The translations under genes and the position numbers were made by a program. From assembly GCA_008330645.1 (NCBI GenBank), contig VLTN01000001.1, positions 1-64,000 on the forward strand: DNA of 64,000 nt. Reading direction: 5' to 3'. Shown here piece by piece: positions 1 through 64,000 of this stretch (position 1 is its first letter; the number at the start of each line of letters is the position of its first letter). A model generated the notes under the pieces. That model saw only the letters and a program-made list of their open reading frames with translations. It made no database searches and was not told the DNA's origin. The stretch is from Cafeteria roenbergensis (lineage: Eukaryota > Sar > Bigyra > Bicosoecida > Cafeteriaceae).

Positions 1-612
1 CACTAGCCGCGGGCGCTGCGCACTGCGGCGGCGGGGCGGCGGCGAGACGGGATCGATTTTCCGTGATGCTAACTGGCCTCGAAAAACAACGGCGCGCGAG
101 CACGCTGCAGCCGTCCCTCAGCGTCAGCCCCGCCCAGCACAATGGCCGGCAACGTGCACGCTGCGATCATGCCATGAAGGCACTGCGAGGGCGGGTGCCA
201 GCGCTGCGTCGGCCAGCGCGGCAGCGAGAGCGACCTGGAACACGGACCGGCCGCCTCCGCTGCAGCTCACGATCCACGGGGCCGAGCAGCACCAGCCTCA
301 AGACGGGCGCAGCAAGCTCGGGAGGAAGGAGCGGGAAGCAGTGCGAGGCAGCGGGCGGCCGCGTTTGCTGCTCGCTCTGGCGCGCAAGAGTGCAGTCTTC
401 TTTGGCAGCCGCGACAATCGGCAGAGCCCGCGACCGCGCAGCAGCGCTCTCGCGCCGGCGGCAGTTAGAGGGTGTCACACCAAGGCGCGCTTAGGCCGCC
501 ACACGCAGGCAGGGGACCGATGATTGTTGCACGGCGTGGGTGCGGCGCCACAAAAACATGTCCCGGGGCACGGGGCTCGGCCCTCCCACGGGCGCGGCGC
601 TGAACGATCCTA
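1..612. other. gene-free left edge
   Basis: Several short open frames lie here on both strands, but all are arginine/alanine-rich, overlap one another and lack any recognisable domain. In this GC-rich DNA they look like chance frames. AACGAT at 603-608, just before retroelement copy A, matches the first six bases of the 13-bp repeat that follows copy A; this is too short to call a target-site duplication. Confidence 0.5.
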
Positions 613-1448
613 GGCTGCAGGGTCAGGACGCCACCGCAAGAGGCACCGCCCACAACGGCGGGGTCTCCGGTGTGGCGCATCACCTGGCACGCTGCCGCTG
701 CGGCAAGGGCTCCACCATCCGGGCGCACAACGACGTCCGCGACGTCCTGCACGCAGCGGTGCGCTCGGCGGGACTACAGTCGGTGGTGGAGCCCTCCAGC
801 TGGCAGGACGGGCAGGCGCGTTTCGGATCCCAGCCGGGGTCCAGCGAGGCCGCGCGCAAGCGACCGGACCTGCGGGTGCACGTCGACTTCGAGACCACCT
901 GTCTCGTCGACGTGCAGATCACCTCGGCGGTGAGCAAGTCCTACGTGACGCAGGGCCTGCAGAGCATGGACGCCTTTCTCGAGCGCCGTGAGAATGACAA
1001 GATGGGGGAGTACAAGAAGAGCTCAGCTACAAAGGACAACTTGAGCTCCATTGTGCCCTTCGTCGTCACGACCACGGGACGCATGGGACCGGCGGCCTTC
1101 GCCTTCCTCAAGAAGGTGGCGGACACGGCCTTCGGTGACCGGCCGAGGGAGCGTGCGCGCTGGGCCTTTCGCTGGCTGTCGAGGCTGAACGAGGTCATCG
1201 CCAAGGGACTGGCGACCCAGCTGATCGGGCAGACGCGGTACCTGCGACAGCAGGTGGAGCGCATGCGGTGAGCAGGGGCGGCTGAGTGGCGGCTCGTGGC
1301 AGTGTGATGGAAGTGATTTGGGCTTGGGACTTGGGATTGTGGGTTTGGCGCGGTTTGTGATTCATCGGTGATGAAGTTGCAGGATTGGTGATTGATGAGT
1401 CTGTGAATCGAGTGTGTGGCATGGTGACGCGAGTTTTCGCCCCCCCCC
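613..1448 (+). mobile_element. LINE-like retroelement copy A, 5'-truncated 3' end
   Basis: This stretch is nearly identical to the 3' part of copy B (about 2291-2816 and 3345-3649). Its frame ends at 1271 and carries a finger-like H-H-x3-C-x-C group, an R-A-H-N motif and a PD-x13-D signature, RPDLRVHVDF...LVDVQIT. That order is known for the restriction-like endonuclease at the C-terminus of R2-type and related non-LTR retrotransposons; assignment to that group is inference. No reverse transcriptase is present, so the copy is truncated at its 5' end, as is usual for LINEs. About 180 bp of noncoding 3' tail follows, with a conserved block (GTGTGTGGCATGGTGACG) and a closing run of C. Confidence 0.7.
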
Positions 1449-1461
1449 AACGATGTTCATT
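1449..1461 (+). repeat. left copy of 13-bp target-site duplication of copy B
   Basis: AACGATGTTCATT directly follows the C-run ending copy A and is repeated exactly at 3650-3662 after the C-run ending copy B. The two short tail relics further right have different bases after their C-runs. The 13-mer is therefore best read as target DNA duplicated when copy B inserted, not as part of the element. Confidence 0.7.
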
Positions 1462-3649
1462 CATTCCGGGACTACGAGCGGGACAGCAAGGAGTACAAGG
1501 ACGCTTGCACCGAGGCACGGTACTTCAGGCCGGACAAGGACTGCGTCGTGGGCAAGGAGGCCGACCTTCATGCCGCCAGGGTGAAGAAGCGCTACCAGCT
1601 GGCGCACGTGTGGAGGTCGGACATCGCGGGGGCTGTCGAGGGCCTGGAAGAGCTGCGCGCCGAGATGGAGGAGCTGGCGCTGGAGGCGATGATGGAGCTC
1701 GGATCTGACGACGAGTCGTCGGATGACATGGAGGCAACTGCAAACCTGGTGGAGGAGTTCATCAGGGCATGCAAGGGAGCCCGCTGCCTGGCCGCAGCGA
1801 CAGGGTTCGAGGGCTTCTTGCCCGACACCCTGGGTAAGCTGCCGGGCGAGCTGAAGGCCAAGCTCCGCAAGTGCCTGTACGGCGACGGGGTGACGGCGCG
1901 GGCGAACGAGCAGACCGAGGCGCCCTGGCAGCGCAAGATGGTGCTGCATCACGACGACATGCTGCGCATCAAGCACGAGTGTGTCTTCCTGCGCCGTTTG
2001 GCCAAGGCGCGCAGGGCCTGCACAGCACGCTGCAGGGCCGAGGCGCTGGCCAAGGGCACGCCGGAGAAGCGTGTCGCCAACATCGACGACCCGGCCATGC
2101 TGCGCGTCATGAGCGACCTGGTCGCGTTCCGAGAGGCGTGCGTGCCGGGAACGCACTACTGGCTCCGCAACACGATGATGGGGCCACGTGGGCTCACAGA
2201 CGAGGAGTTCGCGGTGGTCACCCGCTACCGCATCGGGGCCTCTGAGGCCGACCACGTGGTGCCGGACGGCGTGTCGATCAACTGCGCGTGCGTGCAGCGG
2301 GACACCACCGCGAGAGGCACCGTCCACATCGGCGGGGTCTCGGGCGTGGCACATCACCTGGCGCGCTGCCGCTGCGGCAAGGGCTCCACCATCCGGGCGC
2401 ACAACGACGTTCGCGACGTCCTGCACGCGGCGGTGCGCTCGGCGGGGCTGCAGTCGGTGGTAGAGCCCTCCAGCTGGCAGGACGGGCAGACGCGCTTCGG
2501 GTCCCAGCCGGGGTCCAGCGAGGCCGCGCGCAAGCGACCGGACCTGCGGGTGCACGTCGACTTCGAGACCACCTGTCTCGTCGACGTGCAGATCACCTCG
2601 GCGGTGAGCAAGTCCTACGTGACGCAGGGCCTGCAGAGCATGGACGCCTTTCTCGAGCGCCGTGAGAATGACAAGATGGGGGAGTACAAGAAGAGCTCAG
2701 CTACAAAGGACAACTTGAGCTCCATTGTGCCCTTCGTCATCACGACCACGGGACGCATGGGACCGGCGGCCTTCGCCTTCCTCAAGAAGGTGGCGGACAC
2801 GGCCTTCGGCGACCGGTTCGGTAACCGGTTGGGTTCATATTTGTCCGCAGACGTAGATTCCACCCTGACAAAACAGACGAGCCATCTGGCATCGTCACGA
2901 CACTCTCTTGGGCTACGCGGCTCCCTCACAGCGTGCTGGGGGTGCCCTCGGCGTGACTCAGAGGGTCTCGAGCTCAAGTCTACCCGCCTGCGTCGGCGGC
3001 CAAGACAAGCAGCTCGCTGGCAAGGCGCGCGCAGCGTGCGCTTCGCTTTGCCCGCCGTGCCGTGCGAACGCTCGCACAGCACTCCAGGGCCCGTTGCGGT
3101 CGGCTTTGAGGTTGTGTGAGAGCAAAGCCGCATTCGTGACCCGCCCGCCCATCCCGTGGCAGGCTGGGAGGTGGCTTGCGAGGTTTCAGTGCCCCTGTGG
3201 GTGCAGACTCCGAGCAAGGCACTGCCACTCCTAGCCTGCTGGCGCCGGACACCTAACAGGTGCCCATTTGGCCACTGCTGGATGCGTGATCACCATTCCC
3301 TACGATCACACGCACCAGGGCGAATCGGAGGCGTTGCCGGACAGCCGAGGGAGCGTGCGCGCTGGGCCTTCCGCTGGCTGTCGAGGCTGAACGAGGTCAT
3401 CGCCAAGGGACTGGCGACCCAGCTGATCGGGCAGACGCAGTACCTGCGACAGCAGGTGGAGCGTATGCGGTGAGCAGGGGCGGCTGATTGGCGACTCGTG
3501 GCAGTGTGATGGGAGTGATTTGGGCTTGGGACTTGGGATTGCGGGTTTGGCGGGGTTTGTGATTCATCGGTGATGAAGTTGCAGGATTGGTTCTTGATGA
3601 GTCTGTGAATCGAGTGTGTGGTATGGTGACGCGAGTTTTCGACCCCCCC
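1462..3649 (+). mobile_element. LINE-like retroelement copy B, 5'-truncated, nested behind copy A, with an internal insertion
   Basis: This longer copy is flanked by the exact 13-bp repeat. The frame is already open at its left edge (residues DYERDSKEYKDACTEARY), which shows 5' truncation. It encodes an unassigned, partly acidic region, then a C-x-C...H-H-x3-C-x-C finger-like group (from about 2282) and the same PD-x13-D endonuclease-like domain as copy A. Relative to copy A the coding part is split by 528 foreign bases (2817-3344); the final 45 or so codons and the 3' tail then resume. A and B are nearly identical over their shared length, so the insertions look recent. No reverse transcriptase is present. 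Family assignment (R2-like/RLE LINE) rests on motif order only. Confidence 0.7.
2817..3344. mobile_element. 528-bp insertion inside retroelement copy B
   Basis: Copy A runs GACCGGCCGAGGG without a break at 1137-1149. In copy B the halves GACCGG and CCGAGGG are separated by 528 bp. The insert opens TTCGGTAACCGGTTGGG, with ACCGGTT repeated across the left junction, and ends GTTGCCGGACAG. It has no convincing terminal inverted repeats or coding capacity. It ends in AG, but no GT donor restores the copy-A sequence exactly, so a spliceosomal intron is not supported. Its length is a multiple of three. Confidence 0.55.
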
Positions 3650-3662
3650 AACGATGTTCATT
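3650..3662 (+). repeat. right copy of 13-bp target-site duplication of copy B
   Basis: AACGATGTTCATT, identical to 1449-1461, immediately after the terminal C-run of copy B. Confidence 0.7.
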
Positions 3663-4227
3663 TTCGGAGGCTCATAAGAGCGTGTCGGCCGGCGAGTGCG
3701 CCGTGGCGTGACTGCGAGGGAACTGGAAGGGCACTGACGGGGCAGAACCCTGGCGTCGAGGCCATGACCTCGGCGCGCGTCCCACTGCTCGGGGGCTTCG
3801 ATGTGAACCTCGCTGAAGCGACTTGTGTTGTCAGCCCTTGCAGGGGAGGGGAGGCTCTGGCTCTGTTTGTGATGAAAATCTGCTTTTGCTGTCCCCTCGA
3901 GTTGAGCGGCCGCCACCGGCTCGTTCCGGCAACAACGCCGGCCCCCCTCTGCCTCAAGGCACGCGCGGGCCGTCCGACGCGCTCGCATACTCGCCTTGCT
4001 GGACGAGCACACGGGTCCGAGTCCGCGTGGGGCTCTCTGGCCGTACCTACTTTCAAGCCGCACGCACACGCCCCCGAGTGGTGTGAGTGTGGCCGACCTG
4101 ATCGTTTGACCCCTCCCTCCCGTCCCTTGGGCGACCCCGTGTGGTCCCCGCCGCGCCGAACCTCGGCCATTTAGGTCAACATCGGTCTTTCACCCGCACG
4201 CAGCCTCTCAACGCCCACGCAGGTCAG

Positions 4228-4274
4228 CATCGAGTGCGTGGCATAGTGACACGAGTTCCTAAGCCCCCCCCCCC
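4228..4274 (+). mobile_element. 3'-tail relic C of the LINE-like element
   Basis: ATCGAGTGCGTGGCATAGTG, then ACACGAGTTCCTAAG and a run of C, matches the terminal 45 or so bases of copies A and B (CGAGTGTGTGGCATGGTGACGCGAGTTTTCG plus C-run) with several substitutions. The bases after the C-run (AAATGGTCCC) differ from those after A and B. It looks like an older, extremely 5'-truncated insertion. Confidence 0.55.
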
Positions 4275-4297
4275 AAATGGTCCCGAAAACTTCTACC

Positions 4298-4345
4298 TGG
4301 TGATTGGTATCGTGACCCGAGGTTTTGCGCCTCCCCCCTCCCCCT
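4298..4345 (+). mobile_element. 3'-tail relic D of the LINE-like element
   Basis: TGGTGATTGGTATCGTGACC, then CGAGGTTTTGCGCC and a C-rich end, matches the last 40 or so bases of copies A and B more distantly than relic C does. It lies in the same orientation as the other three pieces. Confidence 0.45.
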
Positions 4346-4467
4346 CTATGATGCTGAGGACCGGTCGGCTTTGTTCGGAGCGCGGGGTCGGGCTTGGAAA
4401 GGGAGGGCCACAACCGCTCGCTGGCCGCTCGCACACGCGCAACCCACACTGATCTGCCGGGGCTGCC

Positions 4468-7400
4468 TCAGAGGGGCCCGGCCAGGGCTTGCGCTCGGGG
4501 ATGTGCGTGCGCGTCAAACTTTCCAAGTGCCAACCACCTTCGAGCTCGTCGCTCGCCCTCTGAAATCGCGCCCAACCAGACACGGCGCTTAACATGCTGG
4601 CGGACCAGGAGGCGCAGCCTCGCAGCGGCTAGGGCGAGCGATGCCTTGCTTGCCTCTGGAGCGCTTGCGCCAGGACCCGAACCCCCGGCTGCCTTGCCCC
4701 TGAGGTCACCGTTGACGCGACGGAGCTCCAGGTGTGCCCCGGCCTCGGCCCAAAGCTGTGAATTGGTTGCAAGCTGGCCGGCCTTGCCTTGAGAGGCTTG
4801 GTCGAGTACTGCGTCAACAAGCTCCGGCGACGGGACAGACCCGATGCCAGCGCTCGACAGCGCAGCCACTGCTGTCAGCACCGCCACATGCGCAGCTGCA
4901 AAGGGCGCAGCCACGACCCAGTCGCTCTCATCCGCAGCCGCCTTGGACGCACCGGCCGGAAGCAGCGCACCCCTCGGACCCAGCACACCGGAGGCAGCTG
5001 CGGAGTCGGCCGCCTCAAGCGCTGCCTCGCTCATGAGCGGAGGCATGGCTGCTGCTGCAACGCAAAGTGCCTCCTGTGCGCGCCCATGAGCGCAGAGCAG
5101 CCTGACGCAGTCTGCAATGCGGGGTGCTCCTGCAAGTGACGCACGCCCCAGACTGGATACCTCTCCAGAGGTCGAACGCGACCCAGCAGCTTCAGCGAGC
5201 AGCCAGGGCGGCAGTGCTGCCCGCGGGGACCCGTTGCACAGGGCGCTTACTGCAACCGCAGCGGCCACAGCCCGTGAGTGCGAGGCAGAGACCCCGCCGC
5301 CCCCTCCGGGAGCGCGCTCCGCTGCTGCAAGCGCGTGCCGCAGCAACTGCCAACACGACGACATTGAAGGCGACGACGCGTGGCCGCGCACGTTCCACGC
5401 AGGAGTTGCCACGGCGGCCCTGCGGCTCGGAAGCCCGCTCGGTTGCGGCTGAGCTGCCCCAGCGGCTGCAGCTGCCAGCCAGCCACAGGTTCCGGCAGCT
5501 GCGGCAGCGAGCCACATCCGCCGGGTGGCAGCAGACGCATTTTCGCCCACCACGGCCGTAGACGGGAGTGCCAGAGCTAGCTTGCAGCAGGGAGGCGCTT
5601 CCACTTCCGGCTCAGCGGCCCCGTTGCTGTTGCTCCCGAGCAGGAGGAGTGCGGCTGAGGACAGGGCGACCGGGTCCTCGAGCCAATCGGCAAGAGTCGC
5701 TGCGCCAGCGCCTTTCCTGGTAGCGCTCGCAGCTGCCAGTGCTGGGTCGAGCCTGTCAAGCCATGCTGCTGCAAGCTCGACGGCCTTGCTCAGTGCCGAG
5801 AGGCGGGTGGCAACTGCTGCAAGATCCTCCGCCCCCATTGGCGCTGCGACGCCGCACTCATTGCCAGTCTCCGCCAGCCCCTGACCTATCCCCTGGCGTG
5901 CTGTGGCGCTAGCCGGTGGGCTAAGGCTGCGGGGCCGCTTGCCAGGGAAACTTGCGTGGCTAGCTGGGGGCCGAGCGGGGCGACCCCGCGAAGCGCTGCT
6001 GGGGGCGCTGGCCGAACCAGTCGAGAGCGCTGCAGGCGGGCTCGCTGCGCAAGCGGGGGCGGAGGGAGAGACGAGGCCTGGGCCTGCCGAGGAGCGGCTC
6101 GGCCAGAGTGCTGCTGGGGCGCCGTCCTCGCTGGAAGAGGCCAGGGCCGAGCCCGCTGTGCCGAGCGCCACCGGGCGCACAAGCAACCACGCATCGCTGG
6201 ACGGGGTGGTGACGCGGAGGGCCTGGGATGCGGCGCGCGCTGAGGAAGCCGCTGCGCGCAGCAGGCCCAGCGCGGGCAGGAAAGGGCAAAGCACCCGGAC
6301 AATGCTCTCTGGCTCAAGCAGCAGCAGTCCTTGAGGCGTCGCTTCCCTCTCATCGCAGGGGCGGGTTGCTCTGGCGATCGTGCGCGCAGCCTCGGGCGCA
6401 GTGTGACACGCCCGCAGCACCAATGCGCGAGCCGCGTCCCACGAGGCGGACGCAGCGACGCGAGTGTTGCCGTGGGCCACGCCAAGCGCAACGCGACCCC
6501 GTTGCAGCGTCAGCCAAAGCGAGTCGTGCGGCGAGTCGAGTCGCTGGGCGTGCCCCGACGCAAGCCGGGCGACAGATTCGTCAGCGACAGCAGCGTCCAG
6601 CTGGGCAAGGGGCACGGCCATGAGGGTGGAAAGGCGCCCTGCCCGGATTGCCTGCTCCGTGACTCTGGCCACGGCGGCCTTGCGCGCCTGCGCACCAAGC
6701 AGGCGGGAGGCAGCTGCATGCGCTGCGGCAAAGTCGCCAGCGCTGACGTGCAGCTGCACGAGCCGCTCACGCCACACTGCCGCCTGACGCGCCAGCGCCT
6801 GTTGCTCCAGCTGGGTGGGTCGCTGTGTCGCCATGCTGGCCGAAGCGAGGCGATCGAGCGAGCGGGCCTTGTCAAGGCAGGCAAGCCCTCGGGATGCGGC
6901 CTCCGCTGCGGCGTTCGCGGCATTTGCATGCGACCCCAGCAGCGCTGCAGTGGCGAGCAAGTGGGTGGCCCGGCGCAGAAGATTCCATCGCCTCGCAGGC
7001 ACGGCCACTGAGCTGGTGCGCTCCAGTACGTCGGGCCTGGGCGCAGAAGCGAGGAGCAGCTTCGCGGCTTCCGTAAGGCAGGCACCGTCGAGCTGGTCGG
7101 CCGACGCCGCAAGCGACGCCACCGCAAGGCCCGCTGCGAGCATGCGCTGTCGGCCGGACTCCTCAGACCGGGCGAGGCTCTCGCTGGCCGAAGCGTCTGT
7201 CGCTGAAAGCACTGCCAGCGCGGCGCGGGGCCGAGCGGCAGCCATGAGCAGCTGCGCAAGCCCCGGCAGCGCCTCCAGCGGACTTGCGAGGGGCAAAAGC
7301 CCCTCCTCCCGTTCGCCGGCTGCAACGTCCGCTGAGCTCGCCACGCAGCCGTCCACCAGCACGTGGCTCAGCTCTGCGGGGCCCGCAGCTGGCATCCACC

Positions 7401-10400
7401 CAGTCAGCGCCAGGGCAGCAGCCTGCAGAGGGGTTGCGCTGCAAGGGACGTGCGCAGCCGGGACCGGGCTCGCTGCAACTGAGACCGGCGCGACGTCGAG
7501 CGCGCCGGCCTGGAGCGCCTCCGCGATTGCGTGCCCAAAGCCCCTGCTCGACTGCTGGTGAACATCGCCCTCCGTGGCAGTCGGGCCAAAGTCGCCGGCG
7601 GCTCTCGCGCCGCCAGCCGCCGTGTCGGAGACGGGACGCGGCCGCCGGGCAGCCACTACGCACGGCTTCAAGCACGGGGGAGGGTGCGCGTCGCCAGGAC
7701 CCGCCTCTGCCCCCGCGCCGAGCCTTGCCTCCGCGTCAGTGTCGTCAGTCGCAGCCAGGGCGCGCTGGACGGCGGGCCAGCCGCAGCCAGCCGTCTGCAC
7801 CGAGCCCCTGCCGCGAAGCGCGAGCATGGCAGACCACTCGGGCGCTGCGAGGGCTGCCGCCGTCGAGGCCGCAGCAGCAAGAGCACTGGCGCTGGCTGCC
7901 GTCGCGATCGCACGACCTCGCGCTGCGCTTTGACGTCCAGGGAGGGCGGCGGCCGGCGAGCCCGCCACGACGCTCATGCCCAGGGCCACTGCGCAGAACC
8001 AGTCGGCGCTGGCAAGCAGTGCGGCTGCTCCCATCGTCGCAGTCAGCCAAGCCGGGCAAGCACCAGCATTGCCAGCCTCGCCAACGCTCAATTCACGAGG
8101 TGAGCCCCGCGCGCTTGCGGGTGCGGCTCGCGCCGCAGCAGAGGCCAGGACTACATCCTCGGCGTCGATAGTTTCGGGCTCCTCGCTACAGCTGCCAAGA
8201 AAGCGGGAGTTGGCCAAGGCGGCCGACCGGCCGGTGCCCGCTCCGCCGCCAAGCAGACGCCGCGAAGCCGCTGCAGCAGCCCAGGCAGCTCCGGCGTCGC
8301 CCAGCAGCGCGCTCAGCTCCTCCACTCGCGAATCAACGTCCCCCGCGCCCAGAAGTGCCGCTGCTCGAGGCGCGCTGCGCTGTGCGGCGTCGCCTCTTGC
8401 CAATGCCAGCAGCTCGCGAGAGCCAGCCGCCGCTGCCCCTCGCGCCGCAGCCCTGACTCCCGGGGAGAGCGAGGCCCACAACGTCGCAATCGGCGCCTGG
8501 GCGGCAGGAACCTGCGCCGGCGAGGTGCTGGCGACCGGCAGGGCGCAGCTTGATCCGAGTGGGCCCGCAGAGCCACCGCTGACGATCGCGCTGAGGCCCG
8601 ACCTACGCAGGACCAGCGGCGGGGCCGGCCGTCGCGCCGGGAACCGCAGGGGGCGCACCACCGCGACGGCTGCGTCAGCCTGTAGCCGCGTGTGCATCGC
8701 CCACAGCAGCAGCGCTGGCCAGCCGCCCGGAGGCAGCTCCGCAGCAGCTGCGGCCTCCTGCGCGGCCACGGCGGCCGCACACTCCGCCAGGGAGCCGCTG
8801 CCGGCGGCACGCTCAACGGCAAGCGCCTCCGAGGGCGCCGAGTCGTCATTGCCAGCATCGTGAGGAGCGCCTGGGGTGGCGGCAGCAGCGGTGAGCAAGG
8901 CGGCCAAGGGGCCCGCCACCACGCTGCTGGCTGCTGCCGTGAGGTCGTTTGCGCGCGGCGCGGCCCCTTCCCTGCCGTCGCGGGAGGGCGCGCCGAGCGC
9001 CAGCGCATTGAGAGACCCCGCCCCCTGCCTGGCCGCCGCCGCTGACCGAGAGAGCGAGCCCACGGCCGCAGCCAGCGCCGGGAGGGCTGCTGCGGTCCAC
9101 TCAGGCCCGGCAAGCTGCGCGGCCGCTGCCGCTGCTGCATCAGAGACCGAGGTCATGTCGCGCTGCGCAGCAGCCGCAGCAGCTGCCGCGTCCGCCGCTG
9201 CGGACCCCACGACCAGGGCGTCAGTGACGCACCTGGCGACCGCCCACTGCGACAGCGGCAGGGCCAGCGTTGCAGAGTCTGCCGCTACCGCAAGCATCCC
9301 GCCCCCGGCGCGGCAGCTCTTGGTGTGGCTGCGAGCCAGCATAGCCCAGGGGTCAAGGGGCCGCCAGTGCGAGGAGCTGGCAGCACTGGACGTGGGCGCA
9401 TACTCGCTGGTCACACGGCCCAAGTGGTGAAGGCCTGGCGGCCCTGCCCCACCGGCGTGGCTCCTGCCTGCAGACAGTGCTGCACTGGCTGCTTCGGCGC
9501 TGCCGGCGCCTCTTGCCGGCTTGCGGCCTCCGACCCCGCCGGTTTCAGGGCCCTCCAAGTCGCCGTGGTCGCCGTCCTCGTCCGCACCTCCCCCGAAGCT
9601 GGACGGGCCCTCCGCCGCTGCCTCCAGCGCGGCGCGGAGCGGCGGGAGGCGCCCCTCCATCAGGACTTGCATGCGGACGCCAGCCATGCCAGGGGCTGCG
9701 CCAGCCGGCGCGATGGCTTGAGGAACCACGCGCCTGCACTCCCTGGCAAGCAGTGCTGACGGTTGGGCGACCGCAGCGCCGCCTTCTGGAGCCCAGAAAG
9801 GAAGGGACGGGTCGCCTGTTCGAGGCGCCACGTCGAAGCGGAGCGCCTCCCCGCGCTCGCCGGCTTCGACTTCCACGCACACCTGGAACGGCGGGCACCG
9901 ACGGGGAGGATTCCCGGGGCCAGTGGATAGCTCAGCGTCGACCAGGACAGCGTGAGAGACTCGCGGCCCGGCTTGGCTGGCGGAGCGGCTGCCAGCCGCC
10001 CCGCCCCCATCCGCCACCAGAGCTGCCTGCAGGCTTGCGTTGGCCGCCCACACCACCGGCCTCCCGTCGGGCCCCACAAGCCGCGTGCGGTGCGCCGGGG
10101 TAGCGCGCCGGCCCCATTCCACCAGTTCGCCGTGAGCCGGAAGCAGCCACAGCTCCAGCTGGCCGGAGGCCCTCAGTGCCCACACGGCAGCAGCTGCTCC
10201 TGCGGGGGATCCAACCCACGCCGGCGGAACCGCGACCATGGCAAGGACAGGATCCGTGGAGCCTTCGATGGCGAAGCTGTCGGCGGGCGACCCCGCCGCA
10301 CGGGGCGCGGAGCACACCGCCAAGGCCCCCGAGCTCAGCGCAAGCAGCGCCACCCCGGGGAGGGGACAGCAGGCGCACAATACGCCCGCGTCGCCGTCGT

Positions 10401-11047
10401 GGTCTGCTGCGCCGATGCGCGACGGGGCCACCGCCGCGCAAGGCACCAGCCCCGCAGAGGCGTGCTGCGGCAAGGCGGTCGCCTCGAGCCCGTCCGCAGC
10501 GTGCGAGCCGTCGGCGGAGCTGGTGGATGCCGGCGCCGACAGCGCCACAAAGTACACCACTCGTGCCCGCGTCACGGCTGTGAGCCAAAGGGGCGGGCTA
10601 CCGCTGCAGCCGTCGGCGGCGGCCGCTGCGGCGGAAGCGCAGCCGTCCGCTTCGTGAAGCGCTAAGCCGCCCTGCACCAGGCCGAGGCGGTCCGGTGAGT
10701 CACCTGCGAGGCACGCAGGCGACGGACATGCATGCACAACGGCTACGGGCCCATCAGCGTGATGCCACCATCACCGGAAGCGACGCATTGGGGCAGTCCT
10801 GGCGGCAGCTGAAGCGACAGGCGCGGCAGATGTGCGCCCAAGGCGCCGGCGGGCACCCTGTCTCACCGAACTGGACAACCAGAGGCTCGCCGGCACGGCC
10901 CGAGGCGCCCGCGTACTGGACGAGGGCGTATCGGCCTTGCCCGCGGACGCTGGCGACGAGGAAGCCTCTCGAGCCGTCGGGCACGCATACAGCATCGCCA
11001 ACATCTGCGGCGGAACATCGCACTCGAGCGCAGCGCAGACGGAGCAT
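4468..11047 (-). CDS. giant alpha-solenoid protein, possibly a Nup160/Nup120-like nucleoporin
   Basis: Two exons are proposed, 11047-10867 and 10703-4468, joined at a GTGAG/CGCAG intron of 163 bp (phase 1), giving about 2138 residues. The spliced junction reads ...PLVVQF-GDSPDRLGLVQ, continuing the same protein style. The first 450 or so residues are rich in short beta-like segments (such as LWLTAVTRARVVYFVAL and VLCACCPLPGVALLALSSG), as in a propeller. The remainder is alanine/leucine-rich helix, including solenoid-like stretches such as VWRERLVQLHVSAGDFAAAH. A propeller followed by a helical solenoid is the plan of Nup160-type scaffold nucleoporins, which would place it at the nuclear pore, but no diagnostic motif was found. 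The start is uncertain: the ATG at 11047 is used, though GCCGCAG upstream of GATGTTGG could be another acceptor. Confidence 0.6.
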
Positions 11048-13092
11048 CCCGTTAGCTACAGCACGACTGCACAGCGGGGGCTGGCGCCTTGGCTCTGGCC
11101 CTTGCCGCCGTCACTGGAGCGCCCCCGACAGGGCCGGGGCAACCAGCTCGCGCCCGCAGGCCCATGCCGTCGAGCTGCGCGCGGACATGGCTCCCCCGTC
11201 GGCCGCAGCAAAAGGCTTAATGGCAAGGTACCCGCAAACAGTCTCATTCAAGCCGGAGCTTCAGGCGTTCGCATTGTCCAGCATTGCGGAGCCGCGCGCT
11301 TGCGGCTCCAACGACGAAAGCTTGTTTCTTGGCCGCGGCTGGGTGCTGGGCCGTCAAGGGCACCAGGCACCGGTCCCAGCGTGACTCACACTCTGTGACG
11401 GCCCCGCGCGGAATGACCACGTCGCGTGGAACGAGGGCTGGCTGCTCGCACTTGACTGCGCGTTTGGTCCTCGCGCTCAGGTCGACCAGCGGCAGCTCAA
11501 ACGCTGGGCTCGGGCTGGGCATCGCAGCAGCGCTCAGCCGCAGGTATCGCCTTCAGCAGCACTGCCACGCGCTCGTGCTCCCGGGGGTGGCTGGCACGTC
11601 CTCTTGGCTTCGCGCCGTGGCCTCGAGCCTCGGCTGTCGTCGGCGGACGCTCGCCTCGTGCTGGCTCTGCCGGCGAAATTGGTCTGGTGCTGTAGGTTCT
11701 ACAGCATTCGGCGAGAACGCCGCAACGGCCGAGCGGTTCGCTTGCGGGCTACCGGGCTTCGCCAGAGTCTCAGTTCTCGGACTCGCGGTACCTGCCTTGC
11801 GCTCCGCCAGCCGAGCGTTGTCGCGGGGGCGTCTGTGGACCGAGGGGAGTCGACCTGCCGCTGCTGGCAACTGGGACGATAAGAGGCCGCGTGCGAGCGA
11901 AGGTGCCAAATTTTCCAGGCGGCTAGCGTTCGTCGCGACGTGGACCAAGTGGGGTCGCCCGATGGGGCGGGAGGGAGAGATCGGTCGAGTCAAGCACTCT
12001 CACAGGTTCACCCCACTCTGAACAATCGCCCACGGCGGATACGGGGGGCGGCCGACGAGTCCCACGTGGATGCGGCCCGGTAGGTTCGCTCTGCTGGGCG
12101 AGCCTGCGAGCGGGCCGGATGGCTCGCGGTCGCCACAGGGCAGCGCAAGGTGAGCCCGCGGAGCTGCAATAGCCGTGTGGCGCTGGGGGCGAAGCCGCCC
12201 AACATTGCCACGAAGACGCGACAAGGCTTCAGCGCACTTCTCATCAATGTATATGCTCTTCCCTCCCATTCGCGACTGTTTATTTGTGTGTGGCGCCATT
12301 CAGTTGCAGATGGCTGCTCCACATGGCCTCTGTCTCTTCTCAGCTCTGACTGCCGCACCTTCGCGCACACACCGACTCCCGTGCTAGCCCCCTCCCCTCC
12401 GCCCTCGCCGCCCCCCCAAACAAACAATCCTCCTCCTCCTTGCTCCGCACACACAACAACTGCGACACTGTTGCAATCGGTGGGGATGAGCGCCCTTCGC
12501 TGGCTTCGGTACGTTACAACGGGGCTCCCCAACTCTTTTGTGTGTTGTGCGAGTCGCAAAGGGAGAGACCAAAGACGCGTTTCCAGGGCGCGGAAGGTGC
12601 TGCGGGGCACGGAGGTGATCTCCTCGCGTTCTTCGTACTTGCGCTTTTTGTCTGTGCGATGCTGTCCGTCGGCGCAGACCCCTCCGCCGCTTGGGGTGCA
12701 ATCTCGACGAAGGCACCCTCTGCGCCCCTGAGGCGCGCAGCCCCACCCTCTTGACCTCGCCGCACGGGAGAGTTTTGGCTCACGCCGTGGCTGCTACTTT
12801 CCCTGTCCCTCGCCTGAGCCCGAGCCACCGACAGCCGGGAGGGGTGTTCATCTGACATCATTCAGTCCTGTCGCTGCCAGCACCACCACGCAGACCGCTC
12901 AGCTGAGACGCTACCAAGGCAGGGGGGGCTGTTTCGAAATGCACGCGCGCGCCGAGGTCGCGTGGGCGAGTGCCGAGCGCGAGCACAGGCCGCAAGCGCG
13001 CAGAGGCAACCAAACAGCGAGTCCTGCTGCAGCCGCGGGTTCGGCACCAGCTGTCCGCTCAACACACAGGGGTCATGCACCGAAGGGCGGGG
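11048..13092. other. 2-kb gene-free gap
   Basis: This is the longest interval without a supportable gene. Open frames on both strands are short, overlapping and compositionally random. Around 12235-12460 the sequence is less GC-rich and pyrimidine-rich (CTCCTCC and CCCCCCC runs), which could be regulatory or part of a noncoding transcript. A small CA-rich patch at about 13056-13080 lies just after the EF-G stop. No tRNA-like structure was recognised. Confidence 0.4.
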
Positions 13093-15432
13093 TCACTCCT
13101 TGTGGGTCTTCTGGAACTCGGCGATGAGCTTCTGCTGAACGTCAGGCATGACCGCCTGGTGCTCCTTGTACTCCATGGAGAACTCGCCCTTGCCCTGGGT
13201 CGAGGAGCGCAGGTCCGTGGAGAATCCGAACATGCTGGCCAGGGGCACGAGCGCCTGGATGGTGACGGTCATGTCACCGGCCTCCTGGTCCAGAAGCTGG
13301 CCCTTGCGCTTGTTGATCAGCGCGACGGCCGTTCCCTGGAACTCTGTCGGCACGAGCAGCTCGACGGCCATGACCGGCTCCAAGAGGCTCGGCTTGGCTG
13401 CCATGAAGCCCTGGCGGAACGCCCCGATGGCGGCACTGCGGAAGGCGATTTCGCTGGAATCCACGGGGTGGTCCTGTCCGTCGGTGAGCGTGACGCGGAT
13501 GCCCTCAACAGGGTGACCGGTGAGGGCGCCCTTGGTGACAGCCTCCTCAAAGCCCTTGCGGACGGCGGCGATGTACTCGGGGGGAATGGCGTTGCCGACG
13601 ATGCCGTTGACGAACTCGAAGACCTTCTTGCCGTCCTCGTCGCCGGCCGCGACCATCTCCTCGGGGGTCATCGGCTCCATGTGCCCGATGACACGGCCGA
13701 ACTGGCCTGCGCCACCAGTCTGCTTCTTGTGCAGGTAGTTGAACTCCGAGCGCTGGGTCACCGTCTCGCGGTAGTTGACCTTGGGCTCGCCCGTGACCAC
13801 GTCAACCTTGTACTCGCGGCGCATGCGCTCCACGTAGATGTCGAGGTGCAGCTCGCCCATGCCCGACATGATAGTCTCCCCAGACTCGTCGTCCACGTGC
13901 ACGCGGAGCGTGGGGTCCTCGCGCTGGAAGCGCTGGAGCGCCTTGCTGAAGTTGGACGACTGAGCCGTGTTGGCGGGCTTGATGGAGTAGCTGATGACCG
14001 GCTCCGGGCAGAACATGGACTCCATGGACACGCGGTGCGAGCCGTCCGTGAAGGTGTCGCCGGAGGCGCAGTCCACTCCGAACGTGGCCACAATCTCGCC
14101 AGCGCCGATGGAGTCGACGTCCTCCATGTCAGAGGCGTGCATGCGCACCAGGCGCGGCACCTTGACGCGCTGGCCCGTCTTGACGTTGACAAAGGTGCCT
14201 CCCTTCTTGAGGCTGCCCTGGTAGATGCGGAAGTACGTGAGCTGGCCGAAGCGAGACTCCTCGAGCTTGAAGGCGAGCGCCACGAGCGGCTTGCTGTCGT
14301 CGGTGGTGAGCGGGACCACCTTGGACTCGTCGTCCGCGTCGAGCGCGATGTTTTTGGACTCGGTGGGGTTGGGAAGGTACTTGATCACCGCGTCCAGCAG
14401 CGGCTGCACGCCGCGGTTCTTGAACGCGGAGCCGAGGAACACGGGTACGAGCTCGCGGGCGATGACCTGACGGCGCACCGCGGCGTGGATGGTGTCCACG
14501 TCGGGCTCCTCTTCCATGAGGAAGAGCTCGCCGATCTCGTCGTCGATGTCGGCCAGGTGCTCGATGAGCTGCGTGCGGCGGCTCTCCACCTCGTCCTTGA
14601 GGTCCTCCGGGATGGGGACCTCCTTGAGGATCTCGCCGTTGTCGCCCTCGAACATGATTGCCTGGCGGTCCACGATGTTGACGACGCCGTTCAGGTTGGC
14701 CTCCTGGCCGATCTGCACCTGCATCGCCACGGCGTTGAGCTTGAGCTTGGTGCGGAGGTCCTTGATGACCTTGTCCGGGTTGGCGCCCTGGCGGTCGAGC
14801 TTGTTGATGAAGGCCATGCGCGGCACCTTGTACCGCTTCATCTGGCGGTCCACCGTGATGGACTGCGACTGCACTCCGGCCACGCCGCAGAGGACGAGGA
14901 TGGCGCCGTCCAGCACGCGCAGCGCGCGCTCCACCTCCACCGTAAAGTCGACGTGCCCCGGGGTGTCAATGATGTTGATGTGGTTGTCGCCCCACACGCA
15001 GTAGGTGGCGGCAGACTGGATGGTGATTCCCTTCTCGCGCTCCAGCTCCATGCTGTCCATCTTTGCGCCCACGCCGTCCTTTCCGCGGACGTCGTGGATC
15101 GCATCGATTCTGCCGGTGTAGAAGAGGATGCGCTCCGTCAGGGTGGTCTTGCCGGAGTCGATGTGCGCGCTGATGCCGATGTTGCGCAGCGTGTCGACCG
15201 AGTGGTTGGCAGCCGCGGGGGCCGCGGCGCTGAACATGCGGCTCCAGGACGGGGACCACAGGGGCAGCGTTCCGGCGCCCGCACGGGGCGCGGCGCCGAT
15301 CCGCGCTAGCAGGTCCGCCGCGGAAGTGGCGGCAGCTGCCGCAGCCACAGGCCCGAAAGCGCGCCGTGCCCCCGCCGCAGGGCGGGCCGCCTCGGCGGCA
15401 GCCGCAAAAGCTCCCCTCGCAGCAGTCCGCAT
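13093..15432 (-). CDS. GFM1: mitochondrial translation elongation factor G (EF-G1)
   Basis: The 779-residue product is a translational GTPase that moves tRNA and mRNA through the mitochondrial ribosome. All GTPase motifs are present: AHIDSGKTT (about residues 89-97), DTPGHVDF and NKLD. The later EF-G domains are collinear, with phrases such as [20 protein letters not shown] and [15 protein letters not shown]. The ATG at 15432 (MRTAARGAF) is preferred. It gives an Arg/Ala-rich N-terminus of about 78 residues ending near SRMFSAA, typical of a mitochondrial presequence, whereas the frame upstream is only low-complexity read-through. No intron is needed. It is divergently arranged with the mitochondrial membrane-protein gene at 15669. 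The length fits the family (about 750 residues). Confidence 0.95.
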
Positions 15433-15668
15433 CGCCAAGGGTTGGCAGCCGCGCGAGGTGACTCCGAGCCGGTGGTGCCCCTTGCGCTGGCGGCTCGCCG
15501 CACGCGATTGCGTCGGATGCGCAGTCGCTGCTCTGCCGAGTCCTCGCGCGTCACAAATGCTTGCGCGCGGCAAGGATTCGCCGGGCTGGGGCGCTGTCGG
15601 CAACGTCGCTCGCCTCGCGCGAAAGGCGGCCCTGGACGGCCGGCCGGCACTCGCGCGGCTTGCTCGAC
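15433..15668. promoter_or_regulatory. shared divergent promoter region, EF-G / mitochondrial membrane protein
   Basis: Only 236 bp separate the two start codons, so both promoters and 5' UTRs must lie here. No TATA box is visible. Both products carry mitochondrial presequences, which suggests co-regulation (inference). Confidence 0.5.
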
Positions 15669-16859
15669 ATGTTCGCCAACGCCACTCGTGCCGCTGTGCG
15701 GGCCGCCCGCGTCGCCCCGCGCCGCCTCGCCCACTCCGAGGCCGCCGCGCCGGTGGACCCGAACGCCAAGAAGGTGGGTTCCGCTCATCGCGTGAAGCCG
15801 CCATTGGCTCCGCGCGCCGCCCGCCACGCCCTCGGCCCACCCCGGCACCGCGGCCCGTTGCTGTCTCTTCCCGGCGCCCCGCACCAGGGTGCATGCCGCG
15901 CGGGCTGGCTTTCGGCCCGCGCGGCGTGGCGGGGCGTGCGGAGGATCGAGCTCGTTCTGGCAAGTTGGCAGAGTGCCACATGCCCCTCAGCCCGCCCCCC
16001 CCTCCCCCGCCTCCCGGGCTTCCACGGGGTCCTGTCCTTCCCGCTGCACCGGGGTTTTCTGTGTGCCACGGCTTGGAGTTGTCCGTGCCCGCTCGTGGCG
16101 CCCGGCGCTCGCAGCTAGCCGCCGTGGCTGACCGTCGTTGCGCCTCCCGCAAGCCCGCCGCCTGCACTGGTGCTGGGTCCGTGCCCCCCCCCCCCCCCCC
16201 ACGTCTACCCCCGCCCCCCTAGCCCGGTCACCGACTCGTCTCTCCCTTCCGCCTGCTTGCTGCCCCTCGTTTGACGCCTCAGGTGCTCGGCTTCATCACC
16301 CCGCATCCCAGCTACACCGGCGCCGAGGCTGTGCTGCGTGGCCGTGAGTCGTCGTTTTCGTCGCCCCGCGCGCGCCAGCCGTTCGCCGCTGCATTCGCCG
16401 ACACCGCCGGGGATAGCAAGCCGACCCGCGCGCGGTAGCCTCTGTCGCTTTGCCTGGCTCGCAGTCCTGCCGCACAACTGGCAGGTTGTGATCGCCGTCC
16501 TCGGCACTTACGGCGTGATCGCCACGATTGCCACCTCCGGCGCCCCCCCTGCGCCCCCCGCCCCGGAGAAGCCAGACCTGAAGACCGGTGAGATCGGCCG
16601 CTGCTCGCTGCTGTTACGCTCGGCCTGCGAGTGCGTCTCGGAGTTGCGAGGCTCCCGAGCCGTGGCGTTTGTCGTCGATGGCCGTCCCAGCCAGCTTGCC
16701 CCCCTGTCCTTGCTGCTCTCCCTGGGCGTCTGCCTTGTCTTTGCAGAGGCCGTCATCTCCGAGGTTCCCACCCTGTCTGAGAACCCCGAGGCCTGGGCTA
16801 CCTTCATGGAGGAGGAGGAGAACGTCGTCAAGTACTTCGACTCCCTGAACGAGGAGTGA
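15669..16859 (+). CDS. small single-span mitochondrial membrane protein, unidentified
   Basis: Four exons are proposed: 15669-15773, 16283-16343, 16465-16587 and 16747-16859, giving 133 residues. Introns are 509, 121 and 159 bp with GTGGG or GTGAG donors and CTCAG, CGCAG or TGCAG acceptors, and all phases agree. The N-terminus ([20 protein letters not shown]) is Arg/Ala-rich, without acids for over 20 residues, like a matrix-targeting presequence. One hydrophobic span ([20 protein letters not shown]) sits in the middle, followed by a Pro-rich linker and an acidic C-terminal tail with [12 protein letters not shown]. This build resembles small accessory subunits of respiratory or ATP synthase complexes, but I do not recognise the family. 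Intron 1 has a run of 17 C at 16184-16200. Confidence 0.75.
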
Positions 16860-17484
16860 GTGCGCCCCGATGGCGTGGCGTGGAACCACATCACGCCTCC
16901 GTTGGGAGCAGCTCGTCAGTGCCATGCTGTGTGTGCCTTGCAATCTCATCTGCGCGCCGCGTGGCACTCACCGAATTTTGCGATGACAACCTTCCCTGCG
17001 ACAGCGCCCAGGCGAGCGAGCGTGCGCGGGCCGTCGTTGCAATGCCGCTTGTTATGGCACTGCGCCTGCCCCCCACTCCGCTTGGGCCTGCATGGCTTGC
17101 TGCAAGCGCAAACAGTGGGAGAGGGCGAGCGCTTCACCGCCAAGCCGAACAACGCGGCGCCCAACAGCTTCACAACGGCGCGACACCCGGACTGCCGCGC
17201 TAAAGCGCAGCCTAGAAGCAGGCGATGCGTTTTGCCAATCTTGGGATCAAGTTGCGTCGCTGGGCGACGCTGCACCGCCACGGGCGAGGCAAGTTGCAAC
17301 GGCGTGCGGTTGCCATGGCAGAGCCGCGCTTGCCGATGGCCGTGTGCGGCCCCCACGGCCAGGCCAGCCTCGCCGCGTGGTCAAGAGTCTGCACCCTTGC
17401 CGCGTGCGGCGGAGCGCCACGAGGGCAGGCCCGTTGCGCGTCGAGTCCAGCACTCGGGGCAGGGCACCGCTGCCGCTGGCCGCA
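16860..17484. other. intergenic, 5' region of the giant WW/EF-hand/ankyrin gene
   Basis: A short GT-rich stretch (about 16920-16945, GCTGTGTGTGCC) follows the preceding stop and fits the downstream-tract pattern seen at other genes. The reading frame of the next gene stays open back to 17092, but upstream of 17485 it has no clear protein character. Nothing else is recognised. Confidence 0.4.
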
Positions 17485-18317
17485 ATGGCCGCTGCAGGCA
17501 ACGGCTCGCGCACGGGCGGCGGGCGGCGGGGCAAGGCGCCCACCACGGGACTGGGTTATGACGAGGACACTCGCCAGTTTCTGCTGGAGGCCGAGACGAC
17601 GGCCCGCAAGGCGCTGCGCTCGCTGAAGCAGCGGGCCAAGCGGGCAGGCGGTTCGGCAGAGGGCAAGCGCTCCGAGCCTCGGGCGCCGCCAGCGGGAGCG
17701 ACGGGCGCCCCGCGCTCGGCTGGGCACTTTTTGGGGCGTGGCGACACCGGCGAGGCGTTTTCTGTGCCCTCGCTCGCGCGGTCTCGGGCTGCGTCGGCCG
17801 CGGAATTGCAGCACGCCTCGGCGTCCGTGCCTGGGTCGCCCGTCCGGATGGGGGGCGCCCCACTCTCCGCATCGTCGGTCGGATTGGGTGGCAGCGCGTC
17901 GCTCGCGCCCCTGGCCCGTTCCTGGGCCGGCACTGTTGGCGGCGGCGCAGCCACCGCGTCAGGGTCTCTTGCTGGCTCGATGTCCGGCTCGCTGCGCTGG
18001 AGCGAGGACCCCGGGGTACCCACGCCCGGCGCTGCAGGCGTGTCGACGGGTCTGGAGGGCAGCACAGTGTTGCGCGGCGGCCGCGCCGCGGGGGCTTCCG
18101 GCAAGTCCCTCCCGCCCCTCCATTCCTCCGGCGTGGTTCCCGACCCAAGCGGCCGCAAAAAGAAGCCGCACCCCCGGGACACAGAAGCCCCGGCCGCGCG
18201 CACAGCGGCGAAGCTGCTGCAGTCGCCGCTGGCGACCGCAGTGGCGTCGAACGGCAGCAAGCGCGACAGCCTTCGCCGCAGCCTGGAGCGCACGGCGCGC
18301 CGGGCCGCCAAGCGAGC

Positions 18318-18353
<36 letters not shown>

Positions 18354-21300
18354 CGGCGCAGAGGGCCATGGCGGGCCAGGCGTCCCTGGTGGCGGCGGCG
18401 CGCCCGTCATGTCGGGCGAGGAGCGGCTTCGGAAGCAGGCGGAGGCGGAGGAGCGGTTTCGGCGCAAAGCCAGCCTCGGAGGCTCGCGCTCCATCGTTGT
18501 GGACCCATCGGGCGGAGCCGGCGACCCGACGGCCGAGGCGGCCCCGTGGACCACACCGGGGTCCCCTCTCGGGGGCATGGACGCAGCGTCGTCCGCGGCC
18601 CGCGGGCCGGCGGACAAGGCAACGGCCGCCTTCGCATCGTCCATCGGGAGCCTGACGCAGTCAGCCGCGGCGGCGTCTCTCTCGGCGCCGTGGAGGCGCC
18701 CCGACCACGCGCTTTCCCGCCGTCGCGACGCGTCGCGATGGGCGGACCCGGCTCGCTCCACCGAGCTGGAGACCGGGCTGAGCGGGGCGGCCGGCGCGGT
18801 TTCCGCTGCCGTGTCGCAGACCGGCCACCGGGAGGACTGGTCCTCGGCCGCGCTGCACGCTCGGTTCCGCGACGAGTCGGTGCGGTTCGAGGCGTGGGTG
18901 CAGTCGCGCGCGGCAGCGGAGGAGGCGGCGCGTGTGGAGGAGGACACGGGCGTGGTGATGCCAGTGGCCGTGTCGGACCCCCACCCAGTGTGGTCCTGGT
19001 CGCAGTCCCTGGTGGCGCGCGAGAACGCGTCCGCGAGGAAGCTCGCTCGCGCCAGGGCGCTGCGGAAGGTGTACTCGCTGGACGTGCGCGCGGTGTGGCT
19101 GGCGGGCGACCTGCCCATCGAGGCGCCCCTCCCGTGGCGGGCAGAGCCGTACGGGGGAGATGGCGGAGGCAGGGGTCGCGGGGCAGCGGGCCGGGCCAGC
19201 GCAGAGGAGGTGGTGGCCCGGCGCGCCCTAGCCGGGCGACGGGACGACGCAGCCCTGCGCGCCGGCCACCACCAGATCCAGAGCGTATCGCTCAGGCGCG
19301 CAATGCAGGAGGCCGTCGTCACCCCGGTCGCCGACGCGGCCGACGTGCAGCGCAGCGTGAGGGAGGCGCCCCAGCGGCGCAGCGCCGAGCAGGAGGCCCG
19401 GCGCAAGGCCGAGGCCGAGGCCGCTGCGCCCGCGGTCGTGGCCCGCCTGCCCTGGTTCGGGGCCCGCTGCGCGCTCTCCCACCTTCCCCGCGCCAGCCGC
19501 GTTGTGGGGGCCGATGGCGGGCAGGGCGCAGCGGGCGGGGCTGCCGAGCCACCCTCCACTTCTCGCGGTAGAGCAGGCGACGCCGCTCCCGCCCCCGCCC
19601 TGGCGTGGCTCCCGCGGCCCCAGGAGCGCATCGCCTCCGTTCGCGTCGTCAGGGAGGTGCCGATAGACCGTGCTGCCCTCCGCCAAGCCCAGACGCCGCT
19701 CGACCCGGCGACGGCGTCTGCCGGTGCCGGCCGCACCGATCCCGAGTCGGCAGCAGAGCCGGCAGAGGGGCCGCCGGTGGCATTCTTCGACGAAGGCAGG
19801 CGCGTGGCGTCGCCCGAGGTGGGCGAGGCGGACGGAGTCGCCGAGCCGCCACTCGCGTCCCCGGGAAGGCCCGCCTTGAGCGCCGGCCACCCTGCCGAGG
19901 CCGAGGAGGGGGAAGCCGAGGAGGATGACGGCGCCGCCAACGCAACGATGCTTGGCCGTGGCCGGGCGGCCGCTGTGACGATCGAGGCGGAGGTTGACTC
20001 CGACCGCCCCGACACTGCGCCCCGCATGTTGCGAGCCCGCGTGCCCATTGACGTGTTCGCCGAGGTGGTGCGACGGGAGGCCGAGGCGGCTCTGCCGGCG
20101 CTGGAGGACGCGGCCGCGGAGGCCGCTGAGGCGCACCAGGCCGTGATGACGGCAATCGCTGCGGTGCGGGACCGGCGAGCAGTCGCGGCGGGGGACAGGC
20201 CCGAGATGGCGGTGGACCCGGCCACGCCCGCCCGCAGCCCGGTGCGCGGCACGGGCGTGCCGCGGAGCGTCGCGGCCGCTGGCTACGCGGCGGTGGCGCC
20301 GGCCACGGGCGCGGCAGCGGCAGGCGGGAGCGCCCTGACAGATGGGACGCCGTCCCCTCCCTCTGCCGGCGGGTCGCAGTCGCATGGGGGGTCCTCTCCC
20401 GACCAGCGCGCGCCGCAGGAGCAGCCGTCTTCGCCGTCCCCGTCGAGTCCAGCGGGGAGCGGCGCGGGCGGCGCCGGGGCCGGGGCCGGGGCCGGGGCCG
20501 GGGCCGGGGCCGGGGCCGGGGCCGGGACCGCCGAGGCGGGGACCGCGCCGTCGAGCGGCCCAGCAGGCGCGCTGGAGGACGCTTGGGAGGCGCAGCAGTC
20601 GGAAGAGGCGGACGCGGAGGAAGCCGCCGCCGCCGGGGCCGCGAGCCGCGCTGCGGTGGCCAGGGAGCGCTGGCGGGAGGCGCGCGAGGCGCTCGACTGG
20701 GCAGAGCAGCTGGCCGACGAGGCCACGTCGGCGGACAGGCCCCTGGAGACGGTGCTGCTGCCTGCGGGGCCGATCCGGGCGGCGGATGCCGCGGCGGCGA
20801 GGGCACACCTGCGGGGGCACGTGGCCGGCGTGCGCGGGCCTGACGGCGACGGGTCGGTGCACGTGGCGGGGGCCTCGAGCCAGGAGCCGCCGCCACCGCC
20901 CTCCGGCGCGCTCAGGCTCGTGCTGTCGATGCTGCAGCTGGTGCTCGCCCACGAGCCGCCGGCTCTGGCCCCGCGCGGCGCGCTGGTGCGGGAGTGGGGC
21001 GCGCCTGCTGCGCTGGGCGTGAACGACGCCGCCGAGGGGGGCGAGGGCGCCAGCCCGTGGGAGCCCGACGCCGCAGGGGCCGACGTGCAGACCTGGCCCG
21101 GGGTGGGCGGCACGCGCATGGTTGGCCGGTTCGACGACGACGGACGCACCGCCGGTCGGCCAGCGGAAGTGCTCGGGTTCGCAGGGGCGGTGTGGGGGGC
21201 CGCTGAGCTGCGCCGGGCGCGCGAGGCCGGCGCGAACCCCAACACCGCCGAGCAAACTGCCCTGGGACTGGGAGGCGCCGCTCCCGACACTGCGGCAGCG

Positions 21301-24300
21301 TGGGACGGCGTGGCCGAGGGCGGCCTGGCCGCGGCTGGCGCTGCTGGCGCTGCTGGCGCTGCTGGCGCGGCTGGCGCTGCTGGGGGCAGCAGGGAGGACG
21401 CTACCGGGTCAGGCGGGGGCAGCGCTCGGCCCAGGACGCCGAGCGGCGCTGGCTCCTGGGACGGGTCTGGGGGAGCCGCGTCGGCGGCCAGCCCTGCCTC
21501 CTCGCAGGCGGGGCCGGCGAGCAGGAGGGAGGGGCCCCGGCCGGCGGCCCAGCAGAGGGAGCGGGCTGTCCACGCCATCACGCGCGTGGCCCTTCGCGGG
21601 GGCAGCGCCGCCCTCGGGCCAGGGGGCGAGGCGCTCCTGCTCCCGGAGCTGACGCCAAGGCAGCTCGAAGCGGTGGCGTCCGGCGCGGCCAGCGCCGGTG
21701 CGGAGGCCCTCGCTCGCGCCATGGGGGTGCGCGGGGCCGTGGCGCTGCCGGCGCCGCACCTTAGGGCTCTCTCCGCCGCCCTCGACCCGCCGCTGGTGGC
21801 CGTCCTCACTGGTGCCGCCGCGCGCGGCTTGCTGGCCTGCGTGCCAGGCGCTGCAGTCGTGGGCCGCCTGGACCCGGTGGTTGCGCTGCTTTCCAGGGAC
21901 AGGGCGCGGTCGCGCGCCGGTCACCTCATGGCCGTGCTCGCGGCAGCGGTCGACACTGGCGAGACGGCCGTCGCCGGGCTGGCCGAGGACCTGGACGGCG
22001 AGGGCGCCGCCTCCGGCTCGGGGGGCGTGGCGCCGCGAATGGAGGTGCCCACTGGGGAGGCGGCGTATCTTCGTCGCTCCGCGGCCGTGGTGCTGGCGGC
22101 GCCGGGGCTTCTGCCAGCTCTGCTCTCCGCCAACGACTGGTGCCTGCCCCCCACCATCACGCTGCTTGGCGACGCTGCCGACGACGACGTCGACGCCCCA
22201 CCCGACGCGATCCTGCCGGGTTTCAGGCGCAGCAGCGCCCCTGAGAGGCTCCGGTTTGGCGCCGACCGGAGACCCACGGCTCAGCCGCCCCCCGCCTCGC
22301 AGGCCGAGGCGGACGCCAGGCCGCAGCTCGAGGCGGTCCCGGAGACCGCCACCGCCGCCCTCGGGTTCCGCCTGTGGGAGCGCGTGGCGGCCGCCCGCCC
22401 GGCGGGGGACTTTGCCCCGTCCGCCTTTGGCGTCTCGCGCGGGTCCGCAGTGCCCAACGCGGCCTCCCTCTGGCCCCGCCGGTTCACCTGGCACTCGTCC
22501 GCCGCCATTCGCACGGGCCTGTCGCACGGCTGGAAGGACTTCTTGTACATTCTGGAGAACAGGACGGTGTCCTCCGGGCCCAACGAGGCCACCACCTTCA
22601 CCACGCGAATGGACTTCGAGAGGTGCGCCCGCGTCGACAGCGCCTCGCTCCGCGCCATCAGGGAGCTGGAGCGCCGCAACGAGGAGCAGCGCGCAGAGCT
22701 GCGCCGCCGCGCAGACGAGGCCGCCCGCATGGAGCGCGCGGCCGAGCGCAAGGCGCGCAAAGCAAGGGCCCGGGCAGAGCTGGCCCGGCAGTGGCGCGAG
22801 AAGCACATCCGCGACGCAGCGCGCCTGCGGGGCAGCGCGCCCACGCTGGGCCTGTCCGAGGCGGACTGGCACTCGATGCGGTCCGGGCACGGCGCAGAGG
22901 TGACTGCGAGGCACCTGGGGTGGGAGCGGTGGATCCAGTCGGCGCCGCGCGAGGGCGGGGCGGGCCCCGACGAGGCGGCGCGGCAAGCGGTGCTGGAAGG
23001 CCGCGGCGCCGACGTCGCGGGGCTGGGCGAGGACGTGGTGGCGGTGTGGTACCACCATCCAGAGAGCGGCGCCAGCGGGTGGGACCCGCCGGACGGGTGG
23101 CCCGAGGAGGATGCGCTGGCGGCAGAGGGAGCGTCGCTTGAGGACGCCGTGCGAGCCGCTGCTGCCGAGCAGCTCGTGGTGGCGGCGGTGGACTTGCCCG
23201 AGGCCATGGACGCCGCCCGGCGGGAGGAGGAGGACGCCGTGCTTCCCGCCGACGTCACCGTGGCGTCGCTGATGGGCGCTCGCGCGGAGGCGGGGTTCAG
23301 CGGGAGCTCTGCCAGCGCGGGGGCGCGCGGCGACGAGGCGCTGGCGCCGGCCGCTCCCGCAGCGCAGTCGGCTTGGCTGCTGCCCACGCCCGCAGTGCTG
23401 TCGTCCGCCGAGGCCGCGGCCGCGTGCGAGGAGGTGGTCGTTCGGTCGCTGCTGTTCGCCCTGCGGGCGTGGCTTGCCGAGGCAGCGAGCCGGGGGTGCG
23501 TGGACCCGGGACGCGCGTTCAAGCCACCCATCGCGAACCCTGCCGGGGGGCGGGAGTCCGACCCTGGCGACGAGGACGGCTCCCACGCCCAGCGGGCGCT
23601 GGACGCGGCAGAGCGCGTGGTGGCGGCAGGGCAGGCCCGGCTGGACCCGGTGCGGCGGCTGGCGCGGCGGGGCGGTGCCGGCCGCGGCGGGCAGCCGTCT
23701 GCGGCGGCCGGCGGTGAGCAGGGAGACGACGGCTACGACGACGGCGACATTGCGGGCATGGACTGCGGCATCGAGCCCGGCAGCGGCGGGGAGGGCCGCG
23801 CGGGCGGCGCGTGGCGGGCAGGCGCCCCATCGGACCGCTTCGACATGGCCTCGGTGTTCCTGTTCCTCGACAGAGACGGGGACGGCGCCGTGTCGGCCCG
23901 CGACTGGGCGGTGCTGCTGACAGGCGAGGGGGGCGGCGCGGGGGCCGGGGCGCAGGCGGCGCGGGCTCTGCCGGCGGCGGACCGTGTGGCCGGGGAGGTG
24001 GTCCGGGCGGCTCTCTGGCCCCACTTTCGCGCAGCGCTCGGCCGGCTCACGCCCCCCGCGCTGCGGCCGCTGCTGGCCACGCGGGTGCCGTCGCTCGTGG
24101 ACGAGGACGCGGTGGCGGCCATGACGGGAGGCGACGGCGGGTCGGCCCCTGTGGCCGTGTCCCAGACTGTCAAGGCGCGGCTTGAGCGGGGCGAGGACCC
24201 CGATGGGGTCACCAGCGGAAGGAGCGCCGCGGCTCTGCTCGCGTCTCTCATGACGCCGGCCGTGAGGATGCGGGCGTTCAGGGCCGTGAAGCGACAGCGA

Positions 24301-26010
24301 GCCTTCTTCCCGCGGGAGGAGGACGCGGACAAGCGGCCGCAGCTCCTGCGGCACGACGAGCTGGTCAGGTGGGTGGCGGGCGCGGCGGAGGGCTCGGACT
24401 GGTTCGGGGTCAGCACCACCTCGGGCCTTCACGCGCCCGTGGCCACCTGGGGGGCGCTGGGCGCGCGCGAGGCCGTGGCGCAGGCGGCTGCCGAGTGGGT
24501 GCCTGCGATCGACCCGGCCTCCGGGGAGGCATACTATTCGTCGTCGCTCACCGGGGCGTCCGTGTGGGAGAAGGGCGCCCCCCAGCTGCAGGCGGAGGCG
24601 GCGCTTCGGCGGGCGGTGGTGGCCGCGCTGGACACGGAGGCGCGCTCCCAGGAGGCCCAGTACCGCTCCGGGCTGCGCCGGGCCCGGGACCACGCCGAGC
24701 GGCTTCGGCGCCGGCGGGGCGGGCCGTCGGACAGGGCGGGCGGCGCGCGCGAGGGAGCCGGGGCCGGAGCCGACGGGGCCGGGAGCGGCGCCGGGACGGC
24801 CGACAGCCAGGGCGCAAGTCTGGGCGCGGTCACGGCCGAGTCGGTTGCGCGGGCGCTCGCAGGCGACGACGCTCTGGTCCGAGCCCTGGCGCAGAGGCTC
24901 GGCCTCCCCGTTCCAGCGCCGGCCCCACAGCAGGCTGGCGTTGGAGCTGGCGTTGGAGCTGGCGCTGGTGCTGGCGCTGGGGCTGGGGCGCTGGCCGATC
25001 GGGCCGTGCCTGGGCGGCGCCGCTGGGGCGCCGGCGAGGGCAGAGGCGCGGCGGACGGGGGCGCTGCCGAGTCCCCGCGGTTTCAGGCGCTCCGCACGGC
25101 CGACGGAGGGGGTGGCGGCGTGCGGGACCTGGAAGGCGCTTTTGCGGACTCGCTGCCTGGCGCCGTGGAGTGGGACGAGGAGGAGGAGGAGGAGGCAGAG
25201 GGAGGGGGGCAGGACGCGCGCCGGCGGGGGGGCGAGTCGGCTCTACGCGGCGGCTCCGCCAGCCTGGGGGGCAGGGCCGGGCCTGCAGGCGGCTTGCTTG
25301 TGGACCAGGCGGGCGGCGGCGCCGGGCTGGAGTGGCGCCAGCTCAAGCCCCCCCGAGAGGCCAGGCGGCTCCGCGCGCGCGCGAAGGAGAGCCACGTGCT
25401 GGGGGCGGGGCGGTCCGAGGGCGTGAACAAGGGCAACGTGTCTCGCGTGGTGGGCCTCGTGGCTCCGCGCGACGTGACGGTTGCCCCGACTGTGATCGAC
25501 CCGCCCTTCATCATCCCGGTGCTCGTCACGGACATCACCGCGGCCGCCGGGGAGGCCGGTCTGACCGTGACCATCGACCCCCGCACCGGCGCCCGCGTGG
25601 TGAAGCAGGCTGCCGAGGCGGACGAGGAGGGCGCGGAGGCGCGTGCGCAGGAGAAGGCCCTGGCCGACGCCTTCTCAGCCGTGCGCGCCGGCAGGCTGGA
25701 GGCTCTCCGCGACATCCTGGTGACGGGCATGGTGAATATCAACGACGACCGCGACGACGCGGGCAACTCTCTCTTCCACCTGGCGGCGCAGAACGGCAAC
25801 AAGCGGCTTTGCAAGGAGCTGCTTCGCAAGGGCGCCGACATCAACAGCAAGAACTCCAAGGGCAATACGGCGCTGCACTACTGCTTCGCCTACGGCTTCC
25901 CGGAGCTGGGGGAGTACCTGGTGTCCAAGGGTGCGGACGACACGATTGCCAACGGCGAGGGCGTGGCGCCCCGCGAGGGCCTCACCACCGAGGCTGTTGG
26001 CGCCATCTGA
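17485..26010 (+). CDS. giant WW / EF-hand / ankyrin-repeat protein, likely flagellar or cytoskeletal
   Basis: One uninterrupted 8.5-kb frame; the ATG at 17485 (MAAAGNGSRTGGG) gives 2841 residues, though the frame is open upstream to 17092. In order: a low-complexity N-terminus with 11 glutamines (about residues 279-289), a Gly-Ala dipeptide repeat (about 997-1013), Ala-rich repeats near 1285, a charged coiled coil (about 1722-1782), and a WW-like module with W...GWDPP (about 1855-1880). Then come an EF-hand loop DRDGDGAVSARDW (about 2125-2137), a second WW-like segment WVPAIDP...VWEKGAP (about 2338-2367), and two or three C-terminal ankyrin repeats (about 2752-2826; NSLFHLAAQNGNKRLCKELL, GNTALHYCFAYGFPELGEYL). 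Ankyrin ends of this kind are familiar from flagellate and ciliate proteins, so an axonemal or cytoskeletal role is inferred. The EF-hand implies calcium binding. Confidence 0.8.
18319..18351 (+). repeat. (CAG)11 trinucleotide tract, polyglutamine
   Basis: Eleven uninterrupted CAG codons encode 11 glutamines in the giant WW/EF-hand/ankyrin protein. The purity suggests recent slippage. Confidence 0.95.
20476..20523 (+). repeat. (GGGGCC)8 hexanucleotide repeat in a coding region
   Basis: Eight perfect GGGGCC units read in frame as a Gly-Ala dipeptide repeat, with near-repeat units on both sides. Runs of this sequence are known to form G-quadruplexes. Confidence 0.95.
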
Positions 26011-26505
26011 GGCCGCGGCGGGCCGGCGGGCGGCCAACGTGTGCGTGCGCGCCTGTGTGCTTGTGTGCGCGTGTGTGCTTGTGCGTGCTCCGGTCCTGCT
26101 TCCGGTCCTTCGCGCGCTCCGTGCGTCTGAACATGCCTCTCTGTCTCTGTCGCGTGGCGGTGCCAAGCACGGCTGCGTTTCACTGGCTGGCTGGCTCGCT
26201 CGGCACCGCACACACGCGCGCACGCGCCAGTCGGGTTGTGTGCCATTGCGGCGCCGCACGCGACCACCGCTAGCAGCGCCTGCCGCCCCCCTCGAGGCCG
26301 GTGCCGCACGCGACCACTGCTAGCAGCGCCTGCCGCCCCCCTCGAGGCCGGTGCCGCACGCGACCACTGCTAGCAGCGCCTGCCGCCCCCCTCGAGGCCG
26401 GCGCTGCTCGCGACCCTCGCCGCAACGCGCTGCCGGGCTGGCCTTGGCGAAAGCAGTCCAGGCAGCACACGCACTTGCGGGAAACCTCCCCGCCGCAGCC
26501 GCTGC
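26011..26505. other. convergent intergenic region with GT tract and tandem repeat
   Basis: A GT-rich tract (about 26037-26092) follows the stop of the giant plus-strand gene. A 50-bp tandem repeat follows at 26253-26402, then the 3' end of the minus-strand SPT4 gene. No coding potential seen. Confidence 0.5.
26253..26420. repeat. 50-bp tandem repeat, three units plus a degenerate partial unit
   Basis: The unit begins GCCGCACGCGACCACTGCTA and ends CCCCCTCGAGGCCGGT. Starts at 26253, 26303 and 26353 are exactly 50 bp apart; a decayed fourth start lies at 26403. The units differ by only one or two bases, so the array is young. Confidence 0.95.
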
Positions 26506-27183
26506 CTAGGGGCTGCGGGGGGCCGCTCCTCCGCCGGCAGCCTCGTCGTCGTCGTCGTCGACGTCGTCAGCGCCCTCGTCCTCCTCGTGCTCTGGCGCGA
26601 TGAAATCGTCGTCCTCCTCCTCCTCGTCATCGTCGTCGGCGTGGCCATACCCGCGCCCGCCGCCGAGACCCAGCTCCGCAGAGTCCACCTGCGAGCTAGC
26701 GACCTGGTCCTCGTCCAGCACCACCGCGTACACCCCGACCTTGAAGGGCACCCGGTTGCCCTCGTCATCGACGTACTCCTGCAGGCCCAAGCGCTTGGCG
26801 ATCCATGACTCCTGCGGGTTGGTGATGCTCACCAGCCTGCGGGCGCGCGGGCGCACGTGGGGGCAAGCGCAGCGCGGTGAAGCGGCGCGCGCCCTGCGTT
26901 CGCTGGCCGCCAGGGAGTTGTCCCCCCCCCCCTCCTGAGCCCGGAGCCGGACCCCTCGCCGGCACTATCGCACCGCAGGCAGCTATGTCGTGGTCGGCAG
27001 CCACTCCGTGGCGCGGGAGCGGGCTCACCCTGTGAATGCGGACGTGGTGTGGGACTGCACAAAGTCCTCGCGCTCTCCGGCCGTGTGGGGGCGCTCCCCC
27101 GGACAGTTCTCGCACGCGTCCTTGTGGAACTGGCGGCGGGACTTGACGAGCCTGCAGGTCTTGCACGCGCGGAGCTGCGTCAT
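26506..27183 (-). CDS. SPT4: transcription elongation factor SPT4
   Basis: Two exons, 27183-27029 and 26836-26506, joined over a 192-bp GTGAG/CGCAG intron (phase 2), give 161 residues. SPT4 partners SPT5 (DSIF) on RNA polymerase II and promotes elongation. The zinc finger is clear (RACKTCRLVK...DACENC, two C-x2-C pairs), followed by the GERE motif. The spliced junction rebuilds the conserved core SAFTGLVSITNPQESWIAK, matching F-x-G-hydrophobic-...-P-x-x-SW of the family. KVGVYAVVL then ends the fold. The family is usually 110-120 residues; here about 50 extra, very acidic residues follow, runs of D and E around FIAPEHEEDE. It is head-to-head with EAF6, 378 bp between starts. Confidence 0.93.
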
Positions 27184-27561
27184 CGTGTTTGGCGTGCAGG
27201 CCGCGCCAATCGAGGCCGCTTCCGAAGCCCGCGTGGAGGCAGCCGCGGCCATCCTTGCGGTTTGCGACTGGAACTCTCCCCCGGGCGCAGGGACGGCTGG
27301 CTGACTCGGCGAGGGCCAGCGGCAGGCTGGCAGGCGCGCGGGTGCCGGCGATTGGGGAGCGGGAGGGAGTTCCGGTCGCTGATCCTCGTTGCGCTCGCTG
27401 GGCGCCTCTGCCAGGCCCAGCGACAACAGTCGGTCTGCACCGCGGCGGTCGCGCCGGGAGGCTGCACCCGCTGGTGGCTGCAGTGCGAGCCAGCGAACCG
27501 CTGCAGACCGCCCCCTACCAGTGGCGGTCGCCTCTTCGCTCTCGGCTGCGGCGCGGGCGCC
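27184..27561. promoter_or_regulatory. shared divergent promoter region, SPT4 / EAF6
   Basis: 378 bp between two divergent start codons for an elongation factor and a histone acetyltransferase complex subunit. No TATA box or repeated motif was noticed. Confidence 0.45.
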
Positions 27562-28296
27562 ATGGCTTCCGGAGGGCCGTCGGCCGAGCTCACATCCCTG
27601 GCCGAGTACGAGCGCGAGGTGGACGGGATCCTGGCCGACTTGGAAAACACAATCGTGGACGCCGAGCAGGACTTTCTCAGGGAGTCCGTGGCGGTGGGGA
27701 ACGTGGCCACAGGGTGGGAGGGCACCGAGGGCCGCTCGGCCTCGCGGGCGGCCGCCTTCGCGGGCACAGGGCTCGGCGAAACGGAGAGGATCTTTAGCGC
27801 GTCCAGTGTCACCTGCGGGGCGGTCGTTGGCCACGCCGATCCGGAGTACTCGCTGCCTGGAATGGACGACGCCTTCGTGGAGGCTGCGCTTGCTGGCCTG
27901 GCCGACGGCGACGACCAGTTTGGCATGGGCGCTCGCGACCACGATGGCGGGGCTGGGCCAGCGGAGCGGCAGGAGTCTGCGGCACAGTCCGTGGCGGACA
28001 CCGCTGCCATGCAGGGAGCGGGCGGGGGCGCCCCCGGGAGCGCGGCCGCCAGTGCAGCGGACTCGGCCGCGGGCGGGTCCCGCAAGCGGCGCCGGCCCGG
28101 AGAGCAGGACAACGACTCCGTGCAGTTCGATCGCACCAGCGCGGGGGAGGAGGACGCGTCCATCCGCACAGACGCTCTGGACGAGGTGGGCGGCGCAGAC
28201 TCGGCCTCCATGGCCAGCGGGGGCGTGGGCGCTGCCGGCCGGCGCTCGGGCCGGGCACGGAAGGCTCGTCGCCCCAAGGGGAGCGAGGACGACTGA
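27562..28296 (+). CDS. EAF6: EAF6-like subunit of a histone acetyltransferase complex
   Basis: The 244-residue product starts at the ATG at 27562 (MASGGPSAELTSL). Residues 10-75 match the EAF6 pattern: a helical segment EREVDGILADLENTIVDAEQ, then the hallmark GNVATGWEG (family: GNxxxGW-D/E-G), and later RIFSASSVT (family: R-x-FS-x-SS-x-T). EAF6 proteins bind MYST-family acetyltransferases (NuA4, NuA3, MOZ/MORF) in the nucleus. The C-terminal half is disordered, with a basic nuclear-localisation-like GGSRKRRRPG at about residue 176 and a basic RRSGRARKARRPK near the end. Metazoan and yeast proteins are shorter (about 110-200 residues). Confidence 0.85.
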   Translation: MASGGPSAELTSLAEYEREVDGILADLENTIVDAEQDFLRESVAVGNVATGWEGTEGRSASRAAAFAGTGLGETERIFSASSVTCGAVVGHADPEYSLPGMDDAFVEAALAGLADGDDQFGMGARDHDGGAGPAERQESAAQSVADTAAMQGAGGGAPGSAAASAADSAAGGSRKRRRPGEQDNDSVQFDRTSAGEEDASIRTDALDEVGGADSASMASGGVGAAGRRSGRARKARRPKGSEDD

Positions 28297-28619
28297 GGCG
28301 TGCTCGCCGAGCCGCGCTGGCTCCGGTCGGCGGCCAGCGGCTGGCGCAGGCGTCGGCGTCATGAATCAATTTGCGTAGTGAATCGTGTTGCGTGGAGCTG
28401 CGCGGGTCGCTTCTGCAAGCGCCAGCCGCGCGACCACCGTTTCCGACGCGCAAGTCTGCCCGCACACTCTGTGCGAAGCGCGAACAAACACCAATCGCCG
28501 CAGCTGCGGGCAGAAAGGAGCGCCTCTGGGGCCGTCCCGCTTGCAAAGCTTTTGCCGGCGACGAGCCCGCAGCAGAGCCGCATCCCGCGTTCGCAAGGAA
28601 CGGGCTCGCGGCCGCCGGC
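28297..28619. other. intergenic region
   Basis: 323 bp between tandem plus-strand genes. A locally AT-richer patch (about 28358-28395, CATGAATCAATTTGCGTAGTG) lies shortly after the EAF6 stop and could belong to its 3' end. Nothing else seen. The frame of the next gene is open through most of this stretch. Confidence 0.4.
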
Positions 28620-29774
28620 ATGCTCACAGTCCCCCGAGTCAGGGCCGGCATGGCGTTCCGCGCCGCAGGTGGCGGCGCAGTCGATGCCAAGGGGAAGCTG
28701 CTGGTGCTCGCAGCGGTGTCAGTGGGGCAGGCGGGGCAGCGCGCCTTGGACCTGCTGGTCGAGACCGCAGCAGCCCGGGCTGGCGCGTCGCCCGCAGGGC
28801 TTTGCCGCGTCGGTGCCTTCAGCTCAAGGGCGCTGCGCCCCTTGTGCGGGCGCGCGGCCCGTCCCGGGGAGGGCATCGCGATGGCTTGCGAGGTGTACGA
28901 GGGCCCGGGCGTGGTAGTTTTCCTCCAGCGCGCTCATTGCGCCATCGGGCAGGAGGAGCGGTTCGCGAGCGACGTGGTCGCATGGGCCCGTGCCCAAGCT
29001 GTGTCTGGCGTGATCGTCGTGGGCGGCTGTGACGCCCGCGGACTTGAAATGGACGCGCTGGAGGCGCTTCGGGCCGGCGAGCTCGCTGCCGTGGCAGCCA
29101 GGTTTGGCGCCGCCGCGGGCCCCGAGTGGTGGCAGGGCCCCAAGGAGGCCGTCTCGGCGGAAGAGGGCGCCTCCCTGCTCCCAGCAGAGGCCGCGCCCGG
29201 CCTGGCCGCCGCTGGCGTCAGGATTCTCTCGCCCGCCCCAGCGGCGGGGGCGGCGACAGGCTCCACGCTCCGGCTCGGCGCCGTCCCGGCCACCACGGCG
29301 GCCGCTGCTTCCGCCGTCGGCGGCCCGCCGTCCACTGCCGGCGAGTGGCGCGCGGGCGACTGCCACGAGCGGAGCGCAGTCGGCTCTGCCGGGGCCGCGG
29401 AGGCGCTCGACGTCGCCCTCGCCCTCCCCAGCGTGTCTCTGGCAGGCTCAACGCACCGCATCCTCAGGCTCTGCCGCGCGAGCGATGTGCCCGCGCTGGC
29501 GATTCTCCGACCCTGCTTCGGCGACGCGGACGGCATTCCGGCCGCCTGCGCCCTTGCCGTCACGATTGCGTCGCTCCTTCCTGAATCCTTCCCAATCGGA
29601 GGGGACGAGGCCGACGCAGCGCGGCCCCTCGTGGGGCCCCCGGACGCCGCCCCCGTGCTGGCTCTGCCGGCTGCCTGGCGGAGCAGCGGCGTGCGCGCCG
29701 TGGTGCCGGAGCGCGGCGCAGCGAGGGGCCGGGCGGGGGCGCTGGGGCGCCTGGTCGTGCTGGAGGACTCGTGA
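28620..29774 (+). CDS. PSMG2: proteasome assembly chaperone 2 (PAC2/PSMG2-like)
   Basis: The ATG at 28620 gives 384 residues; an ATG at 28650 (MAFRAAGGG) is also possible. PAC2 pairs with PAC1 to assemble the 20S proteasome alpha ring. Visible family landmarks: KLLVLAAVSVGQAGQRALDLL (family: AVSVGNxGQLAxDLL), a GAFSSRALRPLCG segment, CEVYEGPGVVVFLQRA, the helix FASDVVAWARAQAVSGVIVVGGCDA, and a C-terminal stretch from DVPALAILRPCFGDADGIPAAC leading into AVTIASLLP. The usual length is about 260-290, so this copy is enlarged by Ala/Pro-rich linkers, for example residues 185-260. A GT-rich tract (29811-29835) follows the stop. Confidence 0.83.
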   Translation: MLTVPRVRAGMAFRAAGGGAVDAKGKLLVLAAVSVGQAGQRALDLLVETAAARAGASPAGLCRVGAFSSRALRPLCGRAARPGEGIAMACEVYEGPGVVVFLQRAHCAIGQEERFASDVVAWARAQAVSGVIVVGGCDARGLEMDALEALRAGELAAVAARFGAAAGPEWWQGPKEAVSAEEGASLLPAEAAPGLAAAGVRILSPAPAAGAATGSTLRLGAVPATTAAAASAVGGPPSTAGEWRAGDCHERSAVGSAGAAEALDVALALPSVSLAGSTHRILRLCRASDVPALAILRPCFGDADGIPAACALAVTIASLLPESFPIGGDEADAARPLVGPPDAAPVLALPAAWRSSGVRAVVPERGAARGRAGALGRLVVLEDS

Positions 29775-30186
29775 GCGGATCGGCCAGAGGCGCCGACAGC
29801 GGCCCGCGGGCGTGTGTGCGTGTGTGTGCGTTGGGGGGGCGGGGTGTCGTGGGCGCGCGATGTACAGAGGCAACGGCAGCGGCAGCGCGGCAGCGGCAGC
29901 GGCAGTGGCAGCGGCAGCGGCAGCGGCAGCGTGGTCGAGTGCGCCGCCAACGGTCGCTTCAGTGCGGGGCGCGTGCTCGCGCATGGCAGCCCCCTTCACG
30001 CGAGACCACACCCGTGCACGCCACCGCACACACACACGCGCATGGCAGCGCCTTGCACGGCCCGGGGCGCCCAATGAAACACAATACCAGACACGCCGGT
30101 CGGCGAGTCGGTTGCACCCGGCTGCGACGCAGGCACCCGCCCCGTCGCCCCGGCATCAGGACCATGCCTGCCCAGTCACCTGCCCA
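29775..30186. other. convergent intergenic region with simple repeats
   Basis: Contains the sense-strand GT tract of the plus-strand gene (29811-29835), a GGCAGC-type repeat (about 29871-29935), and a CA tract (about 30021-30042) that is GT-rich on the minus strand downstream of the minus-strand gene. No gene seen. Confidence 0.5.
29871..29935. repeat. GGCAGC hexanucleotide microsatellite
   Basis: About ten GGCAGC units with a few interruptions, in noncoding DNA between converging genes. Confidence 0.9.
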
Positions 30187-32475
30187 TCAGGACCATGCCT
30201 GCCGCGAGCGCCCGCCCAGCGGCTGCCTCGCCCCCCTGCCGCGCGGAGCGGGCACCCCGCCCCCGGCAGAGCCGCCCGCCCGGCGCGCGGCGGGCGCGCC
30301 CTGGGAGCCGGTGCGGGGAAGCCACTGGGAGGGGGCGCGCGAGCGCGACGCCGCCGCCGCACGCGGCTGCGCGGAGTGAGCCGACGGGCGGCTGCGACTG
30401 CCGCTGCGCGGCGCGCTCACAGGCGCCCTACCACCGCGGGTGGCGCCCTGCTGGTGCTGCTGGTGCTGGTGCTGGTGCTGGTGCTGGTGCCCGCCGCCGG
30501 CCCGGATGGAACGGACAGCCGCAGCGCCCCTGCCGCTCGCCCTGTGGCCAGCGGTGACAGCCAGCGCTGACACGCTCGGCACTGTGAGGCTCCCCTCGCC
30601 AACCCGGCCGCGCGCTGGGCTGCGCCTGGCAGAGCCGCCGGGTGCCGGGCTGCGCCTGGCAGAGCCGCGGTGCGACACCCGCGAGCCGGTGCTGGAGCCG
30701 GCGGACCGGACGCTGCTGGCTCTGCCGGCGGCTGCTGGAGCCGGCCTTCGTCCCGAGCGCCCCGGCACTGGCGCAGCTGCGGCTCTGCCAGAAGTGGACC
30801 TTCCCGAAGTGGCTCTGCCAGGGCGGGAGCGTCCAGACGCTGCGCTTCGCTCTGAGCGCGCGCCCAGCGAGGCAGCCCCGGCGGAGCGTCCGCTGTTGGT
30901 CCGGCGCGTGCGGGTTGCTGGGGCGGCTGGCTCTGCCCGGCGGCGCCTGCCGGACGGCTCTGCTCGGTGTGCCTGCTCGAACTGCTTCCTGAGGTCGTGG
31001 AACGGCTGGGCGTGTCGCTGGGCGGCCTGTCGCCTGACGCCCTCATGGGCCGCTGAGCGCTGGACGGAGGAGGAGGCTGACTGCCGCATCCGGGACTGCG
31101 TGCGGGCGCGGCGGGTGGATGCGGCCGCCGTGCGAGCGCTGGTGCTGAGGCCCGATCGCCCGCCAGCAGAGGGTCCGGTGCCTGCCCTGCCCCGCGCCGG
31201 CACCGACCTGCCTCGAGACGGCGCCGACGCGCCCATCGACCGCGACGACCCCGCCGCGGCGGCGGCACGGCCAGCGGCGGCGGCCTGTGCCGCGTCTGCC
31301 CTGCGCCGCGTGGCAGCGCGCCGGGCTGCGGTCTTGCCGGCGCGGGCGGCTAGCCATTCCGCCACCACCTCGTCCTGGCCACGGCCTCTGGGCGCCGGCG
31401 CCGCCATTCGGCGCTGCTGCTGCTGCCGCCGCCGCACGCTCTCAAGCTTCCGACGGCTCTGCGCGGCGGCAGCCTCCCGCGCAGCGGCAGTGCCAGCGCG
31501 CGGCGCCGGCCGCCGCAGCTGCCGCCTGCTGCTGCCGCTGACAAGGCTGCCGCCGGCGCCGCCCCCCACGGACCTGGCCCCTACAGAGCGCCCCCCCACA
31601 GAGGATGCCCCGGTGGCACGGTACCTGCCGCTGCTCGCGATGGAGCCGGGCGTCCCAGGCGCCCCCGCCCGCCCGCCCGCGCTCCGCTCTGCCGTCTCGA
31701 GCGCTGCAATGCGAGACTCCAGGTCCACCAGCCGACCCAAGCTCTCCATAGCGCCCCCGCCGCCGCCCCCGCCGCCCGTGAACGACAGGTCTCCGGCAGA
31801 GCCAAGCGTGTCGGCCGCTGCCCACGCGCCCGTCCCGGCCTTGGCCTCCGCGTCCACGTCACCGTCGGCGTCGGCGTCACCGTCGGCGCGTGCCAGCGCC
31901 GTCAGGCCGAAGACCGCAGTGGCTCCCCGCTGCTCGTAGTCGGTGAGCGACTTTGGATCCGGCCCCAGCGCCCGCGTCGCCACGGCGAGCTGCTGCCGAC
32001 GCTTGTCCTCCTTGGCTTGCCTGACCAGCCGGCCCTTGAGCATCTGCAGGGTGTCGATGTGCTGGGCGACCTCCGCCTCGAGGCGGCGCTGCTTCTCCTC
32101 CTCGCGCTGCCGGAAGGCCTCCAGGAAGGCGTCGTCCACCTCGAGCGGCTTGGCCTGCTCGTCGGCGACAATTGCCTGCAGCCAGGCCGCGCGCTCAGGG
32201 TCACCCGCGGGCCGCGCCGCCGAACGGTCGCGGTCGCGGCCCTTGACGCGCTTTGTGCGGATGATTGCGGCCTTCAGGGCGGACTCGTTGGCCAGCTTGT
32301 GCCAGTGCAGCAGCTTCAGCTCGTCCTCGAGCTGCCGAATCGAGGTCGGCACGTTCGCCGCGGGGGCCGATGGGACGGGCCCGAAGCTGTCCTGGCCGCC
32401 CCCATTGGCCGCGTCCAGCTCGGCCAGCCACTGGTCGTATTGCGGCGGGTCAACCCTCCCCCTGCCGGCCGCCAT
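30187..32475 (-). CDS. unidentified coiled-coil protein with long Arg/Ser/Ala-rich tail
   Basis: The ATG at 32475 (MAAGRGRVDPPQYDQWLAEL) gives 762 residues; the frame is open further upstream but loses protein character. Residues 5-190 look ordered and helical: QYDQWLAELDAA, IRQLEDELKLLHWHKLANES, then a charged coiled coil (FRQREEEKQRRLEAEVAQHI). The rest is basic and disordered, rich in R, S, A and G, with tandem GSARRSPAPG-type repeats and a His-Gln run (HQHQHQHQHQ, about 30455-30495 on the plus strand). The basic tail could bind microtubules or nucleic acid, but no family was recognised. It is head-to-head with the LRR gene (285 bp). Confidence 0.65.
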   Translation of the reverse strand: MAAGRGRVDPPQYDQWLAELDAANGGGQDSFGPVPSAPAANVPTSIRQLEDELKLLHWHKLANESALKAAIIRTKRVKGRDRDRSAARPAGDPERAAWLQAIVADEQAKPLEVDDAFLEAFRQREEEKQRRLEAEVAQHIDTLQMLKGRLVRQAKEDKRRQQLAVATRALGPDPKSLTDYEQRGATAVFGLTALARADGDADADGDVDAEAKAGTGAWAAADTLGSAGDLSFTGGGGGGGGAMESLGRLVDLESRIAALETAERSAGGRAGAPGTPGSIASSGRYRATGASSVGGRSVGARSVGGGAGGSLVSGSSRRQLRRPAPRAGTAAAREAAAAQSRRKLESVRRRQQQQRRMAAPAPRGRGQDEVVAEWLAARAGKTAARRAATRRRADAAQAAAAGRAAAAAGSSRSMGASAPSRGRSVPARGRAGTGPSAGGRSGLSTSARTAAASTRRARTQSRMRQSASSSVQRSAAHEGVRRQAAQRHAQPFHDLRKQFEQAHRAEPSGRRRRAEPAAPATRTRRTNSGRSAGAASLGARSERSAASGRSRPGRATSGRSTSGRAAAAPVPGRSGRRPAPAAAGRASSVRSAGSSTGSRVSHRGSARRSPAPGGSARRSPARGRVGEGSLTVPSVSALAVTAGHRASGRGAAAVRSIRAGGGHQHQHQHQHQQHQQGATRGGRAPVSAPRSGSRSRPSAHSAQPRAAAASRSRAPSQWLPRTGSQGAPAARRAGGSAGGGVPAPRGRGARQPLGGRSRQAWS

Positions 32476-32760
32476 GCTGCCGGTGCCGGCGCTGCGCGCA
32501 GCAGGCTCGGACCGGTCGCCGCCAAGCGAGCTGGAGACCGGGCGGCCCTCGCGAGGACCACGGCCCAGCACAGGGGGCGCAGTCGGTCTTCGCTTTGCGC
32601 TGCTGGCGGCCCTGGCCTGCGAGCGCGGAGCCGAGTGGCGTGCTCCAACGTGCCGCTGCGGTTGCTCTGCCCGCAACGGGCTGGTGCCGGCGCCACAGCG
32701 CGTTGCCACCCCGCTGCCCGCTCCCGGCAGGGCCTGACCCCGCTCCCCGCCCTCGGAGCC
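32476..32760. promoter_or_regulatory. shared divergent promoter region, coiled-coil protein / LRR protein
   Basis: 285 bp between divergent start codons; no TATA box seen. Confidence 0.45.
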
Positions 32761-34079
32761 ATGTCCGGCCCCAGCCGGCTTGCAGACCTCGACATCGCAG
32801 GCGGCGTCCCGGACATGCACGGCTGGGACCTCAACAAGTCCCTGAAGCCGCTCTTGCAGGAGCTCGGGTTTGTTGCGCCGCCCATCAAGTCCGATGCCAT
32901 CAAGGAGCTCAGGGTGAGGCGCGGCCCGTCGCCGCAGTGCGCGCTCGCCTTGGGCCTGGGCGGCCACCCGCGATCGGGCGCGCGTGCTGCCTGCGGGGCA
33001 AGCCGCCTCGGCCGGCGAGGGCTCCTGCGACTGCCGTGCTGGCCTCGACGCTCGCCTCGCTGCCCGCGCAGAAGCAACTGCCCGGCTGGTTCGCCGAGCA
33101 GCGAGAGAAGCGCGCCCGTGAGAACGACGAGCGCCGCGCGGAGCTGCGCAAGCAGGAGGAGAAGGAGAAGCTGTTGCGCGCCGCAGCGCGGAAGAAGGCC
33201 GAGGAGGACAAGGCGCTCTCCGACGACGCGGCCCTGCGCTTCTGGGTGGCGCTCACCCGCGCCAACAGCACCCCCGCGGACGTGCAGCTGCGCCTGCAGG
33301 GCCCCGTGTCCGTGCGGGCCTGGTGCCGCTGGCTCGCCGCCTGCACCTCCGTGCGCTCGTTGGACCTCTCCTCCCACTCGCTGCGCGACGACGTGGGGGT
33401 GGAGCTCGCCGGGGCCCTGGCCAAGAACGACGGCCTCCTGTCCTTGGACCTCTCGGGGAACCTCCTCGGGCCAGGGTCGCTGGCGGCGCTGAGCGACGCG
33501 CTGAGGACGAACACGTCGCTGCGCACGCTCACGCTGGACGACAACCCCCTCTGCGCGGGGGACCCGAGCGGTTTCGAGGAGCTGGGCGACGCGCTGAGGA
33601 CGAACTCCTCGCTGACGTCGCTGTCGCTGTTTCGCACCTCGCCCATGGAGCGGGGGGGCCACGCGCTAGCGGCGGGCGTGGAGGGGAGCGCCAGCCTGCT
33701 GCGGCTGCAGCTGGCGCCCGTGGACGGCGTGTCGGTGGAGGACGCGGTGGTCATGCGGGCCAGCCTGGGCCGAAACCACGCGCGCCTGAGGGAGAAGCTG
33801 CTCGTGGAGCGCGCCGAGCGGGCGGCAGCGCGGCGCGCGGCGGCGGAGCGCAGCGCCGCAGAGGCCGCCGCCGAGGCAACCCACCGCAAGGAGGCTTGGG
33901 TGGAGGAGCAGAGGCGCGCGCGCGAGCTGCACTTTGCGCAGATGGAGCGCGAAGAGTACCTGGCCGAGGAGCGCGCGCGCCAGGAGCGCGAGCTCGCGGC
34001 CAGGCCGTGGATCGAGCAGATGCGCGCCGCCAAGGCCAAGGAGGCGGCCAAGGGCGCCAAGAAGAAGGCCAAGAAGTGA
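32761..34079 (+). CDS. leucine-rich-repeat coiled-coil protein
   Basis: Exons 32761-32913 and 33072-34079, joined over a 158-bp GTGAG/CGCAG intron (phase 0), give 386 residues. Residues 1-51 (WDLNKSLKPLLQELGFVAPP) precede a charged helix (KRARENDERRAELRKQEEKEK). Four or so ribonuclease-inhibitor-type LRRs follow (about residues 105-230: SVRSLDLSSHSLRDDVGVEL, LLSLDLSGNLLGPGSLAALS, SLRTLTLDDNPLC, SLTSLSLF). A long Ala/Arg/Glu coiled coil then ends in a Lys-rich tail (AAKGAKKKAKK). LRR plus coiled coil is common in axonemal and cytoskeletal proteins of flagellates, so a flagellar role is an inference. A strong GT tract follows the stop (34106-34176). Confidence 0.8.
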
Positions 34080-34780
34080 GCCGCGGGCCACGCGAGCACG
34101 TGGTCGAACCAGTGTGCATTGTGCATTGTGCATTGTGCGTGCGTGTGTGCGTGTGTGCGCGCGCGCAAGCGCGTGGCTGCGTTGCGTGTGGCGGCTGGCT
34201 GGCTTGCGGGCACTTGTGCACGAACTGCGCCACTGACGCCGACGCACGCGACCCGACCCGCGCCGCGGGCCTGCTCGCCTGCTGTGCCGTGTGCCGTCCG
34301 GGCCTGGAGAGCGAGCGACCGCGGGCTCGCGGCCGTGCCTCGTTTTGCTGAACCGCCGGAGGTTCGTTGGCCGATGTTCGAAGGCTGGGCATCAGACGCC
34401 GAGTCACGTCCGCCTCTGAGCGCGCGACTCCCGCTGGAGCGCCCTCTGCATGGAGCCGGCAGCCGGAACGGGTCCCCGGCTGCCTTGCTACGGCCAGCGC
34501 CGACCAGGCCCTCCGCCACTTTGGCATGCGGGGCTGCCAGGATGCCGCGAAATCGCGCCTTCAACCGCGCTGGAGTGGCCTGGCCGGAGCAGAGCAGCGC
34601 GCCTGCAGCCCCAGCGCCCGGCTCACGGTCTCGTCGGCACGCGCCCACCCGCCGTTCCTCCTCCCAGCGGGGCCTCCGGGTGCCGGAGCGGCGCCCCAAG
34701 GCGGCACGGCGCTCACAGCCGCCGGCGTTTCGCGAACAGCGCCTGTCCTGCGCATTGCTCGGCCCGCCGAGGTTGCTGTG
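34080..34780. other. intergenic region with GT tract
   Basis: Begins with three GTGCATT units and a GT/GC tract (34106-34176) downstream of the LRR gene. The remaining 600 bp are the 5' flank of the acyltransferase gene, whose frame is open back to 34367 without recognisable protein character. Nothing else seen. Confidence 0.45.
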
Positions 34781-37258
34781 ATGGGTTGCCTTCCTGCTTG
34801 CCTCGGTTCGCGCGGCCCTTGCAGCATCGCGGCGGCGGCAAAGTCCCTGGTGCGCCGCCCCTCTGGATCGATCGGGCTGCTCGACGGCATTCGTGCGCTT
34901 TCCGTGGCCTGGGTCGTCGCCCACCACGCGCTTACCCGGATGGAGGACCTGGGCAAGCCGTTTGCTGACCCCGGCAAGCCCTTTCTGCGCCCGCTGGGCT
35001 TCGACAGCATCATGCTGGCCTGGTACATGGCCCCAGTTCGAATCGGCACTGCCGCGGTCGACCTGTTCTTCCTCCTGTCGGGCTTCCTGATCGCCTACCT
35101 CCTCGGGAGGGAGGTTCGCAAGACTGGTTGCATCAACATCCCGCGCTTCCTCGGTCGCCGCTGGCTGCGGCTCACCCCCGTCTACGCCCTGGTGATCCTG
35201 CTCTTCTCCACGTACGCGTGGCGGTCGTGCTTCACGTGGGGGTGGACGAACCTGTTGTTCATCAACAACTTTGTGGGCCCGCAGATGTTTCAAGGGGTGG
35301 GCGAGCACGGGCCCAACAGCGAGCAGGCCGGGTGCATGGGCCACTCGTGGTCCATCGCAGTGGAGTTCCAGATGTACCTGGCCTCTCCGCCCCTGGTGCT
35401 CGCGATGCACCGGCTGGGGCGCCTGCACTGGCTCGTGCCAGCGGTCGGCACGGCGGCCAGCGCCTGGCTGCGGTGGCGCGCCTGGGCGGCGGACAACGAC
35501 CACGACGCGCTGGAGCTGGCGGCCTACAACAAGCCCCTCACGCGCTTCTCGCCCTACCTCGCCGGGATGGAGGTGGCATTCCTCCTGGGGCCAGCCATTG
35601 ACGCGGCCGGCGCGCGGCAAAAAGCCCTTCAAGCCCGCCGCGGGGCCGCCACGGACCAATCGCGGGCGGTGCCTGCATCCGGAGGCAGCTCGGGCGCGGC
35701 CCTGGCGGAGCGCGGAGTCGCGGCAGAGCCCCTGCGATCCCGAGCGGGGCACGCCGACATCCCAACGACAAGCGCCGCTCCGATCGGCGCTGAGCTAGCA
35801 GAGCCCGAAGCCGAGGGCTCTGCCCTCCCCCGCGCGCCGGACTCGCCAGCGCCCTCCTCGCCCTCGCAGGGTTCCGCCGCAGACGCGGAGCCCCCCGCCA
35901 TCGGCGCCTCGCCGCCTGCGCTGGGCAGCAGCGCGTCCCGCCTGCAGGCGCCCGCGGCCGCCTCCGCCTCCGCAGCCGCCACTCCGGCGCGCGAGGCCGC
36001 CGCATCGGGGGCGAACCCCGCTCTCCCCCCGCGCGCGGCGGTGCCCTGCGGGGCGCTGGCCCCGCTCTGCTACTGGACGGGCGTGGCCGGCTGGCTGGCG
36101 GGCTCCTTCGCGTCCTCCGGCCCTGTGCTCGGCGCCCTGCTGGACCCGATGGTGTTCAACGCCGCCAAGCAAGCGGACTCCACGGCGGTGGGGCTGGCCT
36201 TCGCTCTCTTCAGACCGCTGTTCGGCGCGCTCACGGCGATGGCGCTGTTTGGGCTCGTCGTGGCGCGGCTGGACGACGACGAGGACAAGGAGGCCGCAGC
36301 CCTGGGGGCGCGCCAGGCAGCGCACCACGAGGGTGTTCCCTTCGACGGCGAACCGCGTGGGGCGGCAGAGCAGCGCGTGGACGTGTCGCTTGGGCGGCAG
36401 AGAGCAAGCGCGGAGCCCGGGGCGGCGGCAGGCACGGAGGCCGCGCCTCCTGGGACCCCGCCCCTCCAGGAGCGGCCCGTTGGACAGGAGCCGCACGCGC
36501 CGCCGTCTGAGGGCGGGTGCCAGCACCGCGGGAGGCCCACCCTGCGCGGCGTCCCGGACTCTGCCGGCCCGCCCTCGCGCGCCTTCGCCCTCCCCGCCGA
36601 GTCGCGGCGCGCCCCCCGCCCATCGGCAGCCGCCTCCCCCGCTGCCGGCGCGGCCACGGCGGCCTCTGCCCGCGAAATCGTGTCTCTCCTCGCCAGAGGC
36701 CGCGCCGCCCGGCGCCCCAGCGATTGCGACAGCGGCTCCTCCGTCAGCGGCGGGGCCGATAGCCGCGCCTCCGAGCTGGGGTCCGAGCCTGCCCTCCGCG
36801 CTCCGCAGCGCGTGCGTTGGGACCCGCTGCCGTGCTGCCCTGCGTGGGCCTGCGGGCGCTGGCCAGCCAGCGGCCGGGGCCTCGGATCCTTCCTGGAGCA
36901 GTGGTGGCTCGTGCCCCTCGCCAGGCTGGGGTACACCGTCTACCTGGTCCACATGCCCATCATCTTCGGCTGCGGCGCGCTGCTGGCAGTGGCGCACGAC
37001 GATGGCGAGGCGGCCTTGTGGGCAAAGTTCATGTTCGTCTGTGCTCTCACGCTCGTGGCATCGATGGCCCTGGCCTTTGTCATCTACACCCTTGTTGAGC
37101 GGCCGTGCAACGAGAGCCGCGAGCGCTGCTGGTGCCTGCGCTCGGGGCCGGCGGCGACGCCCTCCGCATTGCAGCTCCGACTCGACCCAGTGGCCGCCCT
37201 CGCTCGCCCTTGCGCCTTCAAGAGCGCGTCGGCGCCAGCCAGCGCTAGTAAAGTTTAG
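34781..37258 (+). CDS. acyltransferase-3 family membrane protein with large internal disordered insert
   Basis: The ATG at 34781 (MGCLPACLG) gives 825 residues in one exon. Acyltransferase-3 proteins (OafA/NRF-6 type) move acyl groups across or at membranes with about ten membrane spans. The family signature is clear: LDGIRALSVAWVVAHHAL (about residues 34-51), then VDLFFLLSGFLIAYLLGREV, RFLGRRWLRLTPVYALVILL, and MGHSWSIAVEFQMYL with the conserved W-S-x-x-x-E. The last spans lie at about 700-790 (LARLGYTVYLVHMPIIFGCG, LVASMALAFVIYTLVERPCN). About 410 residues of Ala/Pro/Ser-rich disorder (roughly 279-690), holding only two hydrophobic stretches near 430-490, split the core. Met-Gly-Cys at the start could be myristoylated and palmitoylated. 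The acyl substrate cannot be told. Confidence 0.88.
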   Translation: MGCLPACLGSRGPCSIAAAAKSLVRRPSGSIGLLDGIRALSVAWVVAHHALTRMEDLGKPFADPGKPFLRPLGFDSIMLAWYMAPVRIGTAAVDLFFLLSGFLIAYLLGREVRKTGCINIPRFLGRRWLRLTPVYALVILLFSTYAWRSCFTWGWTNLLFINNFVGPQMFQGVGEHGPNSEQAGCMGHSWSIAVEFQMYLASPPLVLAMHRLGRLHWLVPAVGTAASAWLRWRAWAADNDHDALELAAYNKPLTRFSPYLAGMEVAFLLGPAIDAAGARQKALQARRGAATDQSRAVPASGGSSGAALAERGVAAEPLRSRAGHADIPTTSAAPIGAELAEPEAEGSALPRAPDSPAPSSPSQGSAADAEPPAIGASPPALGSSASRLQAPAAASASAAATPAREAAASGANPALPPRAAVPCGALAPLCYWTGVAGWLAGSFASSGPVLGALLDPMVFNAAKQADSTAVGLAFALFRPLFGALTAMALFGLVVARLDDDEDKEAAALGARQAAHHEGVPFDGEPRGAAEQRVDVSLGRQRASAEPGAAAGTEAAPPGTPPLQERPVGQEPHAPPSEGGCQHRGRPTLRGVPDSAGPPSRAFALPAESRRAPRPSAAASPAAGAATAASAREIVSLLARGRAARRPSDCDSGSSVSGGADSRASELGSEPALRAPQRVRWDPLPCCPAWACGRWPASGRGLGSFLEQWWLVPLARLGYTVYLVHMPIIFGCGALLAVAHDDGEAALWAKFMFVCALTLVASMALAFVIYTLVERPCNESRERCWCLRSGPAATPSALQLRLDPVAALARPCAFKSASAPASASKV

Positions 37259-37432
37259 GCTTGCAGGCTTGCTGCCTCTTCCACGCTTGATGCTTTGAGA
37301 CAGAAGGCTGTGTGGTTGCATCGTCGCCAATTCCGCATTGCCGCCCGCGCCGTCCAGCTCTGCCGGCAGGGGAGGTCGCTTGCGGCCGCGCGCGCACTCG
37401 CCGCAGGCCCGAGCAGGCGGGTCGGCAGCAGA

Positions 37433-38775
37433 ATGGACGCGATGCCAGCGGCACCAGTGCCCTCAGGCCAGGAGGAGGCGCCCGCTGCCGCTCCTGCAGC
37501 TGTGCCGGAGGCCGAGCTGGCGGCTGCCGTGGCGGCAGAGGTTGCCGTCGCCGATCTGAGCTCCCTGGTGCTGAAGACGCTGCGTGGGCTCGTGGAAACC
37601 AGGCTGGGTGTGCCTGCTGGCACGCTCAAGGGCCAGCGAGACGAGTTCAAGGCGCTGGCGCTGCAGTGCGTCGCCGCGCGGCAGGCCGACCAGGCTGGCG
37701 CAAGCGCGTCGTCCGACAGCGATGACGCCAAGGAGGCCCCAAAGCCCGCTGCGACCAAGCTGCGAGGACGAGCCGCGCCGATGATTCTGATGCCGTCCCT
37801 ACGCGCGCTGCTCAAGGTGGATCGCCTTCCCAGGGCCGAGGTGAGACATGCCCGCTTTGCTCGGCGCGCGCGGCTCCGCTGCCCTGCGCCCGGCCGCAAG
37901 GGCGTGCCCGCCACCGGTCTCCGCGACGAGTGTGGCCTGCTTCGCAGATCACCAAGCGGATCTGGGCGATGATCCGCGAGCGAGACCTGCCCAAGCGCGG
38001 CGGCGCAGCAGTGCTGGACGCAGAGCTGGCGACCGCGCTCGGGCGCAAAACCGTGTCCTTCAAGACGATGGGACGCACGATCGAGGGGCTGGTGAAGAGC
38101 GCTCGCCACCTGGTGGGCTACGACGCCGACGGCAACTGGGTGGGCGACGCAGCTGCGGCGTCAGGCAGCGGCTCCGATGACTCGGACGACGGCAGCGGGG
38201 AGGAGGAGGAGGAGGACGACGACGACGACTCAGACGACGATGCAAAGGCGCCCCGCGCCGCCAGCTCCAGGGCGAACGGGCGGGCTGCCAAGCGGGGCCG
38301 GGCCGGGGCCGGGACGGCAGCGGCGGCCGCGCCCGCGAAGCGTGCCAAGAGCAAGGCTGGCGGGCTGGCGGGCGGCGCCGTGGTCCTGAACGACGAGTTG
38401 GCTCGGCTCACCGGCGCCCGGGTCACGTCGCGGTCGCAGATCTCCAAGTGGCTGTGGAGCCGTATCCGCGCGAGAGGGTTGCAGAACCCGGGTGACAGGC
38501 GCAAGGTCACGTACGACGAGGAGCTTGCCGCGGCGCTGAAGAGCAAGGCCGGGACCATCTTCACCATGAACAGACACATATCCAACGCAGTGAGGAAGGC
38601 CACGCCGGAGGAGGCGGAGGAGGCGGTTGCCGAGCTGCGGATGGAGGCGGCGCCGGACGCCGCTGGCCAGAGCGACGTCGAGAACCAAGGCGACGGCGAG
38701 GACGACGGCGAGGGCGACGGCGACGCCGCCGGCGGGAGCGACGCTGGGGACGTTGGCGCGGCCGCGGCCGAGTGA
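37433..38775 (+). CDS. DEK-C/SWIB domain chromatin protein
   Basis: Exons 37433-37840 and 37948-38775 (107-bp GTGAG/CGCAG intron, phase 0) give 411 residues. SWIB domains occur in SWI/SNF-associated chromatin proteins. SWIB 1 (about residues 115-185) is completed only by the splice: LMPSLRALLKVDRLPRAE joins ITKRIWAMIRERDLPKRGGA. SWIB 2 (about 262-340) holds ISKWLWSRIRARGLQNPGDR followed by VTYDEELAAALKSKAG. An N-terminal helical region (LRGLVETRLGVPAG, about 48-80) resembles a DEK-C fold. The domains are linked by an acidic stretch of D and E and by basic AAKRGRAGAG-type nuclear-localisation-like segments; the C-terminus is acidic. A nuclear, chromatin-related role is inferred from the family. 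A GT tract follows at 38875-38910. Confidence 0.87.
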
Positions 38776-39122
38776 GCGTCTCTGCGGCGCCGAGCCGAAC
38801 CGACCGTCCGTCCGCTCAGCGGGGCGGGGCGGGTGCGGGTGCGGGTGCGGGGCGAAGTGCCGCACCACAATCCTTGCGTGTGTGGGTGTTTGCGTGCGTG
38901 GGTGTGCCTGGCATTGCGTGGCTCTTGGACCAACCAGCCCTGGTATGAAACACTGCGCGCGGGCGGGCGGGCAGTCATCCCGGGCCACCGGCGGCACGCA
39001 CCTGCCCGCATACTCGCGCCACACACGCACATGCACACCACACACAAAAGAACCGCTGAGGGCGCCAAGGGCGCCTCGAGACGTCGCCCGGGCTGGCCGA
39101 TCACGCCCCCATCTCGCGCCCA
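38776..39122. other. convergent intergenic region with opposing GT tracts
   Basis: A GGGTGC-type repeat (38830-38852) and a GT tract (38875-38910) serve the plus-strand gene. A CA tract (39020-39048), GT-rich on the minus strand, lies downstream of the minus-strand gene. The mirror arrangement is clear here. Confidence 0.55.
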
Positions 39123-40388
39123 TCACTGCCGAGCCTCCCGTGCAGCACTGGCAGCCAGCCGCGAAAGCGCGCCCGTGGCCCGGGCGCTGCCCCCCGCAGC
39201 GGACGCCGCCAGTCGCTTCACTGCCCGCGTTCCGGCCCGCGGCACCAGCCCCGGCGCGCCCCCCCTCCAGGTGGCGGCAGCGCCCTCCCCCCGCTGCGGC
39301 GCCGCGGCAAGGATCGCCGCCGCCGTCGCCCCCAGCGGGCGCCCAGCAGCGGGCGCGGCGGGAACCCCTGCCGCCTCCATAGCCGCCTGGTCCTGCCGCT
39401 GCAGAGCCACTTCGTCGCTGGCGTAGGAGGAGAAGAAGCCCTGCGGGCCCCCGCGGCCCGACGGGTCGGGGAAGCGCCACTCTCGCTTGCCGTCGCTTGC
39501 GGGGTTGTAGGTGAGGCGGTCTGGCAGAGCCGCCGCCGCCATCCGCCGTGCCTCGTGGGCCGTGGGGGGGCGGTTGTAGGCAAACTCGTGAAACGTGCCC
39601 CCGCTGGGCACGCAAGAGGCCCAGGGCCTGGGGTGCGCGACCGCCTCGGGAGGGGGCTGGTCCTTGGGGCGCGGGATGTCGATGGGGCCGGCGCCGTGCC
39701 CGATGCCGCCCAGCCGAAGCTTGGCAACCGGTTCGACGGGCGCGAAGGACGTGGTGTGGCCGGCCTCGCACCAGGGGGGGCGGCTCGGGGCCTTGCTCTC
39801 GCTGGTGACCGCGGCGGAGCGCCGGCCGCGGCTGCGCTCCGGCTCGGAGCCCCCCAGGCCGTGGGCGGCGCGCGCGATGAGCGAGGCCGAGGGCTTGGAC
39901 GAGTCCCACTGAGGCCGCGAGGCTGGCGCCGAGTCCCGCCCACGGGAGCGGCGCATGCGCCGGGACGCCGTGACAGCGCGGGAACGGACCTCGGCCAGGC
40001 GGCGCTGCTGGGCCTCGGCGGCGCGCGACTTGGTGTCCAGGACGGAGGTTGCAATCGCCTCTGCCTGGCCGCTGTAGCTCGCCAGCCGGCGCTCCTCCGC
40101 GAGGGCCTGCCTGGCGAGGTTGCGCTCCTCGAGCGCCGCGGCGCGCTCTTGCTGCGCGGCCACAGCCGCTGGGTCTGGCCTTCCGAGCGCGTCAGAGTCG
40201 TTGGCCCGCTGGGCGAGCGTTTGCAGCTGCGCGGCCCGGTCGCTGAGCTGCTTCTCTGTCGCAATCAAGCTCGCAAGACGCCGCTCCCGCGCTTGCTCGC
40301 GAGCGGCCGTCTCCTCGCGGGTGCGCTCGATTCGCCGCCGCAGCCGGCGGACCAGCTTGCCGCGGTCCAGCGCGCCGGCGGAGGACAT
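39123..40388 (-). CDS. unidentified coiled-coil protein
   Basis: The ATG at 40388 (MSSAGALDRGKLVRRLRRRI) gives 421 residues. Residues 8-140 form a continuous charged coiled coil (RERRLASLIATEKQLSDRAA, AALEERNLARQALAEERRLA). The middle is Pro/Ser-rich. A better-ordered stretch around residues 255-345 contains GGTFHEFAYNRPPTAHEARR, LTYNPASDGKREWRF and FFSSYASDEVALQ, which looks conserved but is not a family I can name. The C-terminus is Ala-rich. It is head-to-head with the giant IQ/TPR gene (326 bp), and a minus-strand GT tract follows its stop. Confidence 0.7.
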   Translation of the reverse strand: MSSAGALDRGKLVRRLRRRIERTREETAAREQARERRLASLIATEKQLSDRAAQLQTLAQRANDSDALGRPDPAAVAAQQERAAALEERNLARQALAEERRLASYSGQAEAIATSVLDTKSRAAEAQQRRLAEVRSRAVTASRRMRRSRGRDSAPASRPQWDSSKPSASLIARAAHGLGGSEPERSRGRRSAAVTSESKAPSRPPWCEAGHTTSFAPVEPVAKLRLGGIGHGAGPIDIPRPKDQPPPEAVAHPRPWASCVPSGGTFHEFAYNRPPTAHEARRMAAAALPDRLTYNPASDGKREWRFPDPSGRGGPQGFFSSYASDEVALQRQDQAAMEAAGVPAAPAAGRPLGATAAAILAAAPQRGEGAAATWRGGAPGLVPRAGTRAVKRLAASAAGGSARATGALSRLAASAAREARQ

Positions 40389-40714
40389 GGCCTCCGAGCG
40401 GGCGAGCGCACGCCCCTCCCGCGACTCGGACCAAGGTGCTGCGCTGCAGGGTGTGGGGCGCGGAACGGGCCGCTCGACGGGGCGAGCCGGCGGGTTGCAG
40501 TGCGCGTCCCTGCTGGGAGAGGCTTGGCCAGGGCAGAGTTGCTCGTTGACTGCAGCTGCGAGTCGGCGGCCTGTGGCGACTCCGTCGGTTCCTGGCCGAC
40601 CACACAGCCAGCCGCGCGCGGCCCAGCTCTGGCCCGACTGCCCAGGGCCCTGCGGTAAACGGATTTCCTGCCGCCCTTGGCCCAGAGCGCGCAGGCGCCT
40701 GCTGGGGCGGCACC
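40389..40714. promoter_or_regulatory. shared divergent promoter region, coiled-coil protein / IQ-TPR protein
   Basis: 326 bp between the two proposed start codons; no TATA box seen. Confidence 0.4.
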
Positions 40715-43700
40715 ATGGACCGTCGGGCCGACGGCGACCGGCCACTTGCCTCCGTTGGGACGCCTTCGCGCCCGCTATCGGTGGGCTGGTCGGCCACGTC
40801 CCCCGACGACGCCCGCTCGCTGGCTGCATCGCACGTCTCGGCCGACACGGAAGCGCTGCTCGCGCAGCAGGCCGACATGTTTTCGGTGAGGACGCTGCTG
40901 CAGCCCTCTGCGAGGCAGCGGTCGGCTGCGACCACCCGCCGGCCCCGGGAAGCAGCCCCTGGCAGGGCACGCAGCTTGCTACAAGCAGCGGGGCCGCGTG
41001 GGGAGGCAGTCCGCGGGAGAGAGAGCGCGTTTTCGCGGAAGCGGCAGCAGCGCCTCAAGCCTCGGCCTTGCCAGCCGCCCGCCAGCGGCAGTCCGAGTGT
41101 GCTGCGCGTGGTCCCGTCGGCGCGAGGTGTGCGCACCAAGGGGCACTGCGAACCCCGAACGGTCATCACAGCGCCAGGAACCGCGTCCCCCAGCTGCGGC
41201 GTTCGCCTGCGCTGGGATCCCTCAGCGGCAGCAGGCCGCCATGGCAACCGCGGGCGCGCGCGTCGCCAACGCCTCGCATGCAACTCAAGCCGTGATCTGG
41301 CTGCCCCCCTCTCCCCGCCCGCTGCCCTTTGTCCCTCCCACTGTGCCACCGCAGACCCTGCAGCACGAGCAGCGCGCCCTGATGCAGTCGCAGGCGCTTG
41401 ACATGCAAAACTCTTTCATGGCGGCGCTTCAGGCACAAATGCAGTCGCAAATGGCCCAGCAGGCGCAGATGATGCAGTCGTCCTGGCAAATGTCAGCGCT
41501 CTCCGCTGCATCCGCCGCGTCGATCGGCGCGCGCGCTGCTGCTGCGGCAGCGACGAGCGCAGCCTTCCAGCAGCAGCAGCAGCAGCAGCAGGCGTCACAC
41601 GGAGGAGCGCCGCGCCGCGGCGCCAGCCGGTCGCCGGAGCACGGCGGCGAGTCCTCGAGGCGCCGCGAGCGCCGCGGTGCGCGCGGCGACGGCCCGTCGC
41701 GCGGCAGGTCGGGTGCGGCCGCTGCCGCGCAAACCGCAGCTGGGGCCGGCTTGCGCGCCGGGCCGCGCATCGGGCAGCCCAAGGCGTCCGCAGCGCGGTC
41801 AGGTCGCGGCGACGGTGCTCGGCGCGGCCGCAGCAACAGCAGCCGCCGCCCCCTCGGTCACCTCGACACGTCCCTCGACCACGACCGCGACCGCGACCGC
41901 TCCCGGTCGCGCCACGCCACCCCGCACGGCGGCGCCGACCCGGCCGCTTCGGCAGGCATGTCGCACCAGGGCCTAGCCCCGCTCCCGGCGCCCGGTCTGC
42001 CCGCCGGCCTTGGCTTCGGCATGCCGTGGGCGACGGTGTCCATGCCCGCCGTGGCTGGCTACAGCGCAGCGTCGCTCCCGCCCATGGCAGGGGGGCACTT
42101 TGGCTACCCCGCCGTGTCCGCGCCCCAGGCGGCAGGCTACGGCCCCCCCGCGGGAGCCTACATGCACTCCAGCCCCTCCTTCGCGCCCCGGTCACCGGCT
42201 CCCACGCCCACCGCCCTCGGCACAGCCGGCAGGGGGAAGCTCCCCACGCTGTCGGCGCACTCCCGGCCCGGCACGCAGGACAGCCAGCTATCGGCCAGCG
42301 CGGCGCACGCGCGCCCGTTCACCTACTCCGACGTCGACGCGGACCCGCACCACCCCTCCGCAGTCGCAGCTGGCGGCGGCGGCGGCGGCGGCGGCGGCAG
42401 CGGTGACGGCATCGCCCGCCGACGCCGGCCCGACCACCCGCAGCACAGCCGCCGCGCGGTGGCCTTCGCCAGCAGAGACGGCCTTCGCCCCCCGAGCAAC
42501 TCCTTGTCCCACCCCGCCACGCCAGCTGTGGGGCTAGCCGCCGGCCTGGACGCCGGGGCGTCCGCGCCGTCGCTTCCGTCCGCCGGCGCCGGCGACCCCC
42601 GTCGCCACCCTCTCTCCGAGAGCCTTCCCGCCCGCGGCACCCGCCTGCCCCCGCCCGGCACAGCCCCGGCAGAGCCAGTCGGCGGCCTCTTCGGGCCGGA
42701 CGATCGGCCCCGCGGCCTCCCCTCCTCGGCCTCCTTCTCCTCGCTCTCCACGCCCCTCCCGGGCGGCGCCCCCTTCCTGCCCCCGCAAGCCGCCAACCCT
42801 CGGCACGCTCACAGCTCGGCGGCGTCCGTCGCCAGCATGAGCTCCACGGGCCGGCGGAGCGCCGCCGAGGACGTGGCAGAGCGACGCAGGGCCGCCCGCG
42901 ACGCGTCTCGCTCTGCCATGTCGCTGAGACAGAGGCAGCTGGCATCGCGCCGTCGCGATGGGAGCGCAAGCCGGTCCCCCGAGCGGCGCGGCGCGGGCGG
43001 GGCGGGCCCTCCCCTGGCCACGCCGGGCAGCGCGTCGCTGGCTGCGCCGGCCGCGCCGCTTGAGGCTGCGCAGCGGCCGAGCAGCCACGCTCCCGCCGCG
43101 CCCGACGCCCAGTCGCCCACGGTCGGCCGCTCCGCGGACGCCGCTTACAGAGGCAATGGCTCGGCGTCCGGCGGCAGGGGCCGTTCCGGCACCTCCAGCC
43201 ACAACACGTCGCCGGGCTCTGCCGGGCAGAGCTCGGACCGACGGCGTCGCGGGCGCGGGAACACGGCCGGCCCTGCCGACGCCGCAGCCGACGCGCTGGC
43301 CCGGACGAGAGCGGCTCTGCTCGCCAAGGGCATTGACGTGGACCTTCCGGCGTCGCAGCGGCCGTCGCCGCGACTGGGAACGCCGTCCCCCCGCCCGGAC
43401 GGGTCGGCGCCTCCACGCTTCCCGCAGGCGTCCACGCCTCCCGCCAGCAGCCCCACTGGCTCCTCGTCCGCCCGCCGAGGCCTCAGCTCACGCGGCCACG
43501 CCGCCGCCAGGGCGCTCAGCCGCGAGCGGGCGGTCGTGTCGCCACTCTCTGGCCGCAGCGCGCCGCCCTCGGCCCAGCCCTCGCCGATCCGCGCGCCAGC
43601 GGACCTGTTCCCGCCGACCAGCCACCGCAAGCCAGCACCAGATGCTGCCGGCGGAGCCTCCGTGTCGCGGGCGGCGAGGACGGCCCGTTCGGGCCCTCTC

Positions 43701-46700
43701 CCCAGTCCGGGCAGGCCGCCGCGCCCCGGGTCGGACACTCCCGTCAGCAGCGACGCCAGGAGCGCCACCTCGTCCCACCGGTCTTCTGCCGATGCAGCGA
43801 GTGCTGGGGCTGGTGCAGGAGCTGGTGCTGGTGCTGGTGCTGGTGCTGGTGCTGGAGCAGGAGTTGGCGGAGCAGGCCCAGCAGACACGCGTCCTGGTGA
43901 AGCAGCTGCTGGCGACACGGGCGCTGGAGCGAGATCCGATGGCCCTCCCGGCGCGGCGTCCCCAGGCGGGGACGCCGCGGCGTCGGCGCTGGCAGCGCTC
44001 GCGGCGCCCAGCGACGAGTCGGCGGCACCCCTGGCCACAGAGTCCGAGGCGTGGCGTGACGGCCCGGCGTCGCCAGGGCTCGTGTCCCCGGGATCCCACG
44101 GCCGCCTGGTCTCGCTTGCTGACCTGGGAAACAGCAGCGTCATGTCCGCGGGCGCCATGGGGGGGAGCGCCGTGTCAGACGCGGAGGCCAGCGACACCGA
44201 GGAGCAGCAGCAGGCGCTGGAACAGGCGCAGGCGCGGGCGCGAGCGGGCGAGCAGAGGGTGGCTTCCCCGTCCGACGAGGCGTTTGACGATTCGGAGGGC
44301 AGCCACATCGACGAGGACGTCTCTGCAGCTGCCGGCGACGGCACGGAGGCGCCGGCCACCCGGACGAGCAGCGCCGCTGCCGGCGCGGGCGGCGCCCCTG
44401 GCGAGGACGGGAGCTGCGCCGGCGGCTATTCGACAGACGACGCGGCGACGGACGGGAGGCCAGCTAGCGAGGAAGATGCAGCGAGCGCCGCCGCGGAGAG
44501 AGCCGCCGCGGAGAGCGCCGCCGCAGAGAGAGCCGCCCGCCGGGCGGAGTCCGATCGGCAGGCGGCAGCGGCAGTGACGATCCAGGCTGCGGTGCGTGGC
44601 GCGCGAGTGAGGGCGGAGCTGGCCTCGGCGGAGCAGGCTCGTCAGGCGGCGGAGGCCGCTGCGGCAGAGCGCAAGCACGCTGCGCTTGCGCGGCTGCGGC
44701 AGGCGGAGGCGGAGGCGGCCGCTGCGGAGGCCGAGGCGGAGGCGGCGGAGAGCACCGCGCGCGCCGCCGAGGCGGAGGCCAGGCGGCAGCGCCGGGAGGA
44801 GCGGGCCCGGGCGCAGGCTGCGAGGGAGGCGGAGGCTGCGGAGGCGAGGGAGAGGGTCGCGCTGGGCCTGCAGGCGGCCGCCAGGGGGGCGGCTGGGCGC
44901 GCCGCTGCAGCGCGCCGCAGGGACGAGGTGGAGAGGGAGCGGGCTGCGGCGGCGGCGGCGGCGGCGGCGCGGCGGCGGCGGCAGGAGGAGGCGGAGGAGG
45001 CTGCAGCCCGCCGTGCGGAGGCCGCTCGGCTGGAGGAGGAGGCCCGGGAGCGGGAGGTGGCGGAGGCCGAGGCGGCGGCAGAGGCCGCGGCGGCCGCCGC
45101 TCAGGCGCGCGCCGCTGCTGCCAAGGCGAGGGCGGAGGAGGCGAAACGCCGAGCAGAGCTTGCGGCGCGAGGGGGCGGCGACAGCGGCGGTCAGGACGAG
45201 GCCGAGGAGGAGGAGGGCGAGTACGAAGACGACGCCGAGGAGGAGGAGGAGGACGAGGCGGGGCCCGCCCGGGGACGCAGAAGCATCGTTGGGGGCTCCG
45301 GCTTGTCTGCCGGAGCCGCGCTGCTGGGGCAGGTGTCCCCGGGGACGAGCTCTGGAGAGGAGGGCAAACGGCCCGTCTCCTGGGAGGGCGAGGGGAAGCG
45401 CGCCGAGGGAGCGGGGCGCCGGCCGCGGGGGCGCGACGGCCAGAGGGCTTGGGAGGAGGACGACTCGGGCCGCAGTCGCCTCGACGAGGACGCGGCGCAT
45501 GGCTACGGCTTCGGGGACGACGACGACGAGGAGGAGGGTGAGGAGGAGGACGAGTACGGCATTCCTCGAAGCCGTGACGGCGACGATCCCAGCGGCCATG
45601 GCGCGCCGGACGGCGCGGCAGCCGCGCTGGCGGGCGAGCTCGGCACCCTGGCGCAGCTGCGCGCAGAGACGGAGAGCCTCCTCTCCGGGACGCTGAGGCA
45701 GCCGGCCAAGCAGCAGCAGCAGGACCAGCGATCGAGCAGGCGGAAGAAGCGGCAGCCTCAGCGGAGTGACCGTAGCCAGCAGGGGGGTGGGGTCCTGGAG
45801 GCGGATTCGGCCGAGGGCGAGGGCGAGCTGGAGCTGGAGCTGGAGGAGGCGGGCAGGGCGGAGGAGGAGGAGGCGGCAAGCGCCGCGCGCGCGAGGGCGC
45901 GTGCGAGGGGCAAGGGCGACGCAGCCGGGAGCAGGCCGGGCTCCGTGGGCTCCGCCGGCGCCGGGCGCAGAGGCGCCTCCAGGAAGGGCAGCTTGCAGCG
46001 CGGCAGCGGACGGGGGGGCAGCAGCCGGGTTCTCCGCCGCGCCGGCTCCCCGAGCGCCAGCGCTGCTGGCAAGAGCCGCGCCGTCGCGAGCGGACCTCGT
46101 CCGCTTGCGGGGCGACGGGGCGCGGAGGAGGCGGAGGACCATGAGGAGGTCGATGGCGGCGCGGCCGACGACTACTACGACGCGGAGGAGGAGGACGAGC
46201 TCGGGGCCGCCGCCCTGCGCGGCGACGCCACCCTGCTGGGCAGGGGCGGCGTGCCTGCGGCCCGTGCAGCTCTGCCGGGGTCACGGGCTCACCCCGAGGA
46301 CGCGGTGGACGCCAGGCTGGCGCGAGGCCCGGCCGGAGGAGACGTGTGGGAGTCCGAGGTTGCGCGGGCGGTGCTCTCAGTGTACAGGACCCAGGCCAAC
46401 GCCGAGGCGGACGAGGCCGAGGCCGCCCGCCCGCAGCGGGTGCCGGGGGGGTCGCTGCCGCGCAAGCGGCGTCCGCTCGTTGCCAACCCCGCGCGCGGAA
46501 GCGCCTCCGAGACGGAGCTCGCCGCCTCCACCATGGCGAAGCGGGAGTCCAAGCGAGGCCTTCGCGCGTTGGGCCGCGCCGCCCCGCGCCCCGGTGACAG
46601 CAAGCCCCGGAGCGTCCGGCGCGTGAGGCGCCCTCCCGCAAACGCTCGGGCCTCGTCCCGCGGCTCTGCGTCCAGCGCGCGGCTCCCGTCCGCCCGCGGC

Positions 46701-47963
46701 GCCTCCCCCATCGACCTGTCCAGCTCCGCCCCCAGCACCCCTGGCAGGGGCGGCAGAGCCGGGTTCGGGCCGTCGGCCTCGGATGGCACGGACGCAGGGC
46801 GCTCCGGCCGCGTGCGGTCGCGGCGCGCCCGGTCCGGCAACGCCACGGACCGCGGCGCAGGGTCGACGTCCCTCCCCTCCCTCGTTCCAGCGCGGGCCAC
46901 TGGCCACACGTCGTCGCGGTCGGCCGTCGGCGCGTCGCGCCCCGCACGCTCGCCCCCCGGCTCTGCATCCAGCACCGGCCGGCGCCGCCCCGCCTCCTCG
47001 GCGGCCGGCTCCCCGCTGGCCTCCGGCTCCCAGCGGGCTCGCGTTCGGGCCAAGTCAGGCGCTGTCGCCCCCATTTGGTTCGGAGGCGGCGCGGCTGGCT
47101 CCGTGAGCGCGAGAGCCGTCTGGATCGGGCTCGCGCGCGGCGACAGCGGTTTCACGGACGAGGAGCTGAGCGAGGCGCTGGCCGGCCTGGAGCGGGAGGG
47201 CCGGTACGACAAGTACATCGACGTGGTGGAGCGCATGCTCCTGCCCCGGGTGCGGGCGCAGGACAGGCCCCCCATGGTCGGGCAGCAGTGGCGGCAGGCC
47301 GTGGTGGCGGCCACAGTGTTCGCGGCCAAGTACGCTGACGAAGACCGATGGTCGCCAGCCCTGTCCATGCTGCGCCGCGCGCAGTCCATGGTCTCAGCGG
47401 ACGCCTTCATGGACCCCGCCGCCAGCCGGGAGCTCACCGGCTTCGTGCTGGACGGGCTGGCCTCGTATTACTACCGCCGGCGCCGTCTGCAGGCGGCGCT
47501 GCAGGCCAGCCAGCGGGCGGCGCGCGCTCACTCGTCCCTCTCGCAGTGGGACCACGCCGCCAAGTGCCACCTCCACACGGCCTGCGTGCTGGCTCGCATG
47601 GGCAGGCACGGCGAAGCAGCGCGCACCATCGGGAAGGTCCTGCAGATGGTGGAGGCCGACAAGCTGGAGGGCGAGGGCGCCTCCCCGCAGCGGCTCTGCC
47701 TCGTGGCGGTGGCGTACCACAACGTGGCCGTGGAGCACATCGCTGCTGGCCACGGGGAGGACGCCTGCGTGGCATCGCAGAGCGCGCGGCGGGTGGCCAG
47801 GCTGTGCCTGGGCCTGAGCGGCCGGTACGCGCCCTCCTTCGAGGCGACGCACGCCGCGGCGCTGGCGCAGCTGGAGAAGACCAAGGGTGTGTCCTCCAGC
47901 ATCGCGGCCGATCCGCGCCGGCTCAAGGCCTTCCGGGAGCTGTCGGCCGCGCTGTACGCGTGA
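40715..47963 (+). CDS. giant IQ-motif / coiled-coil / TPR-like protein
   Basis: Proposed exons 40715-40885 and 41355-47963 (469-bp GTGAG/CGCAG intron, phase 0) give about 2259 residues, with junction ...LAQQADMFS-TLQHEQRALMQS. A one-exon alternative starts at the ATG at 41241. The first 1050 residues are disordered (Ser/Pro/Ala/Arg) with 8 glutamines near residue 130 and a Gly-Ala repeat near 43800-43860. An IQ-like motif VTIQAAVRGARVRAE (about 1132), expected to bind calmodulin or a light chain, opens a 250-residue Ala/Glu/Arg coiled coil with a second weak IQ (about 1225). Acidic and Ser/Arg-rich stretches follow. The last 275 residues are ordered and TPR-like helical repeats (LDGLASYYYRRRRLQAALQA, KCHLHTACVLARMGRHGEAA). 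A flagellar or cytoskeletal scaffold is likely (inference). Confidence 0.75.
43801..43860 (+). repeat. GGTGCT hexanucleotide repeat, Gly-Ala in frame
   Basis: GCTGGTGCTGGTGCTGGTGC and flanking variants encode an alternating Gly-Ala run in the IQ/TPR protein, the same dipeptide as the GGGGCC tract at 20476 but through different codons. Confidence 0.9.
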
Positions 47964-48549
47964 GCGCACGGGCACCTGTGGCGGGGGGTGGCTGTCCGAG
48001 TGAGCTGTGCACAGCCTCGCGCACCGCGCCCCGGGCGCTTCCGGCGAGGCGCTTGTCCCAACCAACACATGCACTCTGTTTGCCTAGTGACGGCGCCGCT
48101 CGCACACTCACACACGCGCGCGCTCACACACGCACACAATCACAGGCCCGAGCGCTCAAGGCGCCTCGCTGGTCACGACGCAGCAAGCGCGAGCTGCGGA
48201 CCACGCTGCGCGCGAGAGGAAGGGGAGCTGGAACACAGAACGGGGGCGGCTGGGCGGCGAGGCGCGCGGCTGAGTGGCGAGTAGTGCGGCGCGCTGCCGG
48301 GCGCTGGACGGCCCTGCTTCATATGCAGGGACGCAGGCACAATCACTCAGTCACAGACACAGACACAGACACAAACACACATACACCGATGTGCGCGTGC
48401 TCGGACACAGGCGCCGCTGCCCCGCGCGACATCGGGTGCGCGGGGGCAGAGCGAGGGCATGCGCGGATGCCTGCAGAGCCGCAGGGGCGCCCGGAGGCGG
48501 TGAAGGGCCTGGCACTGGGCCGCTCGGCCGAGGGGAGGGGCACCCACGA
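47964..48549. other. convergent intergenic region with CA tracts
   Basis: Two CA-rich tracts (48106-48148 and 48349-48390) read as GT-rich on the minus strand, downstream of the DnaJ gene. The plus-strand gene that also ends here has no obvious GT tract of its own. No gene seen. Confidence 0.45.
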
Positions 48550-50089
48550 TCAGAAGATGGAGGCCACGGCCGTGTGCTGCGCCTGGGTGAGCTCGCGGGG
48601 GAAGGCCACCGTGATGGTCACGTACAGGTCGCCAGACTGCGACGGCACGTTGTGGACGGGCATGCCCTCGCCGTCCATCTTGATGACCTGGCCAGGGCGG
48701 GTGACGGCGCTGGTCTCCACGACGACCTCGTGCCCGTCGAGGTGCTGGATGGTCTTGCGGAAGCCAATGAGAGCTTCGCGGAGGGAGATGGTCATGTCGT
48801 GGTGGAGGTCGTTGTTGTCGCGGCGGAAGCGCGGGTGGCTGCGCTGCTTGATGCGGAAGATGACGTCGCCGGGGATCATGCCGGGGCGCTGCTCGGACTC
48901 GCGCTCGAAGGTGATCTCCGCGCCGTCGGGCATGCCCTTCTCGATCACGGCCGTGAGCTGCTTGCTCTCCATGCGGCAGCGGTGCTCAGAGGGCACCTCC
49001 TCCTGCATCTGCATCACCATGCCGGGCGCCACCTGGCGCTGCACCATGCGAACCTCGTTGGGGCAGCGGTTGCAGCGCGCGCACTTTCCGCTGCTCTTGC
49101 CCTTGCAGCCCCTGCAAACGATGTTTCGCTGAATCCGCGCCGACACCTCCCCGCTGTTGTACAGGTCCTCCAGGCTGGCCTCCACCTCAAGGCGGGCGTC
49201 GTTTCCCTTCTTCATGGAGCGGCGCTTGCCACCCTGCTGCCGCTGCCCGCCTCCGAAGAGCATGTCGAAGGGGCTGGCGTGCTGAGGGGCGGCCTCCTGC
49301 TTCACGGCATCCATGCCGCCGTGGTCGTACAGGATGCGCTTGTCCTCGTCCGACAGCACGTCGTAGGCCTCGTTGATCTCCGCGAACTTGGCTGCCGCCT
49401 CTTCGTTGCCCTGGTTCTTGTCCGGGTGGTACTTGAGCGAGAGCTTGCGGTACGCCTTTTTGATCTGCGACGGCGAGGCGTCCTCCTCCACGCCAAGCAC
49501 TGCGAGGGCGACGGAGGGCAGCGCGGGGAGTGGCCCAGTGGGCTGGGGAAGCAGGGGGCGGGGGCGCGGGGGCTGCTGCGCCGCAACGGACCGCGGCTCT
49601 CGGCTCGGATGCGCCGGGGGGGAGGGGCGACGCGCCGCAAGCGGGCAGGGCGTGCCTTTGCAAGCGCCCTGAGGGACTGGCCGCGCGGCCGCGGCAGGTC
49701 CTCAGCAGCGCCATGGCGCGCAGCAGCCCGCTCGGCAGCGAGGCGTGCCCGAATGCAGGCCTGCGCGGCTCTCGGGCCGCGGCGCAGCGTCCACGTGGCC
49801 GCCCAAACCAAAGGGCGATAGCGACTGCTCCCCGTGCCCCGGCCGCAGCAGACCGAGGACTCGCCCACACCCGGCCGGCTCATTGGGCACATGCACGCCG
49901 TCCGCGCGGCGGGCGGCGGCGGCGCATCGGGCCTGGGAGCCGCCGCTGCTCCCGGGCGCGCGCACGGCCGCGGCGGCTGCGCTCCCTGCGGCCGTCGCTG
50001 CGGGCCTCACCGTTGTACAGGTCCGCCTCGGCCAGCACCGCGGACGCGAACGCCACAACCAGAAGCAAGGCTGCCCTGCCGATCAACAT
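48550..50089 (-). CDS. DNAJB11: ER-lumenal DnaJ chaperone, ERdj3/DNAJB11 type
   Basis: Exons 50089-50011 and 49499-48550, joined over a 511-bp GTGAG/CGCAG intron (phase 1), give 342 residues. ERdj3 recruits the Hsp70 BiP to unfolded secretory proteins. Exon 1 encodes a signal peptide ([20 protein letters not shown]) and the start of the J domain; the splice rebuilds [23 protein letters not shown] lies at residues 51-53 (YHPDKN). The reduced cysteine region [18 protein letters not shown] followed by [17 protein letters not shown] is typical of ERdj3, not of four-repeat type I DnaJ proteins. The substrate-binding beta domains follow. No KDEL-like end is present, as in animal ERdj3. It is head-to-head with the Rheb-like gene (361 bp). 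Confidence 0.92.
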
Positions 50090-50450
50090 GGCCACGAGCG
50101 TCACGCCGGTGGCAGCCGGGGCGCCCTGCCGGCTGCGCGCTGATCCCCGACCACGTCCGGGTTAGGTTTCGACAGAGCAGCGCCAGCGCGTTGCCGACGA
50201 CGATTTCCCTGCTGGCGGTGCAGTGGCCAGCCCGCGGCAGCGCGGGGCAACCTCGACCACTCTGAGCATTGGGACCCCCCTCAGTGGGACCGCCCAAAGC
50301 TCGCGCTCGCCGCTGCCCCGAACCGGAGCGCTTGGGTCGCCGCCGGCCACGTCGCGCTGGAGCTAGGTCGTTGAAGGAAGCCTTTGGTCGCATTGCGCTC
50401 CGATCGGGACCCAGGCCCGTCAGTTTCGCCCAGCGGGGACCGAGCATTCT
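50090..50450. promoter_or_regulatory. shared divergent promoter region, ERdj3 / Rheb-like GTPase
   Basis: 361 bp between divergent start codons; no TATA box or other motif recognised. Confidence 0.4.
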
Positions 50451-51549
50451 ATGGCATCGGCATCTTCGCCCCCTGCGGGAGGCGTCGAGACCTTTCGGCG
50501 AACCTTGGCCGTGCTGGGTTTTCGAGGCGTCGGTGAGCACGCGGAGCCAGCCCCTCGGCAGCGTCAGGCAGCACTCCGTGGCTGCGCAGGGCTGCCCGGC
50601 GGCCGAGGCGCCCAGGGGGCTCGACCAGCTCCGCCCCGCCTCCCGCCGGGCTAGCCGTGGGCTCTTGCGACCCGGGGCGAGCCTCCGGCCGCTCGTCCTC
50701 ACTGCGGCAGTGGCGTGCCTGCTTTGCCGTTTTTCTCGCTGCTTCGCTGCAATCGCAGGCAAGAGCTCCCTCCTCTCCAGCCTGCTCGGGCGGGACTTTT
50801 CGGAGGACTACGAGCCCACGGTTGTCGCGACGCACCGCCACACCCTGACGATGAAGGGCGGGCGCGTCCGGTTCGACCTGAAAATCGTTGATACTGCCGG
50901 GCAAGATGAGTTCAGCACCATTCCGACCGAGGCTTCCCTAGGCGTGCACGGGTACATCCTCGTGTTCGACGTGACTTCCCGCACCTCCTTCGAGAAGCTG
51001 CGCCACATCAACGACAAGTTGCTTGAAGCCATCGGAGCCGACGCTGTTCCCCGCGTGGTGGTCGCGAACAAGAGCGATCTTCGGCCAGACTCGTGAGTTG
51101 TTTGTTACGGGCCGCGATCGCACGCCCGCCGCCCCCCCCCCGGGTTTCTGCTCCCGGGCTCCGCCGATGCGTCGGCGGACGGGTGGCTGGGTGGAGTGTT
51201 GCGTGGACTGTGGGGCGCACGGCCTGGTAGTGGAGGTGTCACGGGGCTGTGCCGGAGCTGCTGAGCATGTTTTTCAATCCGCTGCGCGAGTCGCGCCAAC
51301 CGCCTCTCCCCGCGAGCCTTTCCCTGCTGTCGGGCCGCGAGTCGCAGCGCCCAGCAAGTGTCGGACGCGGAGGGCCGCGAGCTGGCCGCGCTCATCGGAT
51401 GCAAGCTGGTGGAGACGTCGGCGCGCACGTCCGAAAACGTCGAGCACCTGTTCGAAACCATCCTGCGCCAGGTGGAGGCCCGCACGGGGTTGCTGGACGA
51501 CGACCCTGCGCCCGCACCCAAGCCAGGGCGCATTTGCGCCGTGCTCTGA
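50451..51549 (+). CDS. RHEB: Rheb-like small GTPase with CaaX end
   Basis: Exons 50451-50532, 50759-51092 and 51348-51549 (introns 226 and 255 bp, GTGAG/CGCAG) give 205 residues. Rheb switches TORC1 signalling on endomembranes. The first splice completes the P-loop GFRGVGKSS (residues 23-31), with Arg at the position typical of Rheb. Then come DYEPTVVATHRHTL (switch I), DTAGQDEFSTIP (switch II), GYILVFDVTSRTSFE, ANKSDL, and, after the second splice, ETSAR. DTAGQDE-x-S-x-x-P and GYILVxxVTS match Rheb better than Ras or Rap. The C-terminal CAVL is a CaaX box; Leu at X predicts geranylgeranylation. The tail lacks a polybasic stretch. Confidence 0.85.
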
Positions 51550-51919
51550 GCCGCCCGGCCGCCCCCGCCTCCCCCCCCCGCCCAACGACATGCTTCGGCA
51601 TCTCTGCCTGGCACTGGCCTCCTGCGGGCGCACGCGCCCGAGTCCCCGGCGTGAGCGCGGCTGTGTGCGGCCTCCATGCCGGACCACCTGCTGGGCCACA
51701 GGGGGATTGTATGAGGAGGGCGAGTCAGCGCGGCTTTTTGGGCCCGCCGCCCCGCAGCTGCATTCGGCCCTGCCCCGAAAACGATTGTCCGCTCCACGTC
51801 CCAGCGATTTTTCGCCGTTGCCGGCCGAAACGTTCCAGCGTCTGATGCGTGTGTCCGTCGCCTCGAGCGCGTGCCGCGAACGTGGCTGGAAAACCACAGG
51901 CAGCGCGCAGTCCCGCTCG
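51550..51919. other. convergent intergenic region
   Basis: 370 bp between converging stops. A run of C at about 51570-51583 and no clear GT tract on either strand. No gene seen. Confidence 0.4.
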
Positions 51920-52381
51920 TCACAGAAACACGCCCAAGTCCTTCGCCTCGTCCTCGGGGGAGCGAGCGGAGCCTTCGGCCGGCCCCGCAGCAGCGGGCGC
52001 GGCCTCGGCTGCCGCAGGGGCTGCGGGTTTGGTGACGGCCGCGGCAGGCGCAGCTGCGGCCCCCGCAGCGGCCGCCGACGCTGGCAATGCCGACTCGCCG
52101 AGGGCGGCCAAGACCGTCTCCACGTGCTCCATCGTAACTTTGCGGGCGGCCATGATCGCCTCGTTCTCAGAAACTGCCTCCGCGAGGTCCTTGTCCGTGG
52201 GGTCCTCGTCCAGGTAGGCCTGGATGGACTTGTTGGACGCCTCGAGCCGCGCAACGAGTGCCGCGAGCTTGCCGTGAGCGGTGCGCAGCGCCTCGACTTT
52301 GAGCTCGGTCGAGTCTGTGGGCGCAAATCCCAGCTCGGCCAGCAGCGCGTCAGCTTCGGCTCGTCCGAGAGGGGCAGCCAT
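51920..52381 (-). CDS. small helical protein with Ala/Pro-rich tail, unidentified
   Basis: The ATG at 52381 gives 153 residues. Residues 1-95 form charged helices (RAEADALLAELGF, LKVEALRTAHGKLAALVARL, ASNKSIQAYLDEDPTDKDLA, ENEAIMAARKVTMEHVETVL) with the look of a small coiled-coil hairpin. An Ala/Pro linker follows, and the protein ends in a short acidic segment, SPEDEAKDLGVFL. Codon use and composition fit a real gene and contrast with the neighbouring chance frames. I do not recognise the family. Confidence 0.65.
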   Translation of the reverse strand: MAAPLGRAEADALLAELGFAPTDSTELKVEALRTAHGKLAALVARLEASNKSIQAYLDEDPTDKDLAEAVSENEAIMAARKVTMEHVETVLAALGESALPASAAAAGAAAAPAAAVTKPAAPAAAEAAPAAAGPAEGSARSPEDEAKDLGVFL

Positions 52382-52785
52382 GGGTCGGACCGGTGGGTGC
52401 TGCCCTCCGGGAGCAACATTGGAAAACCCTCGGTTCGGCTCTGCTGCTCAGATGGGCTGGATGCGCCGCGGCGTGCGCGGTTGGCCCAGCAGAGGCACCA
52501 GCCTCGGTGCGGCTTGCTCTGAGCGCGGGCTCGGCGAGGAGGCGGACGCCCGTTCCAACGCCACGATCGGTTGTTGAGGGCGAGGGCGTCGCAAACACGC
52601 AGCACACGCATCACGGAGGAGCTATACGCAGACGCACACAGCTCGCGCAGCACAATGCATACGCGAGAGCAAGGACGGATGAAGCACGTTTGCTGGGAGG
52701 TTCTGGTCCTCAGCCTCGGCGGCGCGCGGTGATAGGGGGAGTGGGGGGAGGGGGGAGGCCTCCGAGCGGGCAGGCCGCTCCCGCC
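52382..52785. other. intergenic region between tandem minus-strand genes
   Basis: Holds a CA-rich stretch (about 52591-52640), GT-rich on the minus strand, 150-200 bp downstream of the secreted-protein gene, and a G-rich run (52738-52758). No gene seen. Confidence 0.45.
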
Positions 52786-53803
52786 TCAGAGCCCGTTGAT
52801 GACCTCGGTGCCGGTCTTGATGACCTGGTTCACCCCGGCGTTCACGCCAGAGACGACATCGTCGTAGTACTGGCCGACGCCGAACTGCCTGAAGCGGCTG
52901 AATCGCATGTTTGCGGACTCGAAATAGGCCCCGTTGGCGTCCGTGCCGGTCCAGGTCACGAAGATCTTGAGGTCGCAGTCCCCGCCGCTGGTGGACGTGC
53001 ACTGAGTGGGGGACGCGCAGGAGCGGAACGCCGACCCCGCCGTGTTGGGCACGGTGCTCGTGCTGTTGACGAACACGTTCCCCACGCACGAAGCCCCGGC
53101 CTCGTCGCAGAAGTAGCAGCCGTCATCATACACGACGGACTGGGGCACGCCCTGCTCCACGGCAACCACAACCGTGAAGACAGGGATGGTGGTCGTCGCC
53201 ACCGCCGAGCCGCCCGAGACGGTGATGCGCTGGTACATCTTCTGGGGCAGCGCGCGGATGGAGCCCACCGCGACGTCGAACAGCATGAAGTACTCGCCGT
53301 CGGGGAGCGTGCTGTTGGGGTCCACGCTGGCGCCCGTGCCCTGGGCGATGAGCGGGGTTCCGGCCGGGAGACTGGAGCGGCCTGCAAGCGCGGGGCAGGG
53401 CGGGCAGACGACTAGCAAACAACAATTGCGCTCGCCCGAGCAAGCAGCCTTCGGCCACCGGCAGAGACGCAACCACTACAACCCACGCCCGCGCGAGCAG
53501 GCGTGCACCGGGGCGCCGCGGGGCTGCGGCCGGGAGCGCCTGGGCGGCCAGCGCGCGGAGGTTCCAAGTCGCGCCTTGGTGCGCTGTCTCACTGCTGGCG
53601 AGCCGGAAGGCGCTGTACTTGTCGGCCACCGGGTCGAAGAGCGCCCGCGACTTGCCGTTGATGGTGATGCAAAGGTAGGCCTTCTCGCCGATGGTGATCT
53701 TGCCCCCCGCGGGCATCAGGCAGGGCGGCAGGTCGGCGCGCGTGCTCCGAACAAGGAAGGCAGCCAGCGCCGCCGCGGCGACAGCGAGCACGGTGCGAGC
53801 CAT
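52786..53803 (-). CDS. secreted cysteine-containing protein, unidentified
   Basis: Exons 53803-53593 and 53381-52786 (211-bp GTGAG/TGCAG intron, phase 1) give 268 residues. The N-terminus MARTVLAVAAAALAAFLVRS is a signal peptide, probably cleaved before DLPPCLMPAGG. The mature part is beta-rich with about eight cysteines, including CYFCDEAGASC and CASPTQCTSTSGGDC, consistent with disulphides in an extracellular or lumenal protein. NST sites offer N-glycosylation. It has no C-terminal membrane span or KDEL signal. Phrases such as FVTWTGTDANGAYFESANMR look conserved, but no family is recognised. It is head-to-head with the HECT gene (239 bp). Confidence 0.8.
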
Positions 53804-54042
53804 AGCGGATGGGGCGAGCCGGGAAGTCTCGGGGCGGCGCGCTTTCCGCGCGGCGAAGGGAGTTGCTGGAGCGCGCTGGGGGTGGGCGCGCGTCGGCGCG
53901 GGCTCCGTCCACAGTTCGCTGCCGCCCAGGCTCTGCTTCCGCAAGTGCCCGACGCGTTCCTGCAACACTCTCCAGGACGCCTCCCTCGAGGCTGCGGGCT
54001 CGCGGCCACTTGCCCGCCCGACTGTGGGCCGGGGACGCTCCC
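53804..54042. promoter_or_regulatory. shared divergent promoter region, secreted protein / HECT fusion
   Basis: 239 bp between the two start codons; the HECT frame stays open across it from 53809. No TATA box seen. Confidence 0.45.
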
Positions 54043-57000
54043 ATGGAGTCGCAGATCGACCGGGGCTTCCGCCTCGCGTCGTCTGCCTCGACTTTCGAGT
54101 CGATCGGAGACATGACCGCAGCGTACGAACTCTGGATGCAGGCGGCCAACGAGCTCCTGGGCGTGGCGGAGGTGCTGCACGACCAGGACCCTCGCCGATC
54201 CGTGATTATGCAGCACTGCCACGGCTGGATTCAGCGCCTTCGGACGATGGGGCCCGCGCCGCAGCATCCTGGGCACCCCGCGCATGCGGCGGCACAGCCG
54301 TCCGCAGCGGGCTTCCCCCCAGATCACAGCCCCGGCCCGCACGGCGAGGCCGACGCGGCAGCGGCCAGCCCCGTGCCCCCGTCTCATTTCGCGGCCATGG
54401 GCGCGTGGCCCGAGGTGCCAGGGCAGTCGCCGGTGCCGTCCGCGTCTCTGGACGACGCGCAAGACTGGCCCTTGCCGCCCGGGGCCGTGCTGCCGTCGGC
54501 AGCGCCCGCCAGCCAGGTTTGGGATGCCCCTCCCGCGGAGTCGCCCCTTCCTCCCGCGGGGCCGGCGCCTTTGCCAGCGCACGCGCCGGCCGCCCCCCAG
54601 CCGGCCGCGCAGGCGCATTTCGCCGTGTCGGAGGCGGACCTTGCAGCTCTGCTGGACGCAGACGGCGACGCCGCGGGGGACGACGACGACGACGACGACG
54701 AGCTGGCGCTGTACGGGCTGCCCGCTCCGGCCCGTGATGAGGCGGTGGGAGGGCCAGCTGCGCCGGCCGCCCCGCACCTCGGCCTGACGCCGAGCGACGA
54801 CGCGGCTCTGCAGGCAGAGCTGCAGGCGTACCTGGACGCGCCGTTGGCAGGGGGAGGCGCCTCGCCCGAGCCGGCTGGGGGTAGCGAGGCCCGCAGCGAG
54901 GCGGCCGGCGCCTCGGCGGCCGGCGGCGGCGACAGCCACGAGGACGACGAGGACGAGGGAACTGCGCAGCCTGCCGAGGACGCGCCGACGCCCTGCGGGC
55001 GGGAGGGGCCGGGCGAGGAGGGCGGCGATGGCGGGGCGCCCGGGCGGGACCCCGGTGGCGAGATCGGTGCAACGCCTGCGTCCCGAGAGCCGGCCCCAGC
55101 GCCGTCCGCTCCCGGCCCTGGCCCCGGCTCTGCGCCGCCTGGGGGGGGGGATGCGGGGCCGGAGTCTCTGCGCGTGACGGTGCAGCAGCTGGAGGCGGAG
55201 CTGCGAGAGCTCCGTCAGCAGCGCAGCGCCAGCGGCGAGGACTCCTCGGCGGTCGCCGCGGCCGGCATGGACGGTGTCGAGGACATGACCGTCACCTTTC
55301 CAGCGTCCATCCCGGCCGCGGCTGCGCCGGCCGACGAGGCCACGGGCCTCTGGGCCCTGGTGAGGGGCCCCGCTGCCGCCCCCATCTGCGCAGCGCCGCC
55401 CCCCTCCGGCGCGGCTCTGGTGCAGTTGCCGGCTGGCTTGGCGAGCGCGTCGGCGATCCTTCCCGAGTCGTCGCGCTCTGCCGAGGCGTGGATCATCCCA
55501 GCGGCCGCCAGTCCGTTTGCCTGCGCGCGGTTTCGCACGATCGCAAGAGCAGCGGCGCAGGGCGACTCGCTGCTCCGGTGCGTGCAGGGCGCGCTCGTGC
55601 TTCCGCCGCCGCCGCCGCCGTCGTCGTCCCCTGCGAGCGAGGGCGCGTCGGCAGGCGCTGGCCCGGCCTCGGCCGCTGTGGCGCTTCTCGTGGCGCCGCC
55701 CCCTGCCGGCGCCGTCCCGCTTCGCCAGTGGATGGGCAGGCCTGAGCCCGGCAGGGCGGGCGCTGCTGGAGCTGCGGCGGCCGCCAGCGGCGCGGGCGCT
55801 GCTGCCGGCGGCGATGCAGAACACTCCAGCTCTGGCGCCGCTGCCGCTGGCGCCGCCGCCGCTGGCGCCGCCGCTGGCTCCGCCGTTGCCGCCGCTGGAG
55901 GCCGTGGCAACGGGCGCTCCGTCGCGGCGCGCGGTGCGGGGGCGTCCTCGGCGCCGCTAGCGTGCGGGCGACCTGCGGCGGAGGTGCGAGCTGTCTTCGC
56001 CCAGCTGCTGCAGGCGCTGGCTAGGCTCCACGCCGTGGGGCTTGCTGGCTGCCTGGATGCAGAGACAGTCATGGTCACGCCGGCCGACACGCCAGCCGGG
56101 CTGCCCACCGTCACCGTGCTGCCGGTACCCGCTGGCACGGGCGCGCTCGACTCATGCGCTGCTCCAGAGGCGCAGCAGGTCGCCTCTGCCGGGGCGCCGG
56201 AGGCTGCTGCCGCTGCGGCCGCGCCGGCGGGCATGCTGCCCTGCATCGGCGGCGGCTTTGCATCCCGCCCCGCCGACGTGTTCCTGGTGGCGGGGTGGCT
56301 GCTGGAGGCAACGAGCGGTCGGACGCCGGTGGTGATACCTGGGGAGGACACAGCCAGCGTGCCCGCCGCCTCCCCCGGCCTGTCGCCGTCGGACGGGCGC
56401 GTGCTGGCCACGTTGCTCCGCCCCTGCCTCTCCGCCTCCCCCGCCGACCGCCCGTCCGCGGCGGACGTCTGCCGGCACGGGTGGTTCCTCCGGTCGCGGG
56501 AGGACGACCTTGTGGCCTCGGGCGCGGTGGCGTCGCGGGAGAGCAAGCGGAAGATGCTGCGAGCCTACCTGGCCATGCTGGACGCGTCGCAGGAAGGGGT
56601 GCGCGCCCGCAGGATCACCCTCCGCAGGAGCACCATGTGCCAGCAGCTGCTGGAAGCGGTCTCGCGCCTCAGCCAGACGGAGCTCAGGAACAGGCTAACC
56701 ATCGTCATCGAGAACGAGCCGGGCGTGGACGCGGGGGGGCTGCTCTCAGAGGCCTACAATGCGACCTTCTCGCAGCTGTGCAAGCCCGACGCGCCGGCCA
56801 AGTGCGGCCTCTCCCACCCGATGTTCGTGTGCCAGGAGGCCGCGGCAGAGCCGCTCTTCCTGCCCTACGGGGAGGCCGAGGGGACGGCGACCGCCGGCAT
56901 GCTCAGCGCGCCCGAGCGGCGGCTGTACGAGGGGGTGGGCCGCCTCCTGGCGCGCGCGGTGGCGGACAGGCGCCCCGTGCCAGCCCGGTTCGCGCCCTCG

Positions 57001-57672
57001 CTGTGGAAGTACCTGCTGGGGCTGCCGGTGGTGCTCGCGGACCTGCGAGCGTTCGACCCCAGGCAGGCGGCCTCTCTGGAGCGCTTGCTGGACATGAAGC
57101 CCGAGGCGTTTGAGTACCTCTACCTCGACTTCGAAGGGCTGGCCCCGCGCGGGGGCGACACGCCGGTGACCGCCGCCAACGTGGAGCGGTTCGTGGAGCT
57201 CAAGGCGCGGCAGCAGCTGCTCGGCTCGCGCGTGCACAGGCTCAAGGCCATCCGCGCTGGCTTCGAGGCGCACCCGCTGTCGGGGCCGCTGCTGGTGCTG
57301 TCCCACGCGGAGCTCGTGGGGGCCGTTTGCGGGGCGCAGGAGGTCACTGGACCGCAGGTCGCCGCCAAGCTCCGCTTCTCGGGGTTCCGGGAAGGCTCCA
57401 GCATCCCGCGGCACATGACCGCGGCGGTGAAGGCCCTGTCGCCCGAGCTCTGCAGCAAGCTGCTGCTCTACGTGACGGGTCTATCGGCGCTGCCCGGCCC
57501 GGACAAATCGATCAGAATCGCAGCGGTGGCGCGCACGGGGCAGCTGCCCGAAGCCCACACCTGCTTCTTGCGGCTGGACGTGTGCGACGACAACGCCGAC
57601 GCCGACGAGGTTGCGCGCCGGCTCCGCACCGCAATCGAGCACCTGGCGGACGCTGGCTTCGGCATTGAGTGA
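54043..57672 (+). CDS. MIT-like / pseudokinase-like / HECT E3 ubiquitin ligase fusion
   Basis: The ATG at 54043 gives 1209 residues in one exon. Residues 10-67 (SIGDMTAAYELWMQAANELL) look like a MIT three-helix domain, which binds ESCRT-III tails. A disordered, acidic Ala/Pro/Gly region runs to about 480. Residues 480-815 keep kinase C-lobe phrases: EVRAVFAQLLQALARLHAVG leads to a catalytic-loop position reading LAGCLDAETVMV instead of HRDLKxxN, then ADVFLVAGWLLEATSGRTPV and ASPADRPSAADVCRHGWF. It lacks HRD and DFG, hence pseudokinase. A HECT domain fills about 840-1206: ENEPGVDAGGLLSEAYNATF, GRLLARAVADRRPVPARFAP, LLLYVTGLSALPG, and the catalytic cysteine in LPEAHTCFLRL (Cys1174). A ubiquitin ligase acting on membranes or endosomes is inferred. 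Confidence 0.88.
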   Translation: MESQIDRGFRLASSASTFESIGDMTAAYELWMQAANELLGVAEVLHDQDPRRSVIMQHCHGWIQRLRTMGPAPQHPGHPAHAAAQPSAAGFPPDHSPGPHGEADAAAASPVPPSHFAAMGAWPEVPGQSPVPSASLDDAQDWPLPPGAVLPSAAPASQVWDAPPAESPLPPAGPAPLPAHAPAAPQPAAQAHFAVSEADLAALLDADGDAAGDDDDDDDELALYGLPAPARDEAVGGPAAPAAPHLGLTPSDDAALQAELQAYLDAPLAGGGASPEPAGGSEARSEAAGASAAGGGDSHEDDEDEGTAQPAEDAPTPCGREGPGEEGGDGGAPGRDPGGEIGATPASREPAPAPSAPGPGPGSAPPGGGDAGPESLRVTVQQLEAELRELRQQRSASGEDSSAVAAAGMDGVEDMTVTFPASIPAAAAPADEATGLWALVRGPAAAPICAAPPPSGAALVQLPAGLASASAILPESSRSAEAWIIPAAASPFACARFRTIARAAAQGDSLLRCVQGALVLPPPPPPSSSPASEGASAGAGPASAAVALLVAPPPAGAVPLRQWMGRPEPGRAGAAGAAAAASGAGAAAGGDAEHSSSGAAAAGAAAAGAAAGSAVAAAGGRGNGRSVAARGAGASSAPLACGRPAAEVRAVFAQLLQALARLHAVGLAGCLDAETVMVTPADTPAGLPTVTVLPVPAGTGALDSCAAPEAQQVASAGAPEAAAAAAAPAGMLPCIGGGFASRPADVFLVAGWLLEATSGRTPVVIPGEDTASVPAASPGLSPSDGRVLATLLRPCLSASPADRPSAADVCRHGWFLRSREDDLVASGAVASRESKRKMLRAYLAMLDASQEGVRARRITLRRSTMCQQLLEAVSRLSQTELRNRLTIVIENEPGVDAGGLLSEAYNATFSQLCKPDAPAKCGLSHPMFVCQEAAAEPLFLPYGEAEGTATAGMLSAPERRLYEGVGRLLARAVADRRPVPARFAPSLWKYLLGLPVVLADLRAFDPRQAASLERLLDMKPEAFEYLYLDFEGLAPRGGDTPVTAANVERFVELKARQQLLGSRVHRLKAIRAGFEAHPLSGPLLVLSHAELVGAVCGAQEVTGPQVAAKLRFSGFREGSSIPRHMTAAVKALSPELCSKLLLYVTGLSALPGPDKSIRIAAVARTGQLPEAHTCFLRLDVCDDNADADEVARRLRTAIEHLADAGFGIE

Positions 57673-57980
57673 TGGCGGCGCCGGGAGCGTGGCCCCGACG
57701 GGCCGCGCAATCGTGCAGTGGAATGTTGAACTTCGCTGCAGCGCCTTGGCTGCTTTTGCCCTGCCCGCAGCATGTGCGGCAACACTGGCGCGCTTGCCAC
57801 TCAATCGCTTGCCGCCCCGCGCTCCCCCCGTTTTGGACGGCGGAAGGGGGAATGAACATCTTTGGGGAAACTGCCCGTGTCGGCAGAGCCACTGACGCAC
57901 TGCCAAACTCTGCGGTGGCGGCCACAAGGCAGCACACTCTCGCGGCGGCGTGTCCGCATCGGCACCACAGCAGGGAGAGG
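57673..57980. other. intergenic region
   Basis: 308 bp between tandem plus-strand genes. Nothing recognised, and no clear GT tract. Confidence 0.4.
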
Positions 57981-59352
57981 ATGGATATCGGGGAGCACTG
58001 CTCGCACCCGAGCTGCGGGCGCCGCGGTGAGGCTCCTCCCCGCGCCGGCGTTGCGCGGCTAGCGTGGGCAGGGCGGGAAAGGCCCTCAGGAACGCGGCAT
58101 TGCGTTCCAGAACGGCCTGCCCGTCATTCCTCGCGGAACGGCAGGCCCGCCGGTGAGCCCGCCACCCTCGCCCCGCTGCCCGACTGCATTCCTCCACGCT
58201 GGCCGCTGCCGCGCACGCTCCCCGTGCTGGCGCGCAGACTTCTTGCCGTTCAAGTGCGACGCCTGCGACAACACCTTTTGCCTCGAGCACAGGAGCTATG
58301 ACGCGCATGAGTGCGCCAAGGCTGCAGGCCACGACCGAAAGGTCATCGCCTGCCCGGTTTGCCTGCAGCGCGTGCCGCTTGTGACGGGGGAGGACGTGAA
58401 CGTGACCTTCGAGCGGCACATGGCCAGCTCAGGGTGCAACCCCGAGAGGCGCAGCGCGCAGGGGCGCCGCAAGCCCAAGGCCACGTGCCCTGCCCCGGGG
58501 TGCCGCGCCACCATGGGGCCCTCCAACACCTTCAGGTGTCCGAGTTGCAGTCGCGACGTGTGCTTGGCGCACCGCCAGCCCGAGGCGCACAATTGCGGCG
58601 CGGCCAAGTCAGCGGCTCCGCGGGCAGCGGCTCCCTCTGCGCCCTCGCTGCTCGCCCGTGGCGGGTCCCTCGTCAAGGGCGTGCAGAGCCTCTTTGCCGG
58701 CCCCGCAGCGGCGCCGCCAGCCCGCGCAAGCGCCGCCGCGCCGGCCAAATCGCGGTCAAGCGCTCGCGCTGCTGCCGCGCTCGCCGCTGAAAGCAGGGCT
58801 GCTGAGCGGGCCGCAGAGGCCAAGCGGTCCGCCGATCGGCGCAGGGCTACCACAGCCAGGCCCGCTGCGCCGGGGCCCGGCGCTTCGGGGAGCAGAGCGC
58901 AAGCCACGGCTCCAGTGCGCATGGCTCCGGGAGAGATGTCTGCCCGCTTGCGGGAGGCGGCGGCCGAGCGATATGCCGCGCGCCAGGGCCCCGCTGACGC
59001 CTCGACAAGGCCCCCGAGGGAGGTATGCGAGCAGTGCGGAGCCCGCTTCGCTCGCGTCGAGCAGCTGGTGGCACACGCCATCGACAGGCACGGCATCGCA
59101 GGGGGCGCTCCGGCCCCGGCTCCGGCCCCGGCCCCGGCCTCGGCCGGCTCGTCGGCTCGCCCTGCGGGGGGCGTGGGCGGCGGCTCCATGGAAGTATGCC
59201 CGCGCTGTGGCCAGCGGTTTCGCGAGATCAGCGCCCTCATCGCGCACTGCGAGCCCGGCGGCGGCTGCGCCGGAGCCGGCGGGCCGCGCGCTGACGCCAG
59301 GGGTGCTCCGAGGGCGGCGGCTGCTGGGCAGAGCGACTGCAGCGTAATGTGA
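57981..59352 (+). CDS. AN1-type zinc finger protein with two C2H2 fingers and a CaaX end (AIRAP/AIRAPL-like)
   Basis: Exons 57981-58026 and 58238-59352 (211-bp GTGAG/CGCAG intron, phase 1) give 386 residues. The splice completes the first AN1 finger: EHCSHPSCGRRDFLPFKCDA, then CDNTFCLEHRSYDAHEC. A second AN1 follows at about 104-145 (CPAPGCRATMG...CPSCSRDVCLAHRQPEAHNC). This tandem is the plan of ZFAND2 proteins (AIRAP/AIRAPL), which work with the proteasome and p97 on stressed or ER-derived proteins. Here two C2H2-like fingers follow (CEQCGARFARVEQLVAHAID and CPRCGQRFREISALIAHCE). The last residues CSVM form a CaaX box; Met at X predicts farnesylation, and animal AIRAPL is also prenylated. 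No ubiquitin-interacting motif was seen. Confidence 0.88.
59114..59145 (+). repeat. CCGGCC/CCGGCT-type hexanucleotide repeat, Ala-Pro in frame
   Basis: Short run of GGCCCC-type units coding for alternating Ala-Pro in the AN1 protein linker. Confidence 0.85.
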
Positions 59353-59570
59353 CCGGGCTGGCTGATGGTGGGGGCGCGGCGGGGTCTGGTGCTCGCTGGG
59401 GCGGGGGCGGGTGTGTTTTGTATTACGTAAGCGTGTGCGTGTGCGTGTGAGGGGTGCACTGTACTTTGCGTGCGTTCAACACAAATCGGCGGCTGTGAGC
59501 AACAAGGGTGTTGCCCGAACCGCTTTGCAGCAAGCCACCTGACGCGGCCTGTCCCGCTCTCCCGTGGCTC

Positions 59571-60533
59571 TCACTCTGCGACGGGGCGCCCCCCCAGCCG
59601 CGCCACCTCCGTCTCAAGCGTTGCCAGGCGGCCTTCCACGCGTGAGAGCCGCGCCAAAACCCGCCCCTCTGAGGCCGCGAGCAGCGACGCAACTCTCTCC
59701 AGCAGCGCCTCGGACGCCGGGGGTTCCGCACCCCGCGAAGCGGCCGACCCCGCCCCAGCCCCGCCACCGCCGCCCTGGCCCGTGCTGCTCCCAGCGCTGG
59801 CGGCCGGCGCAGTGGGCGCGGCGGCCGGAGCGCCAGGGCGGGCGGCGCCGGAGGAGTGCGGCGGCAGAGCAGGCGGGCCTGGCCCGGCACCGGCCGTCCG
59901 CGCTGCGGCGTGCATCACGTGCATGGCTTGCCGGGGAATCGTTCCCCCGGCCCGGCCCAGGGACATCATCAGCTGCAGCGCCGCCTGCGTGCTGGCCGCG
60001 GCCGACGCCTTGGATGCCGCTGCAAGCTCAGGCGCCTCCACGACGATGAGCTCAATGAGGGCGACGTCGACCCTGCCTTCTGCGGCTGGGCGGAGGAGGC
60101 GCAACTTTACGGCCGAAGCGCCGGCGCCGGGCGCGCCGCCCGGCCCCGCCTTGGCGGCCCAAGCCGCCGCCTGCATGCCATCGTCGGCGACGACTGCACC
60201 GCGAACCGTGCCAACGTACTGGAACGAGAGGCCGAGGACAGCCGCCGGGTCGTCTGGGAGCGGGTCTGCCTGCGGCTTCAAAACGCTCAGCTCCACCACT
60301 GCGGCGCTCGACCGCACCCGCGCCCCGACCAGGCGGGCGCTGCCACTGGGGAGCCCGACCACAATGTCGCAGCGCGGGGGTCGCCCGCCGGCGGCAGCCA
60401 CCTCCGGCAGTGTCAGCGCGCAGGGCGAGATCGCGTCGGCTGCGCCTCTTGCCTGTCCGGCCGCCCGCACCGTCACGGGAACCCGGGCCTCGCCCGGTAT
60501 CCTCCAGGCGGTCACAACGCGGGGTGACGCCAT
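59571..60533 (-). CDS. unidentified protein with C-terminal coiled coil, weakly PAAT (C10orf88)-like
   Basis: The ATG at 60533 (MASPRVVTAWRIPGEA) gives 320 residues. The first 160 residues look like a beta-sandwich (DIVVGLPSGSARLVGARVRS, LGLSFQYVGTVRGAVV, VKLRLLRPAAEGRVDVALIE). A helical segment (AALQLMMSLGRAGGTIPRQA), a Gly/Ala/Pro linker and a C-terminal coiled coil (ALLERVASLLAASEGRVLAR, RVEGRLATLETEVARL) follow. This order is reminiscent of the ATPase PAAT family, but no decisive motif is seen. It is the middle member of a converging cluster, about 218 bp from the AN1 gene stop. Confidence 0.6.
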   Translation of the reverse strand: MASPRVVTAWRIPGEARVPVTVRAAGQARGAADAISPCALTLPEVAAAGGRPPRCDIVVGLPSGSARLVGARVRSSAAVVELSVLKPQADPLPDDPAAVLGLSFQYVGTVRGAVVADDGMQAAAWAAKAGPGGAPGAGASAVKLRLLRPAAEGRVDVALIELIVVEAPELAAASKASAAASTQAALQLMMSLGRAGGTIPRQAMHVMHAAARTAGAGPGPPALPPHSSGAARPGAPAAAPTAPAASAGSSTGQGGGGGAGAGSAASRGAEPPASEALLERVASLLAASEGRVLARLSRVEGRLATLETEVARLGGRPVAE

Positions 60534-60837
60534 CGTGCTGCGGCGCTTTGGGACTGGGCCTGCGGCCACCAGTGCCGGGCGCCGCGTTTGCATCACCAAA
60601 CTTGGAGGTTGCTTGTTGGGCGGGATGTTTGGTGGCACAAGCATGTGCAGGAGTGTCGCTGAAAACCAAGCCTCGGTGGCAGGCAGCCGCACCACGCGCG
60701 CCCCTGTGGACGAGAAGCGGACACAATACGCACAACCGGGCAAACAAGGCAAGGCGCCGACCACAGAGCCAAGCTGCCGCAGAGCGGGGCAAGCTCTCGC
60801 ACGCGATCCGGCACCGACCACGAACGCGACACGGTTC
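60534..60837. other. intergenic region between tandem minus-strand genes
   Basis: 304 bp; a weakly CA-rich patch (about 60719-60745) lies downstream of the TMEM19 stop. No gene seen. Confidence 0.35.
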
Positions 60838-61857
60838 TCAGACGAGGGTGCAGCCAGCAAACTGCGTGGCGCCAATGACCGCTCCAACGGCGGCCGCGAG
60901 GAGCGTCGACACCGCCACCGACACGAAGTTCACCGCGTTGTTCGAGAGCACGGGGAACCCCTGCGTGTGCCCCGCTCGCCGGGCAGCGGCGGTCTCGTCG
61001 GCGGACGAGTCCAGCGCCACGATCCGCCCGCCCTTGCTTCCCGCGCTGCCAGCGACAAAGACGGTCTCCTGTAGCGTGGCTCCCAGGCCCGAATCGACCA
61101 TGGAGCCGACGAAGCCGCAAGCGGCGCCGACCGCAGGGAGAAGCTCCCACGCCGCCCCGCACCCTGTGACGGCCCCAAGGACGGACGCAAGGGCACCGAC
61201 AAACAGGCCGCCCGCGCAGCTGGCCGCAGTGCCCAGGAAGCTGACCCCGCCGTTTGTGCCCGGCGGCACCACCCGCAGGCAGCAGGAGGTGACGAGGCGC
61301 GGCCGGCACGGCGACAGAACGCCAAGCTCCGAAGCCCACGTGTCCCCGCACGCGCACGCAAAGTGACCGACGATGGCGCACAGCAGCGCGGTGCGGAGCG
61401 CGGCCGCCGCGCACTCGTCGGGAAGCGCTGTCGCGTGGCCCACCAGCGACTTAACGAGCGCTGCAGTCGGGGCCGGCAGGGGCCCACCCTGCGGCCCCGC
61501 GTCCCCGTCGGTGCCCAGCAGCACCACGTGAGCAACGCTGAGGGCAAGCGCGATGCCGCTGTTGGTCAGGACCTGCCACGCGTCGCGCTGCCCGCCCTCT
61601 TTGAATCCTCGCTCCATTTCCTTCTTTTTGGAGGTGCCAATGCGCGTCAGAATCGTGGAGCTAAAGTAAAACCCGATCAGGACGAGACCAAAGCGCCACG
61701 AGGCCGCAAGCGTCCCGAACCCGACCAGCAGCGCGGCGGCAGCGCCCGACTTGCTGAGCGATCCGCGCTTGAGCCCCCGCCCGGCCATTGCGCCTGCGAT
61801 GACCAGCCCGGCCGCGCAGCGGATCCAGAACCAGCTGCTGAGCTCGAGGTGCTCCAT
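60838..61857 (-). CDS. TMEM19: TMEM19/DUF92 family integral membrane protein
   Basis: The ATG at 61857 (MEHLELSSWFWIRCAAG) gives 339 residues, matching the family's usual length. The signature is clear: LKRGSLSKSGAAAALLVGFG, then FGLVLIGFYFSSTILTRIG followed by KKKEMERGFKEGGQRDAWQV, and later GDTWASELGVLS (family: DTWASE-x-G) and GTNGGVSFLG. Six or so hydrophobic spans are seen. Plant relatives (VTE6) phosphorylate phytyl phosphate for tocopherol synthesis; the role of TMEM19 outside plants is unclear, so only a lipid or isoprenoid link can be suggested. No intron. Confidence 0.9.
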   Translation of the reverse strand: MEHLELSSWFWIRCAAGLVIAGAMAGRGLKRGSLSKSGAAAALLVGFGTLAASWRFGLVLIGFYFSSTILTRIGTSKKKEMERGFKEGGQRDAWQVLTNSGIALALSVAHVVLLGTDGDAGPQGGPLPAPTAALVKSLVGHATALPDECAAAALRTALLCAIVGHFACACGDTWASELGVLSPCRPRLVTSCCLRVVPPGTNGGVSFLGTAASCAGGLFVGALASVLGAVTGCGAAWELLPAVGAACGFVGSMVDSGLGATLQETVFVAGSAGSKGGRIVALDSSADETAAARRAGHTQGFPVLSNNAVNFVSVAVSTLLAAAVGAVIGATQFAGCTLV

Positions 61858-62117
61858 CGCGCAGCCCTGCAGCCCGCTTGAGTGACGAGGCCGCGGGAGA
61901 GTGCGTTGTTGCTTCGACGGTTCGGGCGGGGCATGAGTGGTCGGTGTGCTCTGCCGAACGGAGATGGCGCCTTGGCGGCGCACCAGGGGCACACGAGGGG
62001 AGTGGAACGGGGGCTCACCCAGCCCGCAAACGGCGATGCCTCGCGAGCCGCACACGCGATGGCCGCGGCACACGCGGAGCTCGTGCCAGGGAAGCCGCCG
62101 CCTTGCGGCTGGCAAAA

Positions 62118-63671
62118 TCACCTGCGCCAGGGCATGTTGTCGTCGTCCATCGCGCCAGTGAGGGGCGTGCTGGGGAAGGAGGACGCGCGGAGGGAGCCGT
62201 CCGCAATGGCATCCTGGGTTGGCGCGGCGGGCGCGCCGGCAGGGGCTTCGGCGGCGGCGGAGGAGGCCGCGGCCGCGGCGGCGTGCTCCTTGGTCTTGGA
62301 GCGAAGGGAATCGTAGATGCCGAGGGCCTGCGCCACCATGCCGGCAGGGTCGCCCGCGTTTGCGGGGAGGATGAGGGTGTTGCCCTTGCGCGCGAGCTCT
62401 GCAAACGCCTGCACGTACTGCTCGGCGAGCCGCACGGCCACCACCTCGGAGCCCCCGTGGGACACTACGGAGTGGGCCATGCGCTTGATGCTCTCGGCGG
62501 TGGCCTCCGAGCGCGCGTAGATGGCCTGCGCCTCGGCCTGCGCGCGGCGGATGATCGCCTCCTTCTTGCCGTCCGCCTCTGTGATCTCGGCGCGGCGCCT
62601 GCGCTCCGCCTCAGCCTGCATGTCCATGGCGACGCGGACGGAGGTGGGCGGGAGGATGTCCCTGATCTCGTAGCGGAGGCACTTGACGCCCCACGTGGCC
62701 GCCGCCTCGTTGATGGCTCGGACGATGTTTGTGTTGAGGCGCTCTCGCTCCTCGAACGTGTTGTCCAGCGTCATCTTGCCCAGCTCAGACCGCATCGTGG
62801 TCTGCGCGAGCTGCTGCAGCGCGAAGATGGCGTCCTCCACGCCGTAGGAGGCGCCCTCCGCGTCCGTCACGCGGACGTACAGCACTGCACCGGAGGACCA
62901 CAGCGCGACAACCAGAGGGTCGCGAGTAAGTGCGCCGTTGACGGCGGAGGCGGCCGGCGGAGCAGCGCGGCGGGACGGCACAGGCACGGCCATGCGCAGA
63001 GGGCAGGGCGGTGACCGCGCACAGCGCGCTTCGAGGCGCGAAGACTCCGACCGGCGGCGCCGTGGGTCGGGAGTCGTGCATCTGCCGGCCCTGCGTGCGG
63101 CAACTTGGCGCTGGAGCTTGCCGCAGTGCTCACCTCCGTCAATCTGGATCGTCACATTGTCCTTGGTGACAGCCGTCTGGTTCGTGATGCTCAGCGCCTG
63201 CTCCTTCATGGACCAGACGTAGGCCACGCGGTCGACGAATGGAACTGCAAAGTGCAGGCCGGGCTCCAGGACCTCGTGGAACTTGCCGAAGCGCTCAACC
63301 ACCCACGCACTTTGCTGGGGCACGACGAAAACGCCCTGCGATGCACAGCGGTGCGGGAAAGGGAGGAGGCGGGCGGCGGGGGGGGCAACGTCATGGCTTG
63401 CAGGCGCCGTCCCGCGGCCGCAAGATGACATGGCTCACGGCGGCGCCGCGATGCCGCCACGCCGGCGCGTTCGAGGGGCGGGCGAGGCGCGCACACCCCT
63501 GCGCGGGGAGTGGTGCGCTAGCAGGCGTGCGAGCCTCACCAAGCTGGGGGGCAACCGCCTGTTGGAGTAGCTGGACGCGTTGCGGGCGCCGCTGGTGCGC
63601 AGCACTGGCGCCGCGACGCGCCCGCGGGCAGCCTGGCGCGCAGCCCTGCGCGTTGCCATGACAGCTGCCAT
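62118..63671 (-). CDS. STOML2: mitochondrial stomatin-like protein 2 (SPFH/band 7)
   Basis: Exons 63671-63540, 63335-63134 and 62884-62118 (introns 204 and 249 bp; GTGAG donors, CGCAG and TGCAG acceptors) give 366 residues. SLP-2 organises cardiolipin-rich patches of the mitochondrial inner membrane. Exon 1 encodes a presequence (MAAVMATRRAARQAARGRVA). The splices rebuild GVFVVPQQSAWVVERFGKFH and VTIQIDGVLYVRVTD. The band-7 core is strongly conserved (YGVEDAIFALQQLAQTTMRS, ELGKMTLDNTFEERERLN, CLRYEIRDILPPTSVRVAMD), followed by the coiled coil and the SLP-2 C-terminal ALGIYDSL segment. The last 50 residues are an Ala/Ser-rich extension. A second ATG, four codons on, is an alternative start. 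Confidence 0.94.
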
Positions 63672-64000
63672 GAATTCCTGCGGGGTGTGGTCCCCAGATG
63701 CGGGTGAGAGGCGCTGTGGCCTTGCTCGGTGCGCGCGGCGCCCGCTCGCATTCCGCGGAGCACCCAGCCGGCAGAGCCCGCCCTTCCCGCTGCAACACGC
63801 CAGGCGCTGATCGACAAGGATGCGCGCACACACACTCCTCCTTTACCCTCCCTCCCAGCACAACGGGTGCGAGATGCACGCGTGTGCCTGTGCTGTTTCG
63901 CGAGACCCTGTGTCGTCGCACAAGGCGCTGTGTGCTGCGTTTGTCCGCCCTCCAGCCACGTTCGTGCGGTCTCGAGCGAGTCGCGCCTGCGCGGCCACGG
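63672..64000. other. 5' flank of the SLP-2 gene and right edge
   Basis: 329 bp; only chance frames. Locally pyrimidine-rich (63830-63860, CACTCCTCCTTTACCCTCCC). Nothing recognised. Confidence 0.4.

Follow-up and report, generated by a model that had tools for sequence, protein, structure and literature searches.

RPS6KC1 and RPS6KL1 are human proteins in which a MIT domain is joined to a predicted pseudokinase, and RPS6KC1 also carries a PX domain; to our knowledge, neither contains a HECT or other ligase domain. In ULK3, the MIT domains are placed after the kinase, and we know of no HECT domain in this protein. HECT-type ubiquitin ligases take ubiquitin from an E2 on a catalytic cysteine and hand it to the substrate. 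According to the sections drawn on here of a survey of human MIT proteins, which include the deubiquitinases AMSH and USP8 and the (pseudo)kinases RPS6KC1, RPS6KL1, and ULK3, the MIT domain of RPS6KC1 binds IST1 and CHMP3, and that of RPS6KL1 binds CHMP3 (PMC9477494). In the same sections, AMSH and USP8 appear as ubiquitin enzymes with an ESCRT-III-binding MIT domain, and ULK3 as an active kinase that has two MIT domains and acts on ESCRT-III (PMC9477494). The term "ubiquitin ligase" has no occurrence in the main text of this survey.

The protein described here is encoded in a 64,000-nucleotide stretch of DNA (the window) from Cafeteria roenbergensis, a marine flagellate of the bicosoecids, and consists of a MIT-like bundle, a pseudokinase, and a HECT domain (Table 1). 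It resembles RPS6KC1 and RPS6KL1 in the joining of MIT to a pseudokinase, and ULK3 in the presence of MIT and a kinase fold in one protein, but ULK3 differs in its active kinase and second MIT domain. Like AMSH and USP8, it combines MIT with a ubiquitin enzyme, but these remove ubiquitin, whereas the window protein would attach it. No description of a protein with MIT, pseudokinase, and HECT was recognized in the open-licence PMC literature (listings and beginnings of abstracts), where the three domains together brought up a single general review of ESCRT, and none is named in the 12 of 31 places covered of a paper on the evolution of the ubiquitin system (PMC4327156). Each domain is known singly; the literature searched yielded no instance of the combination, and three members are known.

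Table 1. Features of the gene and of the encoded protein, in window positions.
Feature	Coordinates	Strand	Evidence
Whole gene, 1209 aa plus stop	54043..57672	+	Open frame; P0002 (FNF29_00014) identical over shared parts
MIT-like three-helix bundle (residues 4-70)	54052..54252	+	
Intron 1 span of public model (residues 54-190), probably coding	54202..54612	+	Open, partly conserved
Pro/Ala/acidic linker (residues 71-415), lysine-free, poorly conserved	54253..55287	+	Sequence
Pseudokinase N-lobe-like part (residues 418-565)	55294..55737	+	AF2 model; P0003 identity
Intron 2 span of public model (residues 440-657), probably coding	55360..56013	+	Open, partly conserved
Ala-rich low-complexity insert inside pseudokinase (residues 566-636), variable in relatives	55738..55950	+	Sequence
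Pseudokinase C-lobe (residues 637-832)	55951..56538	+	HHalign; Asp745, Arg803 kept, HRD/DFG lost
Cys670 codon, at place of HRD aspartate, invariant in 3/3 members	56050..56052	+	Alignment
HECT domain with N-terminal approach (residues 833-1209)	56539..57669	+	Pfam stretch 949-1208; HUWE1 alignment
Cys1174 codon (LPEAHTCF), expected catalytic cysteine	57562..57564	+	HUWE1 alignment; member alignment

Open Reading Frame and Family Members

The gene is a single open frame of 1209 codons, running from ATG to stop, and none of 1000 base shuffles of the same interval was free of stops. Many long frames occur on both strands of the window, and because chance frames are common at the 71-77% GC of this locus, the frame alone is weak evidence, and the argument depends on homology. 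The window protein has two relatives, P0003 (1082 aa; jgi and ena) and P0009 (924 aa; jgi). Their reading frames are gene calls, and both share with it the order of MIT-like bundle, pseudokinase, and HECT domain. Residue 1 of P0003 aligns with residue 1 of the window protein, which supports the start, and both relatives begin at this position or only a few residues from it. A family-profile protein search, with 7987 candidates scored, found no further family member; its three new matches were HECT proteins, one of them with C2 and WW (precomputed domains). This search overlooked P0009, itself part of the query alignment, as had an earlier one. Protein searches, thus, overlook real members, and absence of the architecture elsewhere is not implied. 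The three-domain architecture is well supported. A sequence-only reading had placed a MIT-like part, a pseudokinase without HRD and DFG, and an intact-looking HECT domain in one protein, and the frame, the domains, and their order in three members all agree with it.

The HECT Domain

Pfam matched HECT at residues 949-1208 with E=5.9e-38 and 131.7 bits, against a cut-off of 23.9. As in the HECT E3s of the HUWE1/TOM1/NEDD4 type, the HECT sequence includes an active-site cysteine in a TCF context and a C-terminal GFG with its Phe retained. The best match of residues 832-1208 among solved structures was the HUWE1 HECT chain, in which the TCF cysteine aligns with Cys1174 (HTCF; LPxAHTCF); the cysteine is conserved in P0003 and P0009, and HTCF and GFGI are found in all three members. 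The domain differs from this type in its divergence (E 6.2e-16 to HUWE1) and in a gap of 12 columns ahead of the GLxPxG stretch in the aligned members. Among the 21 HECT matches listed for its own genome, the window gene included, eight loci were fetched for identity comparison, and since all eight are distant (22-33% identity), the HECT domain is considered divergent. An alignment of 12 sequences that included distant HECT proteins was sound in the HECT part only, and was left out of folding. No WW, C2, UBA, or ankyrin part was matched by Pfam in the whole protein at E<=5. The HECT domain, read earlier as intact around Cys1174, still looks intact, with Cys1174 as the expected catalytic residue.

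The MIT-Like Bundle and Its Candidate Ligands

Pfam matched MIT on two N-terminal fragments with E=2.6e-4 and 1.4e-4 (about 22 bits), and on the whole protein with E=0.018; the cut-off was missed (22.3 bits vs 30), and two of the three members matched at E<=10. Structure comparison recovered the three-helix MIT fold, with MIT entries in the 14 best rows and other bundles close behind. In the full-length P0009 model, confidence lies mainly in the MIT part, and its HECT and kinase parts were not used as evidence. The MIT identity is, overall, weaker by sequence and good by structure, and the N-terminal MIT-like bundle of the earlier reading stands.

Bundles of Katanin, Atg1-Atg13, NRBF2, and TPR proteins were also among the structure-comparison rows, as would be expected if the bundle, like those of ULK1/ATG13, NRBF2, or katanin, bound a helical partner other than ESCRT-III, and the ligase acted in autophagy or on microtubules. 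In the sections of the MIT survey drawn on here, ULK1(MIT)2 bound ATG13 and none of the ESCRT-III partners of ULK3 (PMC9477494). We nevertheless regard this alternative as unlikely, given that the nearest PDB relatives by sequence are the MIT domains of VPS4B. In VPS4B, the leucine of YLDRA lines the MIM1 pocket, and the aligned helix-3 position holds Ile63, Ile, and Leu in the three members, with helix 3 of P0009 gapped differently in two alignments.

Six loci of the Snf7 family were identified in the genome, indicating that ESCRT-III is present. Three of the six proteins (L042, L045, and L046) end in a tail with LxxRLxxL, the core of the type-1 MIM consensus, compared with 0.004 expected from shuffled tails, whereas none of the six tails fitted a more stringent pattern that also required an acidic residue three positions before the first Leu. 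Because such LxxRLxxL tails exist, the MIT domain has likely ligands in the same cell.

Introns of the Public Gene Model

The window protein matches C. roenbergensis FNF29_00014, a public model of 854 aa that lacks residues 54-190 and 440-657. The earlier reading had allowed for a split of the region into two genes; the public model keeps one gene, yet places two introns inside it. The first takes out MIT helix 3 together with linker sequence, and the second takes out helix E along with the kinase N-lobe; for this reason, Pfam shows only HECT in the 854-aa model. Were the model right, the protein would be a HECT ligase that retains only relics of MIT and kinase domains. Both removed spans have GT and AG at their ends, and the public models were made by BRAKER trained on E4-10P transcripts, with a mean of 1.67-1.89 introns per gene, as stated in the part of the genome paper used here (PMC6972860). 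The GC content by codon position is flat in the second span (0.79, 0.77, and 0.79), with position-3 GC peaking at 55351-55650 and falling to its minimum in the Ala-rich 55651-55950, and is coding-like in the first (0.81, 0.66, and 0.82).

The spans, of 411 and 654 bases, are both multiples of three and free of stops; the latter is weak evidence alone, since 1157 and 689 of 5000 shuffles were likewise stop-free (the first span taken as residues 54-187). Their folded parts, in contrast, are conserved in P0003, with identities of 7/17 in MIT helix 3, 48/111 aligned residues in the N-lobe part (within 440-565), and 17/21 in helix E, ahead of the second boundary, and splicing would cut both folds. 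Because neither span is interrupted by a stop and each is partly conserved in relatives, the two introns are probably false and the spans coding, and the spliced, relic-bearing protein is improbable. The case suggests that, in a genome of 70% GC, gene finders can treat conserved coding sequence as intron and thereby hide an architecture.

The Pseudokinase

Searched with the whole protein, Pfam gave no kinase domain at E<=5, and the Pkinase cut-off of 31.7 bits was missed by the fragment (10.7 bits; E=0.33), P0003 (15.7), and P0009 (16.3). Comparison by HHalign of the three-sequence profile with 25 kinases of the same genome gave, in contrast, a probability of 97.2% (E 3e-11; 153 columns), compared with 1.2% or less in 30 shuffled controls. 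In the AF2 model, residues 1-150 (corresponding to residues 418-567 of the protein) had block pLDDT values of 58-88, except for 40 at model residues 111-120. On the profile-profile and fold comparisons, the kinase relationship is real. The kinase-like C-lobe lacking HRD and DFG, as the sequence-only reading had described it, was borne out, and the kinase fold proposed for residues 480-815 is supported with low to moderate confidence by the AF2 model and fold comparison; the C-lobe is not alone, however, as an N-lobe-like part is also there, and the bilobal arrangement is tentative.

Alignment with kinases revealed neither the HRD aspartate, replaced by Cys670, nor DFG, nor the catalytic-loop Asn; residues 418-832 contain no lysine, the beta-3 Lys being gone, and the structural residues Asp745 and Arg803 are retained. 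That the domain is still active, either as an atypical kinase or by binding nucleotide through unusual chemistry, is highly improbable: some proteins without canonical kinase residues do have activity, and the cysteine at the HRD position is invariant, but the other catalytic residues are missing together with every lysine of residues 1-834, and no glycine-rich loop stood out by eye.

Proposed Mechanism

The features above somewhat favor an ESCRT-III-recruited HECT E3, in which the MIT domain would engage MIM tails and the pseudokinase would serve as a scaffold or regulator. From its family resemblance, the N-terminal MIT domain is expected to bind the C-terminal MIM tails of ESCRT-III subunits, and this binding would recruit the enzyme to ESCRT sites such as endosomes. 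A long flexible linker connects it to the catalytically dead kinase fold, which, by analogy with other pseudokinases, may act as a binding scaffold or exert allosteric control of the ligase. The HECT domain would then load ubiquitin from an E2 on Cys1174, and pass it to cargo or ESCRT-associated proteins. Ubiquitination at ESCRT-coated membranes, as suggested earlier, is plausible on these sequence grounds.

Deubiquitinases are known to reach ESCRT-III sites through MIT domains, and a ligase with the same reader would let ubiquitin be written and erased on a single scaffold. The pseudokinase-HECT fusion may also be a natural example of ubiquitin transfer controlled by a kinase fold. A fuller proposal, which we hold only tentatively, is that of a ubiquitin "writer" that reads ESCRT-III by its own MIT domain under pseudokinase control, as a counterpart of AMSH and USP8, that has been retained in Cafeteria and in no fewer than two further sequences, that was masked in databases by false introns, and whose 834 lysine-free residues ahead of the HECT domain would keep the enzyme from ubiquitinating itself.

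Lysine Content, Linker, and Neighboring Frames

Residues 1-834 (54043-56544) contain 0 Lys and 39 Arg, and the remainder 12 Lys and 35 Arg (Fisher P 3.7e-4, within the protein); the lysine-free stretch stops where the HECT part starts. The corresponding values are 1 Lys and 47 Arg in 697 residues of P0003 (P=0.011), and 5 Lys and 32 Arg in 543 residues of P0009 (P=0.10). In a comparison set of 49 ORFs with a coding-like GC pattern, from the window and loci, a similar run occurs in two of the eight ORFs of at least 834 codons, namely the window gene and an ankyrin ORF, so the lysine desert is suggestive only. Lysine deserts have been described for ubiquitin-system proteins, in the part used here of PMC10169902.

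The P0009 linker contains six MIM2-like DLPxx sites; the same pattern gave none in P0001 and P0003, which rules out such sites as a family trait. Residues 94-146 of P0009 hold repeats of the DDLDLPLPPGHELDLPPV type, which we take to resemble type-2 MIM elements.

The ankyrin ORF, at 16987-26007, is an open frame of 3007 codons. It has C-terminal ankyrin repeats, matches WW weakly, and includes an uninterrupted stretch of 1042 residues lacking lysine. Upstream of the gene, a fragment of a Ras-family GTPase is found at 50749-51096 (Pfam Ras E 9.1e-25). Downstream, on the same strand, the frame at 58153-59352 matches zinc fingers of the AN1 and ZFAND2A/B-like kinds, and is another protein of the ubiquitin-system type.
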